A stretch of 64,000 nt of DNA, from assembly GCF_001753165.1 (NCBI RefSeq), contig NZ_CP017448.1:576462-640461 (forward strand), given 5' to 3'. Origin of the DNA: Acidihalobacter aeolianus. GTDB lineage: Bacteria; Pseudomonadota; Gammaproteobacteria; DSM-5130; Acidihalobacteraceae. The notes under the pieces were generated by a model that saw only the letters and a list, made by a program, of their open reading frames with translations, was not told the DNA's origin and did not search any database. The position numbers were made by a program, and so were the translations under genes. The stretch's first letter is position 1. The number at the start of each line of letters is the position of its first letter. Positions 1 to 64,000 of this stretch are shown one piece after another.

Positions 1-522
1 GCCGGTGCGGAAGGTGCCCTCGATCACCGCGGCGGCCTGGCGCTCGCCCTCGGCGAGGTCGCCCTTGGCCAGGGTGTAATCGGTGAAGACGTTGTCCGGC
101 ACGATGCGCCGCGACGAGACCAGTGCCTCGTCCACGTCGAACAGCGGTTCCGGTCCCGGCGTTTCGATCACTTCGATATGCGCCAGCGCCTCGGCCAGAC
201 GTGCGCGGTCGGGGTGGGCGATCAGCGCCACCGGCTCAGCGGCATGGCGGTATTCGCCGGCGGCGAGCACCGGCTGGTCTTCAGCGATGGCCTTGACGCA
301 GTTGGCGCCGGGAATGTCGGCGGCGGTCACGATCACGAATTCGGACCAGTCGCGGTCGGGATCGAGGCAGATGCCGCCCAGCGTGCCGCCCGGATGGCAG
401 GTGCGCAGGGTCGCGGCGTGGAGCATGTCCGGATAGACGATGTCGTCCACGTAGCGCGCGCGGCCGGCAAGCTTGTCGTCCGCATCCACGCGTATCGGGC
501 TGGTGCCGATGGTGTCGCTCAA
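1..522 (-). CDS. Xanthine dehydrogenase-like molybdopterin-binding subunit (N-terminal part, cut by window edge)
   Basis: The first 174 codons are visible; the rest lies beyond position 1. The translation opens LSDTIGTSPIRVDADDK and contains GRARYVDDIVYPDMLHAATL, which is the typical start of the aldehyde oxidase/xanthine dehydrogenase a/b-hammerhead domain of molybdenum hydroxylase large subunits. These enzymes hydroxylate purines such as hypoxanthine and xanthine with FAD and 2Fe-2S partners. I chose the TTG at 522-520 because AGGA and GGAG motifs lie just upstream and the conserved region starts right after it. The gene diverges from a purine-type ABC transporter operon, which supports a purine substrate. 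An aldehyde or isoquinoline substrate cannot be excluded because the catalytic domain is not visible. Confidence 0.8.
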   Translation of the reverse strand, partial: MSDTIGTSPIRVDADDKLAGRARYVDDIVYPDMLHAATLRTCHPGGTLGGICLDPDRDWSEFVIVTAADIPGANCVKAIAEDQPVLAAGEYRHAAEPVALIAHPDRARLAEALAHIEVIETPGPEPLFDVDEALVSSRRIVPDNVFTDYTLAKGDLAEGERQAAAVIEGTFRTG

Positions 523-564
523 AGTTCCTGGTCTCCTGGCAAGTGCGCCGCCGCGCTCAATCTC

Positions 565-582
565 ATGCAACGATGTATGCAA
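565..582. promoter_or_regulatory. Operator-like site 1 in the divergent purine promoter region
   Basis: The 18-bp sequence ATGCAACGATGTATGCAA has the form TGCA-N8-TGCA. It matches the site at 857-874 at 15 of 18 positions. It ends 43 nt upstream of the TTG start of the xanthine dehydrogenase-like gene. The TGTATGCA core resembles the half-sites of GntR/FadR-type regulators, but this assignment is inference and no such regulator is in the window. Confidence 0.5.
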
Positions 583-856
583 GCAGAATGCGTGCCAGTC
601 ATGGGCTATAGATCGATGCATGCAGAGCGTGGGCCAGACCGGGTTATGGCGTGGCGGGACTGCGGAGCGCGATTTCTTTGTGCCCCAATATAGTGCATGA
701 CCTGTTCCGCAGCACTCGGATCGAGCGTTGTGCAGGGGCTCGGGCCCGGTGTTGCGCGCCCCTGAAACGGTCCGAATCTTGCTCCAATCAGGCGCCGCCG
801 CGACCCTCGAAGCATCCCGTGCCGGTGCGGTCCTTGCTGGCATCAATCGTGAATAC

Positions 857-874
857 ATGCATCGTTGTATGCAT
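857..874. promoter_or_regulatory. Operator-like site 2 in the divergent purine promoter region
   Basis: The 18-bp sequence ATGCATCGTTGTATGCAT is a second copy of the motif at 565-582. It ends 29 nt before the ATG of the transporter ATPase gene, where a repressor would block transcription. A partial related sequence, ATGCATGCA, is at 616-624 between the two sites. One site beside each divergent gene suggests coordinated control of both transcription units. Confidence 0.5.
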
Positions 875-903
875 AAGTCGATGAGCAAAGTTTGCCTGAT
901 TGC

Positions 904-2475
904 ATGAATTCTGACACCTCCCAGAACGTGACCGCCGTGCAGCCGCCGCGCCTCGAACTCGTGGGGCTGACCAAGCGTTTTCCAGGCGTGCTCGCCAACG
1001 ACCGGGTCGACGTGAGCGTCCGCGCCGGCGAGATTCATGCCCTGCTGGGCGAGAACGGCGCCGGCAAGAGCACGCTGATGAAGATGATCTACGGCCTGCT
1101 CGCGCCCGACGAGGGTTCGATCCTGTGGGAAGGCCGCGAGACCGTGATCGATGGGCCGGTGCATGCGCGTCGCCTCGGCATGGGCATGGTGCAGCAACAT
1201 TTTTCCCTGCTCGAAAGCCTCACCGTGGCCGAGAATCTGGCGCTCACGCTGAACCGGCGCGGACGCTGGGAGCCCGCGCGCGTGGCCGCACGCGTGGCCG
1301 AGGCGGAAGGCCGCTACGGTCTGGCGGTCGAGCCGCGCCGGCCGGTGCACAGCCTGTCGGTCGGGCAGCGCCAGCGGGTCGAGATCCTGCGCTGCCTGCT
1401 GCAGGAGGAACCGCTCAAGCTGCTGATCCTCGACGAGCCGACCGCGGTGCTCACGCCGCAGGAAGTGGGCGGGCTGTTCGAGGTGCTGCGCCGGCTTGCC
1501 GCGCAGGGGCTGAGCATCCTGTTCGTCAGCCACAAGCTCGACGAGGTCAAGGCGCTGTGCGAGCGCGTCACCGTGCTGCGCGGCGGCAGGGTGGTCGCGC
1601 GCCGCGACATGGCGGACGTAACGGTGGACGAGCTGGCCACGCTGATGGTCGGCGACCGCCCGCCGGCCCTGCGCGCGCGTCGCGCGGTGGCCGGCGCCGG
1701 CGAGGTCCGCCTGGCGCTGCAGGGGCTCGATCTAGCGCCAGACCATCCGCACGGCACCGCGCTGAGTCGAGCCTCCCTGGAGCTCAGGCGCGGCGAGATC
1801 CTGGGGCTGGCCGGGGTTTCGGGCAACGGCCAGCAGGAACTGCTCGCCGCGCTGGTGGGCGAGCGTCCGGTGCCGGCCGACTGTGTGCTGATCGACGGCG
1901 AACCGGTGGGCCGGATGGGCGTGGCCGAACGCCGCCGGCGCGGACTGCGCTACGTGCCGGAGGATCGTCTGGGTACCGGCGCCGTGCCCAGCCTCTCTTT
2001 GATCGACAACGCCCTGCTCACGCGCTGGCCGAAGGCGACGCGCTTCGGCTGGGTGTCGCTGGCGGCGGCGTGGCACTGGGCGCAGGCGATCTGCGAACGC
2101 TATCAGGTGCGCCAGGCCGGCGTCGGCATGCCGGCGTCCTCGCTGTCGGGCGGCAACCTGCAGAAATTCATCGTCGGCCGCGAGCTGGACGAGACCCCGG
2201 AGATCTTCGTCGTCGTGCAGCCCACCTGGGGCGTCGACGTCGCTGCGGCGCGACGCATTCAGGACGCCCTGCTCGCACTGCGCGAGCAGGGTACGGCCCT
2301 GCTGGTGATCTCCGACGACCTCGACGAACTGCTCGCCCTGGCCGACCGCGTGGCAGTGATCAGCGGCGGACGGGTGTCGTCGGCGCGGCCGGTGGCCGAA
2401 GTCGGCCGCGCGCAGCTCGGTCAGCTGATGGGCGGTCGCGGCCTGGAAGCGGAGGTGCCCGATGCTGCGGCTTAG
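904..2475 (+). CDS. ABC transporter ATP-binding protein, two nucleotide-binding domains (BMP-type purine/nucleoside uptake)
   Basis: This 523-aa protein is the energising subunit of a sugar/nucleoside-type ABC importer with two fused ATPase domains. The first domain has Walker A GENGAGKST (about residues 49-57), a signature LSVGQRQRV and Walker B LLILDEPTAVL. The second domain has a degenerate P-loop region (GVSGNGQQE), an LSGGNLQKF signature and VVQPTWGVDV in place of Walker B. That asymmetry is usual for RbsA/YufO-like proteins. I took the ATG at 904; an in-frame TTG at 892 is possible, and neither has a strong ribosome-binding site. The two permeases overlap and follow directly, and a BMP-family binding protein closes the transporter. 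Confidence 0.9.
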   Translation: MNSDTSQNVTAVQPPRLELVGLTKRFPGVLANDRVDVSVRAGEIHALLGENGAGKSTLMKMIYGLLAPDEGSILWEGRETVIDGPVHARRLGMGMVQQHFSLLESLTVAENLALTLNRRGRWEPARVAARVAEAEGRYGLAVEPRRPVHSLSVGQRQRVEILRCLLQEEPLKLLILDEPTAVLTPQEVGGLFEVLRRLAAQGLSILFVSHKLDEVKALCERVTVLRGGRVVARRDMADVTVDELATLMVGDRPPALRARRAVAGAGEVRLALQGLDLAPDHPHGTALSRASLELRRGEILGLAGVSGNGQQELLAALVGERPVPADCVLIDGEPVGRMGVAERRRRGLRYVPEDRLGTGAVPSLSLIDNALLTRWPKATRFGWVSLAAAWHWAQAICERYQVRQAGVGMPASSLSGGNLQKFIVGRELDETPEIFVVVQPTWGVDVAAARRIQDALLALREQGTALLVISDDLDELLALADRVAVISGGRVSSARPVAEVGRAQLGQLMGGRGLEAEVPDAAA

Positions 2476-3523
2476 ACTGCAGGCGCGCGCGCGGCCTTCC
2501 ACCCGCATGCAGTTCGCCGCGCCACTGCTTGCGGTGGGCGGCACCGCACTGGTCGCCTTCGCGGTGCTCGCGGCCTCCGGACATCCCCCGCTCGGCGGTT
2601 TCTACGCACTGTTCCTGGCGCCCTTCGGCAGCGCGTCCGGCTGGTCCGACGTGCTGGTCAAGGCGGCGCCGCTCGCGCTCATCGGCGCGGGGCTGGTGGT
2701 CGCCTATCGCGCCCGGGTGTGGAACATCGGCGCGCAGGGGCAGTACGTGATCGGCGCGGTACTCGGCAGCTCGCTGATCGTGTATCACCCCGACGCCACC
2801 AGCGCCTGGCTGCTGCCGGCGATGGTGCTGCTCGGCGCCGTCGGCGGTGCCGCCTACGGCGCGATCCCGGCGCTGCTCAACACGCGCTTCAACGCCAACG
2901 AGATCCTTACCAGCCTGATGCTGGACTACGTGGCGCTGTACCTGCTGCGCTATCTCACCTTCGGTCCCTGGCGCGATCCGCACAGCTACGGTTTTCCCGG
3001 CTCGATCTCGTTTCCGGATGCGGCCAGCCTGCCGATCATCTGGCCGCAGACGCAGTTCGACCTCGGCGCGCTGTGCGCCTTCTTCGCCGCGCCGCTGGTG
3101 TGGCTGTTGCTGCGCGGGTCGCTGTTCGGTTTCCAGGTGCGCGTCTCGGCCAGCGCGCCGGCGGCGCGCTATGCGGGCTTCAGCCGCGGCCGCACGGTGT
3201 GGCAGGCCTTCCTGCTCAGCGGCGCCTGCGCGGGGCTGGCGGGCATCCTGCAGGTGGCCGGGCCGATCGACCAGCTGCGCCCGAACATCTACTCGGACAT
3301 CGGCTTCGCCGCGATCATCGTGGCCTACCTCGGCCAGCTCAATCCGCTCGGCGTGCTGCCGGCGGCGCTGCTGGTCGGCCTGTTCTACGTCGGCGCGGAC
3401 AACGCCCAGATCACCATGGGCCTGCCGGTGGCGCTAACCCAGCTGCTGCAGGGCGTGCTGCTGTTCACCCTGCTCGCGGCCAACGTGCTGGTGCGCTACC
3501 GGCTGCGGCGGGTGCCGGCATGA
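2462..3523 (+). CDS. ABC transporter permease, BPD_transp_2 family (first of two)
   Basis: This 353-aa polytopic membrane protein is a permease of the ribose/nucleoside import class (YufP-like). It has a hydrophobic N-terminal helix after a basic RLRLQARARPSTR segment. The family motifs NIGAQGQ (about residue 87) and FNANEILTSLM are present. The start overlaps the ATPase gene by 14 nt, so translation is probably coupled. Its partner permease begins at the ATGA overlap at its end. The two are expected to form a heterodimeric pore for the neighbouring ATPase. Confidence 0.9.
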   Translation: MLRLRLQARARPSTRMQFAAPLLAVGGTALVAFAVLAASGHPPLGGFYALFLAPFGSASGWSDVLVKAAPLALIGAGLVVAYRARVWNIGAQGQYVIGAVLGSSLIVYHPDATSAWLLPAMVLLGAVGGAAYGAIPALLNTRFNANEILTSLMLDYVALYLLRYLTFGPWRDPHSYGFPGSISFPDAASLPIIWPQTQFDLGALCAFFAAPLVWLLLRGSLFGFQVRVSASAPAARYAGFSRGRTVWQAFLLSGACAGLAGILQVAGPIDQLRPNIYSDIGFAAIIVAYLGQLNPLGVLPAALLVGLFYVGADNAQITMGLPVALTQLLQGVLLFTLLAANVLVRYRLRRVPA

Positions 3524-4446
3524 GCCTCGACCTGTGGACCTCGATCGGGGGCAGCGTGGTGGTGGCCGCCACCCCGCTGCTGCTGGCCTCGGCCGGCGAA
3601 CTGGTCACCGAGCGCGCGGGCCTGCTCAACCTCGGCGTCGAGGGCATGATGACGGTCGGCGCCGCGGCCGGCTTCATCGCCGCCTACCACACCGGCAGCT
3701 CGGTCGTCGGGTTGTTCGCCGGTGCCGCGGCGGGTCTGTTCTGTGCGCTGATCTACGCCTGGCTGACCGTGCAGCTCGCCGCCGATCAGGTGGCCACGGG
3801 GCTCGCGCTGACCATCTTCGGCCACGGCCTGAGCGCCTTCGTCGGCCAGCCTTACGCCGGCAAGTCGATCCATCCGCTCGGCGATGCGCCAGTGCCGCTG
3901 CTGCAGCACATACCCGTGCTCGGCCCGGTGCTGTTCCATCACAGCCTGCCAGTGTACTTCGCGATCCTGCTGGTGCTGGGGCTGGCCTGGTACCTGCGCG
4001 CGACGCGCGGCGGGCTGATGCTCAAGAGCGTGGGCGAGGACCCGCAGGTGGCGCGCGGTCTCGGTCTGCCGGTGATCGCGATCCGCTACGCCGCGGCGCT
4101 GTTCGGCGGCGCGATGGCGGGCCTCGGCGGCGCCTTCCTGTCCACGGTGTATACGCCGATGTGGGCGCAGGGCATGGTCGCGGGGCAAGGCTGGATCGCG
4201 GTCGGCCTGGTGGTGTTCGCCACCTGGCGTCCGCTGCGCCTGCTGCTCGGCGCCTGGCTGTTCGCCGGCGTCGGAATCGGCCAGCTGTTCTCACAGGCGG
4301 CGGGTCTGCAGGTGAACACGTATTTTCTGTCGGCATTGCCCTATCTGGCCGTGCTGACGGCGCTGGTTCTGATTTCGCGCGACCCGATGCGCATCCGGCT
4401 GCACACGCCGGCCGCGCTCGGGCGCCCGTTCAGGGCCGAGTCCTGA
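3520..4446 (+). CDS. ABC transporter permease, BPD_transp_2 family (second of two)
   Basis: This 308-aa membrane protein is the second permease of the importer (YufQ-like). It starts with the ATG of an ATGA overlap with the preceding stop codon. The motif LLNLGVEGMMTVGA near residue 38 is the hallmark of this half of BMP-type nucleoside transporters. Multiple hydrophobic helices cover the rest. It continues the same tightly packed operon and lies 71 nt upstream of the substrate-binding protein. Confidence 0.9.
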   Translation: MSLDLWTSIGGSVVVAATPLLLASAGELVTERAGLLNLGVEGMMTVGAAAGFIAAYHTGSSVVGLFAGAAAGLFCALIYAWLTVQLAADQVATGLALTIFGHGLSAFVGQPYAGKSIHPLGDAPVPLLQHIPVLGPVLFHHSLPVYFAILLVLGLAWYLRATRGGLMLKSVGEDPQVARGLGLPVIAIRYAAALFGGAMAGLGGAFLSTVYTPMWAQGMVAGQGWIAVGLVVFATWRPLRLLLGAWLFAGVGIGQLFSQAAGLQVNTYFLSALPYLAVLTALVLISRDPMRIRLHTPAALGRPFRAES

Positions 4447-4517
4447 AGGCGGCGGGGCGGGCTTGATGCTCCCGCGGTCGGGTTCGTTCGATCTTCACAC
4501 GCAAGGAGATGGCAAAG

Positions 4518-6666
<2,149 letters not shown>

Positions 6667-6677
6667 GGACTTCGACG

Positions 6678-8483
6678 ATGCGCAGGGATGCGGAAGTGGA
6701 CATGGCGGGGACGTTGAATCTCGCGCGCCTGCGCCGGCGCTACGCGGATGAGGACGCGACGCCCGAAGAGGTGCTGCGCGAGGTGCTGGGGCGCATCGAG
6801 GCGTGCACCGCGCAGCACGTCTGGGTGGACCTGCTGCCCCACGACGATCTGCTGCTGCGCGCCCGCGCGCTGGGTGCGATGGGCGCCGCGCAGCGCGCCG
6901 AACTGCCGCTCTTCGGCATCCCGTTCGCGGTCAAGGACAACATCGACGTCGCGAGTTATCCGACCACCGCCGGCTGCCCGGAATTCGCCTACACCGCCTC
7001 GCGCACGGCCACCGTGGTCGCGCGCCTGGAGGCGGCCGGCGCGATGCTGATCGGCAAGACCAACATGGACCAGTTCGCCACCGGCCTCGTCGGCACGCGC
7101 TCGCCCTACGGCGCCTGCGACAACGCCGTCGACCCGGCCTACGTTTCAGGCGGGTCGAGTTCCGGTTCGGCGGTCGCGGTGGCCTGCGATCTCGTCAGCT
7201 TCTCGCTCGGCACCGATACCGCCGGTTCCGGGCGCGTGCCGGCCGCGTGCAACGGCATCGTCGGTCTCAAGCCGACGCGCGGCCTGCTCAGCACCGCCGG
7301 CGTGGTGCCGGCCTGCCGCTCGCTGGACTGCGTGGCGATATTCGCCCAGTGCGTGGCCGATGCCGGCAACGTGCTGGAAATCGCCCTGGGGCCGGACCCG
7401 CGCGACCCGCTCAGCCGGGACGTGCCGCCGCTGCCGGTGCGCGCCGGCCTGCACGAGGGCGGTTTTTATTTCGGCGTGCCGGCCGTGGAGGCGCTGCGCT
7501 TCTACGGCGACGCCGAATCGCAGGCGCTGTTCGAGGCGGCCCTGCAGCGCCTGGAATCGATCGGCGGGCGCCGGGTGGAAATCGACTTCGCGCCGTTTCT
7601 GGAGGCCGGCAGCCTGCTATACGACGGCCCCTGGGTGGCCGAGCGGCTGGTCGCGGTCGGCCACTTCCTGATGCAGCAGCCGGAAGCCGTGCTGCCGCAT
7701 ACACGTGCGATCATCGAGGACGGCATGGCCTACGATGCCGCTGCCGTGTTCGGCGCGCAGTACCGCCTCGCCGCGCTGCGGCGCAAGGCCGAGGAGCAAA
7801 TGGCACGCGTCGACGTGCTGGTCACGCCGACCATCGGTACCCACGTCCGGCGCGAGGACGTCGAGATCGAACCGCTCGCCGCGAACCGCCGGCTGGGTTA
7901 CTACACACAGTTCGTGAATCTGCTGGACCAGTGTGCCATCGCCCTTCCGGCCGGCAAGCGCAGCGACGGCATGCCCTTCGGCATTTCCCTGATTGCGCCG
8001 CCGCTGGGCGATCGCGATCTGCTGACCCTGGCCCTGCGCTTTGCCGGCGAGGCGAGCGAGGGCGCGGTTGACGAGCCGGCCGACGACGATATTCAGCTGG
8101 CCGTGGTCGGCGCACACCTCAGCGGCCAGCCGCTGAACCACCAGCTGACCGTGCGCGGCGGACAGCTGATGCGCCGCTGCCGGACGGCGCACGCCTACCG
8201 GCTCTACGCCCTGCGCGGCACCACGCCGCGCAAGCCCGGCCTGGTGCGCAGCCTGCCTTCCGGTGCCGGCGACGCCATCGAGGTCGAGGTCTGGTCGCTG
8301 CCCACCGGCGAGTTCGGCGGCTTCCTGCGCGAAATTCCATCGCCGCTGTGCATCGGTTCCGTGGAGCTGGAAGACGGCGAATGGGTACAGGGCTTCCTGT
8401 GCGAGCCGCACGCCCTGGTCAACAGCGAAGACATCACCGCCCACGGCGGCTGGCGTGCGTATCTGAACGCAGTCGGAACCTGA
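6678..8483 (+). CDS. atzF: Allophanate hydrolase (amidase signature family with C-terminal AtzF-type domain)
   Basis: This 601-aa enzyme should hydrolyse allophanate to ammonia and CO2, the last step of urea use by the urea carboxylase route. The N-terminal amidase domain has the Ser-cisSer-Lys triad at K86, S160 and S184. The 74- and 24-residue spacings match, as I recall, those of Pseudomonas AtzF. The C-terminal part from about residue 470 (VGAHLSGQPLNHQL) fits the allophanate hydrolase C-terminal domain. ATG 6678 has a GAGG at a normal spacing; ATG 6702 is an alternative. No urea carboxylase is in the window, so the source of allophanate is unseen. Confidence 0.9.
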   Translation: MRRDAEVDMAGTLNLARLRRRYADEDATPEEVLREVLGRIEACTAQHVWVDLLPHDDLLLRARALGAMGAAQRAELPLFGIPFAVKDNIDVASYPTTAGCPEFAYTASRTATVVARLEAAGAMLIGKTNMDQFATGLVGTRSPYGACDNAVDPAYVSGGSSSGSAVAVACDLVSFSLGTDTAGSGRVPAACNGIVGLKPTRGLLSTAGVVPACRSLDCVAIFAQCVADAGNVLEIALGPDPRDPLSRDVPPLPVRAGLHEGGFYFGVPAVEALRFYGDAESQALFEAALQRLESIGGRRVEIDFAPFLEAGSLLYDGPWVAERLVAVGHFLMQQPEAVLPHTRAIIEDGMAYDAAAVFGAQYRLAALRRKAEEQMARVDVLVTPTIGTHVRREDVEIEPLAANRRLGYYTQFVNLLDQCAIALPAGKRSDGMPFGISLIAPPLGDRDLLTLALRFAGEASEGAVDEPADDDIQLAVVGAHLSGQPLNHQLTVRGGQLMRRCRTAHAYRLYALRGTTPRKPGLVRSLPSGAGDAIEVEVWSLPTGEFGGFLREIPSPLCIGSVELEDGEWVQGFLCEPHALVNSEDITAHGGWRAYLNAVGT

Positions 8484-8556
8484 GGCGACACCTCGTCGCC
8501 CTCAATCCCCTGGGTTGCGCTGTGCCTGAACGGTTCATCATCATCGGAGGCAGCAG

Positions 8557-9816
8557 ATGACGAGCAAAGCTAAACAGCGTGTTCGAGAACTGCGTATCGA
8601 CGAAACCCGGCTCTGGGATTCGCTGATGGAACTGGCCCGGATTGGCGCCACGCCCAAGGGCGGAGTCTGCCGGCAAGCCCTGACAGACCTCGACCGCCAG
8701 GGGCGGGATCTGGTCGTTCGATGGGCGCGCGAAGCCGGGCTGAGTGTGACCGTCGACAGGATCGGCAACGGTTTCTTGCGCAGGTCCGGGCTGGACGACA
8801 GCCTCCCGCCGATCGTTACCGGCAGTCACATCGACACCCAGCCCACCGGCGGCAAATTCGACGGTAACTATGGCGTGCTCGCCGGGCTCGAGGTGATGCG
8901 CACACTGAACGATCACGGCATCGTGACGCAGGCTCCGCTGGAAGTCGTCTGGTGGACCAACGAGGAGGGCTGTCGCTTTGTACCGGTCATGATGGGCTCC
9001 GGTGTTTTCACGGGAGCAGTCACGCTGGAGCACGCCTATGCGGCGACCGACGCAGAGGGCAAGCGGCTGGTCGACGAGCTGTCGCGCATCGGCTATCTCG
9101 GCGCACAGGAGCCAGGACATCATCCCATCGGTGCGTATTTCGAGGCGCATATCGAGCAGGGGCCGGTGCTCGAAGCGGAGGGCAAGACCATTGGTGCCGT
9201 GACCGGCGTTCTGGGCAGTCGGTGGTTCGACTGCACCGTGACCGGCATGGAGTCGCATGCCGGATCGACACCGATGTCGTCGCGCCGGGATGCGTTGCAG
9301 GTCGCCTCCGTCCTGATGCAGGAGGTGGCCGCCTGCGCGCATCGGCATGCGCCGGACGGTCGGGGTACGGTCGGCCGCGTTGAAGTGTTTCCCAACAGTC
9401 GCAACGTCATTCCCGGCAGAGTCAAATTTTCGATCGATCTGCGACATGGCGATGATGCGGGGTGTGCGGAGATGGTCGACGAAATCCGCGCCAAAGCCGC
9501 CGAGCTGATGGCGTCTACCGGCCTGGACATTCGTCTGGAAGAAGTGTCCGCCTACCCGGCTCAGGCCTTCTCTCCTCGCTGCGTGGATGCCATCACCCGC
9601 GCATCCGACGATCTGGCGTATGTAGCCATGCCCATCGTTTCGGGCGCTGGCCACGATGCGGTCCATGTTGCCCGGATTGCACCGACCGGGATGATCTTCG
9701 TGCCCTGTCGCGGCGGTATCAGTCACAACGAAATCGAACACGCGGAGCCGGCAGATCTTGCCGCCGGATGCAACGTGCTGCTGCAGGTGATGGCGGAGTT
9801 TGCCGATGTGGGCTGA
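8557..9816 (+). CDS. M20 family Zn-dependent hydrolase (allantoate amidohydrolase/N-carbamoyl amino acid hydrolase type)
   Basis: This 419-aa dinuclear zinc hydrolase belongs to the hydantoinase/carbamoylase amidase group. Metal-binding motifs are GSHIDTQPTGGKFDGNYG, NEEGCRF, AHIEQGPVLE and a C-terminal GGISHNEIEH. Members cleave allantoate, ureidoglycolate, beta-ureidopropionate or N-carbamoyl amino acids. In this context allantoate or another purine-derived ureide is most likely, but sequence alone does not fix the substrate. The start has a perfect GGAGG at 8546-8550. It is the last gene before the inserted IS element. Confidence 0.85.
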   Translation: MTSKAKQRVRELRIDETRLWDSLMELARIGATPKGGVCRQALTDLDRQGRDLVVRWAREAGLSVTVDRIGNGFLRRSGLDDSLPPIVTGSHIDTQPTGGKFDGNYGVLAGLEVMRTLNDHGIVTQAPLEVVWWTNEEGCRFVPVMMGSGVFTGAVTLEHAYAATDAEGKRLVDELSRIGYLGAQEPGHHPIGAYFEAHIEQGPVLEAEGKTIGAVTGVLGSRWFDCTVTGMESHAGSTPMSSRRDALQVASVLMQEVAACAHRHAPDGRGTVGRVEVFPNSRNVIPGRVKFSIDLRHGDDAGCAEMVDEIRAKAAELMASTGLDIRLEEVSAYPAQAFSPRCVDAITRASDDLAYVAMPIVSGAGHDAVHVARIAPTGMIFVPCRGGISHNEIEHAEPADLAAGCNVLLQVMAEFADVG

Positions 9817-9871
9817 GTTTTCGTGATCGAAATGAATCTATCCTTGTTCGTTGAGTTGGGATTATTTTGTA

Positions 9872-9902
9872 GGGGCTTCATCGGATAGGGTGGGTAACTC
9901 AG
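9872..9902 (+). repeat. Left terminal inverted repeat of the ISL3-type element
   Basis: This 31-bp end pairs with the right end at 11148-11178. Shared blocks are GG-GCTTC at the tip and TGGGTA-CT-AG at the inner side. The middle eleven bases diverge. Confidence 0.85.
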
Positions 9903-11136
9903 CGGCTGTCGAGGCCATTGGGGTAGAGGTCGATGCCACCGAGATGGAAGTAGATGGCGTTATGGAAACGGGCTCGATTGCGGAAGCCACAAGCGCGTTT
10001 CTTCAGGCGCTGGATGCGGCTGTTCATGCTCTCGGCATGGCCATTGTGGACCTTGAGCACCACGGCGTTGATGATGCCCCACAGATGTCTCTTGAGCGTG
10101 GCCGCGGCTTTTTTCATCGGCGCCAGACGACTGCGTACCGCCCAGGCCATCCAGCGCGCCCAGCCCTTGGCGGCCCAGGTGCGGCGGGTGTAGTGCCACA
10201 GGCCCATGGCGAACTCCTTGATCGCCCAGGCCCGGGCGGTCTTGAGCGTGCTCTCGCGCAGTGCCTGAAAGCGCCGGCGCTGCGCCCGGCTCATATTCGC
10301 CGGGTTGGTCAGCCACTGATACTTGCTGCCCTTGAGCGTTGTCTGCCCGGCACCCAGCAGCGCTCGATGCTCCTGGCGACGCACCCGGTCCACGGCCTCG
10401 CCCAGATACTTCGCGACATGAAATTTGTCGAACGCGATTTTCTCTCGCGCCCCTGGGATATGGGCCTCGGTCGCCGCGATGTAGGCCGGCCACATGTCCA
10501 TGGCCACCGCCTCGAGCCCGAGCTTATGGCTCTCGGGCAGGCTCTCGTAGTAGCCGGCCAGACTCTCGGTCCTGCGCTCATCGGCCACATGCACCACCAC
10601 GCCCCGGTCCTGGTCGCTGACGATCGCGACATACTCATGCCCGCGCTTGAAGGCGGTCTCATCGACGCTGATCGCCCGTGGCGGCTGCCCCTGGCGCCGC
10701 GCCAGACCTCGCTGCACGGCCCGGCGCATCACCGCGTCGATCGCGTTCCAGCTCAAGCGCAACTGCCGAGCCACCGCCTGGATGCTCGCCTCCTTAAGCC
10801 AATCGATGATCAGGGCCTCGAACAACGCCGTGAACCCCGAGCCCGGTTCCGCCCACGCTACCGCCACGGTCACCACCCCGTGTTCAGCGCACTTCACCCG
10901 CGGCACATTCTCTTCCAGTACCGTCTTGTACTGACAGGTGTCCAGGTGGCGCCAACGACGCCGGCGCTGTCATAACCAGGGCTGGGCTTGTCGCACTTCG
11001 GACAGCTCCAGCTCGTGCCGGGCTCTGGCGCGACCTGAACTCGAATCTCTTCGCTCGCCTGATCCACCGCCACCGACATCACCTGCCACGGCGAACTCAA
11101 CCCCAGAATCTGGGCGTAAAGATCAATGTCTCTCAT
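9899..11136 (-). pseudogene. ISL3-family transposase, frameshifted
   Basis: The N-terminal part starts at 11136 (MRDIDLYAQILGLSSPW) and includes a zinc-finger CPKC motif. It runs out of frame and stops at 10894. The remaining 335 codons, ending at 9899, carry the DDE transposase domain (AISVDETAFKRGHEY, AVAMDMWPAYI, FDKFHVAKYLGEAVD). Reading in the second frame upstream of 10906 gives RRWRHLDTCQYKT, the expected continuation, so one base is probably missing near 10958-10966. The two halves together have the normal length of about 410 aa. A sequencing error could mimic this. As read, the element cannot make a full transposase. Confidence 0.85.
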
Positions 11137-11147
11137 CGTTCAGAAAC

Positions 11148-11178
11148 CTAAGCTACCCACTCGATCAGGGGAAGCGCC
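11148..11178 (-). repeat. Right terminal inverted repeat of the ISL3-type element
   Basis: Read on the minus strand it begins GGCGCTTCCCC and ends GTGGGTAGCTTAG, mirroring the left end at 9872-9902. The duplicated target ATTTTGTA follows at 11179-11186. Confidence 0.85.
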
Positions 11179-11255
11179 ATTTTGTATAATAATTAAATTT
11201 AATTAATAAAGTTAATAATAATTTCTTTTTATTTAGTGTAGCAAGTAAAAATTTG

Positions 11256-11299
11256 GCACATTTGCTGTGCAATACATGCGTATGTGCACAACAATGTGC
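11256..11299. promoter_or_regulatory. Tandem GCACA/TGTGC dyads upstream of the NCS1 permease gene
   Basis: Two inverted repeats with the same arms are present. GCACA-N5-TGTGC is at 11256-11270 and GCACA-N4-TGTGC is at 11286-11299, with centres about three helical turns apart. They lie in an AT-rich stretch (11187-11340) upstream of the permease start at 11443. This is a plausible operator pair or activator site. The rest of the AT-rich segment shows no gene. Confidence 0.4.
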
Positions 11300-11442
11300 G
11301 CGAATTATTTCACGTTAGAAAATCAGGTTATTTAGGGTAATTCTTGAATTACATGGCTTTAACGCAATCATTTGATCCATTAATTGAATGGCATGCAATC
11401 TGCTTGGCGGGGTCGTCTGCACCAACCCTGGAGGGCAAAGAC

Positions 11443-13089
11443 ATGTCGTCTCAGAAAAGCTGGTTTGCACGCGTTACCGCACATGAAAAGGTCGAAGATT
11501 ATTCGTTGCGGTATGCACCGAAAACTTTCAGGAAATGGTCTCCTGCAATTGTCGCGTCAGCCGGACTTGGCGCATCGGCAGCCTTGTTTCCCTTCGCGAT
11601 CAGCGCCGTGCTGTCAAATCAGTTGGGCAGCGCGAATGCCCTGATCGGCAATCTGATCGCGGTGCTGTTCTGTGTGCTGACCGGAATTCCGATTGCCCGC
11701 GAAATCGCCAAAAACAATATCGACATGGATTTGCTCACGCGCGGCGCGGGATTCGGTTATCTGGGCTCGACCCTGACCTCATTGATCTACGCCACGTTCA
11801 CATTTATCTATTTCGCGTTCGAAGGCTCGATCATGGGGCAGGGCATTACGGGCACCTTCGGCGTTCCAATTGAAATTTCATATGTCATCGTCGCGCTGGT
11901 CATCATTCCGCTAGTGACGTTCGGGATGTCCTTTCTGGCCAAGTTCCAGGCCTGGACGTGGCCTTTGTGGGCAGCCCTGCTGGCCATGCCCATCGCTGCG
12001 GTAGCTGTGGTCGGCGACCACGGCGTTGGTTCATGGTTGAGCTACAAGGGCATGGGGGCAAGCGCCGGCGCCTCGACCCATCTGATCAGCAACGTATCGA
12101 TCGGGCTGGCTGCCGCGGCCCTGCTGTCTCTGCTGGCGCAGATCGGAGAACAGGCGGACTACGTACGCTTCATGCCCGACGAGGGGCGCGACAATGCGGC
12201 GGCGCACCGTTTCTGGACCTTCATGTCCGGTCCCGGCTGGGCCATCGTTTTTGCCGTCACGTACACGCTGGGTTCCTACGTGGCTTCCTACACTGCATCG
12301 CATATCGGCGCGAAAAGCAACGAGCCGTTCCAGAATTTCCTGTACGCCTACGACCTGTTCCTGCCGCACTGGCTGGGCACGACCTTCGCCTTCCTGCTGG
12401 TGGTGGTGGCGCAGGCGAAGATCAACGTCACGAACGCGTATTCAGGGTCACTGTCCTGGTCAAATTTCTTTTCGCGTGTGCTGCACAAGCATTACGGGCG
12501 CTTCACCTGGCTGCTGTTGCAGGTCTTGATCGGGCTGGCGCTCATGGAAGCGAACGTATTCAAGGAAATGGCCGCGCTGCTCGGTTTTTATTCGAACGTG
12601 GCTGTTTCGTGGATCGTCGCGGTATTTGCGGATTTAACGATCAATCGAAAAATGCTGGGTATCGGGCCGAGCTGGGTCGAATTCAAACGCGGACACCTGT
12701 ACAACTTCAACCCCGTCGGATTCGGCAGCATGCTGATCGCATCAGCCATTTCCATCGGCACCTATTTCGGCATGTTGGGCGCAGAACTCAAACCGTACGC
12801 TCCGTTTGTTGCGGCCCTGGTTTCGTTTATCTGCGTGCCTCTGATTGCTGTGCTGACGAAAGGAAAATATTACATCAAGCGCATGCCGTCAGACGGTCCG
12901 GTGTCGGCGCATGTTGCGCCCAAGCACGCGTGCGCCGTGTGCAGCGATCATTTCGAATCGCCCGACCTGCTGGATTGTCCGCATCACTCCGGAACCGTGT
13001 GTTCGCTCTGCTGTACGGTCGAGTCCGCCTGTCACGACATGTGCAAATCCATTCCCATCGTCGCGGCGCCGCTGACCGCAAAACCCTGA
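11443..13089 (+). CDS. NCS1-family nucleobase:cation symporter with C-terminal cysteine-rich domain
   Basis: This 548-aa membrane protein has the purine/cytosine permease fold, about twelve hydrophobic helices after YSLRYAPKTFRKWSP. NCS1 proteins import purines, pyrimidines, allantoin, hydantoins or thiamine with H+ or Na+. After the last helix (about residue 480) comes a soluble tail with eight cysteines at 497, 500, 512, 520, 523, 524, 530 and 534 (CAVC, CSLCC, CHDMC). This looks like a zinc- or redox-binding module and is absent from ordinary NCS1 carriers. The start at 11443 has GGAGGG seven bases upstream; the longer reading from 11344 lacks one. An amidase follows 73 nt downstream. Confidence 0.85.
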   Translation: MSSQKSWFARVTAHEKVEDYSLRYAPKTFRKWSPAIVASAGLGASAALFPFAISAVLSNQLGSANALIGNLIAVLFCVLTGIPIAREIAKNNIDMDLLTRGAGFGYLGSTLTSLIYATFTFIYFAFEGSIMGQGITGTFGVPIEISYVIVALVIIPLVTFGMSFLAKFQAWTWPLWAALLAMPIAAVAVVGDHGVGSWLSYKGMGASAGASTHLISNVSIGLAAAALLSLLAQIGEQADYVRFMPDEGRDNAAAHRFWTFMSGPGWAIVFAVTYTLGSYVASYTASHIGAKSNEPFQNFLYAYDLFLPHWLGTTFAFLLVVVAQAKINVTNAYSGSLSWSNFFSRVLHKHYGRFTWLLLQVLIGLALMEANVFKEMAALLGFYSNVAVSWIVAVFADLTINRKMLGIGPSWVEFKRGHLYNFNPVGFGSMLIASAISIGTYFGMLGAELKPYAPFVAALVSFICVPLIAVLTKGKYYIKRMPSDGPVSAHVAPKHACAVCSDHFESPDLLDCPHHSGTVCSLCCTVESACHDMCKSIPIVAAPLTAKP

Positions 13090-13162
13090 AAATTCCTGAA
13101 TGCACCGGGCCCCCCGGTCGCACCCGAAATTTTTTCACTGAAGGAAATTGGAGGACTGCAAG

Positions 13163-14662
13163 ATGGCGCTTACGCTACCCACGCTGGTCGAGCTCGATGA
13201 GATTTGCGACAAGCTGAGAATCAGTCTGTCGTCGGAAGATCTGATCGCATACCAGGGCATGATGCAGGGCTATGTCGATGCGTATAACACGGTCGATGCC
13301 ATTCCCGGAAAAAAACCCGAGACGTATTACCCGCGCGGGGGCTGGCACCGGCCCGCAGCGGAAGAAAACAAATTCAACGAATGGTATGTGCGCTGCGCCA
13401 TCGACGGCGAGGCGGACGGTCCGCTGAAGGGTTGGGATATTGCGGTCAAAGACAATGTGATGGTGGCCGGCATCCCGATGATGAACGGCGCGTCGACGAT
13501 GGAGGGCTATACGCCCAATGTTGACGCGACGGTCGTCACCCGCTTGCTGAAAAGCGGTGCGCGCGTGGTCGGCAAGGCCAACTGCGAATATTTCTGCCTG
13601 TCCGGTGGCAGCCATACCTGCGCGAACGGTCCGGTGCGCAATCCCATCAATCCGGAACGCATGGCGGGCGGTTCGTCGTCCGGCAGCGCGGTGGCCGTCG
13701 CCACGGGGGAATGCCGCGGTGCCCTGGGCGGCGATCAGGGCGGATCGATCCGCATGCCGGCCTCGTTCTGCGGCATCGTCGGCATGAAGCCCACGTTCGG
13801 CCTCGTGCCCTACACGGGGATCATGCCCATCGAGATCACCGTGGATCACGTCGGCCCGATGACGCGCACCGTGGCCGACAACGCGAAGATGCTCAAGGCC
13901 CTCGCCGGCAAGGACGGCTTCGACCCTCGGCAGGTGTATGCCGACGAGCAGGTGCAGGACTATGAGGCACTGCTCGACAAGGGCGTCGCCGGGCTTAGGA
14001 TCGGTATCCTGCAGGAAGGCTTCGGCTGGGCGGAGTCCGACCCGAAGGTCGATGCGAGGGTGATGGCCGTGGCTCGGAAGCTGGCGGAACTCGGCGCGGA
14101 GGTTTCCCAGGTCTCGGTCCCGCTGCACAAGCTCGGCTCAACCCTGTGGGCACCCGTCGGCATCCAGGGGCTGTACGCCACTATGTTGGTTGGCGACGGT
14201 TACGGCATCAGCCGCGAGGACTACTACGCGACCGATCTGATGAAATTCCACGCGCGCTGGCGAGATCAGGCGGACGAGATGTCGGCGACGACCAAGCTGC
14301 TGATGCTGTTCGGGGAGTATGTCAACGCGCGACACGGCAGCTACCACTACGGCAAGGCGATCAACGCGGTGAAGACCCTGCGCGCGGCTTACGACGAAGC
14401 GCTCACGCAGTTCGACATGCTGCTGATGCCGACCACGCCGATGACCGCAACCGAGTTCCCGGCCGACGACGATGTATCGCAGGTCAAGGGAGCCTTCGAG
14501 ATGCTGGCCAACACCAGCCCCTTCGACCTCACGCATCATCCCGCCATCGCCATGCCCTGTGGCGACGTAGACGGGCTGCCGGCCAGCGTCATGCTCGTTG
14601 GGCGTCATTTCGACGAGGCGCGGTTGTACCAGGCTGCCGCCGCGCTGGAGGCGAGTCTTTGA
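13163..14662 (+). CDS. Amidase signature family amidase (enantioselective amidase type)
   Basis: This 499-aa enzyme should hydrolyse a carboxamide or ureide to acid and ammonia. The catalytic Ser-cisSer-Lys triad is K96 (AVKDN), S171 (GGSSSGSAV) and S195 (GGDQGGSIRMP). The same residue numbers, as I recall, are catalytic in the nitrile-pathway amidases of Rhodococcus, which also have a similar helical N-terminal extension of about 90 residues. GGAGG at 13150-13154 selects ATG 13163. It sits directly after the NCS1 permease, so the transported compound may be its substrate. No nitrile hydratase is present. The natural substrate is unknown. Confidence 0.85.
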   Translation: MALTLPTLVELDEICDKLRISLSSEDLIAYQGMMQGYVDAYNTVDAIPGKKPETYYPRGGWHRPAAEENKFNEWYVRCAIDGEADGPLKGWDIAVKDNVMVAGIPMMNGASTMEGYTPNVDATVVTRLLKSGARVVGKANCEYFCLSGGSHTCANGPVRNPINPERMAGGSSSGSAVAVATGECRGALGGDQGGSIRMPASFCGIVGMKPTFGLVPYTGIMPIEITVDHVGPMTRTVADNAKMLKALAGKDGFDPRQVYADEQVQDYEALLDKGVAGLRIGILQEGFGWAESDPKVDARVMAVARKLAELGAEVSQVSVPLHKLGSTLWAPVGIQGLYATMLVGDGYGISREDYYATDLMKFHARWRDQADEMSATTKLLMLFGEYVNARHGSYHYGKAINAVKTLRAAYDEALTQFDMLLMPTTPMTATEFPADDDVSQVKGAFEMLANTSPFDLTHHPAIAMPCGDVDGLPASVMLVGRHFDEARLYQAAAALEASL

Positions 14663-14745
14663 GCTGATCTTAAGCGGCGCAACCTGATCCGGCGCATGCC
14701 GCGCCGGCCTACGCGGTTTAGAATGGCCCACGGGTGCCCTATGTG

Positions 14746-14776
14746 CCCCGGCATGTTTCGGCATGCCGGGGTTTTT
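14746..14776 (+). terminator. Rho-independent terminator after the amidase gene
   Basis: A perfect 10-bp stem CCCCGGCATG/CATGCCGGGG with a six-base loop is followed by TTTTT. It separates the permease-amidase operon from thiO. Confidence 0.85.
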
Positions 14777-14835
14777 CGTTTACCCGCCGGAATGCCGCGC
14801 CCCGTACCGGCCGGCGCAACAGACAGCGACAGTCA

Positions 14836-15921
14836 ATGGACGATTGCATCATCGTGGGCGGTGGCCTGATCGGCATGCTGACCGCCCGTGAACTCAGCGC
14901 CGAGGGTCTCGCGGTGCGCCTGATCGAGCGCGGCGAGCCGGGCCGCGAGGCCTCGTGGGCGGGCGGCGGGATTCTGTCTCCGCTGTATCCCTGGCGCTAC
15001 CCTGAGGCGGTGACGCACCTCGCGCGCTACGGCCAGGCCCGCTACGCCGCTCTGGCGCGGCGGCTGTGCGAGGACAGCGGCGTCGACCCCGAATGGGAGC
15101 CCAGCGGGCTGTTGATGACGGACAGCGACGAGCAGGCCGAGGCGCTCGCCTGGGCGGACGCACAGGGCGTCGAGATGGAATGGCTCGATGCCGAGGGCGT
15201 GCGTCGCTGCGAGCCGGCGCTGGCGCCCGCGACCGGCGGGTTGTGGATGCCCGGTATCGCGCAGATGCGCAACCCGCGCCTGGTCCGCGCCCTGCGCGAG
15301 GGCCTTGTTCCTGCCGGCATCGCGGTCGAGTCGAACAACCCTGTGCGCGCGCTGCGCGTGACGGCAGGCCGGATCGCCGGCGTGGACACGGAGCAGGGCC
15401 TGCGGCAGGCCGGGCAGGTGGTGATTGCCGGCGGCGCGTGGAGCGCCGGGCTGCTCGACGAGCTGGGCGGGGCGCCGCCGATCCGCCCGGTGCGCGGGCA
15501 AATGATCGTGTTTCGCGCCGAGCCGGGGCTGCTGCGGCGCATCGTCCTGCGCGGCGACCGCTACCTGATTCCCCGCCGCGACGGCCGAATCGTCGTCGGC
15601 AGCACGCTTGAGGAAGTCGGCTTCGACAAGGGTACGACGGACGCGGCGCTCGCCTCGCTGCGCGACGCCGCGCGCGGGCTGGTGCCCGCGCTGGCGGACG
15701 TGCCGGTGGAGCATCAGTGGTCCGGGCTGCGTCCCGGTTCGCCGGACGGCGTGCCCGTGGTCGCCGAGCACCCGCGCGCCAGCGGGCTGTTCGTGAATGC
15801 CGGGCATTACCGCAACGGCGTGGTGATCGGCCTTGGCTCGGTGCGGGTGCTAGTCGATCTGATGATGGGACGTACGCCGCTGATCCCCGCCGAAGCCTAC
15901 GCCTACCCCGCTGGGGCGTAA
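14836..15921 (+). CDS. thiO: Glycine oxidase / FAD-dependent amine oxidoreductase
   Basis: This 361-aa flavoprotein of the D-amino acid oxidase superfamily starts with an FAD-binding Rossmann motif IIVGGGLIGMLTA. It has the family's EASWAGGGILSPLYPW segment, a PVRGQMI motif, and the C-terminal NAGHYRNGVVIG. ThiO oxidises glycine to iminoglycine for thiazole synthesis in thiamine biosynthesis. There are no other thiamine genes beside it. The start codon has no strong ribosome-binding site, but upstream in-frame starts add only low-complexity residues. It could also oxidise another small amine. Confidence 0.85.
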   Translation: MDDCIIVGGGLIGMLTARELSAEGLAVRLIERGEPGREASWAGGGILSPLYPWRYPEAVTHLARYGQARYAALARRLCEDSGVDPEWEPSGLLMTDSDEQAEALAWADAQGVEMEWLDAEGVRRCEPALAPATGGLWMPGIAQMRNPRLVRALREGLVPAGIAVESNNPVRALRVTAGRIAGVDTEQGLRQAGQVVIAGGAWSAGLLDELGGAPPIRPVRGQMIVFRAEPGLLRRIVLRGDRYLIPRRDGRIVVGSTLEEVGFDKGTTDAALASLRDAARGLVPALADVPVEHQWSGLRPGSPDGVPVVAEHPRASGLFVNAGHYRNGVVIGLGSVRVLVDLMMGRTPLIPAEAYAYPAGA

Positions 15922-15939
15922 TGCGATTCGTTCCCGTTC

Positions 15940-15952
15940 TAGACCGCGTCTA
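15940..15952. promoter_or_regulatory. Short dyad in the promoter region of the Fur-like gene
   Basis: The sequence TAGAC-CGC-GTCTA is a perfect inverted repeat with a 3-bp spacer, followed by TAAATAT. It lies 23 nt before the start codon of a Fur-family regulator. An autoregulatory operator is possible but unproven. Confidence 0.3.
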
Positions 15953-15974
15953 AATATTGCGTTAGGATTGCAGT

Positions 15975-16409
15975 ATGACTTATTCCGCCCGCCAGCCCAT
16001 GACCGACCGCGCCGCCGTTATCGGCCTGCTGCGCGAACACGGCATCACGCCCACGCAGCAGCGTGTGGAGATCGGCTGCCTGCTGTTCGGCGCACATCAG
16101 CACGTGTCCGCCGATCAGGTCCTGGCGCGCTTGAGCGGCACCCGTCACGGCGTCTCCAAGGCCACGGTATACAACACCCTCGGCCTGTTCGCGGAGAAAG
16201 GACTGCTGCGCGAGGTCGTGGTCGACCCGAGCAAGATGTTCTTCGACACAAACCTGGACCCGCACCACCACCTCTACCACCTCGAATCGGGCGAACTGGA
16301 AGACATCGAGGCGGCGGACGTGACCATCAATCGCATGCCGGTCCTGCCCGAGGCGGTAGACGTGGCCGGGGTGGACGTGATCATCCGGGTCAAACCCAGC
16401 GCCCGTTGA
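15975..16409 (+). CDS. Fur-family transcriptional regulator
   Basis: This 144-aa protein has the Fur winged-helix domain (LREHGITPTQQRVEI, SKATVYNTLGLFAEKGLLREV). A metal/heme-type motif DPHHHLYHLESGEL follows at about residue 93. It lacks the CxxC structural zinc cysteines of classical Fur, so it resembles the Irr/PerR-like branch. It would control iron, heme or peroxide response genes. TAGGA at 15963-15967 supports ATG 15975. It stands alone downstream of thiO. Confidence 0.85.
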   Translation: MTYSARQPMTDRAAVIGLLREHGITPTQQRVEIGCLLFGAHQHVSADQVLARLSGTRHGVSKATVYNTLGLFAEKGLLREVVVDPSKMFFDTNLDPHHHLYHLESGELEDIEAADVTINRMPVLPEAVDVAGVDVIIRVKPSAR

Positions 16410-16467
16410 GGGCCGCATCAAGACGGCGTTGAGCTTTGCCGGCGCTTTGACTATCCTTACGCCCCTT

Positions 16468-16515
16468 GCCGTTGTGGCTCAGTTGGTAGAGCAACTGATT
16501 CGTAAGTAGTAGGTT
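16468..16515 (+). pseudogene. Truncated tRNA-Thr(CGU), 5' part only
   Basis: The sequence begins GCCGTTGTGGCTCAGTTGG and follows tRNA-Thr closely through the acceptor 5' strand, D arm and anticodon loop (GATTCGTAA). After that the anticodon stem no longer pairs well (GTAGT instead of TCAGT). No variable loop, T arm or 3' acceptor strand follows. It is 130 bp upstream of the same position in an intact tRNA-Thr. The break inside or just after the anticodon loop fits damage by an integrating element. Confidence 0.7.
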
Positions 16516-16597
16516 GAACGCAAGAATCATCAATATAAACCGCTAATTAGCTGGTGTATTCGCCCTGCTAATAAGGGTTTAATAAAGAAAAGTATAG

Positions 16598-16673
16598 GCC
16601 GACGTAGCTCAGCTGGTAGAGCAATCGATTCGTAATCGATAGGTCCGCAGTTCGATTCTGCGCGTCGGCACCA
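16598..16673 (+). tRNA. tRNA-Thr (anticodon CGU)
   Basis: The 76-nt sequence folds as a full cloverleaf. It has a 7-bp acceptor GCCGACG/CGTCGGC, a D arm GCTCAGCTGGTAGAGC, an anticodon stem ATCGA/TCGAT around TTCGTAA, a T arm CGCAG-TTCGATT-CTGCG, and an encoded CCA. The anticodon CGT reads ACG codons. A terminator hairpin follows at once. Confidence 0.96.
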
Positions 16674-16681
16674 ATCCCACA

Positions 16682-16713
16682 CAAAACGGCCATCCTTCGA
16701 GATGGCCGTTTTG
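16682..16713 (+). terminator. Terminator after tRNA-Thr
   Basis: A perfect 13-bp stem CAAAACGGCCATC/GATGGCCGTTTTG surrounds the loop CTTCGA. The TTTT lies within the 3' arm. Confidence 0.8.
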
Positions 16714-16751
16714 CTATTGTTTTCGGCAGTACGTGAAGGGTTTTGCGATTT

Positions 16752-16935
16752 CTAAATCTTGATCTCAACACCCGACAATTCAACAAACCATTCTGAAGCC
16801 TCAGCTAAAGCTCGCTTTTGGGTGCGGGTGAATTTGTTGGGCCGATTTTCCTTAGATCCCCATACCTCACCACGGTAAGGATTATCTTCTAAACCAGGAA
16901 TATCTCGTATTGGGTCATAGCCAATTATTAGCTCA
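16752..16935 (-). pseudogene. C-terminal fragment of an unrecognised protein (prophage debris)
   Basis: The last roughly 58 codons of this frame read like real protein (LIIGYDPIRDIPGLEDNP and then EASEWFVELSGVEIKI before the stop). Upstream in the same frame the translation turns into low-complexity Ser/Pro/Arg. The neighbouring 120-aa gene ends at the junction in another frame. This may be the displaced 3' end of that gene or of a different one. I do not recognise the family. Confidence 0.4.
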
Positions 16936-17295
16936 GCCGTGCGAGCAGAGCTGGAACTCAGCGTCTGCGGCGGTCTTGGCGAACTGGTCGAGAATCTGCT
17001 GCCGGTCGGTATGGCTGGAGGCCACGATATTCCTGCGGAACTGCGCGATGCTCCGGTTGGCCTTGTTCTTGGCGAGCCGATGGGCTGCGGCGCGGTCGGC
17101 CGGGTCGGCATCCTGAACGATGCCCTGCGCATCGCGGTTGATGTTGCCGGATGCGTCGGCGACCTGCTGTTGCAGCTTCCCGATCTTGCGCTTGAACGCG
17201 GCGGCGAGTTCGGCGGCACGGGCGGCCAGCCGGTCGATGTTGTCCGGTGTTAGCGGCACATCGGTGGGGACGGTCTTGAGGTCTCGGGTTGCCAT
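16933..17295 (-). CDS. Hypothetical protein, 120 aa, in prophage remnant
   Basis: I do not recognise this protein. It has a strong ribosome-binding site AAGGAGG six bases before ATG 17295. It starts MATRDLKTVPTDVPLTPDNI and is predicted largely helical, rich in Ala, Lys and Gln (AAAFKRKIGKLQQQVADA), possibly coiled coil. Its last residues (LCSHG) run into a second fragment in another frame, so the true C-terminus may have been lost by a frameshift or deletion. The adjacent terminase-like fragment on the same strand suggests phage origin. Confidence 0.5.
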   Translation of the reverse strand: MATRDLKTVPTDVPLTPDNIDRLAARAAELAAAFKRKIGKLQQQVADASGNINRDAQGIVQDADPADRAAAHRLAKNKANRSIAQFRRNIVASSHTDRQQILDQFAKTAADAEFQLCSHG

Positions 17296-17474
17296 GCCGG
17301 CCTCCTTGTTCGGGTGGTACTCAACCGGGAGGCCCAAGGCAGATAACGGCGGGGCTCTTCCCACTCAACCCTGCGGACGCCAGATGTCCACATTGAGAGT
17401 AAGGATAAACCCCGCGCCAAGTGCGGGTAAGGCGATAATTACTTGTAGATCAATTAGTTGTAGATTATCCGCTG

Positions 17475-17768
17475 TCAGACATAGATGACGCGCTCGCACG
17501 TATCCGGCATGCGGGGCGGTGCTCCCTCGAAGCCTCGCACAGTGACGATCCCAGCAGAAGGTCCGGCCATGCCGTAACTGGTCGCATCAAGCCAATGGTC
17601 TACCGCCTTGGTGTCCACATCCTCCGGGTTGCGCGGATCGCGGGGCAGGCTCGGCACCGTGCGTAGCCAGCCCGTGCAACGGCTCGCCACGTAGAATTCC
17701 CGGGCTAGGAACAATCCGTGCGGCATTATCGCAGTGGATTGATCCAGCGTGTTATCAGATCCTATGCG
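17475..17768 (-). pseudogene. Phage terminase large subunit, C-terminal remnant
   Basis: The open frame ends with LPRDPRNPEDVDTKAVDHWL and ATSYGMAG followed by about 25 residues. The NPEDVDTK...DH...Y pattern is typical of the C-terminus of phage large terminases. The frame is open to a stop just above 17768. No ATPase or nuclease motifs remain upstream, so only the tail of the gene survives. Together with the adjacent fragments and the broken tRNA it marks a decayed prophage. Confidence 0.6.
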
Positions 17769-17860
17769 TCATAGTGCAAATTGATCATGGTGACCTGTAA
17801 TCGCGTCCGAAACGCCAATCCTGGTCGGTTTGTTCTTCTTATATCTCTCGCTCGCTGCGA

Positions 17861-18535
17861 TCAGATTCTCACCAGTAATACGACCCCGATGAAAACGGAG
17901 GCTGCGACGAGTATTGCGCGCCACGGGGGTACGAAATACGGGGTTTCGCCGGACTCGCGATGCGACTTGTAACCATGGATCATGGCCGATACCAGATTCT
18001 CTCCGCGGACCAGGCGGTAGAAGATGATCGCGACGAGATGCAGGCCGATGAGGAGTAACAGGAGGTTGAAATTGAAGGCGTGCAAGTGTGCGAAAAGGCG
18101 TCCTGTGTCGTAGGAGACCCACTGGGACAGTGGGCCTGAGGCGCCGCCGTCGTCATTCACCGCGAAAAGTCCGAATATGGTTTGCAGCAGCAAAAGGCTC
18201 AGCATGACGATAATGCTGAGTGCTCCCAGTGGGTTGTGACCGAGTGACGCCGTGCCATCGCGCTTGAATAGCTTGCGGGCATAGCGCCAAATGCCTGCGG
18301 GCCCGCGAACGAAGCTGCTGAACCGGGCTGTTTGTCCGCCACAAAAACCCCAGACGATCCGGAAAAACACGAGGCCAAGGACGCCGTAGCCGGCTAACAG
18401 GTGCCACCGCATGTGGTCTGTATCTGCGGTCCACCAGCAGGTCGCGAACAGTATCAGAAGGCTCCAGTGCCAGATCCTCGTCGGCAGATCCCAGACCCGA
18501 ACGCGTTTTCGAACGGCAGTCTCCGTATTGCTCAT
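17861..18535 (-). CDS. Cytochrome b561-type membrane protein
   Basis: This 224-aa protein has four to five hydrophobic helices and the start VWDLPTRIWHWSLLILF, typical of the b561/NiFe-hydrogenase cytochrome b family. Histidines in the helices (IWHW, HLLAGYG, HLHAFNF, GLHLVA) are candidate heme b ligands. It lies three bases downstream of the cytochrome c' gene on the same strand. The pair probably forms an electron-transfer unit between the quinone pool and a periplasmic c-type heme protein. The donor or acceptor is not evident. Confidence 0.85.
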   Translation of the reverse strand: MSNTETAVRKRVRVWDLPTRIWHWSLLILFATCWWTADTDHMRWHLLAGYGVLGLVFFRIVWGFCGGQTARFSSFVRGPAGIWRYARKLFKRDGTASLGHNPLGALSIIVMLSLLLLQTIFGLFAVNDDGGASGPLSQWVSYDTGRLFAHLHAFNFNLLLLLIGLHLVAIIFYRLVRGENLVSAMIHGYKSHRESGETPYFVPPWRAILVAASVFIGVVLLVRI

Positions 18536-18538
18536 GCG

Positions 18539-19033
18539 TCACCACCAGCTGCTGTGCGTGCGGAAGGCCCGGTGGCAACTGCCGCAGGACTGGCCGAGTT
18601 TCCTGGCATCGAATGCGAGCGCGTGAAGGTCGTGTTTGGCGGCGTCGCGTGTGATGTTGTCCGCACTGATTTTCATCCTCTGAGCGGCTCGGGCGAACGC
18701 GGCGGGTTTTTTCCAGATTTCCTGGCTCGCTCGGGTAGCGACGCCATGCCCTTTTCCGCTGCCCGCGGGGAACCAGTTGGGCAGGGCATTGGAGAGTGTG
18801 TCGATTCGCTTTGCGTAGACCTGGATCCAGTGCCAATCCGGGGGCGAGCGATGCATCTCGTCGCGTAGAAACTTGTCGTTCCGGCCGAGCTCTTTGAAGT
18901 GCTCCTTGCGCGCATGGACGATCTGCGCGACGTCGGCGGCATTGGCGACACCGGCCAAACCCATCAGCAGTGCGGCGGTTATGCATGCGAGCGAGACACG
19001 GACCTGACCGGTTCGAGTGCGGTTAAAACCCAT
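18539..19033 (-). CDS. Cytochrome c' / c556-type periplasmic cytochrome
   Basis: This 164-aa protein has an N-terminal signal (SLACITAALLMGLAGVANA, probable cleavage after ANA) and a C-terminal heme motif CGSCHRAF, the layout of cytochrome c'. Such proteins bind NO or act as electron carriers. I chose ATG 19033 because AAGGA lies nine bases upstream; an upstream TTG at 19042 abuts that site. The start overlaps the region just after the stop of the winged-helix regulator gene. It is followed by cytochrome b561. Confidence 0.85.
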   Translation of the reverse strand: MGFNRTRTGQVRVSLACITAALLMGLAGVANAADVAQIVHARKEHFKELGRNDKFLRDEMHRSPPDWHWIQVYAKRIDTLSNALPNWFPAGSGKGHGVATRASQEIWKKPAAFARAAQRMKISADNITRDAAKHDLHALAFDARKLGQSCGSCHRAFRTHSSWW

Positions 19034-19038
19034 GGGGA

Positions 19039-19998
19039 TCAATCCTTGATGTGGAGTAGACGGGCGGGCGGCATAACCGCCCGGTGAATTATCTTCGAAA
19101 CGCTATCGAAATGCTTGGCCGGGGACGATGTGCCCATCATCGGGCCGGCATCGGAAGGATGCAGACGAGAAGCCTGAAATGACACGCGCTTAGGCGGCCT
19201 CGAGGTCGCCTGGTTTGCGGATATGGGTTCCGCATGGTCACGGTGACTGGCAGGCGAGCCACCTTTGATGCTGGATACGGTCTTCATCTTCCTAGACACG
19301 TTGCGTCGCCCGGTTCCGTTGCGTTGCGGCACGGCCTGCACCAGCCGGTAACCATAACCCTTGACGTTGCGGATCGTGATCGGCACGCCCTGGCGCTCCA
19401 GGGATGCGCGCAGATTGCGGATCTGCGAGGCAAGCCGTGCGCGCACATTCGGCTTGCCCATCCACACCACGGCCTCCAACCGTTCATAGGAAACGGCTCG
19501 CGTGCCGCGATCGTGCAGGGCCTGCAGCAATTCGATTTCCTTGGCCCGCAGAGCGATGGGCCAGCCGTTGAGGTAGGCGCGGTGGGTGAGCGGGTCGAGG
19601 CCCAGGGGTCCGATATATCGGTGATTCGGATAGCCCGAGGCGCGTCTTAGCAGCGCGCGAATGCGCAGCAGTATTTCCTCGCCTGTCGTTTGATCGTGCG
19701 TACAAAAGACAGGCGCCCAGTCGGTGTGTATTTCGTTGCATCGTTCCGCTGAATGCATCAACAGGATCGGCGGGCATTTGTGCGGCACAGGGAGAATCAA
19801 TTCGATATCGTGCAGCCACTGGGAAAACTCATCGTGTGAATAACCGCGCATGATAATGACGGAAAAATCTCTGGTAGATAGCAATTCCTCAGTCTGTTCT
19901 AAATTTCTGGCATAAGCGACTCTGAAGCCATCCTGCGTGAGCAGTCGTCGCAGAGAAAATGCCTGATCTGATTTTCCGGATATCAATACCCAATGCAT
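19039..19998 (-). CDS. Winged-helix (OmpR-type) regulator with atypical receiver-like domain
   Basis: This 319-aa protein has three parts. Residues 1-120 resemble a receiver (WVLISGKSDQAFSLRRLLTQ), but the usual phospho-Asp strand reads SVIIMRGYS with no Asp. Residues about 130-225 form an OmpR-type DNA-binding domain (RAKEIELLQALHDRG, NVKGYGYRLV). The last 95 residues are a basic, Ser/Pro-rich tail of unknown role. No histidine kinase lies nearby. The stop is six bases before the cytochrome c' start on the same strand, so it may control or be co-transcribed with the cytochrome pair. Confidence 0.8.
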   Translation of the reverse strand: MHWVLISGKSDQAFSLRRLLTQDGFRVAYARNLEQTEELLSTRDFSVIIMRGYSHDEFSQWLHDIELILPVPHKCPPILLMHSAERCNEIHTDWAPVFCTHDQTTGEEILLRIRALLRRASGYPNHRYIGPLGLDPLTHRAYLNGWPIALRAKEIELLQALHDRGTRAVSYERLEAVVWMGKPNVRARLASQIRNLRASLERQGVPITIRNVKGYGYRLVQAVPQRNGTGRRNVSRKMKTVSSIKGGSPASHRDHAEPISANQATSRPPKRVSFQASRLHPSDAGPMMGTSSPAKHFDSVSKIIHRAVMPPARLLHIKD

Positions 19999-20790
19999 AG
20001 AAGGATGTCTTCATTAAACAGCAACCCCCCTATTGGCCAATGTATTGATTTTAAAATATCTCTGAATGCCGCTACTTCAACGACGCCATGGCTAATGCTT
20101 CAGGCATCATGAGTCATCCATGAAAATCACGAGCGCTACTATGGCATAGAAAATTGTTGCAAATTGTTACCGCTCAGTAAGGAAACTCGGTTGGGTCATC
20201 CGGATAAATTATCTGACATGCAGCCTTTGAAAGGTGGCTATTTAAAATAATTCCATATAAAACAATGTATATTAATATTTGTAACAATAAGCTTGTAATA
20301 AATATTAAACAATTGTTCCTTGTGGGATTTCTTGAAATCGTTCTGCGCCGCTCATTGTTTGCGATATGCCCGGCCGCGGAGCTTATCGGTCTGACCTTGA
20401 TGCCTCAGCGAAGAACTGAATGAGCTTTTCTATGCGGCTGCTGGATTCGTCAAAACAATGCGTCGTGTCGGGGATTAAAATGCGCTTGCCGGATGGGAAT
20501 ATGCGCGCTACGGAGTTTTAGGAATTCGATAGATGGGCGTGGAGCAGGTTGTGGTTTCAAAGGCGGCGTGATTCAAGGTGCAGCGGCTACCAGGCAGCCG
20601 ATCAGTACGATCGATTTGCATTTTCTGAAAGCGGTCGGATTTGGCCGAATCAGCAAGTCGATTCGCCTATCCATATGAATGCCTTTGTCGCCGTACGACC
20701 GGTCAACTGTAAGAACCGAGGGGTGGCCGTTTGCGATAGATTATCCGACCCGGCCGCTCTAGGGCAGAATGCGTGTAAGGAGGCCCATTC
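19999..20790. other. 792-bp gap without an intact gene
   Basis: The segment from 19999 to 20340 is AT-rich compared with its surroundings and shows no coding pattern. From about 20393 to 20520 the minus strand keeps a short gene fragment (listed separately). From 20520 to 20770 no convincing gene is seen. The composition suggests old foreign or decaying DNA. Confidence 0.6.
20393..20520 (-). pseudogene. Possible C-terminal remnant of an alpha/beta hydrolase-like protein
   Basis: About 42 codons between stop codons read FPSGKRILIPDTTHCFDE and then SRIEKLIQFFAEA before TAA. The ILIPDTTHCFDE stretch resembles the catalytic-His region near the C-terminus of alpha/beta hydrolases. No start or upstream domain remains. 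The assignment is tentative because the fragment is short. Confidence 0.3.
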
Positions 20791-21786
20791 ATGGCAGACA
20801 CGCAGGACGCCCAACACCCCTACGATCGACTGACGCCCGATTTGGTGCTGGATGCCGTTGAGGCGGCCGGTGCCCGGCCGACGGGGTCGGTGTTGGCGCT
20901 CAATAGTTACGAGAACCGCGTTTATCAGATCGGCGACGAGGAGGCGGGATTTCTGGTCGCCAAGTTCTATCGTCCTGGGCGCTGGAGCGACGGGCAGATC
21001 TACGAGGAGCATGCGTTTTCGCAGGAGCTGGCCGGGCTGGAGATTCCGGTGGTGGCCCCGATAGCGGGTGCGGATGGCGATACGCTGTCGCGCCATGGCG
21101 GGTTTCGCGTCGCGCTGTTTCCGCGCCGCGGTGGGCGTGCGCCGGAGCTGGGCGATCCCGACACGCTGTATCGCCTGGGGCAGTTCATCGGGCGGCTGCA
21201 CGCGGTCGGCGCGGCACGGGATTTTCGTCTCAGACCGACGTTGGCGCCGGCCGATTTCGGACACGCGAGCATCGAGTATCTCCTGGCCAACGAGTGCGTT
21301 CCACGCGAATACGTGGGCGAATACCGCTTCCTGGCCGAGGATCTGTTGGCGGACGTGGATGCGCGCTTTGCGGCGAGCGATTTCCGCACGATCCGCCTGC
21401 ACGGCGACATGCACGCCGGCAATGTGCTGTGGACCGACAGCGGGGCGCATCTGGTCGATCTCGACGACAGCCGAATGGGGCCGGCGGTGCAGGATATCTG
21501 GCTGTTGCTCAACGGCGAGCGCGCGGACATGCAGCGTCAGCTTGGCGAGATTCTGGATGGTTATGAGGAGTTCTTCGATTTCGACCGTCGCGAGCTGGTG
21601 CTGATCGAGCCGCTGCGCACCCTGCGCCTGCTGCATTACGCCGCCTGGCTGGCGCGCCGCTGGTGCGATCCCGCCTTTCCGATGGCCTTTCCCTGGTTCG
21701 GCAGCGTGCGTTACTGGGAGGAACAGATTCTCACGCTGCGCGAGCAGCGCGAGCGGATGCGCGAGGCCCCGCTGAAGGCCGGGTGA
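20791..21786 (+). CDS. srkA: Stress response kinase A (Ser/Thr kinase, RdoA/YihE family)
   Basis: This 331-aa cytoplasmic kinase of the aminoglycoside phosphotransferase-like fold has SYENRVYQIG near the ATP-binding loop, catalytic LHGDMHAGNVLW and metal-binding LVDLDDSRMGP. In E. coli it protects cells under envelope and oxidative stress. The length matches the family (about 328 aa). AAGGAGG lies ten bases before ATG 20791. In E. coli it precedes dsbA; here the next genes are unrelated and convergent. Confidence 0.93.
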   Translation: MADTQDAQHPYDRLTPDLVLDAVEAAGARPTGSVLALNSYENRVYQIGDEEAGFLVAKFYRPGRWSDGQIYEEHAFSQELAGLEIPVVAPIAGADGDTLSRHGGFRVALFPRRGGRAPELGDPDTLYRLGQFIGRLHAVGAARDFRLRPTLAPADFGHASIEYLLANECVPREYVGEYRFLAEDLLADVDARFAASDFRTIRLHGDMHAGNVLWTDSGAHLVDLDDSRMGPAVQDIWLLLNGERADMQRQLGEILDGYEEFFDFDRRELVLIEPLRTLRLLHYAAWLARRWCDPAFPMAFPWFGSVRYWEEQILTLREQRERMREAPLKAG

Positions 21787-21795
21787 GGTGGCCGG

Positions 21796-22698
21796 CTAGC
21801 CGGGCGTGGTCGCGGATGGTGCTGCAGGCGGGGCCGCCGGGGGAAGCGACAGCAGGTCGCGCGCGGCGGAGGCGGGCAGGCGGTAGTCGAGGCCGTTGCG
21901 CCGCAGGATCAGATCGGGGTGTGTGGAGAGGATGCCGAAGCGGTAGACCTTGCCGCTGTCTAGGGTGACGGCGATCTGCTTCATGTCCGCGGGCGTCGAG
22001 GCATCCTGCTTGGCGGCGGTGACGCTGTAGGCCGTGGCCAGCGTCCAGTGGCGCAGCAACTGAGCTACCTGGTCGGCTTCGAAATGCCTGGGCCGCGGCG
22101 TGACCTGCCAGCCGCTGGGAGAGCGGGCGCGGATGTCGAGATCAGGCAGCGCGAGGTCACGGATGTTCGCCTTGTGCGGCAGCAGGGACAGGCTGACCCA
22201 GTGCGTGGCGGCGGCGAACGGGAGATCTTCCAGCGCATCCTGGATCAGGTAGACGCGCCCGCCGGTCAGCGCGTAGCGCAGCTTGTTGACCGGGTTGACG
22301 CTGCCCAGGTCGATAGCGTGCCCGTGGCCGTAGTCGATGCGCGCGCGCGGCGGGGCGAGGCCGTATTGATCCAGTTCCAGGTCCTTGGCGGCATAGCCGT
22401 GGCGGCTGTGTGCGGTCGGCACGGCGAGCAGTGCGTCCATCAGCAGGTCGTTGGCGCGTGCCTGCAGGGGTTTGGCGATACGCCAGCCGTCTGCGGTACG
22501 CGCGAAGACGAGCTCGGGGCGGCCGGCGCGGTGGATGACGATATGCTCAACCGAGGCGGACGCGAAGCCCGGTATCAGGGCGTGTGCGCTCGGCGGACGC
22601 GGGCGTTCTGCCTTCCACACGATCACCACGAGCAGACCGACCACGACCAGCAGGCCGAGGTTGAGCCACCCGCGGCGTTGTCCTGCGGAGGCGGCCAT
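21796..22698 (-). CDS. DUF4340 domain protein of a Gld-like ABC operon
   Basis: This 300-aa protein has one N-terminal membrane helix (WLNLGLLVVVGLLVVIVW) and a periplasmic DUF4340-type region. Its start codon overlaps the stop of the GldG-like gene. DUF4340 proteins regularly accompany GldA/F/G-type ABC systems, but their role is unknown. It is the last gene of a four-gene operon. Confidence 0.75.
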   Translation of the reverse strand: MAASAGQRRGWLNLGLLVVVGLLVVIVWKAERPRPPSAHALIPGFASASVEHIVIHRAGRPELVFARTADGWRIAKPLQARANDLLMDALLAVPTAHSRHGYAAKDLELDQYGLAPPRARIDYGHGHAIDLGSVNPVNKLRYALTGGRVYLIQDALEDLPFAAATHWVSLSLLPHKANIRDLALPDLDIRARSPSGWQVTPRPRHFEADQVAQLLRHWTLATAYSVTAAKQDASTPADMKQIAVTLDSGKVYRFGILSTHPDLILRRNGLDYRLPASAARDLLSLPPAAPPAAPSATTPG

Positions 22699-24065
22699 CA
22701 GCGGGCGGAACGGCGCCGGCGCATCCAGACCAGGGTGCCCAGGAGCAGCAGGCCGATGGGCAGCACGATCAGGAAGCCGGCGGCGATGGCGTAGGCCTCG
22801 GTCCGGCTCAGGGTGAGCCGGATGTCGGGCGCGGCGGGCAGGTGGATCTGCACCAGGCTGTCGTCATGGCTGAGCCAGTTGACGGTGCCGGTGGCGAGAT
22901 CCAGGTTGGCGCCGAGGCCGATGAAGGCGTTGCTGGCGAAGGCGCTGGTGCCGAACACGGCGATGCGCTGTTCGTGGCCGTCGCCGCGCTTGCGGCTCAG
23001 CGTCTCGCCGAGCACCAGCGGACCCAGCGTGTCGCCGCGCGCGGCGTCGTATTTGACGTCGCCCTTGAGCGGGCCGGTCTCGCTCCAGCTCTTGGGCAGC
23101 GAATCGAGCAGCGGCGTGCCCTGCCAGGTCTTGCCGCCGGCAGGCTGGGCGATGGCCGAGGTGAAGGGCATCAGCGTCTGGATCCGCAGGTGCTCGGTAA
23201 TCGGCGAGGGGCCGTAGTCGAGGACCGGGACCACGGCGGGGTTCTGGATGCCGATCATGGCGCGCAGTTCGGGATTGGCGTCGACCACCGTGCCGGGCAC
23301 AAAGCTCAGGTCGAGCGCCTTGGCCAGCGGCGCGAGGCCGTGCAGGCTGCCTGGGTCGTGCAGCCAGAGCAGGTCGCCGCCGTGCTCGACGTAGCGGACC
23401 ACGGCGTCTGCCTCGCCGGAGGTGAAGTCGGTCTGCGGCCCGGCAATGACGAGCACAGCGGTGTTTTCCGGTATCTGCGGGGTGCGCAGAAGGTTGATCG
23501 GCTGCACGTGCAGACCGGTTTGTTCGAGGCGCGCAGCCAGCCGGCTCAGGCCGCTGCTGGTCGTGTCCAGTGGGCTGCGTTCCTTCTGCCCTTCGAGAAA
23601 CACCGCCCAGCGATTACCGGTGCGCGAGAGCTGCATCAGCGCGTTGGCGATACCCTGCTGGCTCAGGTTGTCGACCACGCGGTGGCGGTCGCCGATCTCG
23701 ATCGCCATCTGCCCGCTGTGGCTGATGCCGAACTTCTGCGCCTGCTTGGGCGCGAGGTCGGGATTGACGAAGCTCAGGCTGACGTCGTGTCCGGCCCGGC
23801 GGTAGGGCGCGAGCTGCCTACGGATGCGCTCGTGCAGCGCGGCGTCGTCGCTGACGAAGGCGATGAAGCGGATCGGCTTGTGGATGCCTGCGATCAGTTT
23901 GCGGGTGACCGGCGCGAGGCTGTTGCGGTGGTTGTAGGTCCAGTCCTGGGCGAAGTCGTAGTGCTGGCTCAGCCAGGCAAGCAGGCCGATGGCGACCAGG
24001 AACAGGCCGACGAAGGCCAGGGAGTTGAGTCTTAGCTGCCAGCGGGTGGTGCGCGTAATCTGCAT
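22698..24065 (-). CDS. GldG-like ABC-associated membrane protein
   Basis: This 455-aa protein has an N-terminal membrane helix, a large extracytoplasmic region with the GldG/ABC_transp_aux features (FLEGQKERSP, VLVIAGPQTDFTSGEADAV), and a C-terminal helix. It is the auxiliary subunit of an exporter-like ABC system first known from gliding Bacteroidetes. Related proteobacterial systems have no proven function. ATG 24065 follows a GAGG; upstream in-frame starts lack support. Confidence 0.8.
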   Translation of the reverse strand: MQITRTTRWQLRLNSLAFVGLFLVAIGLLAWLSQHYDFAQDWTYNHRNSLAPVTRKLIAGIHKPIRFIAFVSDDAALHERIRRQLAPYRRAGHDVSLSFVNPDLAPKQAQKFGISHSGQMAIEIGDRHRVVDNLSQQGIANALMQLSRTGNRWAVFLEGQKERSPLDTTSSGLSRLAARLEQTGLHVQPINLLRTPQIPENTAVLVIAGPQTDFTSGEADAVVRYVEHGGDLLWLHDPGSLHGLAPLAKALDLSFVPGTVVDANPELRAMIGIQNPAVVPVLDYGPSPITEHLRIQTLMPFTSAIAQPAGGKTWQGTPLLDSLPKSWSETGPLKGDVKYDAARGDTLGPLVLGETLSRKRGDGHEQRIAVFGTSAFASNAFIGLGANLDLATGTVNWLSHDDSLVQIHLPAAPDIRLTLSRTEAYAIAAGFLIVLPIGLLLLGTLVWMRRRRSAR

Positions 24066-24072
24066 CGGGGCC

Positions 24073-24828
24073 TCAGCGCGGCAGTCGCTGGCCATCGAGC
24101 TGGCGCACGGTCAGCACGAGGAACGTCAGGGTGAAGAGCAGGTAGTAGGCCAGGTCGCTGCTCCTGAACTCGCCACGCAGGAACGACAGGAAATGGCTGA
24201 ACTGCGAGAGATAGATGAACAGCTGGCTGGCGGTGTTCTGCGAGGTGCCGGAGATGTACAGCACCACCAGGAACAGCAGCAGGCCGAAGGTGCCGACCGC
24301 GGCCAGCGTGGGCTGGGCGGTCAGGCTGGAGATATAGAGGCCGGCGGCGGTGAACGAGGCGAGCAGTAGGGCGAGCCCGAGCACGGCGGCGGCGACCTGG
24401 CCCCAGTCGAGGTGGGTGCCGACCGAGAGCGATAGCGGCATCAGCGTGACCATGAACACCATCAGCAGCATGAAGGCGAGCAACCCCAGGTATTTACCGA
24501 GGACGATCTCGGTGACCGAGACGGGCGCGGAGGTGAGTAGGGGCAGGCTGCGGCTCTGGAATTCCTCGCTGAGGCTGCGCATGGTCAGCAGCGGTGAGAC
24601 CGCGAGCATGACGATGCCGGACCACATGTACAGCGGGGAGACGACCAGGTCGGTGAGCCCCGGCGCGCCGGAGACGCCGGCAAGCTGAGGTTCGATACTG
24701 TCGATGAAGTTCTGCAGCATGCTGAGGAAAATCAGCGCGAGCACGAACTGCACGATGGCGAGCACGACCCAGGCCAGCGGGGAATAGAACATGCGCCGGA
24801 ATTCGAGCCTGGCGATGGTCAGGATCAT
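24073..24828 (-). CDS. ABC-2 type transporter permease (GldF-like)
   Basis: This 251-aa protein has six hydrophobic helices and the opening ILTIARLEFRRMFYSPLAW, typical of ABC-2/GldF permeases with an N-terminal coupling segment. Its start overlaps the stop of the ATPase gene by four bases. With the ATPase and the GldG-like and DUF4340 proteins it should form one membrane complex. Confidence 0.85.
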   Translation of the reverse strand: MILTIARLEFRRMFYSPLAWVVLAIVQFVLALIFLSMLQNFIDSIEPQLAGVSGAPGLTDLVVSPLYMWSGIVMLAVSPLLTMRSLSEEFQSRSLPLLTSAPVSVTEIVLGKYLGLLAFMLLMVFMVTLMPLSLSVGTHLDWGQVAAAVLGLALLLASFTAAGLYISSLTAQPTLAAVGTFGLLLFLVVLYISGTSQNTASQLFIYLSQFSHFLSFLRGEFRSSDLAYYLLFTLTFLVLTVRQLDGQRLPR

Positions 24829-25778
24829 GCCGGCAGCCCCTCGATGTCGTTGTGCTCCTGATAGATGGTGTTGAGAAACGCCTGCTCCAGGCTGGCGCGT
24901 TCGGGGGTCAATTCGCGCAGCCCCCAGCCCTGCGCCACGGCGCGTTCGGCGATGACCGTGGCCGGGTCTCGGCCCGCCGCATGCTCGATGCGGAATCGGC
25001 CTTCTCCAAGACTGTGCAGCGCGGTGATGCCCTCGATCGCGCACAGTTCGCGCGGTTCCGGCGGGTGCGCGAAGGCGACCTTGAGCGCAGTGCTCGGGCG
25101 TTGTTCGGCGAGGTGCTGCAGGGTGTCGGTGTACACCGTCTGGCCGCGGTTGATGATCATCACGCGATGGCAGGTGGCCTGGACCTCGGCGAGGATGTGA
25201 GTCGAGAGGATGACGCCGTGCTCCCGGCTCAGCTCCAGAATGAGGTCGCGGATCTCGCGGATCTGCAGCGGGTCCAGGCCGACCGTGGGTTCGTCCAGAA
25301 TGACTACGGCGGGCTGGTGCACAATGGCCTGGGCGATGCCGACACGCTGCTGAAAGCCCTTGGAGAGTATGTTGATCAGCGCATGCCCAGCGTCTTCCAG
25401 CCCGGTGCGGGACTTGGCGAGTTCGACGGCCTCGCTCACCTCGCTGCGGGCAAGGCCGTGCAGGCGCGCGGCGTAGCGCAGGTATTCGTCCACCGTGAGG
25501 TCACGGTACAGCGGCGGATGTTCCGGCAGGTAGCCGAGGTGGCGCTTGGCCTGCCGCGGCGCGTCGAGCAGATCGATGCCGTTGATCAGGATGCGACCGG
25601 CGCTGGGGGCCAGGTTGCCGCTGATCATCGACAGGGTGGTCGACTTGCCGGCCCCGTTGGGCCCCAGCAGGCCGAGAACCTCGCCTGGGTGCAGCTCCAG
25701 TGAGATGCCTTGCACGGCGCATTGGCTACCGTAATACCGCGCCAGACCACGCGCCTCGATGAGGTGCGTTGCGGTCAT
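24825..25778 (-). CDS. ABC transporter ATP-binding protein (GldA-like)
   Basis: This 317-aa ATPase has Walker A GPNGAGKST (about residue 40), an LSKGFQQRV signature, Walker B VVILDEPTVGLD and the switch His in STHILAE. A C-terminal extension of about 90 residues is typical of ABC-2 type systems. It is first in the four-gene operon. The region 25779-26026 between it and the divergent desaturase holds promoters that I cannot define precisely. Confidence 0.9.
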   Translation of the reverse strand: MTATHLIEARGLARYYGSQCAVQGISLELHPGEVLGLLGPNGAGKSTTLSMISGNLAPSAGRILINGIDLLDAPRQAKRHLGYLPEHPPLYRDLTVDEYLRYAARLHGLARSEVSEAVELAKSRTGLEDAGHALINILSKGFQQRVGIAQAIVHQPAVVILDEPTVGLDPLQIREIRDLILELSREHGVILSTHILAEVQATCHRVMIINRGQTVYTDTLQHLAEQRPSTALKVAFAHPPEPRELCAIEGITALHSLGEGRFRIEHAAGRDPATVIAERAVAQGWGLRELTPERASLEQAFLNTIYQEHNDIEGLPA

Positions 25779-26026
25779 ACGTCAGTGCTGCTTGCGTGCT
25801 TGGAATGTCGGGGTGTCATAGGAGTCACGTCATTAGCGGCTGAGCCTTTGTCTCGGAACGGGGTGCGATGGTTCCCCGATATCTGCGCAGGCTTGGCGGC
25901 ACGGCTTACGATTGATTTTTCCAATAGTACATTCGTGCGGGCGTTTAGTGCCGTTCGGCGCTTTGCGTGGACGCTGTATCCGGCCTTCGCTATAGTGATT
26001 CCACTGTCGTTAAGGGGACTGAAAAC

Positions 26027-27229
26027 ATGAATTTTTCACTATCCATGCTCTATGGATATCTGCATCTGCCGTGGTGGGGTTACGTGGCCGTCGCGCTGGC
26101 GATGACGCACATGACCATCGTCACGGTGACGCTGTTTCTGCACCGCTGTCAGGCGCATCGCGCGCTCGACATGCATCCCGCGCTGCAGCACGTGTTCCGC
26201 TTCTGGCTGTGGCTGACCACCGGCATGGTCACCAAAGAATGGGTGGCGATCCACCGCAAGCACCACGCCAAGTGCGAGACGCCGGAAGATCCGCACAGCC
26301 CGCACGTCTACGGCATCCGCAAGGTCATGCTGGAAGGCGCCGAGCTGTACCGCGACGAGACCAACCGCCCGGAGACCATGGAGAACTACGGCCACGGCAC
26401 TCCGAACGACTGGCTGGAGCGTCATCTGTATTCGCGCCACAACTACCTTGGCATCAGCCTGATGGCGGCGGTCGATCTGGCGCTGTTCGGCGTCTACGGC
26501 ATGATCATCTGGGCAGTGCAGATGCTGTGGATTCCGTTCTGGGCGGCGGGCGTGATCAACGGCCTCGGGCATTACCGCGGCTACCGCAACTACGAAACCA
26601 CCGACGGTTCGACCAACGTCTCCCCGATCGGCCTCATCGTCGGCGGCGAGGAGATGCACAACAACCACCATGCCTTTCCGAGTTCGGCCAAGTTCTCGAT
26701 GCGCCGCTGGGAGTTCGACATCGGCTGGATGTACATCCGCATCCTGCAGGCGCTGCATCTGGTACGGGTCAAGAAGGTCGCCCCGCGGCCGCTGTTCGTG
26801 CCGAACAAGGACAAGCTCGACGTCGAGACCGCGCGCGCCGTGGTGGTGGGGCGTCTGCATCTGATGGCCAACTACGCGCGTCAGGTGATGCTGCCCGTAC
26901 TGCGCGAGGAGCTGCGCCGGGCCGACGATTCCTGCCGTCGCCTGCTCAAGCGCGGCCGCCGCGCGCTGGTGCGCGAGGAAACACGCATGGACGAACGCGC
27001 CAAGGCGCGTCTGGCCGATGCGCTGGCGAGCTGCGAGTCGCTGAACACGGTCTATCAGTTCCGCCAGCGCCTGCAGGCGCTGTGGAGCCGCACCCAGGCG
27101 ACGGACACGCTGATCGGTTCGCTGCAGGAGTGGTGCGCGCAGGCCGAGGCGAGCGGCATCCGCGCGTTGCAGGATTTCGCCCGCAACCTGCGTGGCTACT
27201 CGCTGGGGCAGACCGCGGCCACCCGCTGA
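26027..27229 (+). CDS. desA: Membrane fatty acid desaturase (acyl-lipid or acyl-CoA delta-9 type)
   Basis: This 400-aa integral membrane di-iron enzyme introduces a double bond in fatty acyl chains. The three histidine boxes are HRCQAH (about residue 39), HRKHH and HNNHH. Hydrophobic helices flank them. The C-terminal 130 residues are soluble and helical with many Arg and Glu, as in long proteobacterial DesA proteins. TAAGGGG lies upstream of ATG 26027. It is a single-gene unit ending at a strong hairpin. Confidence 0.88.
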   Translation: MNFSLSMLYGYLHLPWWGYVAVALAMTHMTIVTVTLFLHRCQAHRALDMHPALQHVFRFWLWLTTGMVTKEWVAIHRKHHAKCETPEDPHSPHVYGIRKVMLEGAELYRDETNRPETMENYGHGTPNDWLERHLYSRHNYLGISLMAAVDLALFGVYGMIIWAVQMLWIPFWAAGVINGLGHYRGYRNYETTDGSTNVSPIGLIVGGEEMHNNHHAFPSSAKFSMRRWEFDIGWMYIRILQALHLVRVKKVAPRPLFVPNKDKLDVETARAVVVGRLHLMANYARQVMLPVLREELRRADDSCRRLLKRGRRALVREETRMDERAKARLADALASCESLNTVYQFRQRLQALWSRTQATDTLIGSLQEWCAQAEASGIRALQDFARNLRGYSLGQTAATR

Positions 27230-27266
27230 GGGTAGTCGTCTCCCGCCACGGCGGGACGGCAGAAAC

Positions 27267-27302
27267 GCGAAGGGCCCGGCAGTCGCCTGCCGGGCCCTTC
27301 GC
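27267..27302. terminator. Bidirectional terminator between desA and rpmG
   Basis: A perfect 16-bp stem GCGAAGGGCCCGGCAG and its complement surround the loop TCGC. It serves two convergent genes. There is no run of T directly after the stem on the plus strand. Confidence 0.75.
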
Positions 27303-27328
27303 GCAAACGGGGTGGTGAAAACGCCCGC

Positions 27329-27496
27329 TTACTTGATCTTGCCTTCCTTGTACATCACATGCTTACGGACGACGGGATCGTATTTCATGATCTCCATCTT
27401 TTCCGGCATGTTCCGCTTGTTCTTGGTCGTGGTGTAGAAGTGACCCGTACCGGCGGAGGACGTCAGGCGAATTTTCTCTCGGGGACCCTTGGCCAT
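27329..27496 (-). CDS. rpmG: 50S ribosomal protein L33
   Basis: This 55-aa protein reads [20 protein letters not shown] and ends [18 protein letters not shown], a standard cysteine-free L33. It is the second gene of the rpmB-rpmG pair, 12 bases after rpmB, as in other gammaproteobacteria. Confidence 0.97.
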
Positions 27497-27508
27497 TGCT
27501 GATGCTCC

Positions 27509-27745
27509 TTAGACCTTTTCGCCGCGGCTGCGGATGTCGGACAGAACGGCTTCGATGCCCTTCTTGTCGATGATGCGCATGCCCTTGGAGGATACGCGCA
27601 GGCTCACCCAGCGGTTCTCGCCCTCGACCCAGAAACGATGCGTGTGCAGATTGGGCAGAAAGCGGCGGCGCGTCTTGTTGTGCGCGTGGGAAACATTGTT
27701 CCCGGTTGCAGGGCGCTTGCCCGTTACCTGACATACTCTGGCCAT
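27509..27745 (-). CDS. rpmB: 50S ribosomal protein L28
   Basis: This 78-aa protein reads [20 protein letters not shown] and continues with the L28 motif [19 protein letters not shown]. Its length is that of E. coli L28. It begins the rpmB-rpmG operon; the 241 bp upstream to folB hold divergent promoters and no other gene. Confidence 0.97.
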
Positions 27746-27986
27746 GCGAGTAACTCCGAATGCGTTTTGCTCGTGCAGAAAGGGAGCGGATGTTAGCCGA
27801 TCGATGGGGGCAAGGCAAGCCGGGACGCACGATGGAGCGCTACGGGGACAGCATAAGGCCAGAGGCTGGGCGCGGCCAACCGGGCGCGCCGGAATCCTCC
27901 GCGCCCACCGACCCGGGAATCCGTTGTAGGATGCTGCGCACGCGGCGCGCCGTTCTTGATCCAGACATGCCGAAGGAGCGAACAGA

Positions 27987-28346
27987 ATGGACACTGTATT
28001 CATCCGCGGCCTGACGGTCGAAACCTGCATCGGCGTGTATGCCTGGGAGCAGCGCATCCGACAGGCGCTGCGTGTCGACGTCGAACTGGCGACGGATGCC
28101 GCGCGTGCGGCCGCGGGCGACGACATCGGCGGCACGGTGGACTACGCGCAGGTCGCCCGCCGGCTGCAGGCGCTTGCCGACGGACAGTCCTGGGCGCTGG
28201 TGGAAACCTTCGCCGAGCGCGCGGCGGCGACGATCCTCGACGAATTCGACACGCCCTGGGTACGGTTGAGCGTGACCAAGGCCGTGCGGCTGCCGCAGCG
28301 CACCGAGGTGGGCGTGGTGGTCGAGAGGGGAGAGCGCGCGGCGTGA
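27987..28346 (+). CDS. folB: Dihydroneopterin aldolase
   Basis: This 119-aa cytoplasmic enzyme cleaves 7,8-dihydroneopterin to 6-hydroxymethyl-dihydropterin in folate synthesis. It starts [21 protein letters not shown] and has the conserved DYAQV and [10 protein letters not shown] segments. The ribosome-binding site is AAGGAG. Its stop overlaps the GTG of the next gene, which puts a metallo-hydrolase between folB and folK. Confidence 0.95.
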
Positions 28347-29077
28347 GCGGGCACCGCCTGCGCTTTCTCGGCACCGGCGATTCCGAGGCGATCGACTTCT
28401 GGAACACCAATCTGCTGCTGGAGGCTGGCGAGCGGCGCCTGCTGATCGACTGTGGCTATACCATCAAGTACGCGCTGCGCGATGCAGGGCTCGCGATTCC
28501 CGACATCGAGGCGATCCTGATCACCCACACGCACGCGGACCACGTCTACGGACTGGAGCGCTTCGGCGTCGAGACCCGCTACCGCTACGGCACGCGGGTG
28601 CGGCTGTATGCCGAGCCGGACGTGCTGCCGGTGCTGTGGGATGCGACGCTCAAGGGCGGCATGGGCTACAGCAGCGACGGCGAGAACCGCCTGGAGGATT
28701 TCTTCGAGGTGGTGCCCATCGCGGAACACGCCATCGAGTTCGCCGGCCATCGCCTGCGCACCTTTCCGACGCTGCACACGGGCGGCATGGCGACCTACGG
28801 CGTGGAGATCGACGACCGCGTGATCTTCACCGCGGACAGCAAGCCGCTGCCCTGGATCGCGCAGGACCGCAGCGCGCGCGCGATCCTGCACGACTGCAGC
28901 CTGCAGGCGGACAACCCGGTGCACGCCACGCTGGACGAGCTGATCGCGGTCTATCCGCCCGAGGTGCGCAGCCGGGTGCTGGCGATCCACTACGGCGACG
29001 ACCTGGAGGCGCACCGCGCCACCATCGAGCGCGAACTCGGCGGCGTGGCCGAACAGGGCGGGAGCCTGGCGCTGTGA
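28343..29077 (+). CDS. Metallo-beta-lactamase-fold hydrolase (RNase Z/phosphodiesterase-like)
   Basis: This 244-aa protein has a start LRFLGTGDSEAI and the zinc motif THTHADH (about residue 62). Further metal ligands are in LHTGGMATYG, FTADSKPLP and IHYGDD. This layout fits phosphodiesterase-type members of the fold. The GTG start overlaps the folB stop, and its own stop overlaps the folK start (both GTGA), so all three are translationally coupled. That suggests a pterin-linked role, but the substrate is unknown. Confidence 0.8.
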   Translation: MSGHRLRFLGTGDSEAIDFWNTNLLLEAGERRLLIDCGYTIKYALRDAGLAIPDIEAILITHTHADHVYGLERFGVETRYRYGTRVRLYAEPDVLPVLWDATLKGGMGYSSDGENRLEDFFEVVPIAEHAIEFAGHRLRTFPTLHTGGMATYGVEIDDRVIFTADSKPLPWIAQDRSARAILHDCSLQADNPVHATLDELIAVYPPEVRSRVLAIHYGDDLEAHRATIERELGGVAEQGGSLAL

Positions 29078-29607
29078 GCCTGGCGGCGGGCTACATCATC
29101 GGGATCGGCAGCAACATCGAGCCGGAGCGCAACGTGCCCCGCATCCTGCACGCGCTGCTCGACGCCTTCGGCGCCCTGCGCATGAGCCGCGTCCTGCGTA
29201 CGCGGCCGGTGGGCATGGCCTCGCAGGCCGATTTCCTGAATCTCGCGGTGTTTGTCGAGACCGGCATGGAGTCTGCCGCGCTCAAGACCCTGTGCAACCG
29301 CATCGAAACGGGACTCGGGCGCGACCGCAGCGATCCGGACAGTGCGCGCAAGGACCGGCCCGCGGATCTCGACATCCTGTTCCGGCTGGGCGGGGATGCG
29401 GCGGCGCCGCCGCTGGAGCGGGTCGACGGGGTCTACCTGCGCCCGGCCGTGGCCGACGTCTATGCGCTGCTGGGCCTGGCGGACCCGGACGGCGGCGCGC
29501 CGGGCATGGCGGTGCGGCTGGGCGAGGCCTCAGCCGGCGAGGTGCCGGCCGCCGTCCACCTGGATTGCCGTACCGGTCATGTAATCGTTGTCGAGCAGCG
29601 CGCGTAG
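29074..29607 (+). CDS. folK: 6-hydroxymethyl-7,8-dihydropterin pyrophosphokinase
   Basis: This 177-aa enzyme transfers pyrophosphate from ATP to hydroxymethyl-dihydropterin. It has IGIGSNIEPERN at the start and the motif RPADLDILF with the two catalytic acidic residues, plus GLGRDRSDP. The C-terminal part is shorter and more divergent than in E. coli FolK. The GTG start overlaps the previous stop. Its last 78 bases overlap the convergent folM gene. Confidence 0.9.
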   Translation: MSLAAGYIIGIGSNIEPERNVPRILHALLDAFGALRMSRVLRTRPVGMASQADFLNLAVFVETGMESAALKTLCNRIETGLGRDRSDPDSARKDRPADLDILFRLGGDAAAPPLERVDGVYLRPAVADVYALLGLADPDGGAPGMAVRLGEASAGEVPAAVHLDCRTGHVIVVEQRA

Positions 29608-30276
29608 CCCCCGGTACACGGCCTCCGCGCCGCCCTCGCGCCCGAGCGGCGTTTCCGCGAGCACCCGCTGACGCATTTCCGGCGTGTGGCTGTCCTTGAA
29701 CAGGATCGGTCCCGGCTGCAGGCTGTTCACCTTGATCTTCGGCGCGTAGCGCTTGGCCAGGGAACGGGTGAGGTTCTCCAGCCCCGCCTTGGTCGCGCAA
29801 TAGATGTCGAATTCGGGCCTGGGGTTCTCGGCGAAGATGTCGGTGATGTGCACGATGTCGGCAGGCGTCTCCGTACCGCCGGCTTCCAGCAGCCCGGCAA
29901 GTCCGGTGTCGATGAGATAGGGCGCGAGCATGTGGATCGAGAAGAAGGCCTCGAACATCGCCGCCGCGGCCACGGGTTCCGTCGGGGTGGTCGTGAAGGC
30001 CGAGGCATTGTGCACGATGCCGCGCAAGGCGGTCGCCTGCGCGCGCACCGCGTCGACCAGGGCCAGGGCGCCTTCGGCGTGCGCCAGATCGGCCTGCAGG
30101 GTCAACGCACCGCGCGCGGCCAGGGCTTCGATTCCGCCGCTCTCGCGATGATAGTGGGCGATGACGGGCTGGCCGTCGTCGAGCAGGCGGTTGGCCAGGT
30201 GCAGGCCGACGCGACGGCCCGCGCCGGTGACGAGGATGGGAGGCTGGGTCTGGCTCACGGTGTCGGTCGGGCGCAT
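29530..30276 (-). CDS. folM: Dihydromonapterin/dihydrofolate reductase (short-chain dehydrogenase)
   Basis: This 248-aa NADPH-dependent reductase has the nucleotide-binding ILVTGAGRRVGLHLA, the GIVHNAS motif, the catalytic Tyr-Lys in FDIYCATKAGLEN and the C-terminal MTGTAIQVDGGRH. The TGAGRRVG loop (an Arg-rich TGXXXRXG) is typical of pteridine reductase/FolM proteins. It reduces dihydromonapterin and, weakly, dihydrofolate. The ATG at 30276 has no clear ribosome-binding site. The gene faces folK and overlaps it by 78 bases. Confidence 0.85.
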   Translation of the reverse strand: MRPTDTVSQTQPPILVTGAGRRVGLHLANRLLDDGQPVIAHYHRESGGIEALAARGALTLQADLAHAEGALALVDAVRAQATALRGIVHNASAFTTTPTEPVAAAAMFEAFFSIHMLAPYLIDTGLAGLLEAGGTETPADIVHITDIFAENPRPEFDIYCATKAGLENLTRSLAKRYAPKIKVNSLQPGPILFKDSHTPEMRQRVLAETPLGREGGAEAVYRGLRALLDNDYMTGTAIQVDGGRHLAG

Positions 30277-30358
30277 GTGTAGAATGTCGGAAACCAGACT
30301 GTACCTCATCCTCGAGCACATGGGGCCCTGCCCGGCAGGGCGGCCGTAGGGAGTTTCG

Positions 30359-31564
30359 ATGCGCCAGCCCACCACCGAACGACTGCCGGCCCCCGAGCCG
30401 GAGGCCGCCGCGCTGAGCGAGGCCCTGGTCGCCGAAATCGCGCAGGCGCTGGATGCGGCGGGCGGCTGGTTGGGCTTCGATCGCTATATGGAGCGCGCCC
30501 TGTATGCGCCCGGCCTGGGCTACTACAGCGCGGGGCTCGCCAAGTTCGGTGCCGCCGGCGATTTCGTCACCGCGCCGGAACTGGGCGGGCTGTTCGCGCG
30601 CACCCTGGCGCGGCAGATCGCCTCGATCCTCGATGCGCTGGGCGGCGGCGAGATACTCGAATTCGGCGCCGGCAGCGGCGCCCTGGCCGCCGCGCTGCTC
30701 GGCGAACTGACACGCCGCGACGCCCTGCCCGAACGCTATGCCATCCTTGAGCTCAGCGCCGACCTGCGCGCACGTCAGCACGCGGCCATCGCCGCAGCGG
30801 TGCCGCCTGCCGTGCTGGAACGCGTCGTCTGGCTCGAGCGCTGGCCGGAAGCCTCGGTGCGCGGGGTGGTGCTGGCCAACGAGGTGCTCGACGCCATGCC
30901 GGTGCGTGCGTTCTCGCTGGCCGGCGGGCAGGTCTGGGAGGATGGCGTCGCCCTCGGCGAGGCCGGGCTCGGCTGGTCGCGGCGCGAGGCCGATGCGTCC
31001 TTCGCCGCGCGCGTCCTGGATCGTCTGTCCGGGCCGATAGCGGACTACCCGGAGGGCTATCGCGGCGAATTGAACGAGCGCCTGCTACCCTGGTTCGAGG
31101 GCCTCGCCGGCGCGTTGGCGCAGGGCGTGGCGCTGCTGGTCGATTACGGCGGCGTGGCGGATGAGGTGTATCGGACGACGCGCGCGGGGGGCACGCTGCG
31201 CGCTTACTACCGGCATCGTCTGCTCGAGGAGCCGTTCTGGTGGCCCGGGCTGTGCGACCTGACCGCGGACGTCGATTTCAGCGCCGTCGCCAGCGCCGCG
31301 GAGGCGGCCGGACTGCGTGTGGCGGGTTTTGCGCCGCAATCGCAGATGCTGTTGACCGGCGGGCTGGAGGGCGTTTTCGCCGAGGCCTTCGCTGCCGCGC
31401 CGGACGAACTGGCGCGGGTGCGGCTGACCCAGGAGGTCAAGCGGCTGACGCTGCCGGGGGAAATGGGGGAGCGCTTCTGGGCACTGGCGCTGAGCCGGGA
31501 CTATGCCGGTATCCTGCCGGGCTTCGCGGCCCGCGATTTTCGCTACCGCCTGAGCGGCGACTAG
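30359..31564 (+). CDS. SAM-dependent methyltransferase, MidA/NDUFAF7 family
   Basis: This 401-aa protein has FDRYMERALYAPGLGYYSAG, GDFVTAPELG and the SAM-binding ILEFGAGSGALAA, followed by VLANEVLDAMPVR. These are all hallmarks of the MidA/NDUFAF7 family. The mitochondrial homologue methylates an arginine in a complex I subunit; bacterial targets are not established. TAGGGAG lies just before ATG 30359. It is followed by uppP in the same direction. Confidence 0.9.
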   Translation: MRQPTTERLPAPEPEAAALSEALVAEIAQALDAAGGWLGFDRYMERALYAPGLGYYSAGLAKFGAAGDFVTAPELGGLFARTLARQIASILDALGGGEILEFGAGSGALAAALLGELTRRDALPERYAILELSADLRARQHAAIAAAVPPAVLERVVWLERWPEASVRGVVLANEVLDAMPVRAFSLAGGQVWEDGVALGEAGLGWSRREADASFAARVLDRLSGPIADYPEGYRGELNERLLPWFEGLAGALAQGVALLVDYGGVADEVYRTTRAGGTLRAYYRHRLLEEPFWWPGLCDLTADVDFSAVASAAEAAGLRVAGFAPQSQMLLTGGLEGVFAEAFAAAPDELARVRLTQEVKRLTLPGEMGERFWALALSRDYAGILPGFAARDFRYRLSGD

Positions 31565-31598
31565 GCGCAACGCCGGTAGTGGCCGGCAAGGGGGGAAC

Positions 31599-32399
31599 AT
31601 GCCGCTGACGCACCTGCTGACCCTGGCCCTGCTGCAGGGCCTGACCGAATTCCTGCCGATATCGAGTTCCGCGCATCTGATCCTGCTGCCGCGACTGCTC
31701 GACTGGCCCGATCAGGGGCTGGCCTTCGACGTGGCCGTGCACGTGGGCACCCTGAGCGCGGTGGTGCTGTATTTTCGCCACGAACTCTGGCGGATGACGC
31801 GCGACTGGCTGGGCTCGCTCGCCGGTCGCGGCATCACCGCCGAGGCTCGGCTCGCCTGGTTCGTGCTGCTCGGCACCGTCCCGGTCGGTCTTGCCGGGCT
31901 GCTGCTCAAGGATTGGGTCGGGCACGCGCTGCGTTTGCCGCTGGTGATCGCGGCCGCGACGCTGGGCTTCGGGCTATTGCTCGGTCTCGCCGACTGGGCG
32001 GGGCGGCGCCATCGCGACGAGTACTCGCTGGGCTGGCGCGGCGTGCTGGCGGTCGGCCTGGCACAGGCACTGGCGCTGATTCCGGGTACCTCGCGTTCCG
32101 GCGCGACCATGACCGCGGGACTCGCGATCGGGCTTACGCGCGAGTCGGCGGCACGCTTTTCGTTCCTGCTGTCGATTCCGGTGATCGTGCTCGCGGGGCT
32201 GCTGGAAGTGCGCGATCTGGCCGCATCGCCGCTGGCCGTGGACTGGACGACGCTCTGGCTCGGCGCCCTGTTCTCGGGGCTCAGTGCGTATGCCTGCATC
32301 CACGTCTTCCTGCGCCTGATCGCGCGGCTGTCGATGTGGCCCTTCGTGATCTACCGCTTCGCGCTCGGATTGGCGCTGTTCGCGATCTATGCGCCCTGA
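31599..32399 (+). CDS. uppP: Undecaprenyl-diphosphatase
   Basis: This 266-aa integral membrane enzyme recycles the peptidoglycan lipid carrier by removing one phosphate from undecaprenyl diphosphate. The two active-site motifs are GLTEFLPISSSAHL near the N-terminus and PGTSRSGATMTAG at about residue 163. It has about seven helices. A GGGGGGAA stretch precedes the ATG. Its end overlaps the convergent GGDEF gene by 13 bases. Confidence 0.95.
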   Translation: MPLTHLLTLALLQGLTEFLPISSSAHLILLPRLLDWPDQGLAFDVAVHVGTLSAVVLYFRHELWRMTRDWLGSLAGRGITAEARLAWFVLLGTVPVGLAGLLLKDWVGHALRLPLVIAAATLGFGLLLGLADWAGRRHRDEYSLGWRGVLAVGLAQALALIPGTSRSGATMTAGLAIGLTRESAARFSFLLSIPVIVLAGLLEVRDLAASPLAVDWTTLWLGALFSGLSAYACIHVFLRLIARLSMWPFVIYRFALGLALFAIYAP

Positions 32400-33664
32400 G
32401 CGCGATGGCCGGGGGTGATGCGCCAAACCCGGTTGCGCCCCGTACGCTTGGCCTGATAGAGCGCATCGTCGGCCGAGAGCATGAGTTTCTGGGGGTCTTT
32501 CAGATCGTCGGGCCAGCAGGCCATGCCGATGCTCAGGGTCGGCGCGCCGCCTTCGAGTTCGTCGCCCCAGACATGCGTCGCGATTTCGCGGCACAGCCGG
32601 GTGGCAATCGTCCACGCGGCCTCCGGGTCGGTGGCGGGCAGCAGGCACAGGAACTCCTCGCCACCCCAGCGCGCCAGCCGGTCGCCCGGACGCATCAGGT
32701 GCTTGAGCCTCAGGGCGACGGTCTGCAGCACCTGGTCGCCGACGGCGTGGCCGTGCCGGTCGTTGACCGACTTGAAGTGATCGAGGTCGCAGACCAGCAG
32801 GGCGTAGGGTTCGCCAGTGTGCGCGGCATGTGCATGTGTCTCGCGCAGGATATCGTGCATGGCGCGGCGATTGGTCAGCCCGGTCAGCGCATCGTGCTCC
32901 GCCTGATGACGCAGGCGGGCGAGCAGTCCCTGTTCGGCGCTGACGTCGCGGATGACCAACAGGCCGCCCTCCTCGCCGGGCTCCTGCTCCAGAGGCGCGA
33001 GGCGCAGTTCAAGCCGGCGTGAGCCGACGGCCAGCTGGATCGGCTGTGTCGGGGGTTTTGCCTGCCTACCGGCCAGCGCCTTCAGCAGGTTGCGGATGTC
33101 GTCGGCACCGTCGAAGCGTTCATCGCCGGCCATCGCTTCGTCGATGTTCCGGCCGGGTTCCCAGCCGGTCATCTCCCGGGCAGCGGGGTTGAGGTAGCGG
33201 ATACGGCCGTCCGGGGAGAGCGAGGCGATGCCTTCGTGAAGCGCGGCGAGGATGGCTTCGTGGCGTTGACGCTCCGCGTCGATGCGTGCCTCCATCTCGA
33301 CCCGTTCGGTGATGTCGCGGATTGTTCCCACGCTGACCCGGCCTTCGTTCTCATTGCCCAGGGCCATACGTACGTCGACCTCGACATGGATCACACGGCC
33401 GTCCTTGCGCACCATGCGCTTGACGTGCCGGGAGGCTGAGGTCTGTCCGATTTCCAGGGACTGCTTGACCTTGAGGTTCATGGAGCGGTCGTCCGGGTGG
33501 ACGACCTCGATGAGATGGGTGCCGAGCGATTCCTCGACGGTGTAGCCGGTCAGCTGCTCCCAGGCCGGACTCAGGTAACACCAGTAACCGTTGCGGTGGG
33601 TGCGAAACACCACGTCGCGCAGGTGGGTGGTGATGTCTGCGAGCCTCGGTTCGTCATCCTGCAT
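32387..33664 (-). CDS. Diguanylate cyclase with two PAS domains
   Basis: This 425-aa cytoplasmic protein makes cyclic di-GMP. A first PAS-PAC domain spans residues about 10-125 (YLSPAWEQLTGYTVEESLG, VGTIRDITERVE). A second PAS spans about 135-245 (LSPDGRIRYLNPAAREMTGW). The GGDEF domain follows with the active-site variant WGGEEF and CDLDHFKSVND. There are no membrane helices, so it senses an internal cue. ATG 33664 is my choice; a longer form starting upstream is possible but less natural. Confidence 0.9.
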   Translation of the reverse strand: MQDDEPRLADITTHLRDVVFRTHRNGYWCYLSPAWEQLTGYTVEESLGTHLIEVVHPDDRSMNLKVKQSLEIGQTSASRHVKRMVRKDGRVIHVEVDVRMALGNENEGRVSVGTIRDITERVEMEARIDAERQRHEAILAALHEGIASLSPDGRIRYLNPAAREMTGWEPGRNIDEAMAGDERFDGADDIRNLLKALAGRQAKPPTQPIQLAVGSRRLELRLAPLEQEPGEEGGLLVIRDVSAEQGLLARLRHQAEHDALTGLTNRRAMHDILRETHAHAAHTGEPYALLVCDLDHFKSVNDRHGHAVGDQVLQTVALRLKHLMRPGDRLARWGGEEFLCLLPATDPEAAWTIATRLCREIATHVWGDELEGGAPTLSIGMACWPDDLKDPQKLMLSADDALYQAKRTGRNRVWRITPGHRAQGA

Positions 33665-33745
33665 CCGTTCGTTGCCTCGGGTTGGGAACGGGTGGGCCGG
33701 ATGAGAATAGAACAATTCTCCCGCAATGTGATGTCTGCAGCGGGG

Positions 33746-34996
33746 TTAATCGGATTCGGGGCGAGGCAGGGCGCCGACGGCATTGGCCCGTGCGCGGTGC
33801 AGATGCTCGGCCAGTTGCGCCCCCTTGTGGCCCTGGGTCAGGAGCGGCTGAACGGGGACTGCACGTGCCGCGGCCAGGGCGGCGCGTAGAAAATCGGCCT
33901 GCGGGTAGGGGCGCGTTTCGTAACCGGGCCTGCCGCGCGCGTCGGCCTCGCAGGCGAGCAGAAACTGTTCGAAGCGTTCGGGACGACGGAAGGCATCGCT
34001 GCCTTCGAACAGCTTGAGCACGGTGGTCGGGCACAGTTCCAGCGCGCGGTGCGCGTTGCCGTGCTCGCGGGCGACGAGGCGGGCCAGGTCGCGGAATTCG
34101 TTGGGTGCCTTGAAGCGTGTGCAGACGTCGAGCACGAGCTGCTCGCTGCGTTGTTCGTGGCCGATGTGCCTCGGCCATTGCTCCGGCGGCGTGGTGCCCT
34201 TGCCGAGGTCGTGTAGCAGGGCGGCGAAGCGCGTCGCGGGTTCGGGCGACAGGATCACGGACTGATCCAGCACGCGCATGACGTGGTCGCCGGTGTCGAT
34301 TTCCGGATGGTACTGCGGCGGCTGCGGGACGCCCCACAAGCGGTCGAGTTCGGGCATCAGTCGGGCCAGCGCGCCGCAGGCACGCAGGGTCTCGAAGAAG
34401 GCGCGCGGAGCGGGCTCGCCGAGGGCGCGGGCAAGTTCCTGCCAGACGCGTTCCGGCACCAGCGCGTTGACCTCGCCAGCATCGGTCATGGTGCGCATCA
34501 GGGCAAGCGTCTCGTCGGCGACACGAAAGCCCAGCGGGGCGAGGCGCGCGGCGAAGCGCGCCACGCGCAGAATGCGCACCGGGTCTTCGGCGAAGGCCGA
34601 GGATACGTGGCGCAGCAGACGCCGTTCGAGGTCCTGCTGTCCGCCATAGGGGTCGACGAGGGTGCCGTCGGCGCGTTCGGCGATGGCGTTGATCGTGAGA
34701 TCGCGGCGGCGCAGATCGTCCTCCAGGCTTACGTCCGGCGCGGCGTGGAACACGAAGCCGTGGTAGCCGGGTGCGGTCTTGCGCTCGGTGCGCGCGAGGG
34801 CGTATTCCTCCTGAGTCTGCGGGTGCAGGAACACGGGGAAGTCCTTGCCTACGGGCCGAAAGCCGCGGGCGCGCATCTCCTCGGGGGTGCTGCCGACCAC
34901 CACCCAGTCGCGTTCGCGTACCGGCAGGCCGAGCAGGCGATCGCGCACGGCGCCGCCGACGAGGTAGGTTTCTCCGGGGAGTCGCGCGCGTGACAC
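33746..34996 (-). CDS. cca: CCA-adding tRNA nucleotidyltransferase (with HD domain)
   Basis: This 416-aa enzyme adds or repairs the 3' CCA of tRNAs. It has the nucleotidyltransferase motif [24 protein letters not shown], the neck motif [16 protein letters not shown] and an HD phosphohydrolase domain ([11 protein letters not shown]) as in E. coli. The start is GTG 34996. Only four bases separate it from a MITE-like element, so its promoter or leader lies within or beyond that element. Confidence 0.95.
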
Positions 34997-35000
34997 GTGC

Positions 35001-35272
35001 CTAGGGCCTGTTCACACTATGGGGGGGCGTGCTGCCGGAGCCAGTTTTCGTGGTTCGCCAGACGGCGCAAACGCGGTGTGGCCGGCCGGCCACATGAGCG
35101 AGCGGCAACGCCGCGAGACGCGGAAAGCGGCCCGGCCTGGGTTGCGGCTGAAAAACCGCCACTCAGCGTTGCTCTTCGCTGATTTGGAATCACCAAGCTG
35201 CGCTCCTCGCGCCTTGATTGGCAGTTTTTCAGTCACAACAGCACTCCATCCCATAGTGTGAACTGGCCCTAG
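35001..35272. repeat. MITE-like element, 272 bp, with 23-bp terminal inverted repeats
   Basis: The ends are 23-bp inverted repeats differing at one position. The left end (35001-35023) begins CTAGGGCCTGTTCACAC, and the right end (35250-35272) is its reverse complement with T replaced by A at one site. Both outer tips are CTAG. The interior has no coding frame and includes GC-rich dyads. The stop codon TAG of the NDUFA9-like gene lies in the right tip. The left tip is four bases from the GTG of cca. This is the structure of a miniature non-autonomous transposon. Confidence 0.75.
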
Positions 35273-36219
35273 TACTGGCCAAGGTCGCGCAGCCGGTCGA
35301 ACTGGCGCTGCGGTTGCTGGTCGCCGAGATAGCGCGGGGCGATCTCCTCCAGGGTCGTGGGGCAGTGTTTCGCGCCGTCCGCACACACGCTGTCGACGCG
35401 CAGCGAAAGGTAGTTGTCCATGGTGAAGGCTTTGCCCGGCATGCGCTCGAGGATGCGCGCTTCGGCGCGTGCAATCCAGTCCGGCAGGGCTACGACCTGG
35501 CGGCGCAGCCCCCGCAGGCGGGCGACGTATTCGACCAGGGCGCGCAGGGTGTAGCTGCGTGGGCCGCACAGGTCGATGCGCGCCCCGTAGGTTTCCGGGT
35601 CGGCAAGGGCGTCGGCAAAGGCATCGGCGACGTCGCCGACGAAGACCGGCTGGAAGCGCGCCTCCGCGCAGGCGAGTGGAAATACCCCGGGAATCGCCTC
35701 GATCAGCTCGGCAAAGCGGCTGAGAAAGTCGCCGCCAGGGCCGAAGATCACCGAGGGACGAAGGCTGGTGACGGCGAGGGCCGGTCCGCTCAGTGTATGG
35801 ACCAGGGACTCCGCCTCTGCCTTGGTGCGTAGGTAGTGGCTGGTGTCCGGGGTGTTTTCGGCTCGTAGGGCGCTCATGTGCAGCAGTCGGCGTACGCCCT
35901 TGCGCTGGCAGGCGTTGATCACCTTTTTCGCCAGATCGACGTGCGCATGCACGAAGCCGCGACCGTCGCGTCCCTGTTCGTTGAGGATGCCGACGAGATT
36001 GACGACGGCCTCGCAGCCGTCGAACAGACGTTCCAGCGCTTCCTGGTCGTGCACGTCTGCAGCGACCATCTGCGTGCCGGCAAGCAGCAGCAGATCGCGG
36101 TGACGTTGCGGATGGCGCGTGGGGATGCGCAAGTGTAGGCCACGGGCGCTCAGTCGGGCTGCCAGATGGCGGCCGACGAAGCCGGTGCCGCCCAAAAGGC
36201 AGACGCGGGTCAACTTCAT
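35269..36219 (-). CDS. Complex I NDUFA9-like NAD(P)-binding protein
   Basis: This 316-aa atypical short-chain dehydrogenase starts MKLTRVCLLGGTGFVGRHLA, an NAD(P)-binding Rossmann motif. It has AVVNLVGILNEQGR and the SDR-like SHYLRTKAEAE segment. Bacterial members are called complex I NDUFA9 subunit family or nucleoside-diphosphate-sugar epimerase-like; a role in quinone or respiratory metabolism is assumed, not proven. The stop codon falls in the terminal CTAG of the neighbouring MITE-like element, so the last residue may have been altered by insertion. Confidence 0.8.
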   Translation of the reverse strand: MKLTRVCLLGGTGFVGRHLAARLSARGLHLRIPTRHPQRHRDLLLLAGTQMVAADVHDQEALERLFDGCEAVVNLVGILNEQGRDGRGFVHAHVDLAKKVINACQRKGVRRLLHMSALRAENTPDTSHYLRTKAEAESLVHTLSGPALAVTSLRPSVIFGPGGDFLSRFAELIEAIPGVFPLACAEARFQPVFVGDVADAFADALADPETYGARIDLCGPRSYTLRALVEYVARLRGLRRQVVALPDWIARAEARILERMPGKAFTMDNYLSLRVDSVCADGAKHCPTTLEEIAPRYLGDQQPQRQFDRLRDLGQY

Positions 36220-36285
36220 GGTTGGAAATCGCTCCAGATCGGCGGTTTGTCCATGCAGGGCCTTAACCGCTGTTTTATAGTGGAA

Positions 36286-36312
36286 AACGCACGCCGTTAT
36301 CGGGCGTGCGTT
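36286..36312. other. Hairpin in the divergent region upstream of the Omp85 gene
   Basis: A perfect 10-bp stem AACGCACGCC/GGCGTGCGTT surrounds a 7-base loop. It lies in the 170-bp region between two divergent genes. It could be a structured leader element or an operator dyad. It has no T run. Confidence 0.35.
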
Positions 36313-36389
36313 GGGAGCGATAATACCGGTATCGGCCGGTCGTGCCAAAGACGCGTGCAGCAGACACGCGCCGTCAGGAAGACGAGGAA

Positions 36390-37709
36390 ATGATGACGGA
36401 GGGAGAGACCGGTGCGCGCGTGTGGTCGGCGGCGTTTGTGGGGATGCTCGGCCTGTGTTTGGCTCTCTGTGTCTTGAGCACGGTTGCCGCTGCTCCCGCT
36501 TCCGCTCCGCTGATCGGCGCCATCCGCTTTGAGGGCAATCACGTAACGCGTGCCTCGGTGCTGCGTCAGCAGTTGCTGATCCGCGTCGGCGAGCCATTGG
36601 TGCCGTCCCGCGTGGCTGCCTCGCGTCAGGCGATCATGAATCTAGGTCTGTTCGTGCGGGTGAATGACCGCGTCGAGCCGCTGTCGAACGGGCGTGTCGC
36701 AGTGATCTTCGCGGTCAAGGAGAAAACCTACACCTGGGCGCTGCCCCGGCTTGGTCGTAACGCCGACGGCGACATCAGCTATGGCGGGCAGCTCGAATTC
36801 GACAACCTTTTCGGGCTCGACCAGCGTCTGAAGCTGATCGTCGAGCAGAAACAGATTGCCGGTGGTGGCACGGCCGATCAGCAAAGCATCGAGTATTCGA
36901 CGCCGCGATTGCCGGGTACCGCCTACGGTTTTTCGACCAATCTGACGCATACGCAGCAGTTGGAGCAGATCGAGGCGGCGAACGGCAGCGTTGGTGAATA
37001 TCGCAATCAGAACCTCGGCTTGAATGCGGCGCTTACCCGCTGGTTGTATCGCGAAGGACCGAACACCGGTTGGAGCGGCAGCGTGGGGCTCGGCGTGAGC
37101 CAGAGCAACTACCAGTATGTATCCGGAGCGCCTGATCTGGCCTCCTCGGGAAGGGAGGTCGCGATTTCCGTCGGCGCGGACTACACGCGAGTGGCTCTCG
37201 GTCGGTATGGCTATCGTAATGGCGTGGAGTATGGCATCAGTGCGAGTGTCGGCGGACCGCTGATCGGCAGCGATTACAACCAGGCTGCAACCGGGGGTTA
37301 TTACCGTGGTTACCAGCGTCTTGGTGGGGATCAGAATCTCAATTACCAGCTGCGTTTCGGTCTCAGCAGCCGGTCTCGGCTGCTCGGGCCGGCCTATACC
37401 CTGGGTGGGGCTGGCACACTGCGTGGGTATGTGCGCGATTCGCTGGAGGGCAACGCCTACATGCTGGCGAATGTGGAGTATCTGCATCCACTGTTCGGCC
37501 AGCCGCTACTGCGCGGGGTATTGTTCACGGACGTCGGCAATGCCTGGTTTCGCGGCGACGACTCGCCGTGGCGACTCGAACCCGCCGCAGGGCTGGGCCT
37601 GCGCTGGCACATCACGTGGCTGGTCAACGTCAACCTGCGGGTGGATGTGGCCTATGCCTTCGGGCAGCACCGATATCAGGCCTACGTGGGTTCCAACTCG
37701 ATGTTCTGA
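36390..37709 (+). CDS. Small Omp85-superfamily outer-membrane protein (one POTRA domain)
   Basis: This 439-aa protein has a signal sequence (AAFVGMLGLCLALCVLSTVAAA), one POTRA-type domain at about residues 40-115 (IGAIRFEGNHVTRASVLRQQ) and a surface-antigen barrel. The barrel has the LRGY motif (GAGTLRGYVRDSLEG) and a terminal beta-strand ending NSMF. BamA has five POTRA domains, so this is a minimal relative, perhaps for assembly or export of a specific protein or lipid. ATG 36390 or 36393 could be used. It is monocistronic. Confidence 0.85.
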   Translation: MMTEGETGARVWSAAFVGMLGLCLALCVLSTVAAAPASAPLIGAIRFEGNHVTRASVLRQQLLIRVGEPLVPSRVAASRQAIMNLGLFVRVNDRVEPLSNGRVAVIFAVKEKTYTWALPRLGRNADGDISYGGQLEFDNLFGLDQRLKLIVEQKQIAGGGTADQQSIEYSTPRLPGTAYGFSTNLTHTQQLEQIEAANGSVGEYRNQNLGLNAALTRWLYREGPNTGWSGSVGLGVSQSNYQYVSGAPDLASSGREVAISVGADYTRVALGRYGYRNGVEYGISASVGGPLIGSDYNQAATGGYYRGYQRLGGDQNLNYQLRFGLSSRSRLLGPAYTLGGAGTLRGYVRDSLEGNAYMLANVEYLHPLFGQPLLRGVLFTDVGNAWFRGDDSPWRLEPAAGLGLRWHITWLVNVNLRVDVAYAFGQHRYQAYVGSNSMF

Positions 37710-37711
37710 GT

Positions 37712-38692
37712 TCAGCCGCCGGTCATCGACATGAAGCGGACGACCTTGCCGGGGCGCTCGCGGAATTCGTGTTTTTCCGGTTTCAGGTCGACGGCGTCAC
37801 GCAGGGCCTGTTCGAGGCCGGCGTCGTCGATACCCCCGCGCAGCAGCGGGCGTAGTTCCAGTTTGTCTTCCTGGCCCAGGCACAGATACAGCGTGCCTTC
37901 CGCCGACAGGCGCACGCGGTTGCAGGTCTCGCAGAAGTGCTGCGAGATCGGGGTGATGAAACCGATGCGCAGGTCGGTGCCGGCGACCTGGACGTAGCGC
38001 GCGGGGCCGCCCCCGGGCATCACGCCGGGGATCAGCTCGAAACGTTGCGAGAGGCGTGCCTTGACGGTCTGCAGGTCGAGGTACTGGCTGCTCGCTTCGC
38101 GTCCGGTTTCGCCCATCGGCATGGTTTCGATGAAGCGCAGGGTGAAGTCGTGATCGATGCAGAACTGCACCATGTCCTCGACCTCGTCGTCGTTGACGCC
38201 GCGCATCACGACCATGTTGATCTTGATCGGACCGAAGCCGGCGGCCTTGGCCGCTAACAACCCCTCGATCACCTTGTCGAGCTTGCCGCCGGTGATGGTC
38301 TTGAAACGTTCGGGCCGCAGGGTATCCAGGCTTACGTTGATGCGCGACACCCCGGCCGCGCGCAGCGTAGTGGCGTGTTTCGAGAGTCGCGTCGCATTGG
38401 TTGACAGCGACAGGTCTTCGATGCCCGGCAGGCTGGCAAGTTGTCTGGCAAGCTCGGGCAGGTTCCTGCGCACCAGGGGTTCGCCGCCCGTCAGCCGTAC
38501 GCGGCGCACGCCGAGCCGCGCGAAGGCGGCGATCACACGTTCGATTTCGGCGAAGGTCAACCATTCCTCGGGTTCGCTGAAGTCCTTGAAACCCCGTGGC
38601 ATGCAGTAGCTGCAGCGCAGGTCGCATCGATCTGTGACCGACAGGCGGACATATTCGATACGGCGGTTGAAGCGATCAGTCAGAGTGTGCAT
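37712..38692 (-). CDS. moaA: GTP 3',8-cyclase (molybdenum cofactor biosynthesis)
   Basis: This 326-aa radical SAM enzyme catalyses the first step of molybdopterin synthesis from GTP. The N-terminal cluster motif is CDLRCSYCMP, and the C-terminal second cluster is in FCETCNRVRLSAEG and LYLC. The C-terminus ends GG (SMTGG), as required in MoaA. It is convergent with the Omp85 gene and lies upstream of and divergent from soeABC, whose large subunit needs the cofactor. Confidence 0.96.
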   Translation of the reverse strand: MHTLTDRFNRRIEYVRLSVTDRCDLRCSYCMPRGFKDFSEPEEWLTFAEIERVIAAFARLGVRRVRLTGGEPLVRRNLPELARQLASLPGIEDLSLSTNATRLSKHATTLRAAGVSRINVSLDTLRPERFKTITGGKLDKVIEGLLAAKAAGFGPIKINMVVMRGVNDDEVEDMVQFCIDHDFTLRFIETMPMGETGREASSQYLDLQTVKARLSQRFELIPGVMPGGGPARYVQVAGTDLRIGFITPISQHFCETCNRVRLSAEGTLYLCLGQEDKLELRPLLRGGIDDAGLEQALRDAVDLKPEKHEFRERPGKVVRFMSMTGG

Positions 38693-38891
38693 GCGTAAAG
38701 TATACGCGCGGCCCCAGTAGCAAAACACTCGGTACGGCTGAGGGTTATCAACGTGCCGATAATGACAATAAGTATTTTTTTTTGTTCCATTAATTTTATG
38801 GATTAGAAAATAAAAAAGACTAGTTTGAGTCTCGCGGCGCGGGCCTTCAGACTGCGGGGTCTACATCAGATACAGTAGCCAGAGGTTCTGC

Positions 38892-41792
38892 ATGAGCGCG
38901 ATTCCGGAATTCGAAAACCACGCGAAACAGGAAATCAAATATACCACCTGTTACATGTGTGCCTGCCGCTGTGGAATCAAGGTCACCGTGGAGGACAACC
39001 AGGTCCGTTTCATCCAGGGTAACCGCAACCACCCCATCAACAAGGGCGTGCTTTGCGCAAAAGGCAATGCCGGCATCATGAAGCAGAATTCGCCGGGCAA
39101 GTTGCGCTCGCCCTTGCTGCGCAAGCAGGGAGCCGAGCGCGGCAGCGGCGAGTTCGAGGAAATCTCGATGGAGCGCGCGCTCGACATCCTGACCGAGCGC
39201 CTCAAGAAAATCCGCGAGACCGACCCCAAGAAACTGGCCTATTTCACCGGCCGCGACCAGATGCAGGCGTTGACCGGCCTGTGGGCGACCCAGTTCGGCA
39301 CCATCAACTGGGCGGCGCACGGCGGTTTCTGCTCCGTGAACATGGCCGCTGGCGGCCTCTACACCATGGGGCATGCCTTCTGGGAATTCGGTGACCCCGA
39401 CTGGGATCGCACGAAATATTTCATGATGTGGGGCGTGGCCGAGGATCATGCCTCCAACCCGATCAAGATCGGCATCGAGAAGCTCAAGCGTCGCGGCGCC
39501 AAGTTCGTCGGCGTCAATCCGGTACGTACCGGTTACCAGGCCGTCGCCGACGAATGGGTCCCGATCCGTCCCGGCACCGACGCGATGTTCGCCCTGTCCA
39601 TGGCGCATGTGCTGCTCAAGCACGAGCAGTTCGACTGGGATTTCCTGATCCGCTACACCAACAGCCCCTGGCTGGTGGTGAACACCCCCGGCGAGAAGGG
39701 CGACGGCCTGTTTGCGCGCGACGCCGACGGCAAGCCGCTGGCCTGGGACATGGCCGGCGACTCTTTCGTGGACGCGACGCGTGCGGACATCCAGCCGGCC
39801 CTGTTTTGGGAAGGCCAGGGTCCCGACGGCCGTCCGGTGAAGAGCGCGATGATGTTGCTGGCCGAGAAGTACCTCGACGAGCAGTACGCCCCGGAAAACG
39901 CGGAAAAGGTGACCGGCATACCCGCCGAGACCATCGAGCGGCTGGCGCTGGAAATGGCGCATGTCGCCTTCAAGGAAACCATCGAGGTCGACGTCGAGTG
40001 GACCGACTGGGCCGGGCGCAAGCACGACAAGTTCGTCGGTCGGCCGGTGTCGATGCACGCGATGCGCGGCATCTCGGCGCACTCCAACGGTTTCCAGGCC
40101 TGCCGTGCGATCCATCTGGTGCAGGCGCTGCTGGGTGCGATCGACTGCCCCGGCGGGCATGTTGCCAAGCCGCCGTATCCCAAGCACGTGCCGCCGTCGA
40201 TCAAGCCGGCCAAGGAGATGGCGCCGAATACGCCGCTCAAGAGCCCGCCGCTGGGTTTCCCCAAGGCGCCGGAGGATCTGGTCATCGATGCCGACGGCAA
40301 TCCGCTACGCATCGACAAGGCCTTCTCCTGGGATGCGCCGATTTCCAATCACGGCTTGATGCATATGGTCATCACCAATGCGGTGAAGGGCGATCCCTAC
40401 CCGATCGACACGCTGATGTTTTTCATGGCGAACATGGCGTGGAATTCCAGCATGAATACCAAGGAGATGCAGGATCTGCTGCGCACACGCGGCGAGGATG
40501 GTGAATACAAAATCCCCTTCCTGGTCGTGTCCGATGCCTTCCACTCGGAGATGGTCAACTTCGCCGATCTGGTGATTCCGGATACCACCTACCTCGAGCG
40601 CTATGACACCATTTCGATGCTCGATCGTCCGATTTCTGAGGCGGATCTTGCTGCGGACTCCATCCGTCAGCCGGTGATCGAGCCCAAGCGCGACGTGATG
40701 GCCTGGCAGGAAGTGCAGGTGGAACTGGCCTCGCGCCTCAAGTTCCCGGCCTTCACCAACGCCGACGGTTCGCGCAAATTCAAGGACTACAAGGACTTCA
40801 TCGTCAACTACGAGAAGGAGCCGGGGATCGGCTTCCTCTCCGGCTGGCGTCTGGACGAGAACGGCAACGAGGTGCATCTGCGCGGCAAGCCCAATCCCAA
40901 GCAGTGGGACCGCTACATCGAGAACCAGTCGTTCTTCGCCTACCACCTGCCGGAAAACACGCGCTACTACCGCTTCGCCAACAAGGATTACCTCGAACTG
41001 GCCAAGCATGCCGGCTGGGTGGGCTCGACCGATCCCATCATCATCGAGTTGTACTCCGAGACGCTGCAGAAATTCCGTCTCGCCGGCCAGGGTCTGTACG
41101 ACGGCCCGCAGCCAAGCAAGCCGGAGCACAAGGAACGTCTGGTCAAGTACTTCTCGCCGCTGCCGGAGCATTACAAGCCGCTGGAGCAATGCCGCATCAA
41201 CGAGGACGAATATCCGTTCCACGCGGTCAACCAGCGTCCCATGTTCATGTACCACTCGTGGGATTCGCAGAACGCCTGGCTGCGTCAGATCGTGGCCCAG
41301 AACTACCTGTTCATGAACCGCCAGCAGGCGACCGAGATGGGCATCGAGGACAAGTCCTGGGTGTGGGTCGAGTCGCATAACGGCAAGATTCGCGTCCAGG
41401 TCAAGCTCATGGAGGGCGTCGAGCGCAACACGGTGTGGACCTGGAACGCGATCGGCAAGCAGTCCGGTGCCTGGGGTCTCAAGCCAGATGCCAACGAGGC
41501 CACCAAGGGCTTCCTGATGAACCACCTGATTCGCGAACTGCTCCCGAGCAAGGGCGATGCGGTCGACAACATCACCAATTCCGACCCGGTCACCGGTCAG
41601 GCGGCATGGTACGACCTGCGCGTGAAAATCACCCCGGCTGCGCCGGGCGAGGTGGGCACCTGGCCGACCTTCGACACCATCAAGCGGCTGCCCAACGTGG
41701 CGGAATCGCCCGACGTCCTTCGCTACCACACGCACGAGCCGGTGCGCATGCAGCGCGACCTCGGCGACGTCCTGACCCGCGGCCAGAAATAA
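38892..41792 (+). CDS. soeA: Cytoplasmic sulfite dehydrogenase, molybdopterin subunit
   Basis: This 966-aa protein of the DMSO reductase family has an N-terminal 4Fe-4S motif with cysteines at 20, 23, 27 and 55 and no Tat signal, so it works in the cytoplasm. The size, lack of signal and neighbours match SoeABC of purple sulfur bacteria such as Allochromatium vinosum. That enzyme oxidises sulfite to sulfate and passes electrons to the quinone pool. The operon order A-B-C is intact. Related polysulfide/thiosulfate or arsenate reductases are less likely. The 200 bp upstream include an AT-rich tract (38760-38820) that may aid the promoter. Confidence 0.85.
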   Translation: MSAIPEFENHAKQEIKYTTCYMCACRCGIKVTVEDNQVRFIQGNRNHPINKGVLCAKGNAGIMKQNSPGKLRSPLLRKQGAERGSGEFEEISMERALDILTERLKKIRETDPKKLAYFTGRDQMQALTGLWATQFGTINWAAHGGFCSVNMAAGGLYTMGHAFWEFGDPDWDRTKYFMMWGVAEDHASNPIKIGIEKLKRRGAKFVGVNPVRTGYQAVADEWVPIRPGTDAMFALSMAHVLLKHEQFDWDFLIRYTNSPWLVVNTPGEKGDGLFARDADGKPLAWDMAGDSFVDATRADIQPALFWEGQGPDGRPVKSAMMLLAEKYLDEQYAPENAEKVTGIPAETIERLALEMAHVAFKETIEVDVEWTDWAGRKHDKFVGRPVSMHAMRGISAHSNGFQACRAIHLVQALLGAIDCPGGHVAKPPYPKHVPPSIKPAKEMAPNTPLKSPPLGFPKAPEDLVIDADGNPLRIDKAFSWDAPISNHGLMHMVITNAVKGDPYPIDTLMFFMANMAWNSSMNTKEMQDLLRTRGEDGEYKIPFLVVSDAFHSEMVNFADLVIPDTTYLERYDTISMLDRPISEADLAADSIRQPVIEPKRDVMAWQEVQVELASRLKFPAFTNADGSRKFKDYKDFIVNYEKEPGIGFLSGWRLDENGNEVHLRGKPNPKQWDRYIENQSFFAYHLPENTRYYRFANKDYLELAKHAGWVGSTDPIIIELYSETLQKFRLAGQGLYDGPQPSKPEHKERLVKYFSPLPEHYKPLEQCRINEDEYPFHAVNQRPMFMYHSWDSQNAWLRQIVAQNYLFMNRQQATEMGIEDKSWVWVESHNGKIRVQVKLMEGVERNTVWTWNAIGKQSGAWGLKPDANEATKGFLMNHLIRELLPSKGDAVDNITNSDPVTGQAAWYDLRVKITPAAPGEVGTWPTFDTIKRLPNVAESPDVLRYHTHEPVRMQRDLGDVLTRGQK

Positions 41793-41816
41793 CGGAACCA
41801 AAGGAGCATATAGATC

Positions 41817-42512
41817 ATGCGACTCGGCCTCGTCATCGATCTGGACACCTGCGTCGGCTGCCATGCCTGCGCGGTGGCCTGCAAGCAGTGGAACACCTCG
41901 GGCACCACCGGCCCGCTGACCGACTACCGGCCCTACGGCGCCGATCCGAGCGGCGTGTGGTTCAACCGCATCCGCCATTACGAGGTGGGCGACTACCCAA
42001 ACAGCAAGACCATCAACTTCCCGATGTCCTGCATGCACTGCGAGGACGCGGACTGCGTCACCGTCTGTCCCACCGGCGCGTCGTACAAGCGCAAGGAAGA
42101 CGGCGTCGTCCTGGTCGATCAGACCAAATGCATGGGCTGCAACTACTGCTCCTGGGCCTGCCCCTACGGCGCCCGCGAGCTGGACCGCGAATCGGGCACG
42201 ATGAAGAAGTGCACGCTGTGCATCGACCGGATTTACGACGAGACCCTGGCCGAGATCGACCGCCAGCCGTCCTGCGTCATCACCTGCCCGGCGCACGCTC
42301 GCTTCTTCGGCGATTTCGACGATCCGGATTCCGAGGTCAGCCGTCTGGTGCGCGAGCGCGACGGCATGCAGCTGATGCCGGAACTCGGCTACAACCCGAC
42401 CAACCGCTACCTGCCGCCGCGCATCAACACGCCGATTCCCACCGAGGACGTGCGCCGCGACAGCCTCGTCGGCAAGGTCAAGGAATGGGTCAACAAGGCG
42501 GTGGCGCGCTGA
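41817..42512 (+). CDS. soeB: Sulfite dehydrogenase iron-sulfur subunit
   Basis: This 231-aa DmsB/NrfC-like protein carries four 4Fe-4S cluster motifs: CVGCHACAVAC, CMHCEDADCVTVCP, CMGCNYCSWACP and CTLCIDR with CVITCP. It relays electrons from SoeA to the membrane subunit. AAGGAG precedes the ATG, 24 bases after soeA. It has no signal peptide, consistent with a cytoplasmic enzyme. Confidence 0.92.
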   Translation: MRLGLVIDLDTCVGCHACAVACKQWNTSGTTGPLTDYRPYGADPSGVWFNRIRHYEVGDYPNSKTINFPMSCMHCEDADCVTVCPTGASYKRKEDGVVLVDQTKCMGCNYCSWACPYGARELDRESGTMKKCTLCIDRIYDETLAEIDRQPSCVITCPAHARFFGDFDDPDSEVSRLVRERDGMQLMPELGYNPTNRYLPPRINTPIPTEDVRRDSLVGKVKEWVNKAVAR

Positions 42513-42551
42513 TCCGCGCCGCTCCCTGCATCTGAGTTTGAGGTAAGTCAC

Positions 42552-43496
42552 ATGCATCCGGCATTGTCTGTTATTTTCTTCACCGTCGTTTCCGGCGCAG
42601 GCTTTGGCTTGTACTCGCTGACCGCGATCCTGCAGCTGTTTCGCCTTGGCCCGGCGATGGACCGTTCAGAGCTGCTCAGCGCGCTGATCACGGCCTTCGT
42701 GCTCATCATCGCAGGACTGATCTCGTCCACGGGACACTTGGCCAATCCGAAGAACGCATGGCGTTCCGTCATGCGCGTGAAGACGTCCTGGCTGTCGCGC
42801 GAGGCGGTGCTCGCCATGGTCTTCTTCCCCTTCGGCCTGTTATACCTGCTGAGTGTCTATCTCTACGGTCCCCATGTCCCCGCCTTCTTCGGTCTGATGG
42901 GCGTGATCGGTATTGTGCTGGGTTTCATGACCGTATTCGCCACGGGCATGATCTACGCCTGCCTCAAGACCATGCGCCAGTGGAACACGCCGCTGGTTCC
43001 GGCCAACTATTTGCTGATGGGCCTGACCCTGGGTGCGCTGTTCCATCTGGCGATCGAGGCCTATTTCGGAGCCGACCTGCAGTTCATCACCGGTGTTGCG
43101 GGCACTGCCCTGGTGATGACCGGCGTCATGAAGGGGATCTACTACTACTGGATCGGCAAGACCAGCGGGCCGACGATCAACACCGCGACCACCTTCACAC
43201 GCGCCTCAGTGCGTCTGCTCGACGTCGGGCATACCGCCGGTACCTTCCTTACCGAAGAGTTCGGCTATCACGTTCCCGTCGGGACGCTGCGTGTGCTCAA
43301 GGTCGTGGTCTTCGGGTTGGGCTTCGTTCTGCCGCTGATCCTGATCTCGGTTGCCGCCACGGCGCAGACGGGCGCGTTCGCTCTGGCGATCTTCGCGGTA
43401 CTGTCCTCGCTCGTCGGCAAGGGCGTCGAGCGTTGGCTATTCTTCGCCGAGGCGCGCCACGTGGTCAATCTCTACCACGGCGCGCAACATACCTGA
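42552..43496 (+). CDS. soeC: Sulfite dehydrogenase membrane anchor (DmsC-like)
   Basis: This 314-aa protein has eight hydrophobic segments and a DmsC-like pattern (SVIFFTVVSGAGFGLYS, STGHLANPKNAWRS, SWLSREAV). DmsC-type anchors pass electrons between the iron-sulfur subunit and quinones. GAGGTAAG precedes ATG 42552. It ends the soe operon, 25 bases before a strong hairpin. Confidence 0.9.
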   Translation: MHPALSVIFFTVVSGAGFGLYSLTAILQLFRLGPAMDRSELLSALITAFVLIIAGLISSTGHLANPKNAWRSVMRVKTSWLSREAVLAMVFFPFGLLYLLSVYLYGPHVPAFFGLMGVIGIVLGFMTVFATGMIYACLKTMRQWNTPLVPANYLLMGLTLGALFHLAIEAYFGADLQFITGVAGTALVMTGVMKGIYYYWIGKTSGPTINTATTFTRASVRLLDVGHTAGTFLTEEFGYHVPVGTLRVLKVVVFGLGFVLPLILISVAATAQTGAFALAIFAVLSSLVGKGVERWLFFAEARHVVNLYHGAQHT

Positions 43497-43520
43497 TCGG
43501 CACGCCCGCATCGGGAACCA

Positions 43521-43551
43521 GCGAAACGCCCGCGCAATGCGGGCGTTTCGC
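43521..43551. terminator. Bidirectional terminator after soeC
   Basis: A perfect 13-bp stem GCGAAACGCCCGC/GCGGGCGTTTCGC has a 5-base loop. It separates soeC from the convergent membrane protein gene. There is no T run. Confidence 0.7.
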
Positions 43552-43560
43552 GTTCTGGCG

Positions 43561-44415
43561 TCAGCGCTGGCGTCGTCGCCAGAAGGCGATCTGCTCGATC
43601 AGCGAACCCACGCCGATGAACATGACCACGGTCATCACGAGCAAGAAGGCAAGACCGAGATGCGCGAGATTGTGTATCCGGATGCCGGTGGCGACGCTCA
43701 GCGAAGCCCAGTGCGGCGCCAGCAGGCCGAACAGTCCGCCAAGGACGAATACGATGCCGCCCCAGTGCAGCGTGCGGCCGGCGGTAACCAAAGCAATACG
43801 ACGGATGATGTCGTCGGGCATTCCGATGCGTTGGGCTAGCAAGCCGATCAGCGCTCCGGATAAGGCCTGGACTATGGTCGTGCCGAGTCCGAATAGCGCG
43901 CCTGGCAGCCAGCCCAGTCCGGCAGAGGGCATGGCTGGCGCAAGTACCGTATAGATGATCAGCGCGAAGGCACCGATGCCCCAGCCGGCGATAAACCCAT
44001 GTGCCAGCGGCATCCACGGGCGCGGCGCGCGCAGGTCGGGTGGCGCGCTGGCGCTGGGAGGCGGCCTCCAGAAGTGGAATCCGCGACCGCCGCGAATGTA
44101 GCGCCCTCCGATCCACATGGCGGCACCGACCACGATGTAGACGTAGAAATTCAGTCGCGCCGAAGCCGAAAACCAGCGGTCGAGGGCGAGATAGGCCAAT
44201 TCGCTGGCCAGTGCGCGCTGTACCGTGAACGCCAGGGAAAAGGTCAGCCCGGCCACCAGGCCGCGGCGGGTCGAATAACTGCCGATGGCGTAGCTGTAAG
44301 TGATCGGCCAGGTATGCTCGTCGGGCGTGATCCCATGGACCATGCCTAGCAGGAAGGCGGTGGCAAGGGCGGTGCCCAGGCCAATACCAGGGGTGGGTGC
44401 CCAGAGGTCGATCAT
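43561..44415 (-). CDS. Polytopic membrane protein, possibly NicO/TauE-like transporter
   Basis: This 284-aa protein has about seven hydrophobic helices. The first carries GMVHGITPDEHTWPITYSYA, recalling the metal-binding HxxxxDH helix of NicO/NiCoT transporters, though the motif is altered. A basic loop with PPPSASAPPDLRAPRP lies in the middle. I do not recognise a specific family. It converges on soeC, so a link to sulfur oxidation is possible but unsupported. ATG 44415 is the best start; an upstream start would overlap rhlB more. Confidence 0.5.
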   Translation of the reverse strand: MIDLWAPTPGIGLGTALATAFLLGMVHGITPDEHTWPITYSYAIGSYSTRRGLVAGLTFSLAFTVQRALASELAYLALDRWFSASARLNFYVYIVVGAAMWIGGRYIRGGRGFHFWRPPPSASAPPDLRAPRPWMPLAHGFIAGWGIGAFALIIYTVLAPAMPSAGLGWLPGALFGLGTTIVQALSGALIGLLAQRIGMPDDIIRRIALVTAGRTLHWGGIVFVLGGLFGLLAPHWASLSVATGIRIHNLAHLGLAFLLVMTVVMFIGVGSLIEQIAFWRRRQR

Positions 44416-44440
44416 GCTGGCGCTTGTGCGTGCCTCTTGC

Positions 44441-45748
44441 TCAGCCGGGATTGGGGGTCGGTTTGCGCCGTCGGCGGCGGTGTGCTCCTTCACCGCTCTT
44501 GTTGCTGCGCCCGGCCTTGGTGGGGCCGCCGCGGGAAGAACGGCGTTTGCGCTCGTGACGCAGCTGGCTGCGTGGCTCCTGCAGCAAGGACGGCTCGACG
44601 ACCTGGGACTGGATCTTCATGCCGATGTAGGCCTCGATCTCAGGCAGGTAAAAGGCGGTGTCCTCGCAGGCAAAGCTGATCGCGTCGCCCTCGGCGCCTG
44701 CGCGCGCGGTACGCCCGATCCGGTGGACGTAGTCCTCGGGCGACTGGGGCAGGTCGTAGTTGAATACATGAGTCACGTCGGGGATGTGGAGTCCACGTGC
44801 GGCCACATCGGTGGCGACCATCACAGAGACCTCGCCCTGAGTGAAGGCGCGCAACAGGCTCTGCCGCTTTTTCTGCGGAACGTCGCCGGAAAGCAGCGCT
44901 GTGGGGTAGCCGTTGTCCTCGAGATAGGCGGTGATTTCCTCGGCGGCACGCTTGGTGTTGGTGAACACGATGCTCCGTTCGGGTTTCTCCCGCGTCAACA
45001 GGCCGAGTAGCAGGGGGATCTTCTCGTGGTTGGAGGGGTAGTAGACTTCCTGTCGCACCCGCTCGGCGGTGATCTGCTCTGGTTCGATACGCACGGTCTG
45101 CGGATTGTTCATGTGCTCGTAGGCCAGCTCCATCACGCGATAGGAGAGCGTGGCCGAGAACAGCATGGACAGGCGCTTTTCAGGTGGAGGCATGCGCCGC
45201 AGCAGGAAACGGATGTCCTTGATGAAACCGAGGTCGAACATGCGGTCGGCCTCGTCGAGCACCATGACCTGCAGCGCGCGCAGATCGAACACGTGCTGCT
45301 TGAAATAGTCGATGATACGCCCGGGCGTGCCGATGAGAATATCGACCCCATCCTCAAGGCTGCGGCGTTGCTTGTCGTAATCGACGCCGCCGTAGACCAG
45401 GGCGAGCCGCAGGCCGGCATGTCGACCCAATGCCTCGGCATCCTTGTGGATTTGGATCGCGAGCTCGCGCGTCGGGGCCAGCACGAGTGCGCGTGGCTGA
45501 TTGGGCTTGCGCGAATCGGCGGCCGGATGGGTGAGCAGGTGGTTGAAGGTGGCGATCAGGAAGGCTGCCGTCTTGCCGGTGCCGGTCTGCGCCTGGCCAG
45601 CCGCGTCGTCTCCGGCCAGTGCGATGGGCATGATGGCCGCTTGAATGGGCGTCATCTTGGAGAAACCGCAGTCCGCGATACCTCGGCGTATCTCGGCGGC
45701 AAGCGCCAGGCTGTCGAAGTTATGCTCGGATAAGTGGGTGTCGGTCAT
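44441..45748 (-). CDS. rhlB: DEAD-box ATP-dependent RNA helicase (RhlB type)
   Basis: This 435-aa helicase has the Q motif region FSKMTPIQ, Walker [18 protein letters not shown], and the C-terminal [10 protein letters not shown]. The tail is basic ([20 protein letters not shown]), as in RhlB, which assists the RNA degradosome. It lies upstream of and divergent from trxA and rho, the arrangement seen in E. coli. I took ATG 45748 ([14 protein letters not shown]), as in other RhlB proteins. Confidence 0.92.
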
Positions 45749-45896
45749 AGTGCTGTCGGCTGCGGGCTTGAAATGGGTCCGGTACTCGGCCCACAATCCC
45801 GCTCACATGGGATCGTGGCCGGTGCGTCGGGCTCCGGAGCCAGCACCTTATCCGTAAGCTGCGGTCTTGCCAAGTTATCCATTTCGGAGGTCAATT

Positions 45897-46223
45897 GTGA
45901 GCGACAAGATACTTCACGTGTCTGACAGCGATTTCGAGTCGGAGGTTCTCAAGTCGGACCAGCCTGTGCTGGTGGATTACTGGGCGGAGTGGTGCGGACC
46001 CTGCAAGATGATCGCGCCGGTGCTCGACGAGATCGCGAGCGAGTACGAGGGGCGCCTCAAGATCGCCAAGCTCAACATCGATGAGAATCCCGCAACACCG
46101 CCGAAATACGGTATCCGCGGCATCCCCACGCTGATGCTGTTCAAATCGGGCAGTGTCGAGGCGACCAAGGTTGGCGCTGTCTCGAAATCCCAGTTGACTG
46201 CCTTTCTGGATCAGAATATCTGA
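45897..46223 (+). CDS. trxA: Thioredoxin 1
   Basis: This 108-aa protein has the WCGPCK active site at about residue 32, a DYWAEW strand and the cis-Pro segment [11 protein letters not shown], the standard length for TrxA. GTG 45897 follows CGGAGG by six bases. It sits between rhlB and rho, as in many gammaproteobacteria. Confidence 0.97.
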
Positions 46224-46445
46224 TGTTTACGGGTGCGGCGTCCATGACCCCCCACTCGTGGTCTGGACGCCGGGCGTGTGGCGTGTTAGATTTCTCTGCA
46301 CGGGCGCGCAATATTCCCTCATAAAGCCGTCCGCGGCGATCTCCCCGATTCGAATAAACGTCGCACGTCAGCGCGGTGACCCAAGGTCACCCGCGTCGCT
46401 ACGAGAATTCAGCTCTTATTTTCTTTCTATTCCTTCCGAGTAACG
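46224..46445. other. Leader region upstream of rho
   Basis: These 222 bases between trxA and rho hold no gene. rho leaders in related bacteria carry Rho-dependent autoregulation sites, so this may have the same role. I see no clear hairpin terminator. Confidence 0.35.
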
Positions 46446-47705
46446 ATGAATCTGACCGAACTCAAGCAGATGCCAGCCGCCGAGGTGGTGGAACTGGCCC
46501 GCAGCATGAATATCGAAGGCACGGCGCGTGCCCGCAAGCAGGACATCATCTTCTCCATGCTCAAGGCGCATGCCAAGAATGGAGAGGATATCTACGGAGA
46601 CGGCGTGCTGGAAATTCTGCAGGACGGCTTCGGATTCCTGCGCGGCGCTGACAGCTCCTATCTTGCCGGTCCCGACGATATCTACGTTTCCCCCAGCCAG
46701 ATCAGGCGCTTCAACCTGCGCACCGGCGATACGATTTCCGGCAAGATCCGGCCGCCCAAGGAGGGCGAACGCTATTTCGCCCTGCTCAAGGTCGACCACA
46801 TCAACTTCGAGCCGCCGGAGAACGCCAAGCACAAGGTGCTGTTCGAGAACCTGACGCCGCTGCATGCGCAGAACCGATTGCGTATCGAGCGCGGCAACGG
46901 CAGCACGGAGGACATCACCGCGCGCGTGATCGACATCGTCGCGCCTTTCGGCAAGGGCCAGCGTGGCCTGATCGTCTCGCCGCCGAAGGCCGGTAAAACG
47001 ATGATGATGCAGAACATCGCGCAGAGCATCGCTTCGAACTATCCGGACTGTTACCTCATCGTGCTGCTCATCGACGAGCGTCCCGAGGAGGTCACCGAGA
47101 TGTCGCGCATGGTGCAGGGCGAGGTGATTTCCTCGACCTTCGACGAACCCGCCTCGCGCCACGTGCAGGTTGCGGAAATGGTCATCGAGAAGGCCAAACG
47201 CCTGGTCGAACACAAGCGCGATGTCGTTATCCTGCTGGATTCCATCACTCGTCTGGCGCGCGCCTACAACACCGTGGTGCCCTCGTCCGGCAAGGTGCTG
47301 ACCGGCGGCGTCGACGCCAATGCACTGCATCGTCCGAAGCGTTTCTTCGGCGCCGCCCGCAATATCGAGGAAGGCGGCAGCCTGACCATCATTGCGACCG
47401 CGCTGGTAGACACCGGCTCGAAGATGGACGAGGTGATCTACGAGGAGTTCAAGGGCACCGGCAACATGGAGGTGCACCTGGACCGTCGCATCGCGGAGAA
47501 ACGCGTCTATCCGGCGATCAACATCAACCGTTCCGGGACGCGTCGCGAGGAACTGCTGACCGATCCGGACGAGTTGCAGAAGCTCTGGATCCTGCGCAAG
47601 TTCCTGCATGGCATGGACGATCTCGACGCCATGGAATTCCTGTTGGGTCGTCTGCAGCAGACCAAGACTAACAACGAGTTCTTCGACGCGATGAAGCGCT
47701 CCTGA
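46446..47705 (+). CDS. rho: Transcription termination factor Rho
   Basis: This 419-aa hexameric RNA helicase terminates transcription. It starts [20 protein letters not shown]. It has the RNA-binding cold-shock-like domain ([14 protein letters not shown]), P-loop [10 protein letters not shown], Walker [13 protein letters not shown] and the Q/R loop regions. The length equals that of E. coli Rho and no insertion is seen. Confidence 0.98.
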
Positions 47706-47715
47706 GCGCCCCGGC

Positions 47716-47734
47716 CGGCGGTTCCGCCGCCGGT
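47716..47734. terminator. Possible terminator hairpin between rho and glgP
   Basis: A 7-bp stem CCGGCGG/CCGCCGG with a 5-base loop lies between the convergent genes. There is no T run. Confidence 0.45.
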
Positions 47735-50211
47735 CAGCGTTGTGAGGCGCAGTTGCGCTCGATCCCCCAGATGTCGCGGGCGTATTCCTGGACTGTACGG
47801 TCGATCGAAAAGTATCCCATGCGCGCTGTGTTGAGCAGTGCGCGCCGCGTCCATTCTTCCTTATCCCGGAAAACCTGATCCACTTGATCCTGAGCTTGTA
47901 CGTAAGCCGCATAATCGGCCAGTAACAGGTAGCGGTCCTCATACAGCAAACTATCGACGATAGCTTTGTGACGATGGGGGTCGTCAGGAGCGAAGAAATC
48001 GCTCGCAATCATGTTCAGGCAGCGGGCGAGCTGGGGGTTGTCGCGATAATGATTCATCGGATCGTAACCGTTGCGGCGTAGTGCTTCGACCTCATCGGTA
48101 TGCAGGCCGAAGATAAAAATGTTGTCTGCACCCACCTCGTCGCGTATTTCAATGTTGGCGCCGTCCAGGGTTCCGATGGTCAATGCGCCGTTGAGCGCGA
48201 GCTTCATGTTGCCGGTGCCGGAGGCTTCTGTGCCTGCCGTCGAAATCTGTTCCGACAGGTCGGCAGCAGGGATGATGACCGTGGCGCTCGATACCCCATA
48301 GTTGGGTATGAATACACACTTGAGGCGATCGCCCACCAGCGGATCATTGTTGACCACGTCGGCGACATCGTTGATCAAGCGGATGATCTGCTTGGCCATG
48401 ACATAGGCCGGAGCTGCCTTGCCAGCGAACAGCACCACGCGCGCTGCACAGTCATCCGCATGCCCGTCGCGGATGCGGTTGTACAGGGTAACCACGTGCA
48501 GCAGCTTGAGGAGCTGGCGCTTGTATTCGTGGATCCGCTTGATCTGCACGTCGAACATGGCCTGAGGGTCGACCTGAACCCCGACCGTGCGCTCGATGTA
48601 CGCGGCCAGGCGGCGTTTGTTGGCCAGCTTGATCTCTCGGAAGTTGGCCCGTGCTTCGGCGTCATCCGCCAGTGCTTCGAGTTCGGTCAGCCGGTTGAGA
48701 TCGTGAACCCACTCCTGGCCGACATGCTCATCGATGAATCGACTCAGTCCGGGATTGGCCTGATGCAGCCAGAGCCGAGGGGTGACGCCATTGGTCACGT
48801 TGACGAAGCGTGCAGGCATGATGCGGTAGAAATCGTTGAACAGGGTATTGCGCAGTAGCTCGCTATGTAGGGCGGCAACGCCATTGGTGTGGTGGCTCCC
48901 CACGACTGCAAGATGCGCCATACGCACACGGCGCCCGTGATCCTCGTCGATCAATGAAACGCGACGCAGCAGATCCTGGTCTCCGGGGAAACAGTGTCTG
49001 ACTTCGTTCAGGAAACGATGGTTGATGTCGTAGATGATCTGCATGTGGCGGGGCAAGACCCGGCTCATGAGTTCGACAGGCCAGGTTTCAAGTGCCTCCG
49101 GCATCAGCGTGTGGTTGGTGTAGGCGAAGGTCCTCACCGTGATATCCCAGGCTGCTTCCCAAGTGAGGTCGTGTTCGTCTACCAGCAAACGCATGAGCTC
49201 GGCGACGGCGATTGCGGGGTGAGTGTCGTTGAGCTGAATGGCGACGTGTTCCGGCAGGGCTTCCCAGGTGTGGTCGTCATCGTGGTGACGCTTCAGGATG
49301 TCCTGTAGCGATGCAGATACGAAGAAATATTCCTGCTTCAACCGCAGTTCACGACCTGCCTGGCTTGCGTCGTTCGGGTAAAGCACGCGACTGATGTTTT
49401 CCGAAACATTTTTCTGCTCGACTGCGCCGATATAGTCGCCTTCGTTGAAATATTCGAGTTCGAAATCTCTGGAGGCCTTGGCGGACCAGAGTCGCAGGTT
49501 GTTGACGTTGCCGCCGCCGTAGCCGGGCACGGGCAGGTCGTAGGGCATGGCGTATACGGTCTCTCCGTCTTCCCAGAAATGCTGCGCCTCGCCGTCGCCG
49601 CGGTAATGGGTGATGAGGTGTCCGTAGAAGCGCACCGGGTGAAGCGCCTCCGGTCGCGGTAGTTCCCAAGGGTTGCCATAGCGCAGCCAGGTGTCCGGGT
49701 GCTCGATCTGGAATCCGTCGCGGATTTCCTGGGTGAACATGCCGTATTCGTAGCGGATGCCATAGCCGAACCCGGGCAGGCACTGACTGGCGAGCGAGTC
49801 GAGTATGCATGCTGCGAGGCGACCAAGGCCGCCATTGCCGAGTGCGGCATCCGGTTCCAATTCCTCGATACGTTCGAGGTCGACACCGAATTCAGCTAAG
49901 GCTTCCCTGGCCGCGTCGTAGATGCCGAGGTTGAGCATGGCATTCACCAAGCCGCGGCCGATGAGAAACTCCATGGATAGGTAGTAAACCCGCTTGGCAT
50001 CGGCTGCCTGGTAGTTGCGGCGGGTGAATATCCAGCGTTCCAGCATGCGCTCGCGGACGGCGAGAGAAACGGCATTGAGCCAATCGCGTTCGGTAGCGGA
50101 TAGCGGGTCCTTGCCCAGGCTGTGGATCAGTCGCCCCCTGATCGAATCGCTCAAGGCTTTACGATCGTTCTCCAGTGGAGTGAATACGCTTTCATGGAGG
50201 ATGTCGTTCAT
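47734..50211 (-). CDS. glgP: Glycogen/starch/alpha-glucan phosphorylase
   Basis: This 825-aa pyridoxal-phosphate enzyme releases glucose-1-phosphate from glycogen. It has YYLSMEFLIGR near the N-terminus, NGGLGRLAACILDS, the central DTHPAIAVAELMRLL and the PLP-binding EASGTGNMKLALNGAL. The length and motifs are standard. No other glycogen genes are adjacent. Confidence 0.96.
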   Translation of the reverse strand: MNDILHESVFTPLENDRKALSDSIRGRLIHSLGKDPLSATERDWLNAVSLAVRERMLERWIFTRRNYQAADAKRVYYLSMEFLIGRGLVNAMLNLGIYDAAREALAEFGVDLERIEELEPDAALGNGGLGRLAACILDSLASQCLPGFGYGIRYEYGMFTQEIRDGFQIEHPDTWLRYGNPWELPRPEALHPVRFYGHLITHYRGDGEAQHFWEDGETVYAMPYDLPVPGYGGGNVNNLRLWSAKASRDFELEYFNEGDYIGAVEQKNVSENISRVLYPNDASQAGRELRLKQEYFFVSASLQDILKRHHDDDHTWEALPEHVAIQLNDTHPAIAVAELMRLLVDEHDLTWEAAWDITVRTFAYTNHTLMPEALETWPVELMSRVLPRHMQIIYDINHRFLNEVRHCFPGDQDLLRRVSLIDEDHGRRVRMAHLAVVGSHHTNGVAALHSELLRNTLFNDFYRIMPARFVNVTNGVTPRLWLHQANPGLSRFIDEHVGQEWVHDLNRLTELEALADDAEARANFREIKLANKRRLAAYIERTVGVQVDPQAMFDVQIKRIHEYKRQLLKLLHVVTLYNRIRDGHADDCAARVVLFAGKAAPAYVMAKQIIRLINDVADVVNNDPLVGDRLKCVFIPNYGVSSATVIIPAADLSEQISTAGTEASGTGNMKLALNGALTIGTLDGANIEIRDEVGADNIFIFGLHTDEVEALRRNGYDPMNHYRDNPQLARCLNMIASDFFAPDDPHRHKAIVDSLLYEDRYLLLADYAAYVQAQDQVDQVFRDKEEWTRRALLNTARMGYFSIDRTVQEYARDIWGIERNCASQR

Positions 50212-50308
50212 TGACGCATTCCATCTCTGGGAGGTGGCTCAGAATTCCGACATCTGGATCGACGGTTTCATGCCCTCCGGGCTGCCGCTTTCCAATGCTG
50301 ATTGAGCG

Positions 50309-51589
50309 TCAGTTTTTTCGGGACAACGCCCGGTGCCCAATGTCGGTACGGTAATACTTGCCAGGCCATGCCACGGACTGCGCCAACTCGTAGGCGCGTG
50401 CGCGTGCATCCGCCACAGTATCGCCCAACGCCGTGGCGCACAATACCCTCCCGCCGGCGCTTAGGATGCGCCCACCGTCCAGCCGTGTGCCAGCATGGAA
50501 AAGCTTGCAGTCGTCGCCGTCCTTGGGCAGCGGGTCGAGGCGTTCGTCCTCTCGGTAGGTTTCCGGGTAGCCGGCTGCTGCGAGCACCACACCGAGCGCC
50601 ACGCGCGGATCCCAATCGGCTTCGATCCGATCAAGTCGACCGTCTATTGCGGCATCCAGCAATGCAAACAGGTCACTGCGCAGGCGCATCATAATAGGCT
50701 GGGTTTCCGGGTCGCCGAAGCGGCAGTTGAACTCAAGCACCTTGGGCGTGCCTTGGGCGTCGATCATCAGGCCGGCGTATAGAAAGCCCGTGTACGGTGT
50801 GCCTTCGCTGGCCATGCCGGCCACGGTGGGTTCGATCACCTCACGCAGCACGCGTGCGTGGATCGCCGGCGTGATGACGGGAGCGGGTGAATACGCGCCC
50901 ATACCGCCGGTGTTCGGTCCTCGATCGCCATCGTCGCGGGCCTTGTGGTCCTGTGAAGTCGCCATCGGCAGGATGTGCGCGCCATCGATCATGCAGATGA
51001 AGCTTGCTTCCTCCCCGACGAGGAATTCCTCAATCACCACCCGATGCCCGGCCTCGCCGAAGGCGTTGCCGGCCAGCATGTCGCGCACGGCGTCCTTGGC
51101 CTCTTCCTGGGTCTGCGCCACGATGACACCCTTGCCCGACGCAAGGCCATCCGCCTTGACCACGATCGGTGCTCCGTGGTCGTGGATGAATTCGAACGCG
51201 GGGGCGATTTCGGTGAAGCAGCCATAACGGGCGGTGGGAATCCGGTGGCGCTGCAGGAAATCCTTGCTGAAGGCCTTGGAGCCTTCGAGTCGGGCGGCGT
51301 CGCGGCTGGGCCCGAAGATGCGCAAACCCGCATCGCGGAAGGTATCGACCACACCTGCGACCAGGGGAGCCTCGGGACCGACCAAGGTCAGTCCGATATC
51401 GTTGTCCCCGGCGAAGCGCAACAGCGCAGGAATATCGCTGGCGGCAATCGGCACGTTGCGCATGCGCGGTTCGCACGCGGTACCGGCATTGCCGGGGGCG
51501 ACGTAAACGGTATCCACGGCAGGCGACTGCGCGAGTTTCCAGGCGAGAGCATGTTCGCGACCGCCGCCGCCGATGACGAGAACGTTCAT
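50309..51589 (-). CDS. purD: Phosphoribosylamine-glycine ligase
   Basis: This 426-aa ATP-grasp enzyme catalyses the second step of purine synthesis. It starts MNVLVIGGGGREHALAWKLA and has KADGLASGKGV, the EASFICMIDG segment and FNCRFGDPETQ. GGGGGAG precedes ATG 51589. In many gammaproteobacteria purD follows purH directly; here they are separated by about five kilobases with four other genes. Confidence 0.96.
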   Translation of the reverse strand: MNVLVIGGGGREHALAWKLAQSPAVDTVYVAPGNAGTACEPRMRNVPIAASDIPALLRFAGDNDIGLTLVGPEAPLVAGVVDTFRDAGLRIFGPSRDAARLEGSKAFSKDFLQRHRIPTARYGCFTEIAPAFEFIHDHGAPIVVKADGLASGKGVIVAQTQEEAKDAVRDMLAGNAFGEAGHRVVIEEFLVGEEASFICMIDGAHILPMATSQDHKARDDGDRGPNTGGMGAYSPAPVITPAIHARVLREVIEPTVAGMASEGTPYTGFLYAGLMIDAQGTPKVLEFNCRFGDPETQPIMMRLRSDLFALLDAAIDGRLDRIEADWDPRVALGVVLAAAGYPETYREDERLDPLPKDGDDCKLFHAGTRLDGGRILSAGGRVLCATALGDTVADARARAYELAQSVAWPGKYYRTDIGHRALSRKN

Positions 51590-51611
51590 ACGGTTGTCTC
51601 CCCCTGGGCAG

Positions 51612-52439
51612 TCAGTTGACGAGCACGAGCTCGGCTGCGGACGGGTCCTTCTTGTCTTCGCCGACCGGCGGGCGCAGGGTGAATTCGAAGATGTGTTCGC
51701 GCGAAGGTAGGTTGCGGGTGTCGAAACCGGGCGGTAGCTGGCTGGCGTGGAAAAATACCGTCCCATAAGGCGATCGAGGGTCGCGCGCATCGGTGATGTG
51801 CAGTCGTGTGTCGATCTGTTTCAGGTAGCGCATGAAACCGAACCCTTTGTCGTGATCGTAGTGATAGCAGATGCCGCGCAGACGTGATTCCAGAACGCCC
51901 CAGGGTTGATCCGATTTGACCGGCAACAACCCCGGAATGAGATAGCCGGACACGAACAGGTCGACCTCCTGGCGCAGGTCTGCGGAGACATTACTGAAGG
52001 CGACCAGTTCGGTGCGGCAGCCACGGTTTTGCAGGGCGCGCACGAGATAGGCAAAGTCACCGTCGCCGCTTGCGATGAGCACGCGATCAAGGCGTTCGCC
52101 CTGTAATAGAGCGTCGACCGCGAGTTCCAAATCCATGTTGGCCTTGCCATAGCGCTCGCCGTCCTCGTCGGTGTACCAGCGTACGTGTTTGACGATGACC
52201 TTGTAGCCGATGTCACGCAGCGCGGCATGGAACTGGCGGGCCCCGCTGCGGTAACCGGCGTCGCGCTCGGCGCGCTGGGCGTCATAGGCGAGGTAGGCGT
52301 TCAGATGAACCGGGTTAGCGCCATCGCGGCAAGCGAAATCGCGCAGTATGTCGAACTGCATGCGATAGCCACCGTTAAGGTGAATGTTGGACACGTCGAC
52401 ATAAACACCGACGCGCAGCGCTTGCGGCATGTTGGTCAT
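51612..52439 (-). CDS. NYN-domain (LabA/DUF88-like) putative ribonuclease
   Basis: This 275-aa protein has an N-terminal NYN/PIN-like domain. Acidic catalytic residues are visible in VGVYVDVSNIHLNGG, KANMDLELAVDALL and IASGDGDFAYLVRAL. The C-terminal 90 residues resemble a nucleic-acid-binding fold (GICYHYDHDKGFGFMRYL, GTVFFHASQLPPG), similar to cold-shock domains. It may cleave RNA. It lies 22 bases upstream of purD on the same strand. Confidence 0.8.
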   Translation of the reverse strand: MTNMPQALRVGVYVDVSNIHLNGGYRMQFDILRDFACRDGANPVHLNAYLAYDAQRAERDAGYRSGARQFHAALRDIGYKVIVKHVRWYTDEDGERYGKANMDLELAVDALLQGERLDRVLIASGDGDFAYLVRALQNRGCRTELVAFSNVSADLRQEVDLFVSGYLIPGLLPVKSDQPWGVLESRLRGICYHYDHDKGFGFMRYLKQIDTRLHITDARDPRSPYGTVFFHASQLPPGFDTRNLPSREHIFEFTLRPPVGEDKKDPSAAELVLVN

Positions 52440-52614
52440 AAGCAGAGGGCTGGCGACAAAGTTGCTGGGTGATGGAGCATGTGTTTCGGCTTCCGTTTAC
52501 GGTAAACCGCCAATTCTACCATTCGGCCGGGTGGAGCGCCGTGGCGCAGCACACACTTGGTCGGCAAGATGCCGCATAATGTCGGGTCGGCCCATTATCC
52601 CCGGCTCCGGATCG

Positions 52615-54279
52615 ATGAATGCTGAAAACGAGCGCATGGCTGCCACTCTGAAAGCGTATTCGCGTAATGGTGTGGTGACAGCGCCCAATGCGCTGGCCAG
52701 CGAGGTGGGGGCTGCGATACTGGCTCGTGGCGGTAATGCGATCGAGGCGGCGATCGCCGTGGCTGCGGCCATTGCCGTGGTGTATCCGCACATGAACAGC
52801 CTGGGGGGTGATGCATTTTGGTTGATCGCGAACGGCAAGGATGTGCGCGGACTCGCCGGTGCTGGGCAGGCTGGGGCCGCATATTCGCCCGATCACTATG
52901 CCAGCGCTGGATTGAACGCCATGCCGGTGCGAGGTGGCCTGGCTGCAGTAACCGTGGCGGGTGCCGTCGGCAGCTGGGGCGAGGCCTATCGTCTGAGCCG
53001 CGAATCTTGGGCGGGACGCCTGAGCTGGGCCGAGCTGCTCGAACCTGCGCGACGTTTCGCCGAGCAGGGATTCCCCGTCAGTCGCAGCCACGCGAGCATT
53101 TTGCAGGAACGACTGGATGCGCTGCGTGAGCTGCCCGGATTCTCCAGGACCTTTCTGATCGACGGCGAAGTGCCGGCGGGCGGCACGACCTGGCGCCAAC
53201 CGGATCTGGCCGAAACCCTGGGCGAGCTGCAGCGTGACGGCGCGGAATGTTTCTACCGCGGTTCGCTGGGCGAGCGGTTGGCCGCCGGGTTGCGCGACGC
53301 CGGCAGTCTACTGAGGCCGGACGATCTTGCAGGCTGTCGCCCTGAATGGGTCGAGCCTCTACGACTGGATTACGCCCGAGGCACTCTGCTCAACCTACCG
53401 CCCCCGACCCAGGGTATCGCCTCGCTGATGCTGTTGGGGCTGATGGAACGTGCCGGTATTGCCGAGATGGACCCGGAGGGCGACGCCTACGTGCACCATG
53501 CCATCGAGGCGACCAAGCTCGCCTTCGCGCTGCGCGACCGTTATGTCGGCGATCCTGCGTTCGTCGAGGTACCAGTGGGTGAACTGCTGAATCCGGAATA
53601 TCTCGACCGGCTTTGTACCGGTATTGACCCGGGGCGTGCGCAGCCGACGCCGGTGGTCCCGGGCCCGGGCGATACGGTGTGGTTCGGGGTGGTCGATGCT
53701 CAGGGGCGTGCGGTGAGCATGATCCAGAGTATCTATTACGAATTCGGCTGCGGCGTGGTCGCCGGTAATACGGGTGTGGTGTGGAACAACCGGGGGTGCG
53801 GCTTCGTGCTGACGCCTGGGCATCCCAATCTGCTCGCACCCGGAAAGCGGCCATTTCACACCCTGAATCCGGCGATGTATCTGGAGCGGGGGGTGCCCCG
53901 ACTGGTATACGGCACCATGGGCGGCGATGGTCAGCCGCAGACCCAGGCGGCGATACTGACGCGCGCGCTGGATTTCGGTTACGCCCCGGAAGCGGCGGTG
54001 GCTGCGCCGCGCTGGCTGTTCGGCCGAACCTGGGGGGAGAGTGTTGCCGGCGTCAGACTTGAGCATCGCTTCGACCCGGCGGTCAAGGCAGGCTTGGAGC
54101 GTCGTGGGCACCGCGACGTGAGCTGGGCGCCGCGCTATGCCGATATCATGGGGCATGCGGGACTGATCCGGATCGACCGCGGCCGCGATGGCGGCCTCGA
54201 ACTCTGGGCGGGCGCCGATCCGCGCAGCGACGGGGCTGCCCTGGCCGCCGGTGCGGCGCTCGACACAGCGGAGAAGTAA
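52615..54279 (+). CDS. Gamma-glutamyltransferase-family Ntn hydrolase (HpxW/oxamate amidohydrolase-like)
   Basis: This 554-aa protein belongs to the autoprocessed gamma-glutamyltransferase family. The predicted nucleophile is Thr354 in GDTVWFGVVDAQG, where the small subunit would begin. It lacks a signal peptide, and the PLSSM-type loop of true GGTs is replaced by PFHTLNPAM. The start region TAPNALASEVG and VVYPHMNSLGGDAFWLI resembles, from memory, HpxW, which acts on oxamate from purine/allantoin breakdown. Starts at 52579, 52615 and 52636 are possible; none has a clear ribosome-binding site. It is followed by a TauE-like gene three bases later. Confidence 0.7.
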   Translation: MNAENERMAATLKAYSRNGVVTAPNALASEVGAAILARGGNAIEAAIAVAAAIAVVYPHMNSLGGDAFWLIANGKDVRGLAGAGQAGAAYSPDHYASAGLNAMPVRGGLAAVTVAGAVGSWGEAYRLSRESWAGRLSWAELLEPARRFAEQGFPVSRSHASILQERLDALRELPGFSRTFLIDGEVPAGGTTWRQPDLAETLGELQRDGAECFYRGSLGERLAAGLRDAGSLLRPDDLAGCRPEWVEPLRLDYARGTLLNLPPPTQGIASLMLLGLMERAGIAEMDPEGDAYVHHAIEATKLAFALRDRYVGDPAFVEVPVGELLNPEYLDRLCTGIDPGRAQPTPVVPGPGDTVWFGVVDAQGRAVSMIQSIYYEFGCGVVAGNTGVVWNNRGCGFVLTPGHPNLLAPGKRPFHTLNPAMYLERGVPRLVYGTMGGDGQPQTQAAILTRALDFGYAPEAAVAAPRWLFGRTWGESVAGVRLEHRFDPAVKAGLERRGHRDVSWAPRYADIMGHAGLIRIDRGRDGGLELWAGADPRSDGAALAAGAALDTAEK

Positions 54280-54282
54280 ACC

Positions 54283-55077
54283 ATGTTCGCTGCGTTGTTT
54301 CTGTTTCTCGCACTTGGCGTGATCGCCGGATTGCTGGCCGGCATGCTGGGTGTAGGCGGAGGCATTGTGGTGGTGCCGGTGCTGCTGGCCGCTTTCGCCT
54401 ATCTCAAGTTTCCGCCGGGTGTAATTACCCATCTGGCCATCGGCACGTCGCTTGCGACCATCGTGTTCACCTCGCTGTCTGCGGTGCGTGCGCAGCAACG
54501 CAAGAAGGCGATCGATTGGCCGCTTGTGCGAGCGCTGTCGCCCGCGGTGGTAGTGGGCAGTTTCATCAGTGGTTACGTCGCGGGATGGATTCCTGGGTAC
54601 TGGCTGCGCCTGACCTTTGGCGTTTTCCTCATCCTGGCTTCGATCCAACTGCTGCTCAACTGGCGCCCCCCGGGCAGCCGTGGACTGCCATCGACGCCAG
54701 GTTTGTGGGCGGTGGGCGTTGGCATCGGTACGGTGTCCGCGCTGGTGGGCATCGGCGGAGGTACACTGACGGTGCCGTTCCTGAGTTGGTGCAATGTCGA
54801 CATGAAGCGGGCCGTGGCGGCCTCATCGGCGCTCGGTTTCGTACTTGCTCTGTTCGGTGCTGCGGGCTTTGTCGTCTCTGGCTGGCACGATGCGGCCCTG
54901 CCGGCCTGGAGTCTGGGTTACGTTTCGCTGCCCGCGCTGGCCGGGATCGCGGCCAGCGCGGTGCTGTTCGCCCCGCTCGGCGTGCATCTTTCGCATCGTC
55001 TGCCGGTGGCGGTGCTCAAGCGGATCTTCGGCATTCTGCTGCTTGCCGTCGCGGTGCAGATTCTGTTTTTTGCCTGA
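54283..55077 (+). CDS. TauE/SafE family anion exporter
   Basis: This 264-aa membrane protein has eight hydrophobic helices and the two family repeats: GVIAGLLAGMLGVGGGIVVVP and TVSALVGIGGGTLTVP. TauE/SafE proteins export sulfite, sulfoacetate or related organic anions. It begins three bases after the preceding Ntn hydrolase stop, so the two are co-transcribed. In a sulfite-oxidising cell, sulfite or an acidic product of the hydrolase could be the substrate. Confidence 0.9.
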   Translation: MFAALFLFLALGVIAGLLAGMLGVGGGIVVVPVLLAAFAYLKFPPGVITHLAIGTSLATIVFTSLSAVRAQQRKKAIDWPLVRALSPAVVVGSFISGYVAGWIPGYWLRLTFGVFLILASIQLLLNWRPPGSRGLPSTPGLWAVGVGIGTVSALVGIGGGTLTVPFLSWCNVDMKRAVAASSALGFVLALFGAAGFVVSGWHDAALPAWSLGYVSLPALAGIAASAVLFAPLGVHLSHRLPVAVLKRIFGILLLAVAVQILFFA

Positions 55078-55083
55078 ACGCGT

Positions 55084-56559
55084 TTAGTCGAGGCGAGCGG
55101 TGATCACGCGGTTGCGGCCTTGAGCCTTGGCTTCGTAGAGTGCCTCGTCGGCGCGTTGGATCAGTTCGTCTGGACTTTGCATCCGGTCGCCGAGTGCAGC
55201 AACGCCGAAGCTTGCGGTGAGCGGATCGTCGAAGTCCCAGGGCTCGTCGAGAAAGGCGCGCCGGCAGCGCTCCGCCAGAACTGCAGCCTGGGTCGCCGGC
55301 GTGTCGGGCAGGACGATGGCGAACTCCTCCCCACCATAGCGGGTAGCCAGGTCGGTAGTGCGAATGGCCTCGAGAATCAAACGGGCAGATTGGCGCAGCG
55401 CCTGGTCGCCAGCAGGATGGCCGTGCGCGTCGTTGTAGCGCTTGAAGTGATCGATGTCGAGCAGAAGCAGCGAAAGCGGGGTATGTGAGCGTCTCGCGCG
55501 CGCGATTTCCTTTTTCAGCACTTCGTCCAGGCTGCGTCGATTGTGCAGTCCGGTCAGGGCATCGGTGACACTCAGGTGCGTCAAATCGAGCATTGCCTCG
55601 CGCAGGGCTCGTTCGGAATTCTTGTGTTCGGTGACATCCAGAAGATCACCGATCAGATAGCGTGCATGGCCGGCCGCGTCCCTGAGTACGGCGATGCCGA
55701 CATGGGCATGTACGGTATGTCCGTCGTGATGGACGTAGCGTTTTTCCATTTCGAAGGCATCGCAGTTGCCGCGCACCAGTTTGCGGATTTCCGGGGCGGT
55801 TAGACCTCGGTCTTCGGGGTGGGTGAAGCGTTCGAAGGGGTTGTCGAGTAGTTCGTTGTGCGGATAGCCCAGCATGCGACAAAGCGCGGGATTGACGTCG
55901 GTGATTCGGCTGTTGTCGACATCCACCACAGCCCTGCCGACCAAGCCATGATGAAACCCAACTTCGAGCAAGGCCTGCCGTTCATCCATATGCCGAAGCG
56001 CTGTTTCTCGTTCGCGATCAAGCAGGCCCCGTTCCATGAAGCGACCGAGCAGGCTGGCCATGAATTCAACGAGCATGGCCTGCGTTGCACCGAATTCATT
56101 TTCGGGTGATGTCTCGCTGCTGAAGCTCAGGATGGCGTAGAGCGTTCCACGGACGATGATGGGCGTGCCGATGAAGGCGGCCAGGGATATCGCTTGGGGG
56201 TAGGCCGGATGTCTCAGCGGTTGTGACGGCGGGTCATCGCCGCAGGGCAGGCAGACGGTGGCATGCGAGCGTGCGACGGCCTCGCAGCAAGTACCTGCGA
56301 GGGGGTGCCGTTCGAGCGTAAATTGTTCGGGATATTCGACGCGAATGTGCAACAAGGTGTAGGCGCCGTTCTCGACGCGGCCGATCGCTGCGGTGTTCAG
56401 GCCGAGTAGCTGCCGACCGGCTTCGAGGCAGCCTTCGGCGAACGCATCCGCGTCGTCGAAGTGATCCACGGTCAGTCTGTGCAGGTCGAACAGCCAGTGC
56501 TGTGGAAGCCCGGTTGTTGCGTCGCTTTCTTCGTCTCCTTGCGGAGAATCATCGTTCAT
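55084..56559 (-). CDS. Diguanylate cyclase with GAF and PAS domains
   Basis: This 491-aa soluble protein has a GAF domain at about residues 30-180 (ALFAEG-like start, [19 protein letters not shown]), a PAS-PAC at about 195-320 ([18 protein letters not shown]) and a C-terminal GGDEF domain with GGEEF and [15 protein letters not shown]. It should make cyclic di-GMP in response to an internal ligand. The gene is convergent with tauE and stands 24 bases downstream of purH on the same strand. Confidence 0.9.
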
Positions 56560-56582
56560 GCCGCCATCCTAGCGTGGCAGCC

Positions 56583-58151
56583 TCAATGGCGGAAGTGGCG
56601 AACTCCTGTGAACACCATGGCCATACCGTGTTCATTGGCGGCAGCGATCACTTCTTCGTCGCGCATCGAGCCGCCGGGCTGGATGACGGCGGTGATGCCG
56701 GCCTCTGCTGCAGCGTCGATGCCGTCGCGGAAGGGGAAGAACGCGTCCGAAGCCATTACGGTGCCGGATACAGCCAGGCCCTCGTCTGCCGCCTTGATGC
56801 CGGCGATGCGCGCGGAGTAGACCCGGCTCATCTGCCCGGCGCCGACGCCGACCGTTTGGCGGTCGCGCACGTAGACGATGGCGTTCGATTTTACGAACTT
56901 GGCGACCCGCCAGGCGAATAGCAGGTCCTCGAGTTCCTGAGCTTCGGGTGCGCGACGGGTCACGGTCTTGAGCTCATCGGCCATTACGGCCGCCAGATCG
57001 CGATCCTGCACCAGCAGGCCGCCGTTGACGCGCTTGAAGTCGAACCCGGGCTGCGGTGCATCCCACTGACCGCTGGCCAGCAGGCGCACGTTTTTCTTCT
57101 CGGCCACCGCATGCGCGGCCGCCGGCGTGATTTCGGGGGCGATGATGACCTCGACGAACTGGCGGCTGACGATGGCGTGGGCGGTATCGCCGTCCAGCGG
57201 GCGGTTGAAGGCGATGATGCCGCCGAAGGCCGAGGTCGGGTCTGTCTGGTAGGCACGTTCGTAGGCGGTCAGCAGATTCGGCGCGACGGCGACCCCGCAG
57301 GGGTTGGCATGCTTGACGATGACGCAGGCCGGGGCGTCGAACTGCTTGACGCATTCCAGCGCCGCATCGGTGTCGGCGATGTTGTTGAAGGACAGCGCCT
57401 TGCCCTGCAGCTGACGGGCGCTGGCGACGCTGGCCTCGGCCAGGTTGCGTTCGCGGTAGAAGGCCGCGCGCTGATGGGGGTTTTCGCCGTAGCGCAGATC
57501 CTCCGCCTTGTCGAACTGCAGGCTGAGCGTGTCCGGGAAGGGCGCGCGGCTGCCGTCGGCTGCGATCGCACCGAGATAGTTCGCGACCATGCCGTCATAG
57601 CGGGCGGTGTGGGCGAAGGCCTTGGCGGCCAGCGCGAAGCGGGTCTGCAGGCACGTGCCGCCGGCCTGGCGCAATTCCTCGACGAGTCCCACATAGTCCG
57701 CCGGGTCGACGACCACGGCGACGTCGGCGTGGTTCTTGGCTGCGGCACGGACCATGGCCGGGCCACCGATGTCGATCTGCTCGATCGCCTCGGCCAGGGG
57801 GCAGTCGGGATTGGCGACGGTCGCTTCGAAGGGGTAGAGGTTGACCACCACGAGGTCGATGGCGCCGATGTCGTGTTCGGCCATGATCTCGTCGTCGATG
57901 CCGCGGCGTCCGAGAATGCCGCCGTGGATCTTGGGGTGCAGGGTCTTGACGCGGCCGTCCATCATTTCCGGAAAGCGGGTGTGCTCGGACACGTCCAGTA
58001 CGGGCAGGCCGGCCGCCTTCAGGCTGCGCGCGGTGCCGCCGGTGGAGAGTAGTTCGATGCCCAGTTCGACGAGCGCCTGTGCGAGTGTTTCGATGCCGGT
58101 CTTGTCGGAAACGCTGATCAGCGCTCTGGCGATGGGTCGCTTGTCTTGCAT
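56583..58151 (-). CDS. purH: Bifunctional AICAR transformylase/IMP cyclohydrolase
   Basis: This 522-aa enzyme completes purine synthesis. The N-terminal cyclohydrolase domain has [18 protein letters not shown] and [10 protein letters not shown]. The transformylase domain has [15 protein letters not shown] and the KHANPCG motif. The length is standard. It is transcribed away from fis and would normally be followed by purD. Confidence 0.97.
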
Positions 58152-58215
58152 GGGTGGTTCCGCCGCTTCAGGAAAGCCGCGCAGTATAGCGGCACGACTG
58201 CATTCATGCAGGGCG

Positions 58216-58506
58216 TCAGTTGAGCCCGTGATCCTGCAGCTTCTTTCGCAGTGTGCCTCGGCTGATGCCCAGGTAGGCTGCGGCCCGGCATTGGTTGCCG
58301 CGGCACTGAATCAGTACCGTTTCCAGCAACGGGCGTTCGACCTCGCTCAGCACCAGACGATAAAGGTCGCTGGGTTCGTAGCCGTTCAAGGTCTCGAAGT
58401 AATGCTGCAACGAGTGACGGACCGCTTCGGAGAGCGGCGGGGGCGTGTGCGCAGGCGCAGGCTCACTGAAGGACTTGGCCAGTTTCGTAGACGGTGGTGC
58501 GTTCAT
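58216..58506 (-). CDS. fis: DNA-binding protein Fis
   Basis: This 96-aa nucleoid protein has the C-terminal helix-turn-helix [22 protein letters not shown] and ends DHGLN, as in E. coli Fis. Its ATG overlaps the dusB stop by four bases. The dusB-fis operon is a gammaproteobacterial marker. Confidence 0.96.
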
Positions 58507-59504
58507 GCAGCAAGCCCCCTTGAATGGTTGTACTGGAAAAAGGACTCGATCAGACGGTATTGCGCAGTGCTGCCCTCCGCACCCAGGATGCGTTTGCTCC
58601 ATGCGGCAACGTCGTCACGCGCTGTTCTTATCGTCAGCGCCCTAAGATACCAGCCAATGTGTTTGCGTGCGACCCGGTAACCGCGCTCTTCGCCATAAAA
58701 ATCGTACAGGGTGCAGACGTGCTCGAGCAGCGTGTCCCGGGTCTCGTCCTGGCCTGCCTGTTCCAGTCGCTGGCCGGTGTGCAGGTAACGTTCGATTTCG
58801 CGAAAGATCCAGGGATTGCCCTGGGCGGCGCGACCGATCATCAGTGCGTCGGCAGCGGTGGCATCCAGCACCATCCGCGCCTTTTCCGGTGTATCGACAT
58901 CGCCGTTGGCGACAACCGGGATAGACACGGCCGACTTGACTGCCCGGATCGTGGCGTATTCAGCCTCGCCGGAGTAGGCGCAGGCGCGCGTGCGTCCGTG
59001 TACCGCGAGAGCGGCGATCCCGACTTCCTCGGCAATCTGGGCCACGCGGACGGCATTGCGCTGCTCGGGCGACCAACCCGTGCGAATCTTGAGCGTGACC
59101 GGGATCTCGACCGCCGAGACCACGGCTTCGAGGATGCGGCGAATGAGATCCTCGTCACGCATGAGGGCGGAGCCGGCGGCCTTGTTGCAGACTTTCTTGG
59201 CAGGACAGCCCATGTTGATGTCGATGATCTGGGCGCCCTCGGCGGCATTGATACGCGCCGCTTCGGCCATCATTGCGGGATCGGCGCCCGCAATCTGCAC
59301 GCTGCGGATGCCGGTTTCGCCGGCGTGATCGAGTCGCAGGCGGGTCTTGGTGCTGCCGCGCAGGTCGGGCCGCACGGTCACCATTTCGGATACGGCCATG
59401 CCCGCACCCAGACGGCGGCAAAGATTGCGAAAAGGGCGATCAGTGACGCCGGCCATCGGCGCGAGGATGAGACGGTTTGAAATAGTGTGCGCGCCGATCT
59501 GCAT
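58503..59504 (-). CDS. dusB: tRNA-dihydrouridine synthase B
   Basis: This 333-aa FMN enzyme reduces uridine in the D loop of tRNA. It has LAPMAGVTDRPFR at the N-terminus, the catalytic Cys in INMGCPAKKV, and GLSVHG-type LAVHGRTR. The start and length agree with E. coli DusB. It is co-transcribed with fis. Confidence 0.96.
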   Translation of the reverse strand: MQIGAHTISNRLILAPMAGVTDRPFRNLCRRLGAGMAVSEMVTVRPDLRGSTKTRLRLDHAGETGIRSVQIAGADPAMMAEAARINAAEGAQIIDINMGCPAKKVCNKAAGSALMRDEDLIRRILEAVVSAVEIPVTLKIRTGWSPEQRNAVRVAQIAEEVGIAALAVHGRTRACAYSGEAEYATIRAVKSAVSIPVVANGDVDTPEKARMVLDATAADALMIGRAAQGNPWIFREIERYLHTGQRLEQAGQDETRDTLLEHVCTLYDFYGEERGYRVARKHIGWYLRALTIRTARDDVAAWSKRILGAEGSTAQYRLIESFFQYNHSRGLAA

Positions 59505-59612
59505 CTGTGTCGGAGAGGGGTAGGCCAGGAAATCAGGAAAACATAGTTGAGCGGGTCTGGATTGTAAAGACGAGCTTACGTTTTCCTCGGGAGGTCGGGC
59601 CTGTACGGTGCT

Positions 59613-60368
59613 TCAGTGGAAGCTGAATTCGTAACTGATGGCCTGCGGTCCTGGGTCCCTAAACGATACACTGATTTCTATCGGAGTGTTGGGTGGCATC
59701 GGCAATGCCGGGTTGATGTTGCTGGGTAGGTACTGAGCCGGTTTGAAGCGGCCGATCGCCACCAACTTGCCTTGCAGGTTGGAAAAACTGATCTCCAGCA
59801 GCGGGTAGGGTTGTGGGAAGGGGGCGGTATTGTCGATGGTGGCCGTGAGCATCAAGGCATGCGGGATGTTGGGGTGCGTGAATACGTTGCGACTGAGCAG
59901 TTCGATCCGATTGAGTGCGCGTAGCGGGGGGAGCGTGCAGCCACGAATTCGGCACAGCTGTTGCAGCCAGGGGCGCACGGCAGGTGTCTGCGCGAGCTGG
60001 CCGCGGATGCTGAGTACATACTGACCAGCGAGCAAGGCGAGCAGCGCGAGGATGCCGAGGCTCCACAATAGGGTTGAAAGCCAGCGTCCCCGGCGCGGCT
60101 TTCGTGTTCTGGCTTCGGGGATGATGTCCGCATCAGGCTCCCCAATGTCGGCGCTCTCAGACTCCGGTTCGGGCGTTCTTGGCGGGGGAGGGAGCGTATC
60201 GGGGATACCGAGCGGCAGCTGGGGGTGATGTTCATCCTCGTCCGAGAGTGTTTCCCGAGCCTCGAACACATGGCTGCATTCTCCGCAACGCACCCAGCCG
60301 TCAGCGGCCGTCAGTTGGTGGCGGCTGATTCGGTACAGGGCATGGCACTGGGGGCACTCGACGTACAT
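59613..60368 (-). CDS. Zinc-ribbon (MJ0042-type) and DUF3426 membrane protein
   Basis: This 251-aa protein has an N-terminal zinc ribbon (MYVECPQCHALYRI and RCGECSHVFEA), a Pro/Glu-rich linker, one membrane helix (WSLGILALLALLAGQYVL) and a C-terminal periplasmic DUF3426 domain. It is often found beside prmA. The function is unknown. Confidence 0.85.
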   Translation of the reverse strand: MYVECPQCHALYRISRHQLTAADGWVRCGECSHVFEARETLSDEDEHHPQLPLGIPDTLPPPPRTPEPESESADIGEPDADIIPEARTRKPRRGRWLSTLLWSLGILALLALLAGQYVLSIRGQLAQTPAVRPWLQQLCRIRGCTLPPLRALNRIELLSRNVFTHPNIPHALMLTATIDNTAPFPQPYPLLEISFSNLQGKLVAIGRFKPAQYLPSNINPALPMPPNTPIEISVSFRDPGPQAISYEFSFH

Positions 60369-60411
60369 GGCAGGTTAAGCATAAGGCCTGCCGCGTGGGC
60401 GGCATAGCCTG

Positions 60412-61290
60412 TCAGTCACGTAGGCGCCCGGACAGACGAACCCAGCCTTCCAGGGTTTCGGGTATGCTCCAGTCGATGCGTTCCGCATAGGCTGCGCCTG
60501 TCGCTTCGGCCTGGGTATCGAGGATGCCTGAGAGGAGCAACTGTCCACCGGGCTTGATATGCGCGATGAGCGTGTCGGCCAGGGCGATCAGCGGGCCAGA
60601 GAGGATATTGGCGACGACGAGGTCGGCCTGCCAGTCGCCGAGGACTTCCGGCAGGGAGGTGTGCAGAACGTTATCGTCGATATCATTGCGCGCGGCGTTG
60701 TCGCGGGTGGCGGTCAGTGCCTGCGGGTCGATATCCACACCCCAGGCCTCACGGGCGCCTAGTTTGAGCGCTGCGATGGCGAGCACGCCAGAGCCGCAAC
60801 CGTAATCCAGCACGCGAGTACCGGCTTGCGCATGTCGGTCGAGCCACTGCAGACAGAGTGCCGTGGTTGGGTGCGTGCCGGTGCCGAAGGCAAGTCCAGG
60901 GTCGAGGCACAGATTGACCGCCAGGGGATCGGGTGGGTCGCACCAGCTCGGGCAGACCCAGAGCCGTTCACCGAAGCGCATCGGCTGGAAATCGCCCATC
61001 CAGGTCCGCGTCCAGTCCTGGTCCTCGACCTTAGCGATGCGCGCGGGCTGTTGCAGGGCAAACTCGGCGCACAGCGCCATGCCGAGGGCTTCGAGCGGTG
61101 TGACGGCGGGGAATAGCGCAGTCAGAGTAATCTCAGGCCACAGCGGGGTTTCGCCCGGGCCAGGTTCCAGCACGGGGTTGTCGCCAGCATCGCCGAGCGT
61201 GACCGAGAGGGCGCCAGCCTGCTCGAGCCGCTGTTCGATCTCCCCGGCTCGGTCGGCCGGGGTGGTCAGGGTGAGATTCTGCCAGGGCAT
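60412..61290 (-). CDS. prmA: Ribosomal protein L11 methyltransferase
   Basis: This 292-aa SAM-dependent enzyme trimethylates L11. It has AFGTGTHPTTALCLQWL and the SAM motif VLDYGCGSGVLAIAA, followed by NILSGPLIAL. It is downstream of accC in the usual accBC-prmA order. Confidence 0.96.
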   Translation of the reverse strand: MPWQNLTLTTPADRAGEIEQRLEQAGALSVTLGDAGDNPVLEPGPGETPLWPEITLTALFPAVTPLEALGMALCAEFALQQPARIAKVEDQDWTRTWMGDFQPMRFGERLWVCPSWCDPPDPLAVNLCLDPGLAFGTGTHPTTALCLQWLDRHAQAGTRVLDYGCGSGVLAIAALKLGAREAWGVDIDPQALTATRDNAARNDIDDNVLHTSLPEVLGDWQADLVVANILSGPLIALADTLIAHIKPGGQLLLSGILDTQAEATGAAYAERIDWSIPETLEGWVRLSGRLRD

Positions 61291-61310
61291 GTCGGGGCGT
61301 CGGCGGGAAG

Positions 61311-62651
61311 CTAGAGGCCGAGTTTCTTTTCCAGATAATGGATGTTCGTACCGCCCTCGACGAACGCGGTGTCGGCGATGATTTCCTGGTGTAGGGGTAT
61401 GTTCGTCTTGATGCCGTCGATGACGATTTCCTGCAGGGCGCCGCGCATGCGTGCCAGGGCGGTTTTACGATTGTCGCCGTAGGCGATGAGCTTGCCGATC
61501 AGGGAATCGTAGTTCGGCGGGACGCGGTAGCCGTTGTAGATGTGCGAGTCGACCCGGATGCCCGGGCCGCCTGGAGCATGGTACTGCGTAATGGTGCCCG
61601 GCGAGGGGGTGAAGTTGTGCGGGTCCTCGGCGTTGATGCGGCATTCGATGGCATGCCCGCGGAAGGTGATGTCGCGCTGGTGGAACGGCAGTTTCTCGTC
61701 TCCGGCGATCTGCAGCTGCAGGCGTACGATGTCGAGACCGGTGATCATCTCGGTCACCGGGTGCTCGACCTGCACGCGGGTATTCATCTCGATGAAATAG
61801 AATTCGCCGTTTTCATACAGGAATTCGAAGGTGCCGGCGCCACGGTAGCCGATCTTGCGGCAGGCCTCTGCCAAACGTTCGCCGAGTTGGTTGCGGTCGC
61901 GCTCGCTGATGCCGGGGGCTGGCGCTTCTTCCACCACCTTCTGGTGGCGTCGCTGCATCGAGCAGTCGCGTTCGCCCAGATGCACGGCATTGCCGTGGTT
62001 GTCGGCGAGCACCTGAAATTCGATATGACGCGGCGCTTCCAGGTACTTTTCCATATAGACGGTGGGATTGCCGAAGGCGGTTTGCGCCTCGGCCCGGGTC
62101 ATCGCAATGGCATTGAGCAGGCTGCCCTCGGAATGCACCACGCGCATGCCGCGGCCGCCGCCACCGCCTGCCGCCTTTATGATGACCGGAAAGCCAATGT
62201 CGCGGGCGAGGCGCAGGTTTTCCTCGGCCTGGTCGCCGAGTGGGCCGTCCGAGCCGGGCACGCAGGGAACGCCAGCCGCCTTCATGGCGTGCTTGGCGGA
62301 CACCTTGTCGCCCATCAGGCGAATCGTTTCCGCCTTGGGACCGATGAACACGAATCCGCTGGATTCGACGCGTTCGGCGAAGTCAGCATTTTCGGCGAGA
62401 AAGCCGTAGCCCGGATGGATGGCGTTGGCGTCGGTAACCTCCGCCGCACTGATGATCGCCGGGATGTTGAGGTAGCTCTCGGCCGAAGGTGCGGGGCCGA
62501 TGCATACCGATTCGTCCGCGAGGCGCACATGCTTGAGGTCGCGGTCCACTACCGAGTGAACGGCGACGGTCTTGATGCCGAGTTCACGGCATGCGCGCAG
62601 GATTCGCAGGGCGATTTCGCCACGGTTGGCGATGACGACTTTCTTGAGCAT
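61311..62651 (-). CDS. accC: Biotin carboxylase subunit of acetyl-CoA carboxylase
   Basis: This 446-aa ATP-grasp enzyme carboxylates biotin on AccB in fatty acid synthesis. It has [17 protein letters not shown], the ATP-binding [10 protein letters not shown], the [16 protein letters not shown] motif and KLIAYG. ATG 62651 is the conserved start. Confidence 0.97.
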
Positions 62652-62668
62652 GGGCAGACGCGCTTTCC

Positions 62669-63127
62669 TCAGCCGATGATGAACAGGGGCTCGCCATATT
62701 CGACGGGCTGGCCGTTTTCGACCAGGATGGCCTTGACGACGCCGCTGTGCTCGGCCTCGATCTGATTGAGCATCTTCATCGCCTCGATGATGCACAGGGT
62801 GTCGCCGGCAGCTACGTTCTGCCCTACCTCGACGAAGGGTGTCGCGTCGGGCGCGGATGCGCGGTAGAAGGTGCCGACCATGGGCGATATGACTCTTTGT
62901 CCCTCGGGCAGTGAGCCGGTTTCTGCCGGTTCCGCAGGGGCTGCGCTTGCGGGCGGTGTGGCACTGGGTACCGGTGCGGCAGGTGCTGCGTATACCACCG
63001 GAGCCGCGGCAGCGCTGGTGGTCTGCCGACTGATGCGGACCGATTCTTCCCCTTCTTTGATCTCGATTTCGGCGATACCCGAGGATTCGAGCAGTTCGAT
63101 GAGTTTTTTTACTTTGCGGATATCCAT
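62669..63127 (-). CDS. accB: Biotin carboxyl carrier protein
   Basis: This 152-aa protein has an N-terminal helix region, an Ala/Pro-rich linker and the biotin domain with the acceptor Lys in [15 protein letters not shown]. It is the first gene of the accB-accC pair and lies nine bases after aroQ. Confidence 0.97.
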
Positions 63128-63136
63128 GCTGGGACC

Positions 63137-63589
63137 TTAGGTTGAGCGGGGCATTCCTAGCGCCGAGGCGGCAGCGTCGATCGCGAGGCGGTAGCCCGAC
63201 GGGCCGAAGCCGACGATCACGCCGCTGGCGATATCGGAGAGGTACGAGTGGCGGCGGAAAGACTCCCGCGCGTGGATGTTGGAGAGATGCACCTCGATGA
63301 ACGGGATATCGCTGGCGAGCAGCGCGTCGCGCAGCGCGATGCTGGTGTGGGTATAGGCCGCCGGGTTAATCACGATGTAGGACACGCCTTCCCGGGATGC
63401 CTGTTGTACGCGTGTGACCAGTTCACCCTCGTGGTTCGACTGAAAATGGACTAGATCCAGGCCGAGCGAAGCAGCGTGGCGCTGCACCTCGTCCACGATG
63501 TCATCAAGTGTCCGGGATCCGTAGACACCTGGCTCGCGGTTGCCAAGCAGATTCAGATTGGGGCCGTTGATCAATAATAATTGTGGCAT
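63137..63589 (-). CDS. aroQ: 3-dehydroquinate dehydratase, type II
   Basis: This 150-aa enzyme of the shikimate pathway has [18 protein letters not shown] with the catalytic Tyr, [10 protein letters not shown], and the [16 protein letters not shown] and [11 protein letters not shown] motifs. It precedes accB, as in many gammaproteobacteria. Confidence 0.96.
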
Positions 63590-63707
63590 GAGCGCTCTGG
63601 CCGACGAGGGCGGCTTGAATAGCGCGGAATTGTGCCGAAAAGGGGCAGAACTGTCCAGTTCGTCGCCGTATCGCCGACGATGGCCCCAGTTCGGCGGTCG
63701 TTGTCCC

Positions 63708-64000
63708 TCAACCGCCCACGGCGGCAACCCGTTTGACGAAGGTTTGCGGCGGCATGTAACCCACCACCTGCAGCTGGCGCTGTTCTTGCCCCTTGGCGTT
63801 GAAGAAGATGATGCCTGGCGGGCCGAACAGCCCGAAGCGCTTGAGCAGGGCCTTGTCGGCGGCATCGTTGGCGGTGACGTCGGCCTGTAGCAACACGAAC
63901 CCGGAGAGGGCCTGCTGTACCTGATGATTGGAGAAGGTATAGGCCTCGAGTTCCTTGCAGGAGACGCACCAGGCGGCATAGAAATCGAGCATGACCGGCT
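63708..64000 (-). CDS. dsbD: Thiol:disulfide interchange protein DsbD, C-terminal part (cut by window edge)
   Basis: About 97 codons of the C-terminal thioredoxin-like domain are visible. The active site is CVSC in [16 protein letters not shown], and [11 protein letters not shown] follows. DsbD carries electrons across the inner membrane for periplasmic disulfide isomerisation and cytochrome c assembly. The membrane and N-terminal domains lie beyond position 64000. Confidence 0.85.

Follow-up and report, generated by a model that had tools for sequence, protein, structure and literature searches.

The window analysed here, a stretch of 64,000 nucleotides from Acidihalobacter aeolianus, contains a gene for a predicted NCS1-fold carrier whose C-terminus bears a module of eight cysteines, together with several genes of amide and ureide metabolism (Table 1). 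A ggagg stretch precedes the ATG of the carrier gene at position 11443, and the in-frame TTG upstream at 11344 is a less probable start. The translation has cysteines at residues 77, 464, 497, 500, 512, 520, 523, 524, 530, and 534; eight of these ten fall within residues 497–534 in the arrangement listed in Table 1, which confirms the description in the earlier note. Position 12931 belongs to the codon of C497, and 13089 is the end of the stop codon.

Table 1. Features in and around the carrier gene (positions in the window)
Feature	Position	Strand	Basis
Allophanate hydrolase	6330..8483	+	TIGR02713, 758.1 bits (cut-off 511); PF21986
Allantoate amidohydrolase / carbamoylase-family M20 hydrolase	8557..9816	+	Pfam, NCBIfam
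ISL3-family transposase, just upstream of the carrier	9902..10906	-	
NCS1-fold carrier with C-terminal eight-cysteine module	11443..13089	+	548 aa, translation
Predicted membrane part, about residues 32–478, LeuT/NCS1 fold	11536..12876	+	AlphaFold2 model, block pLDDT mostly >90
Eight-cysteine module, residues 497–534	12931..13044	+	CxxC, lone C, CxxCC, C, C
Putative metal site 1: C497 (12931), C500 (12940), C520 (13000), C523 (13009)	12931..13011	+	Cysteine co-loss
Putative metal site 2: C512 (12976), C524 (13012), C530 (13030), C534 (13042)	12976..13044	+	Cysteine co-loss
Amidase-signature enzyme	13163..14662	+	PF01425; NCBIfam NF005565, 701.7 bits (cut-off 545)

The AlphaFold2 model of the window carrier (77 sequences; mean pLDDT 89.9, pTM 0.91) finds its best solved matches in CodB (Z 35.6 over 397 residues, 3.3 Å) and Mhp1 (Z 30.4 over 436 residues, 3.8 Å), followed by other families with Z of 25.6 or less. 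The modelled fold is of the LeuT type and the NCS1 kind, closest to CodB and Mhp1. The window protein has no Pfam match at E 10, PF02133 included; this family is matched by a Klebsiella relative (L023) with 38.1 bits (cut-off 23.5).

The amidase gene starts 73 nt past the stop codon of the carrier gene on the same strand, and the two are likely to form one operon. Since its profile match begins at residue 128–163, the true start of the allophanate hydrolase is probably further in. Genes for an ABC transporter with a PnrA-like binding protein and for an adenosine deaminase also lie upstream. No kinase was found among the neighbouring frames (178–16406) run through Pfam, and two promoter-like sites were found near the carrier gene, against 1.8 expected from shuffles.

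Besides the window gene, the host genome encodes two further members of the carrier family: a standalone paralogue with 52% identity and a fusion to a kinase with 46%. The latter two are divergent neighbours, with the fusion at 1.09 Mb of contig C1, about 0.5 Mb from the window copy, and the cluster of the paralogue includes a LuxR-type response regulator, a formamidase (FmdA equivalog, 798.6 bits, cut-off 500), and an aliphatic amidase (712.1 bits, cut-off 427). The host also has two canonical NCS1 carriers separate from the eight-cysteine family. Among the genomes of four family relatives of the host, two contain the carrier–kinase pair, a single one has just the fusion, and in another no member is present; no close orthologue of the window carrier was found in these four, and the window amidase has only 34–36% identical matches in three of them and none at E 1e-50 in the fourth. 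Local gain or loss is likely, and the ISL3 transposase together with the absence of the carrier from the relatives hints at a recent gain.

Occurrence of the eight-cysteine module

The probability of finding at least eight cysteines in 38 residues at a cysteine content of 1% is 3.7e-9, and this value together with the conservation of the module rules out a chance cluster. The tail pointed out in the earlier note is conserved in relatives: all eight cysteines are kept in 113 of 138 rows (75/75 fusion rows, among which the fusion of the host genome is entered twice, as L018 and L106, and 38/63 standalones), in a set where kin of the window are over-represented, since the named loci were chosen as the best 80 of at least 568 relatives matched to the window protein and include several near-copies (Bradyrhizobium). 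The rows comprise the window protein, 83 proteins from the named genome loci, 37 from other genomes, and 17 from plasmid records.

In contrast, the 18 canonical NCS1 frames that could be recognised, which come from 17 of the 20 control loci, contain 0–2 cysteines in their last 80 residues; the control loci are 20 of 23 matches in 12 genomes, several sharing one genome and all from the host's phylum, whereas the family loci come from several phyla, and in three control loci no NCS1 frame was recognised with two queries.

Among 398 genomes of the phylum, 52 gave matches to a profile of the whole family, itself built with fusions included, at a minimum of 60 places (57 of the 60 in frames of 890 aa or more); with a profile of the module alone, these 52 genomes gave at least 59 matches, every one of them in the same frame as a carrier match; both counts are lower bounds, since only the first three and the first 14 candidates per genome, respectively, were scored. 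The search with the module alone, which the earlier note had proposed, finds it again on sensor kinases. On non-carrier proteins, no module was found at E 0.001 in the 398 genomes, with up to 14 candidates scored in each. The sole family-like place lacking the module in these genomes belongs to a distant standalone (G197:C40); in the fusion G393 the module at first appeared to be missing but lies after an insert.

The window tail has no Pfam match at E 10 or 0.1. Among 42 family tails, single members touch four Pfam models, with a BCL-11A-like CCHC finger as the best (E 0.0039), and the FmdE treble-clef finger is touched by a tail at E 0.014. Matches of the tail to TRIM and Zif268-type PDB entries (E 0.08 or worse) are not significant, and an NCBIfam rad18 match (E 0.14) was dismissed.

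Putative metal sites

Dereplication at 85% identity left 83 rows, 45 fusions and 38 standalones. The states of C500, C520, and C523 are concordant in 83/83 rows, with three changes each on the tree, as are those of C524, C530, and C534, with one change, while the two blocks are discordant with each other in 12 of the 83. The loss of cysteines in blocks suggests two four-cysteine sites, {497, 500, 520, 523} and {512, 524, 530, 534}, although the independent loss events are few, given three changes on the tree for site 1 and one for site 2. The assignments of C497 and C512 are weaker: C512 persists in nine rows despite the loss of its partners, and C497 persists in five of the seven rows of the 83-row set that are without site 1.

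Read in the order 497, 500, 512, 520, 523, 524, 530, 534, the 25 incomplete rows show the patterns CCSCCK-- (7), CCCCC followed by L or V without further cysteines (9; the rows in which C512 persists), C[TS]SS[ASM]LGL (7), and DDCSTCCC (2). CCSCCK-- and DDCSTCCC are mirror images, and in the two DDCSTCCC rows site 1 is gone while all four cysteines of site 2 are kept. The DDCSTCCC form belongs to standalones of Nocardia and Mycobacterium (L046, L056) and is the reverse of the form found in Klebsiella, where the standalones L023 (7495–9099) and L085 keep only the first four-cysteine site.

Treble-clef fingers consist of a hairpin and then a helix with a cysteine pair at the helix start, and in two-metal fingers such as FYVE, RING, ZZ, and LIM, the ligands of the two sites are interleaved in order. 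In its tail, the AlphaFold2 model of the window carrier has a hairpin at 509–520 and a helix at 521–526 with C520 and C523 at its start, and the pair C497xxC500 lies ahead. The likeness to FYVE, RING, ZZ, and LIM is one of a hairpin and helix with cysteine pairs, but structural Z scores do not exceed 3.5 and no sequence match to these fingers is significant. The model of the tail alone has a modest pLDDT of 70.7; its weak structural matches are mainly metal-binding fingers (FYVE, RING, ZZ, PHD, LIM), with some ribosomal and other chains, and the FYVE domain 2yw8 matches with Z 3.1 over 41 residues at 1.9 Å. A Foldseek search with this model gave no match at E 0.001.

The blocks of cysteine loss and the predicted fold favour a two-metal, treble-clef-like finger, with zinc as the most likely metal, rather than a redox switch. 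The earlier note had left the choice between a zinc- and a redox-sensing module; it is the metal-binding half that is favoured here. A redox, NO, or thiol sensor, in which the eight cysteines switch between disulfide and thiol and so gate the carrier, would suit a cysteine-rich tail placed after the last membrane helix and the CxxCC motif, but it is rendered improbable by cysteine losses that come in metal-site-like blocks instead of pairwise, by the treble-clef-like predicted fold, and by the amide and urea genes in the neighbourhood. For a two-metal finger, the blocks in which cysteines are lost would predict which residues of this unnamed domain bind the metals.

The tail might also do no more than stabilise the structure of the carrier and regulate nothing, even where a kinase is fused to it. 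In several actinobacterial standalones one site or both are gone while the carrier domain persists, as such a role would allow, but 0/75 fusion rows have lost any of the eight cysteines, and we give this explanation a limited chance. Retention in 75/75 fusions suggests a stronger constraint where a kinase is attached, although it may also reflect history, since the fusions form one clade.

Substrate site and gene neighbours

The substrate site of CodB is described as including Trp108, Phe204, Ala207, Arg216, and Tyr285 (PMC9379551). When family positions were mapped onto the E. coli CodB sequence, the equivalent of Trp108 was position 123 (F, Y, or L; aromatic in 75/83 rows), that of Phe204 was position 230 (Leu in 79/83, Phe in three, Met in one), and that of Ala207 was position 233, which is Gln in 83/83. 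The Arg216/Tyr285 pair is kept as R242/Y333 in all 83 rows. Compared with CodB and Mhp1, with which it shares the LeuT-type fold, the family is therefore without half of the aromatic sandwich, has the invariant residues Q233 and K326, and carries the eight-cysteine tail in addition. Because the base-sandwiching aromatic pair is half lost, the family appears to be NCS1-fold kin rather than a nucleobase carrier, and small amides or urea would fit better than bases at a site where half of the ring-stacking pair is gone. The invariant Lys326 (83/83) lies in TM8 near the CodB sodium-site residues and may mean a different ion coupling; the alignment of TM8 to CodB at the Na2-site threonines is ambiguous by a three-residue gap, and for this reason a changed ion coupling is not claimed.

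Among the members in the 80 named loci, some of which are cut by contig ends, genes for formamidase, aliphatic amidase, urease, or a urea ABC transporter were found within 8 kb of 25/33 fusions, 15/33 eight-cysteine standalones, and 6/17 standalones with fewer cysteines, and a regulator resembling that of the host genome stands beside 29/33 fusions within the same distance. Neither the marker genes nor the regulator were found at the canonical NCS1 controls (0/20 each, same phylum). The remaining 18 of the 33 eight-cysteine standalones are without a marker gene within 8 kb, some of them in loci cut by contig ends. Two standalones with no markers in reach or an amidase only (L053 and L034) have in common a biotin-dependent carboxylase, searched with Pfam in L034 only, which we take to be of the urea-carboxylase kind. 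For Streptomyces standalones without urea or amide neighbours, the neighbour clusters gave no clear pathway. The Klebsiella standalone L023, annotated as a cytosine permease, directly follows urease genes.

Urea, formamide, or a similar amide thus fits better than a nucleobase as the family substrate, judging from binding-site residues and neighbouring genes. The earlier note had called the protein a nucleobase transporter, a view that is not supported, given Leu at the Phe204 equivalent and neighbours that are often urea or amide genes. The NCS1 fold, the annotation of relatives as allantoin or cytosine permeases, the window's genes for an allantoate-type hydrolase and an adenosine deaminase, and the occurrence of a canonical NCS1 carrier beside allophanate-hydrolase-, M20-, and amidase-like genes similar to the window set (L160) would be consistent with a conventional permease for nucleobases or allantoin that has an uncommon tail. 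We nevertheless consider this reading unlikely in view of the residues at the Phe204 and Ala207 equivalents, the window protein's lack of any Pfam match, and the urea and amide neighbours across the family. MetT, a metformin transporter, is an NCS1 protein whose substrate is a small nitrogen compound without a ring (PMC13390362); the words cysteine and histidine kinase are absent from the main text of that paper.

The window carrier most probably imports an amide or ureide of its own cluster, probably the substrate of the adjoining amidase. Its substrate may differ from that of the family, since the window copy lies on a long branch (1.91 in a quick tree), breaks six of 84 nearly fixed columns, the most among the 83 dereplicated rows, and departs at positions 49, 225, 273, and 274 from residues common to 37/38 standalones. 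Two substitutions of the window protein, G270F and K273T, affect positions that are fixed in 82/82 other dereplicated rows.

Kinase fusions and the role of the module

The 50 residues around the tail matched 516 plasmid records (best E about 1e-11), where some proteins are annotated as hybrid histidine kinases and many as ATP-binding protein, or carry no annotation. In annotated regions, a carrier domain of about 500 aa is followed by the module and then by kinase domains. Formamidase, urea ABC transporter, or urease genes adjoin the fusion in six annotated plasmid records, five of which also have a response regulator. A Pfam search of ten fusions found HATPase_c in 10/10, HisKA in 9/10, and a receiver domain in 5/10. 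The kinase part of the host genome's fusion is matched by 72/75 fusion rows at E 1e-5 or better, and two of the remaining three (L070 and L050) have kinase domains by Pfam, making a total of 74/75 with the exception of L059. Between the module and the kinase there are two hydrophobic segments in 40/45 fusions and three in 5/45, with the first 250 residues used for the 12/45 fusions where the H-box pattern was not seen. With two segments, neither the module nor the kinase would be across the membrane from the other, and we infer that this side is the cytoplasm and that the finger couples the carrier to the kinase. Eight loci (L016, L018, L019, L020, L025, L038, L073, and L084), from genomes G000, G001, and G002, Methylovirgula, Acidocella, and three Acinetobacter, contain a fusion and a standalone together.

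On a quick tree of uncertain root, all 45 dereplicated fusions fall to the same side of a single branch (SH-aLRT 100). Position 334 is A in 45/45 fusions and S in 38/38 standalones, position 128 is A in 44/45 fusions and G in 38/38 standalones, and position 46 is S in 43/45 fusions and A in 37/38 standalones. In addition, Q133, S229, and N385 are fixed in 38/38 standalones, and G225 and Q274 are kept in 37/38, while all five vary in fusions. A relaxed transport constraint in the sensor forms is a suggestion and no proof, because the columns fixed in fusions but variable in standalones are more numerous than the reverse; such a longer list is expected when one clade is compared with a wider set. 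The direction of change would be from carrier to sensor. At positions 46, 128, 133, 229, 334, and 385, the window protein carries the residue typical of standalones.

We consider the following explanation fairly probable. The protein encoded by the window gene would be an importer with the NCS1 fold that takes up a small amide or ureide, and its eight-cysteine module would form a small finger in the cytoplasm with two bound metal ions, most likely zinc, in interleaved Cys4 sites. Across the family, this module would serve as a fixed joint between the carrier fold and whatever lies downstream. In the one fused clade, it would lead through two or three hydrophobic segments to a histidine kinase, which in many members is accompanied by a receiver domain, and binding of a ligand in the carrier fold would be passed via the finger to the kinase and then to the response regulator. 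In standalone copies, the finger would cap the C-terminus, stabilising the inner gate or serving for docking. A role as a cap rather than in signalling is the more likely one for the window copy, and in the host genome the kinase-fused paralogue is the likelier sensor.

Alternatively, as the earlier note had suggested, the standalone window protein could itself be a transceptor; its finger would dock on a partner, such as the kinase-fused paralogue or some enzyme, and would report the flux of substrate. The same module joins carrier and kinase in the fused clade, and standalone and fused forms share a locus in the eight fetched loci named above; the window protein, however, has no kinase domain, lies about 0.5 Mb from the fusion with no kinase in the neighbouring frames run through Pfam, and has standalone-type residues, which makes this proposal rather unlikely. 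A broader hypothesis, which we put forward only tentatively, is that the fusions represent an undescribed and widespread transceptor class, an NCS1-derived urea or amide receptor linked to a kinase via a two-zinc finger. It would have arisen once from standalone carriers by core changes (positions 46, 128, and 334) that stopped or slowed transport, and standalones with an intact finger, including that of the window, would still talk to the kinase system.

Combinations of a carrier and a kinase are known from the SLC5–STAC histidine kinases CbrA, CrbS, and RpuS, where a carrier domain and a small joining domain precede the kinase (PMC13022988, PMC5715377, PMC9100948); in CbrA, STAC is thought to transmit carrier movements to the kinase (PMC13022988), and by analogy the finger is proposed to do the same. 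The fusions described here differ in being of the NCS1 type rather than SLC5 and in having two or three hydrophobic segments after the joint, and, in place of a four-helix STAC bundle, the predicted joint consists of cysteine-rich strands and one short helix. With such a joint and no kinase, the window protein falls outside the SLC5–STAC class. In the Amt-histidine kinase of Kuenenia, the fold of a nitrogen-compound carrier is likewise fused to a kinase (PMC5764959), but there it is an ammonium transporter and not an NCS1-type domain. Searches of open-access papers yielded SLC5–STAC and Amt kinases but no NCS1-type kinase or such a cysteine module among the matches listed.

Carrier-like sensor kinases are few in the literature surveyed, and mostly SLC5-based, while the different type of carrier kinase described here occurs in roughly an eighth of the genomes sampled from the phylum (at least 52/398). 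It comes with a likely ligand class, an adjoining regulator (29/33 fusions), standalone sisters in some of the same genomes, and few separating residues, so that the conversion of a transporter into a receptor can be tested directly. The presence of the same tail on carriers and on sensor kinases makes the family a good test case for this change.

The family also occurs in records labelled as phage or plasmid. Two records of more than 300 kb labelled as Acinetobacter phage (CAKLQH020000001.1 and CAKLQF020000001.1) hold the fusion, although their phage identity is doubtful. In the plasmid collection, 342 Klebsiella records hold a family match, and on plasmid 2 of Klebsiella pneumoniae INF323, an IncF plasmid, the fusion lies with urea ABC transporter and formamidase genes (L022, 4427–13899).
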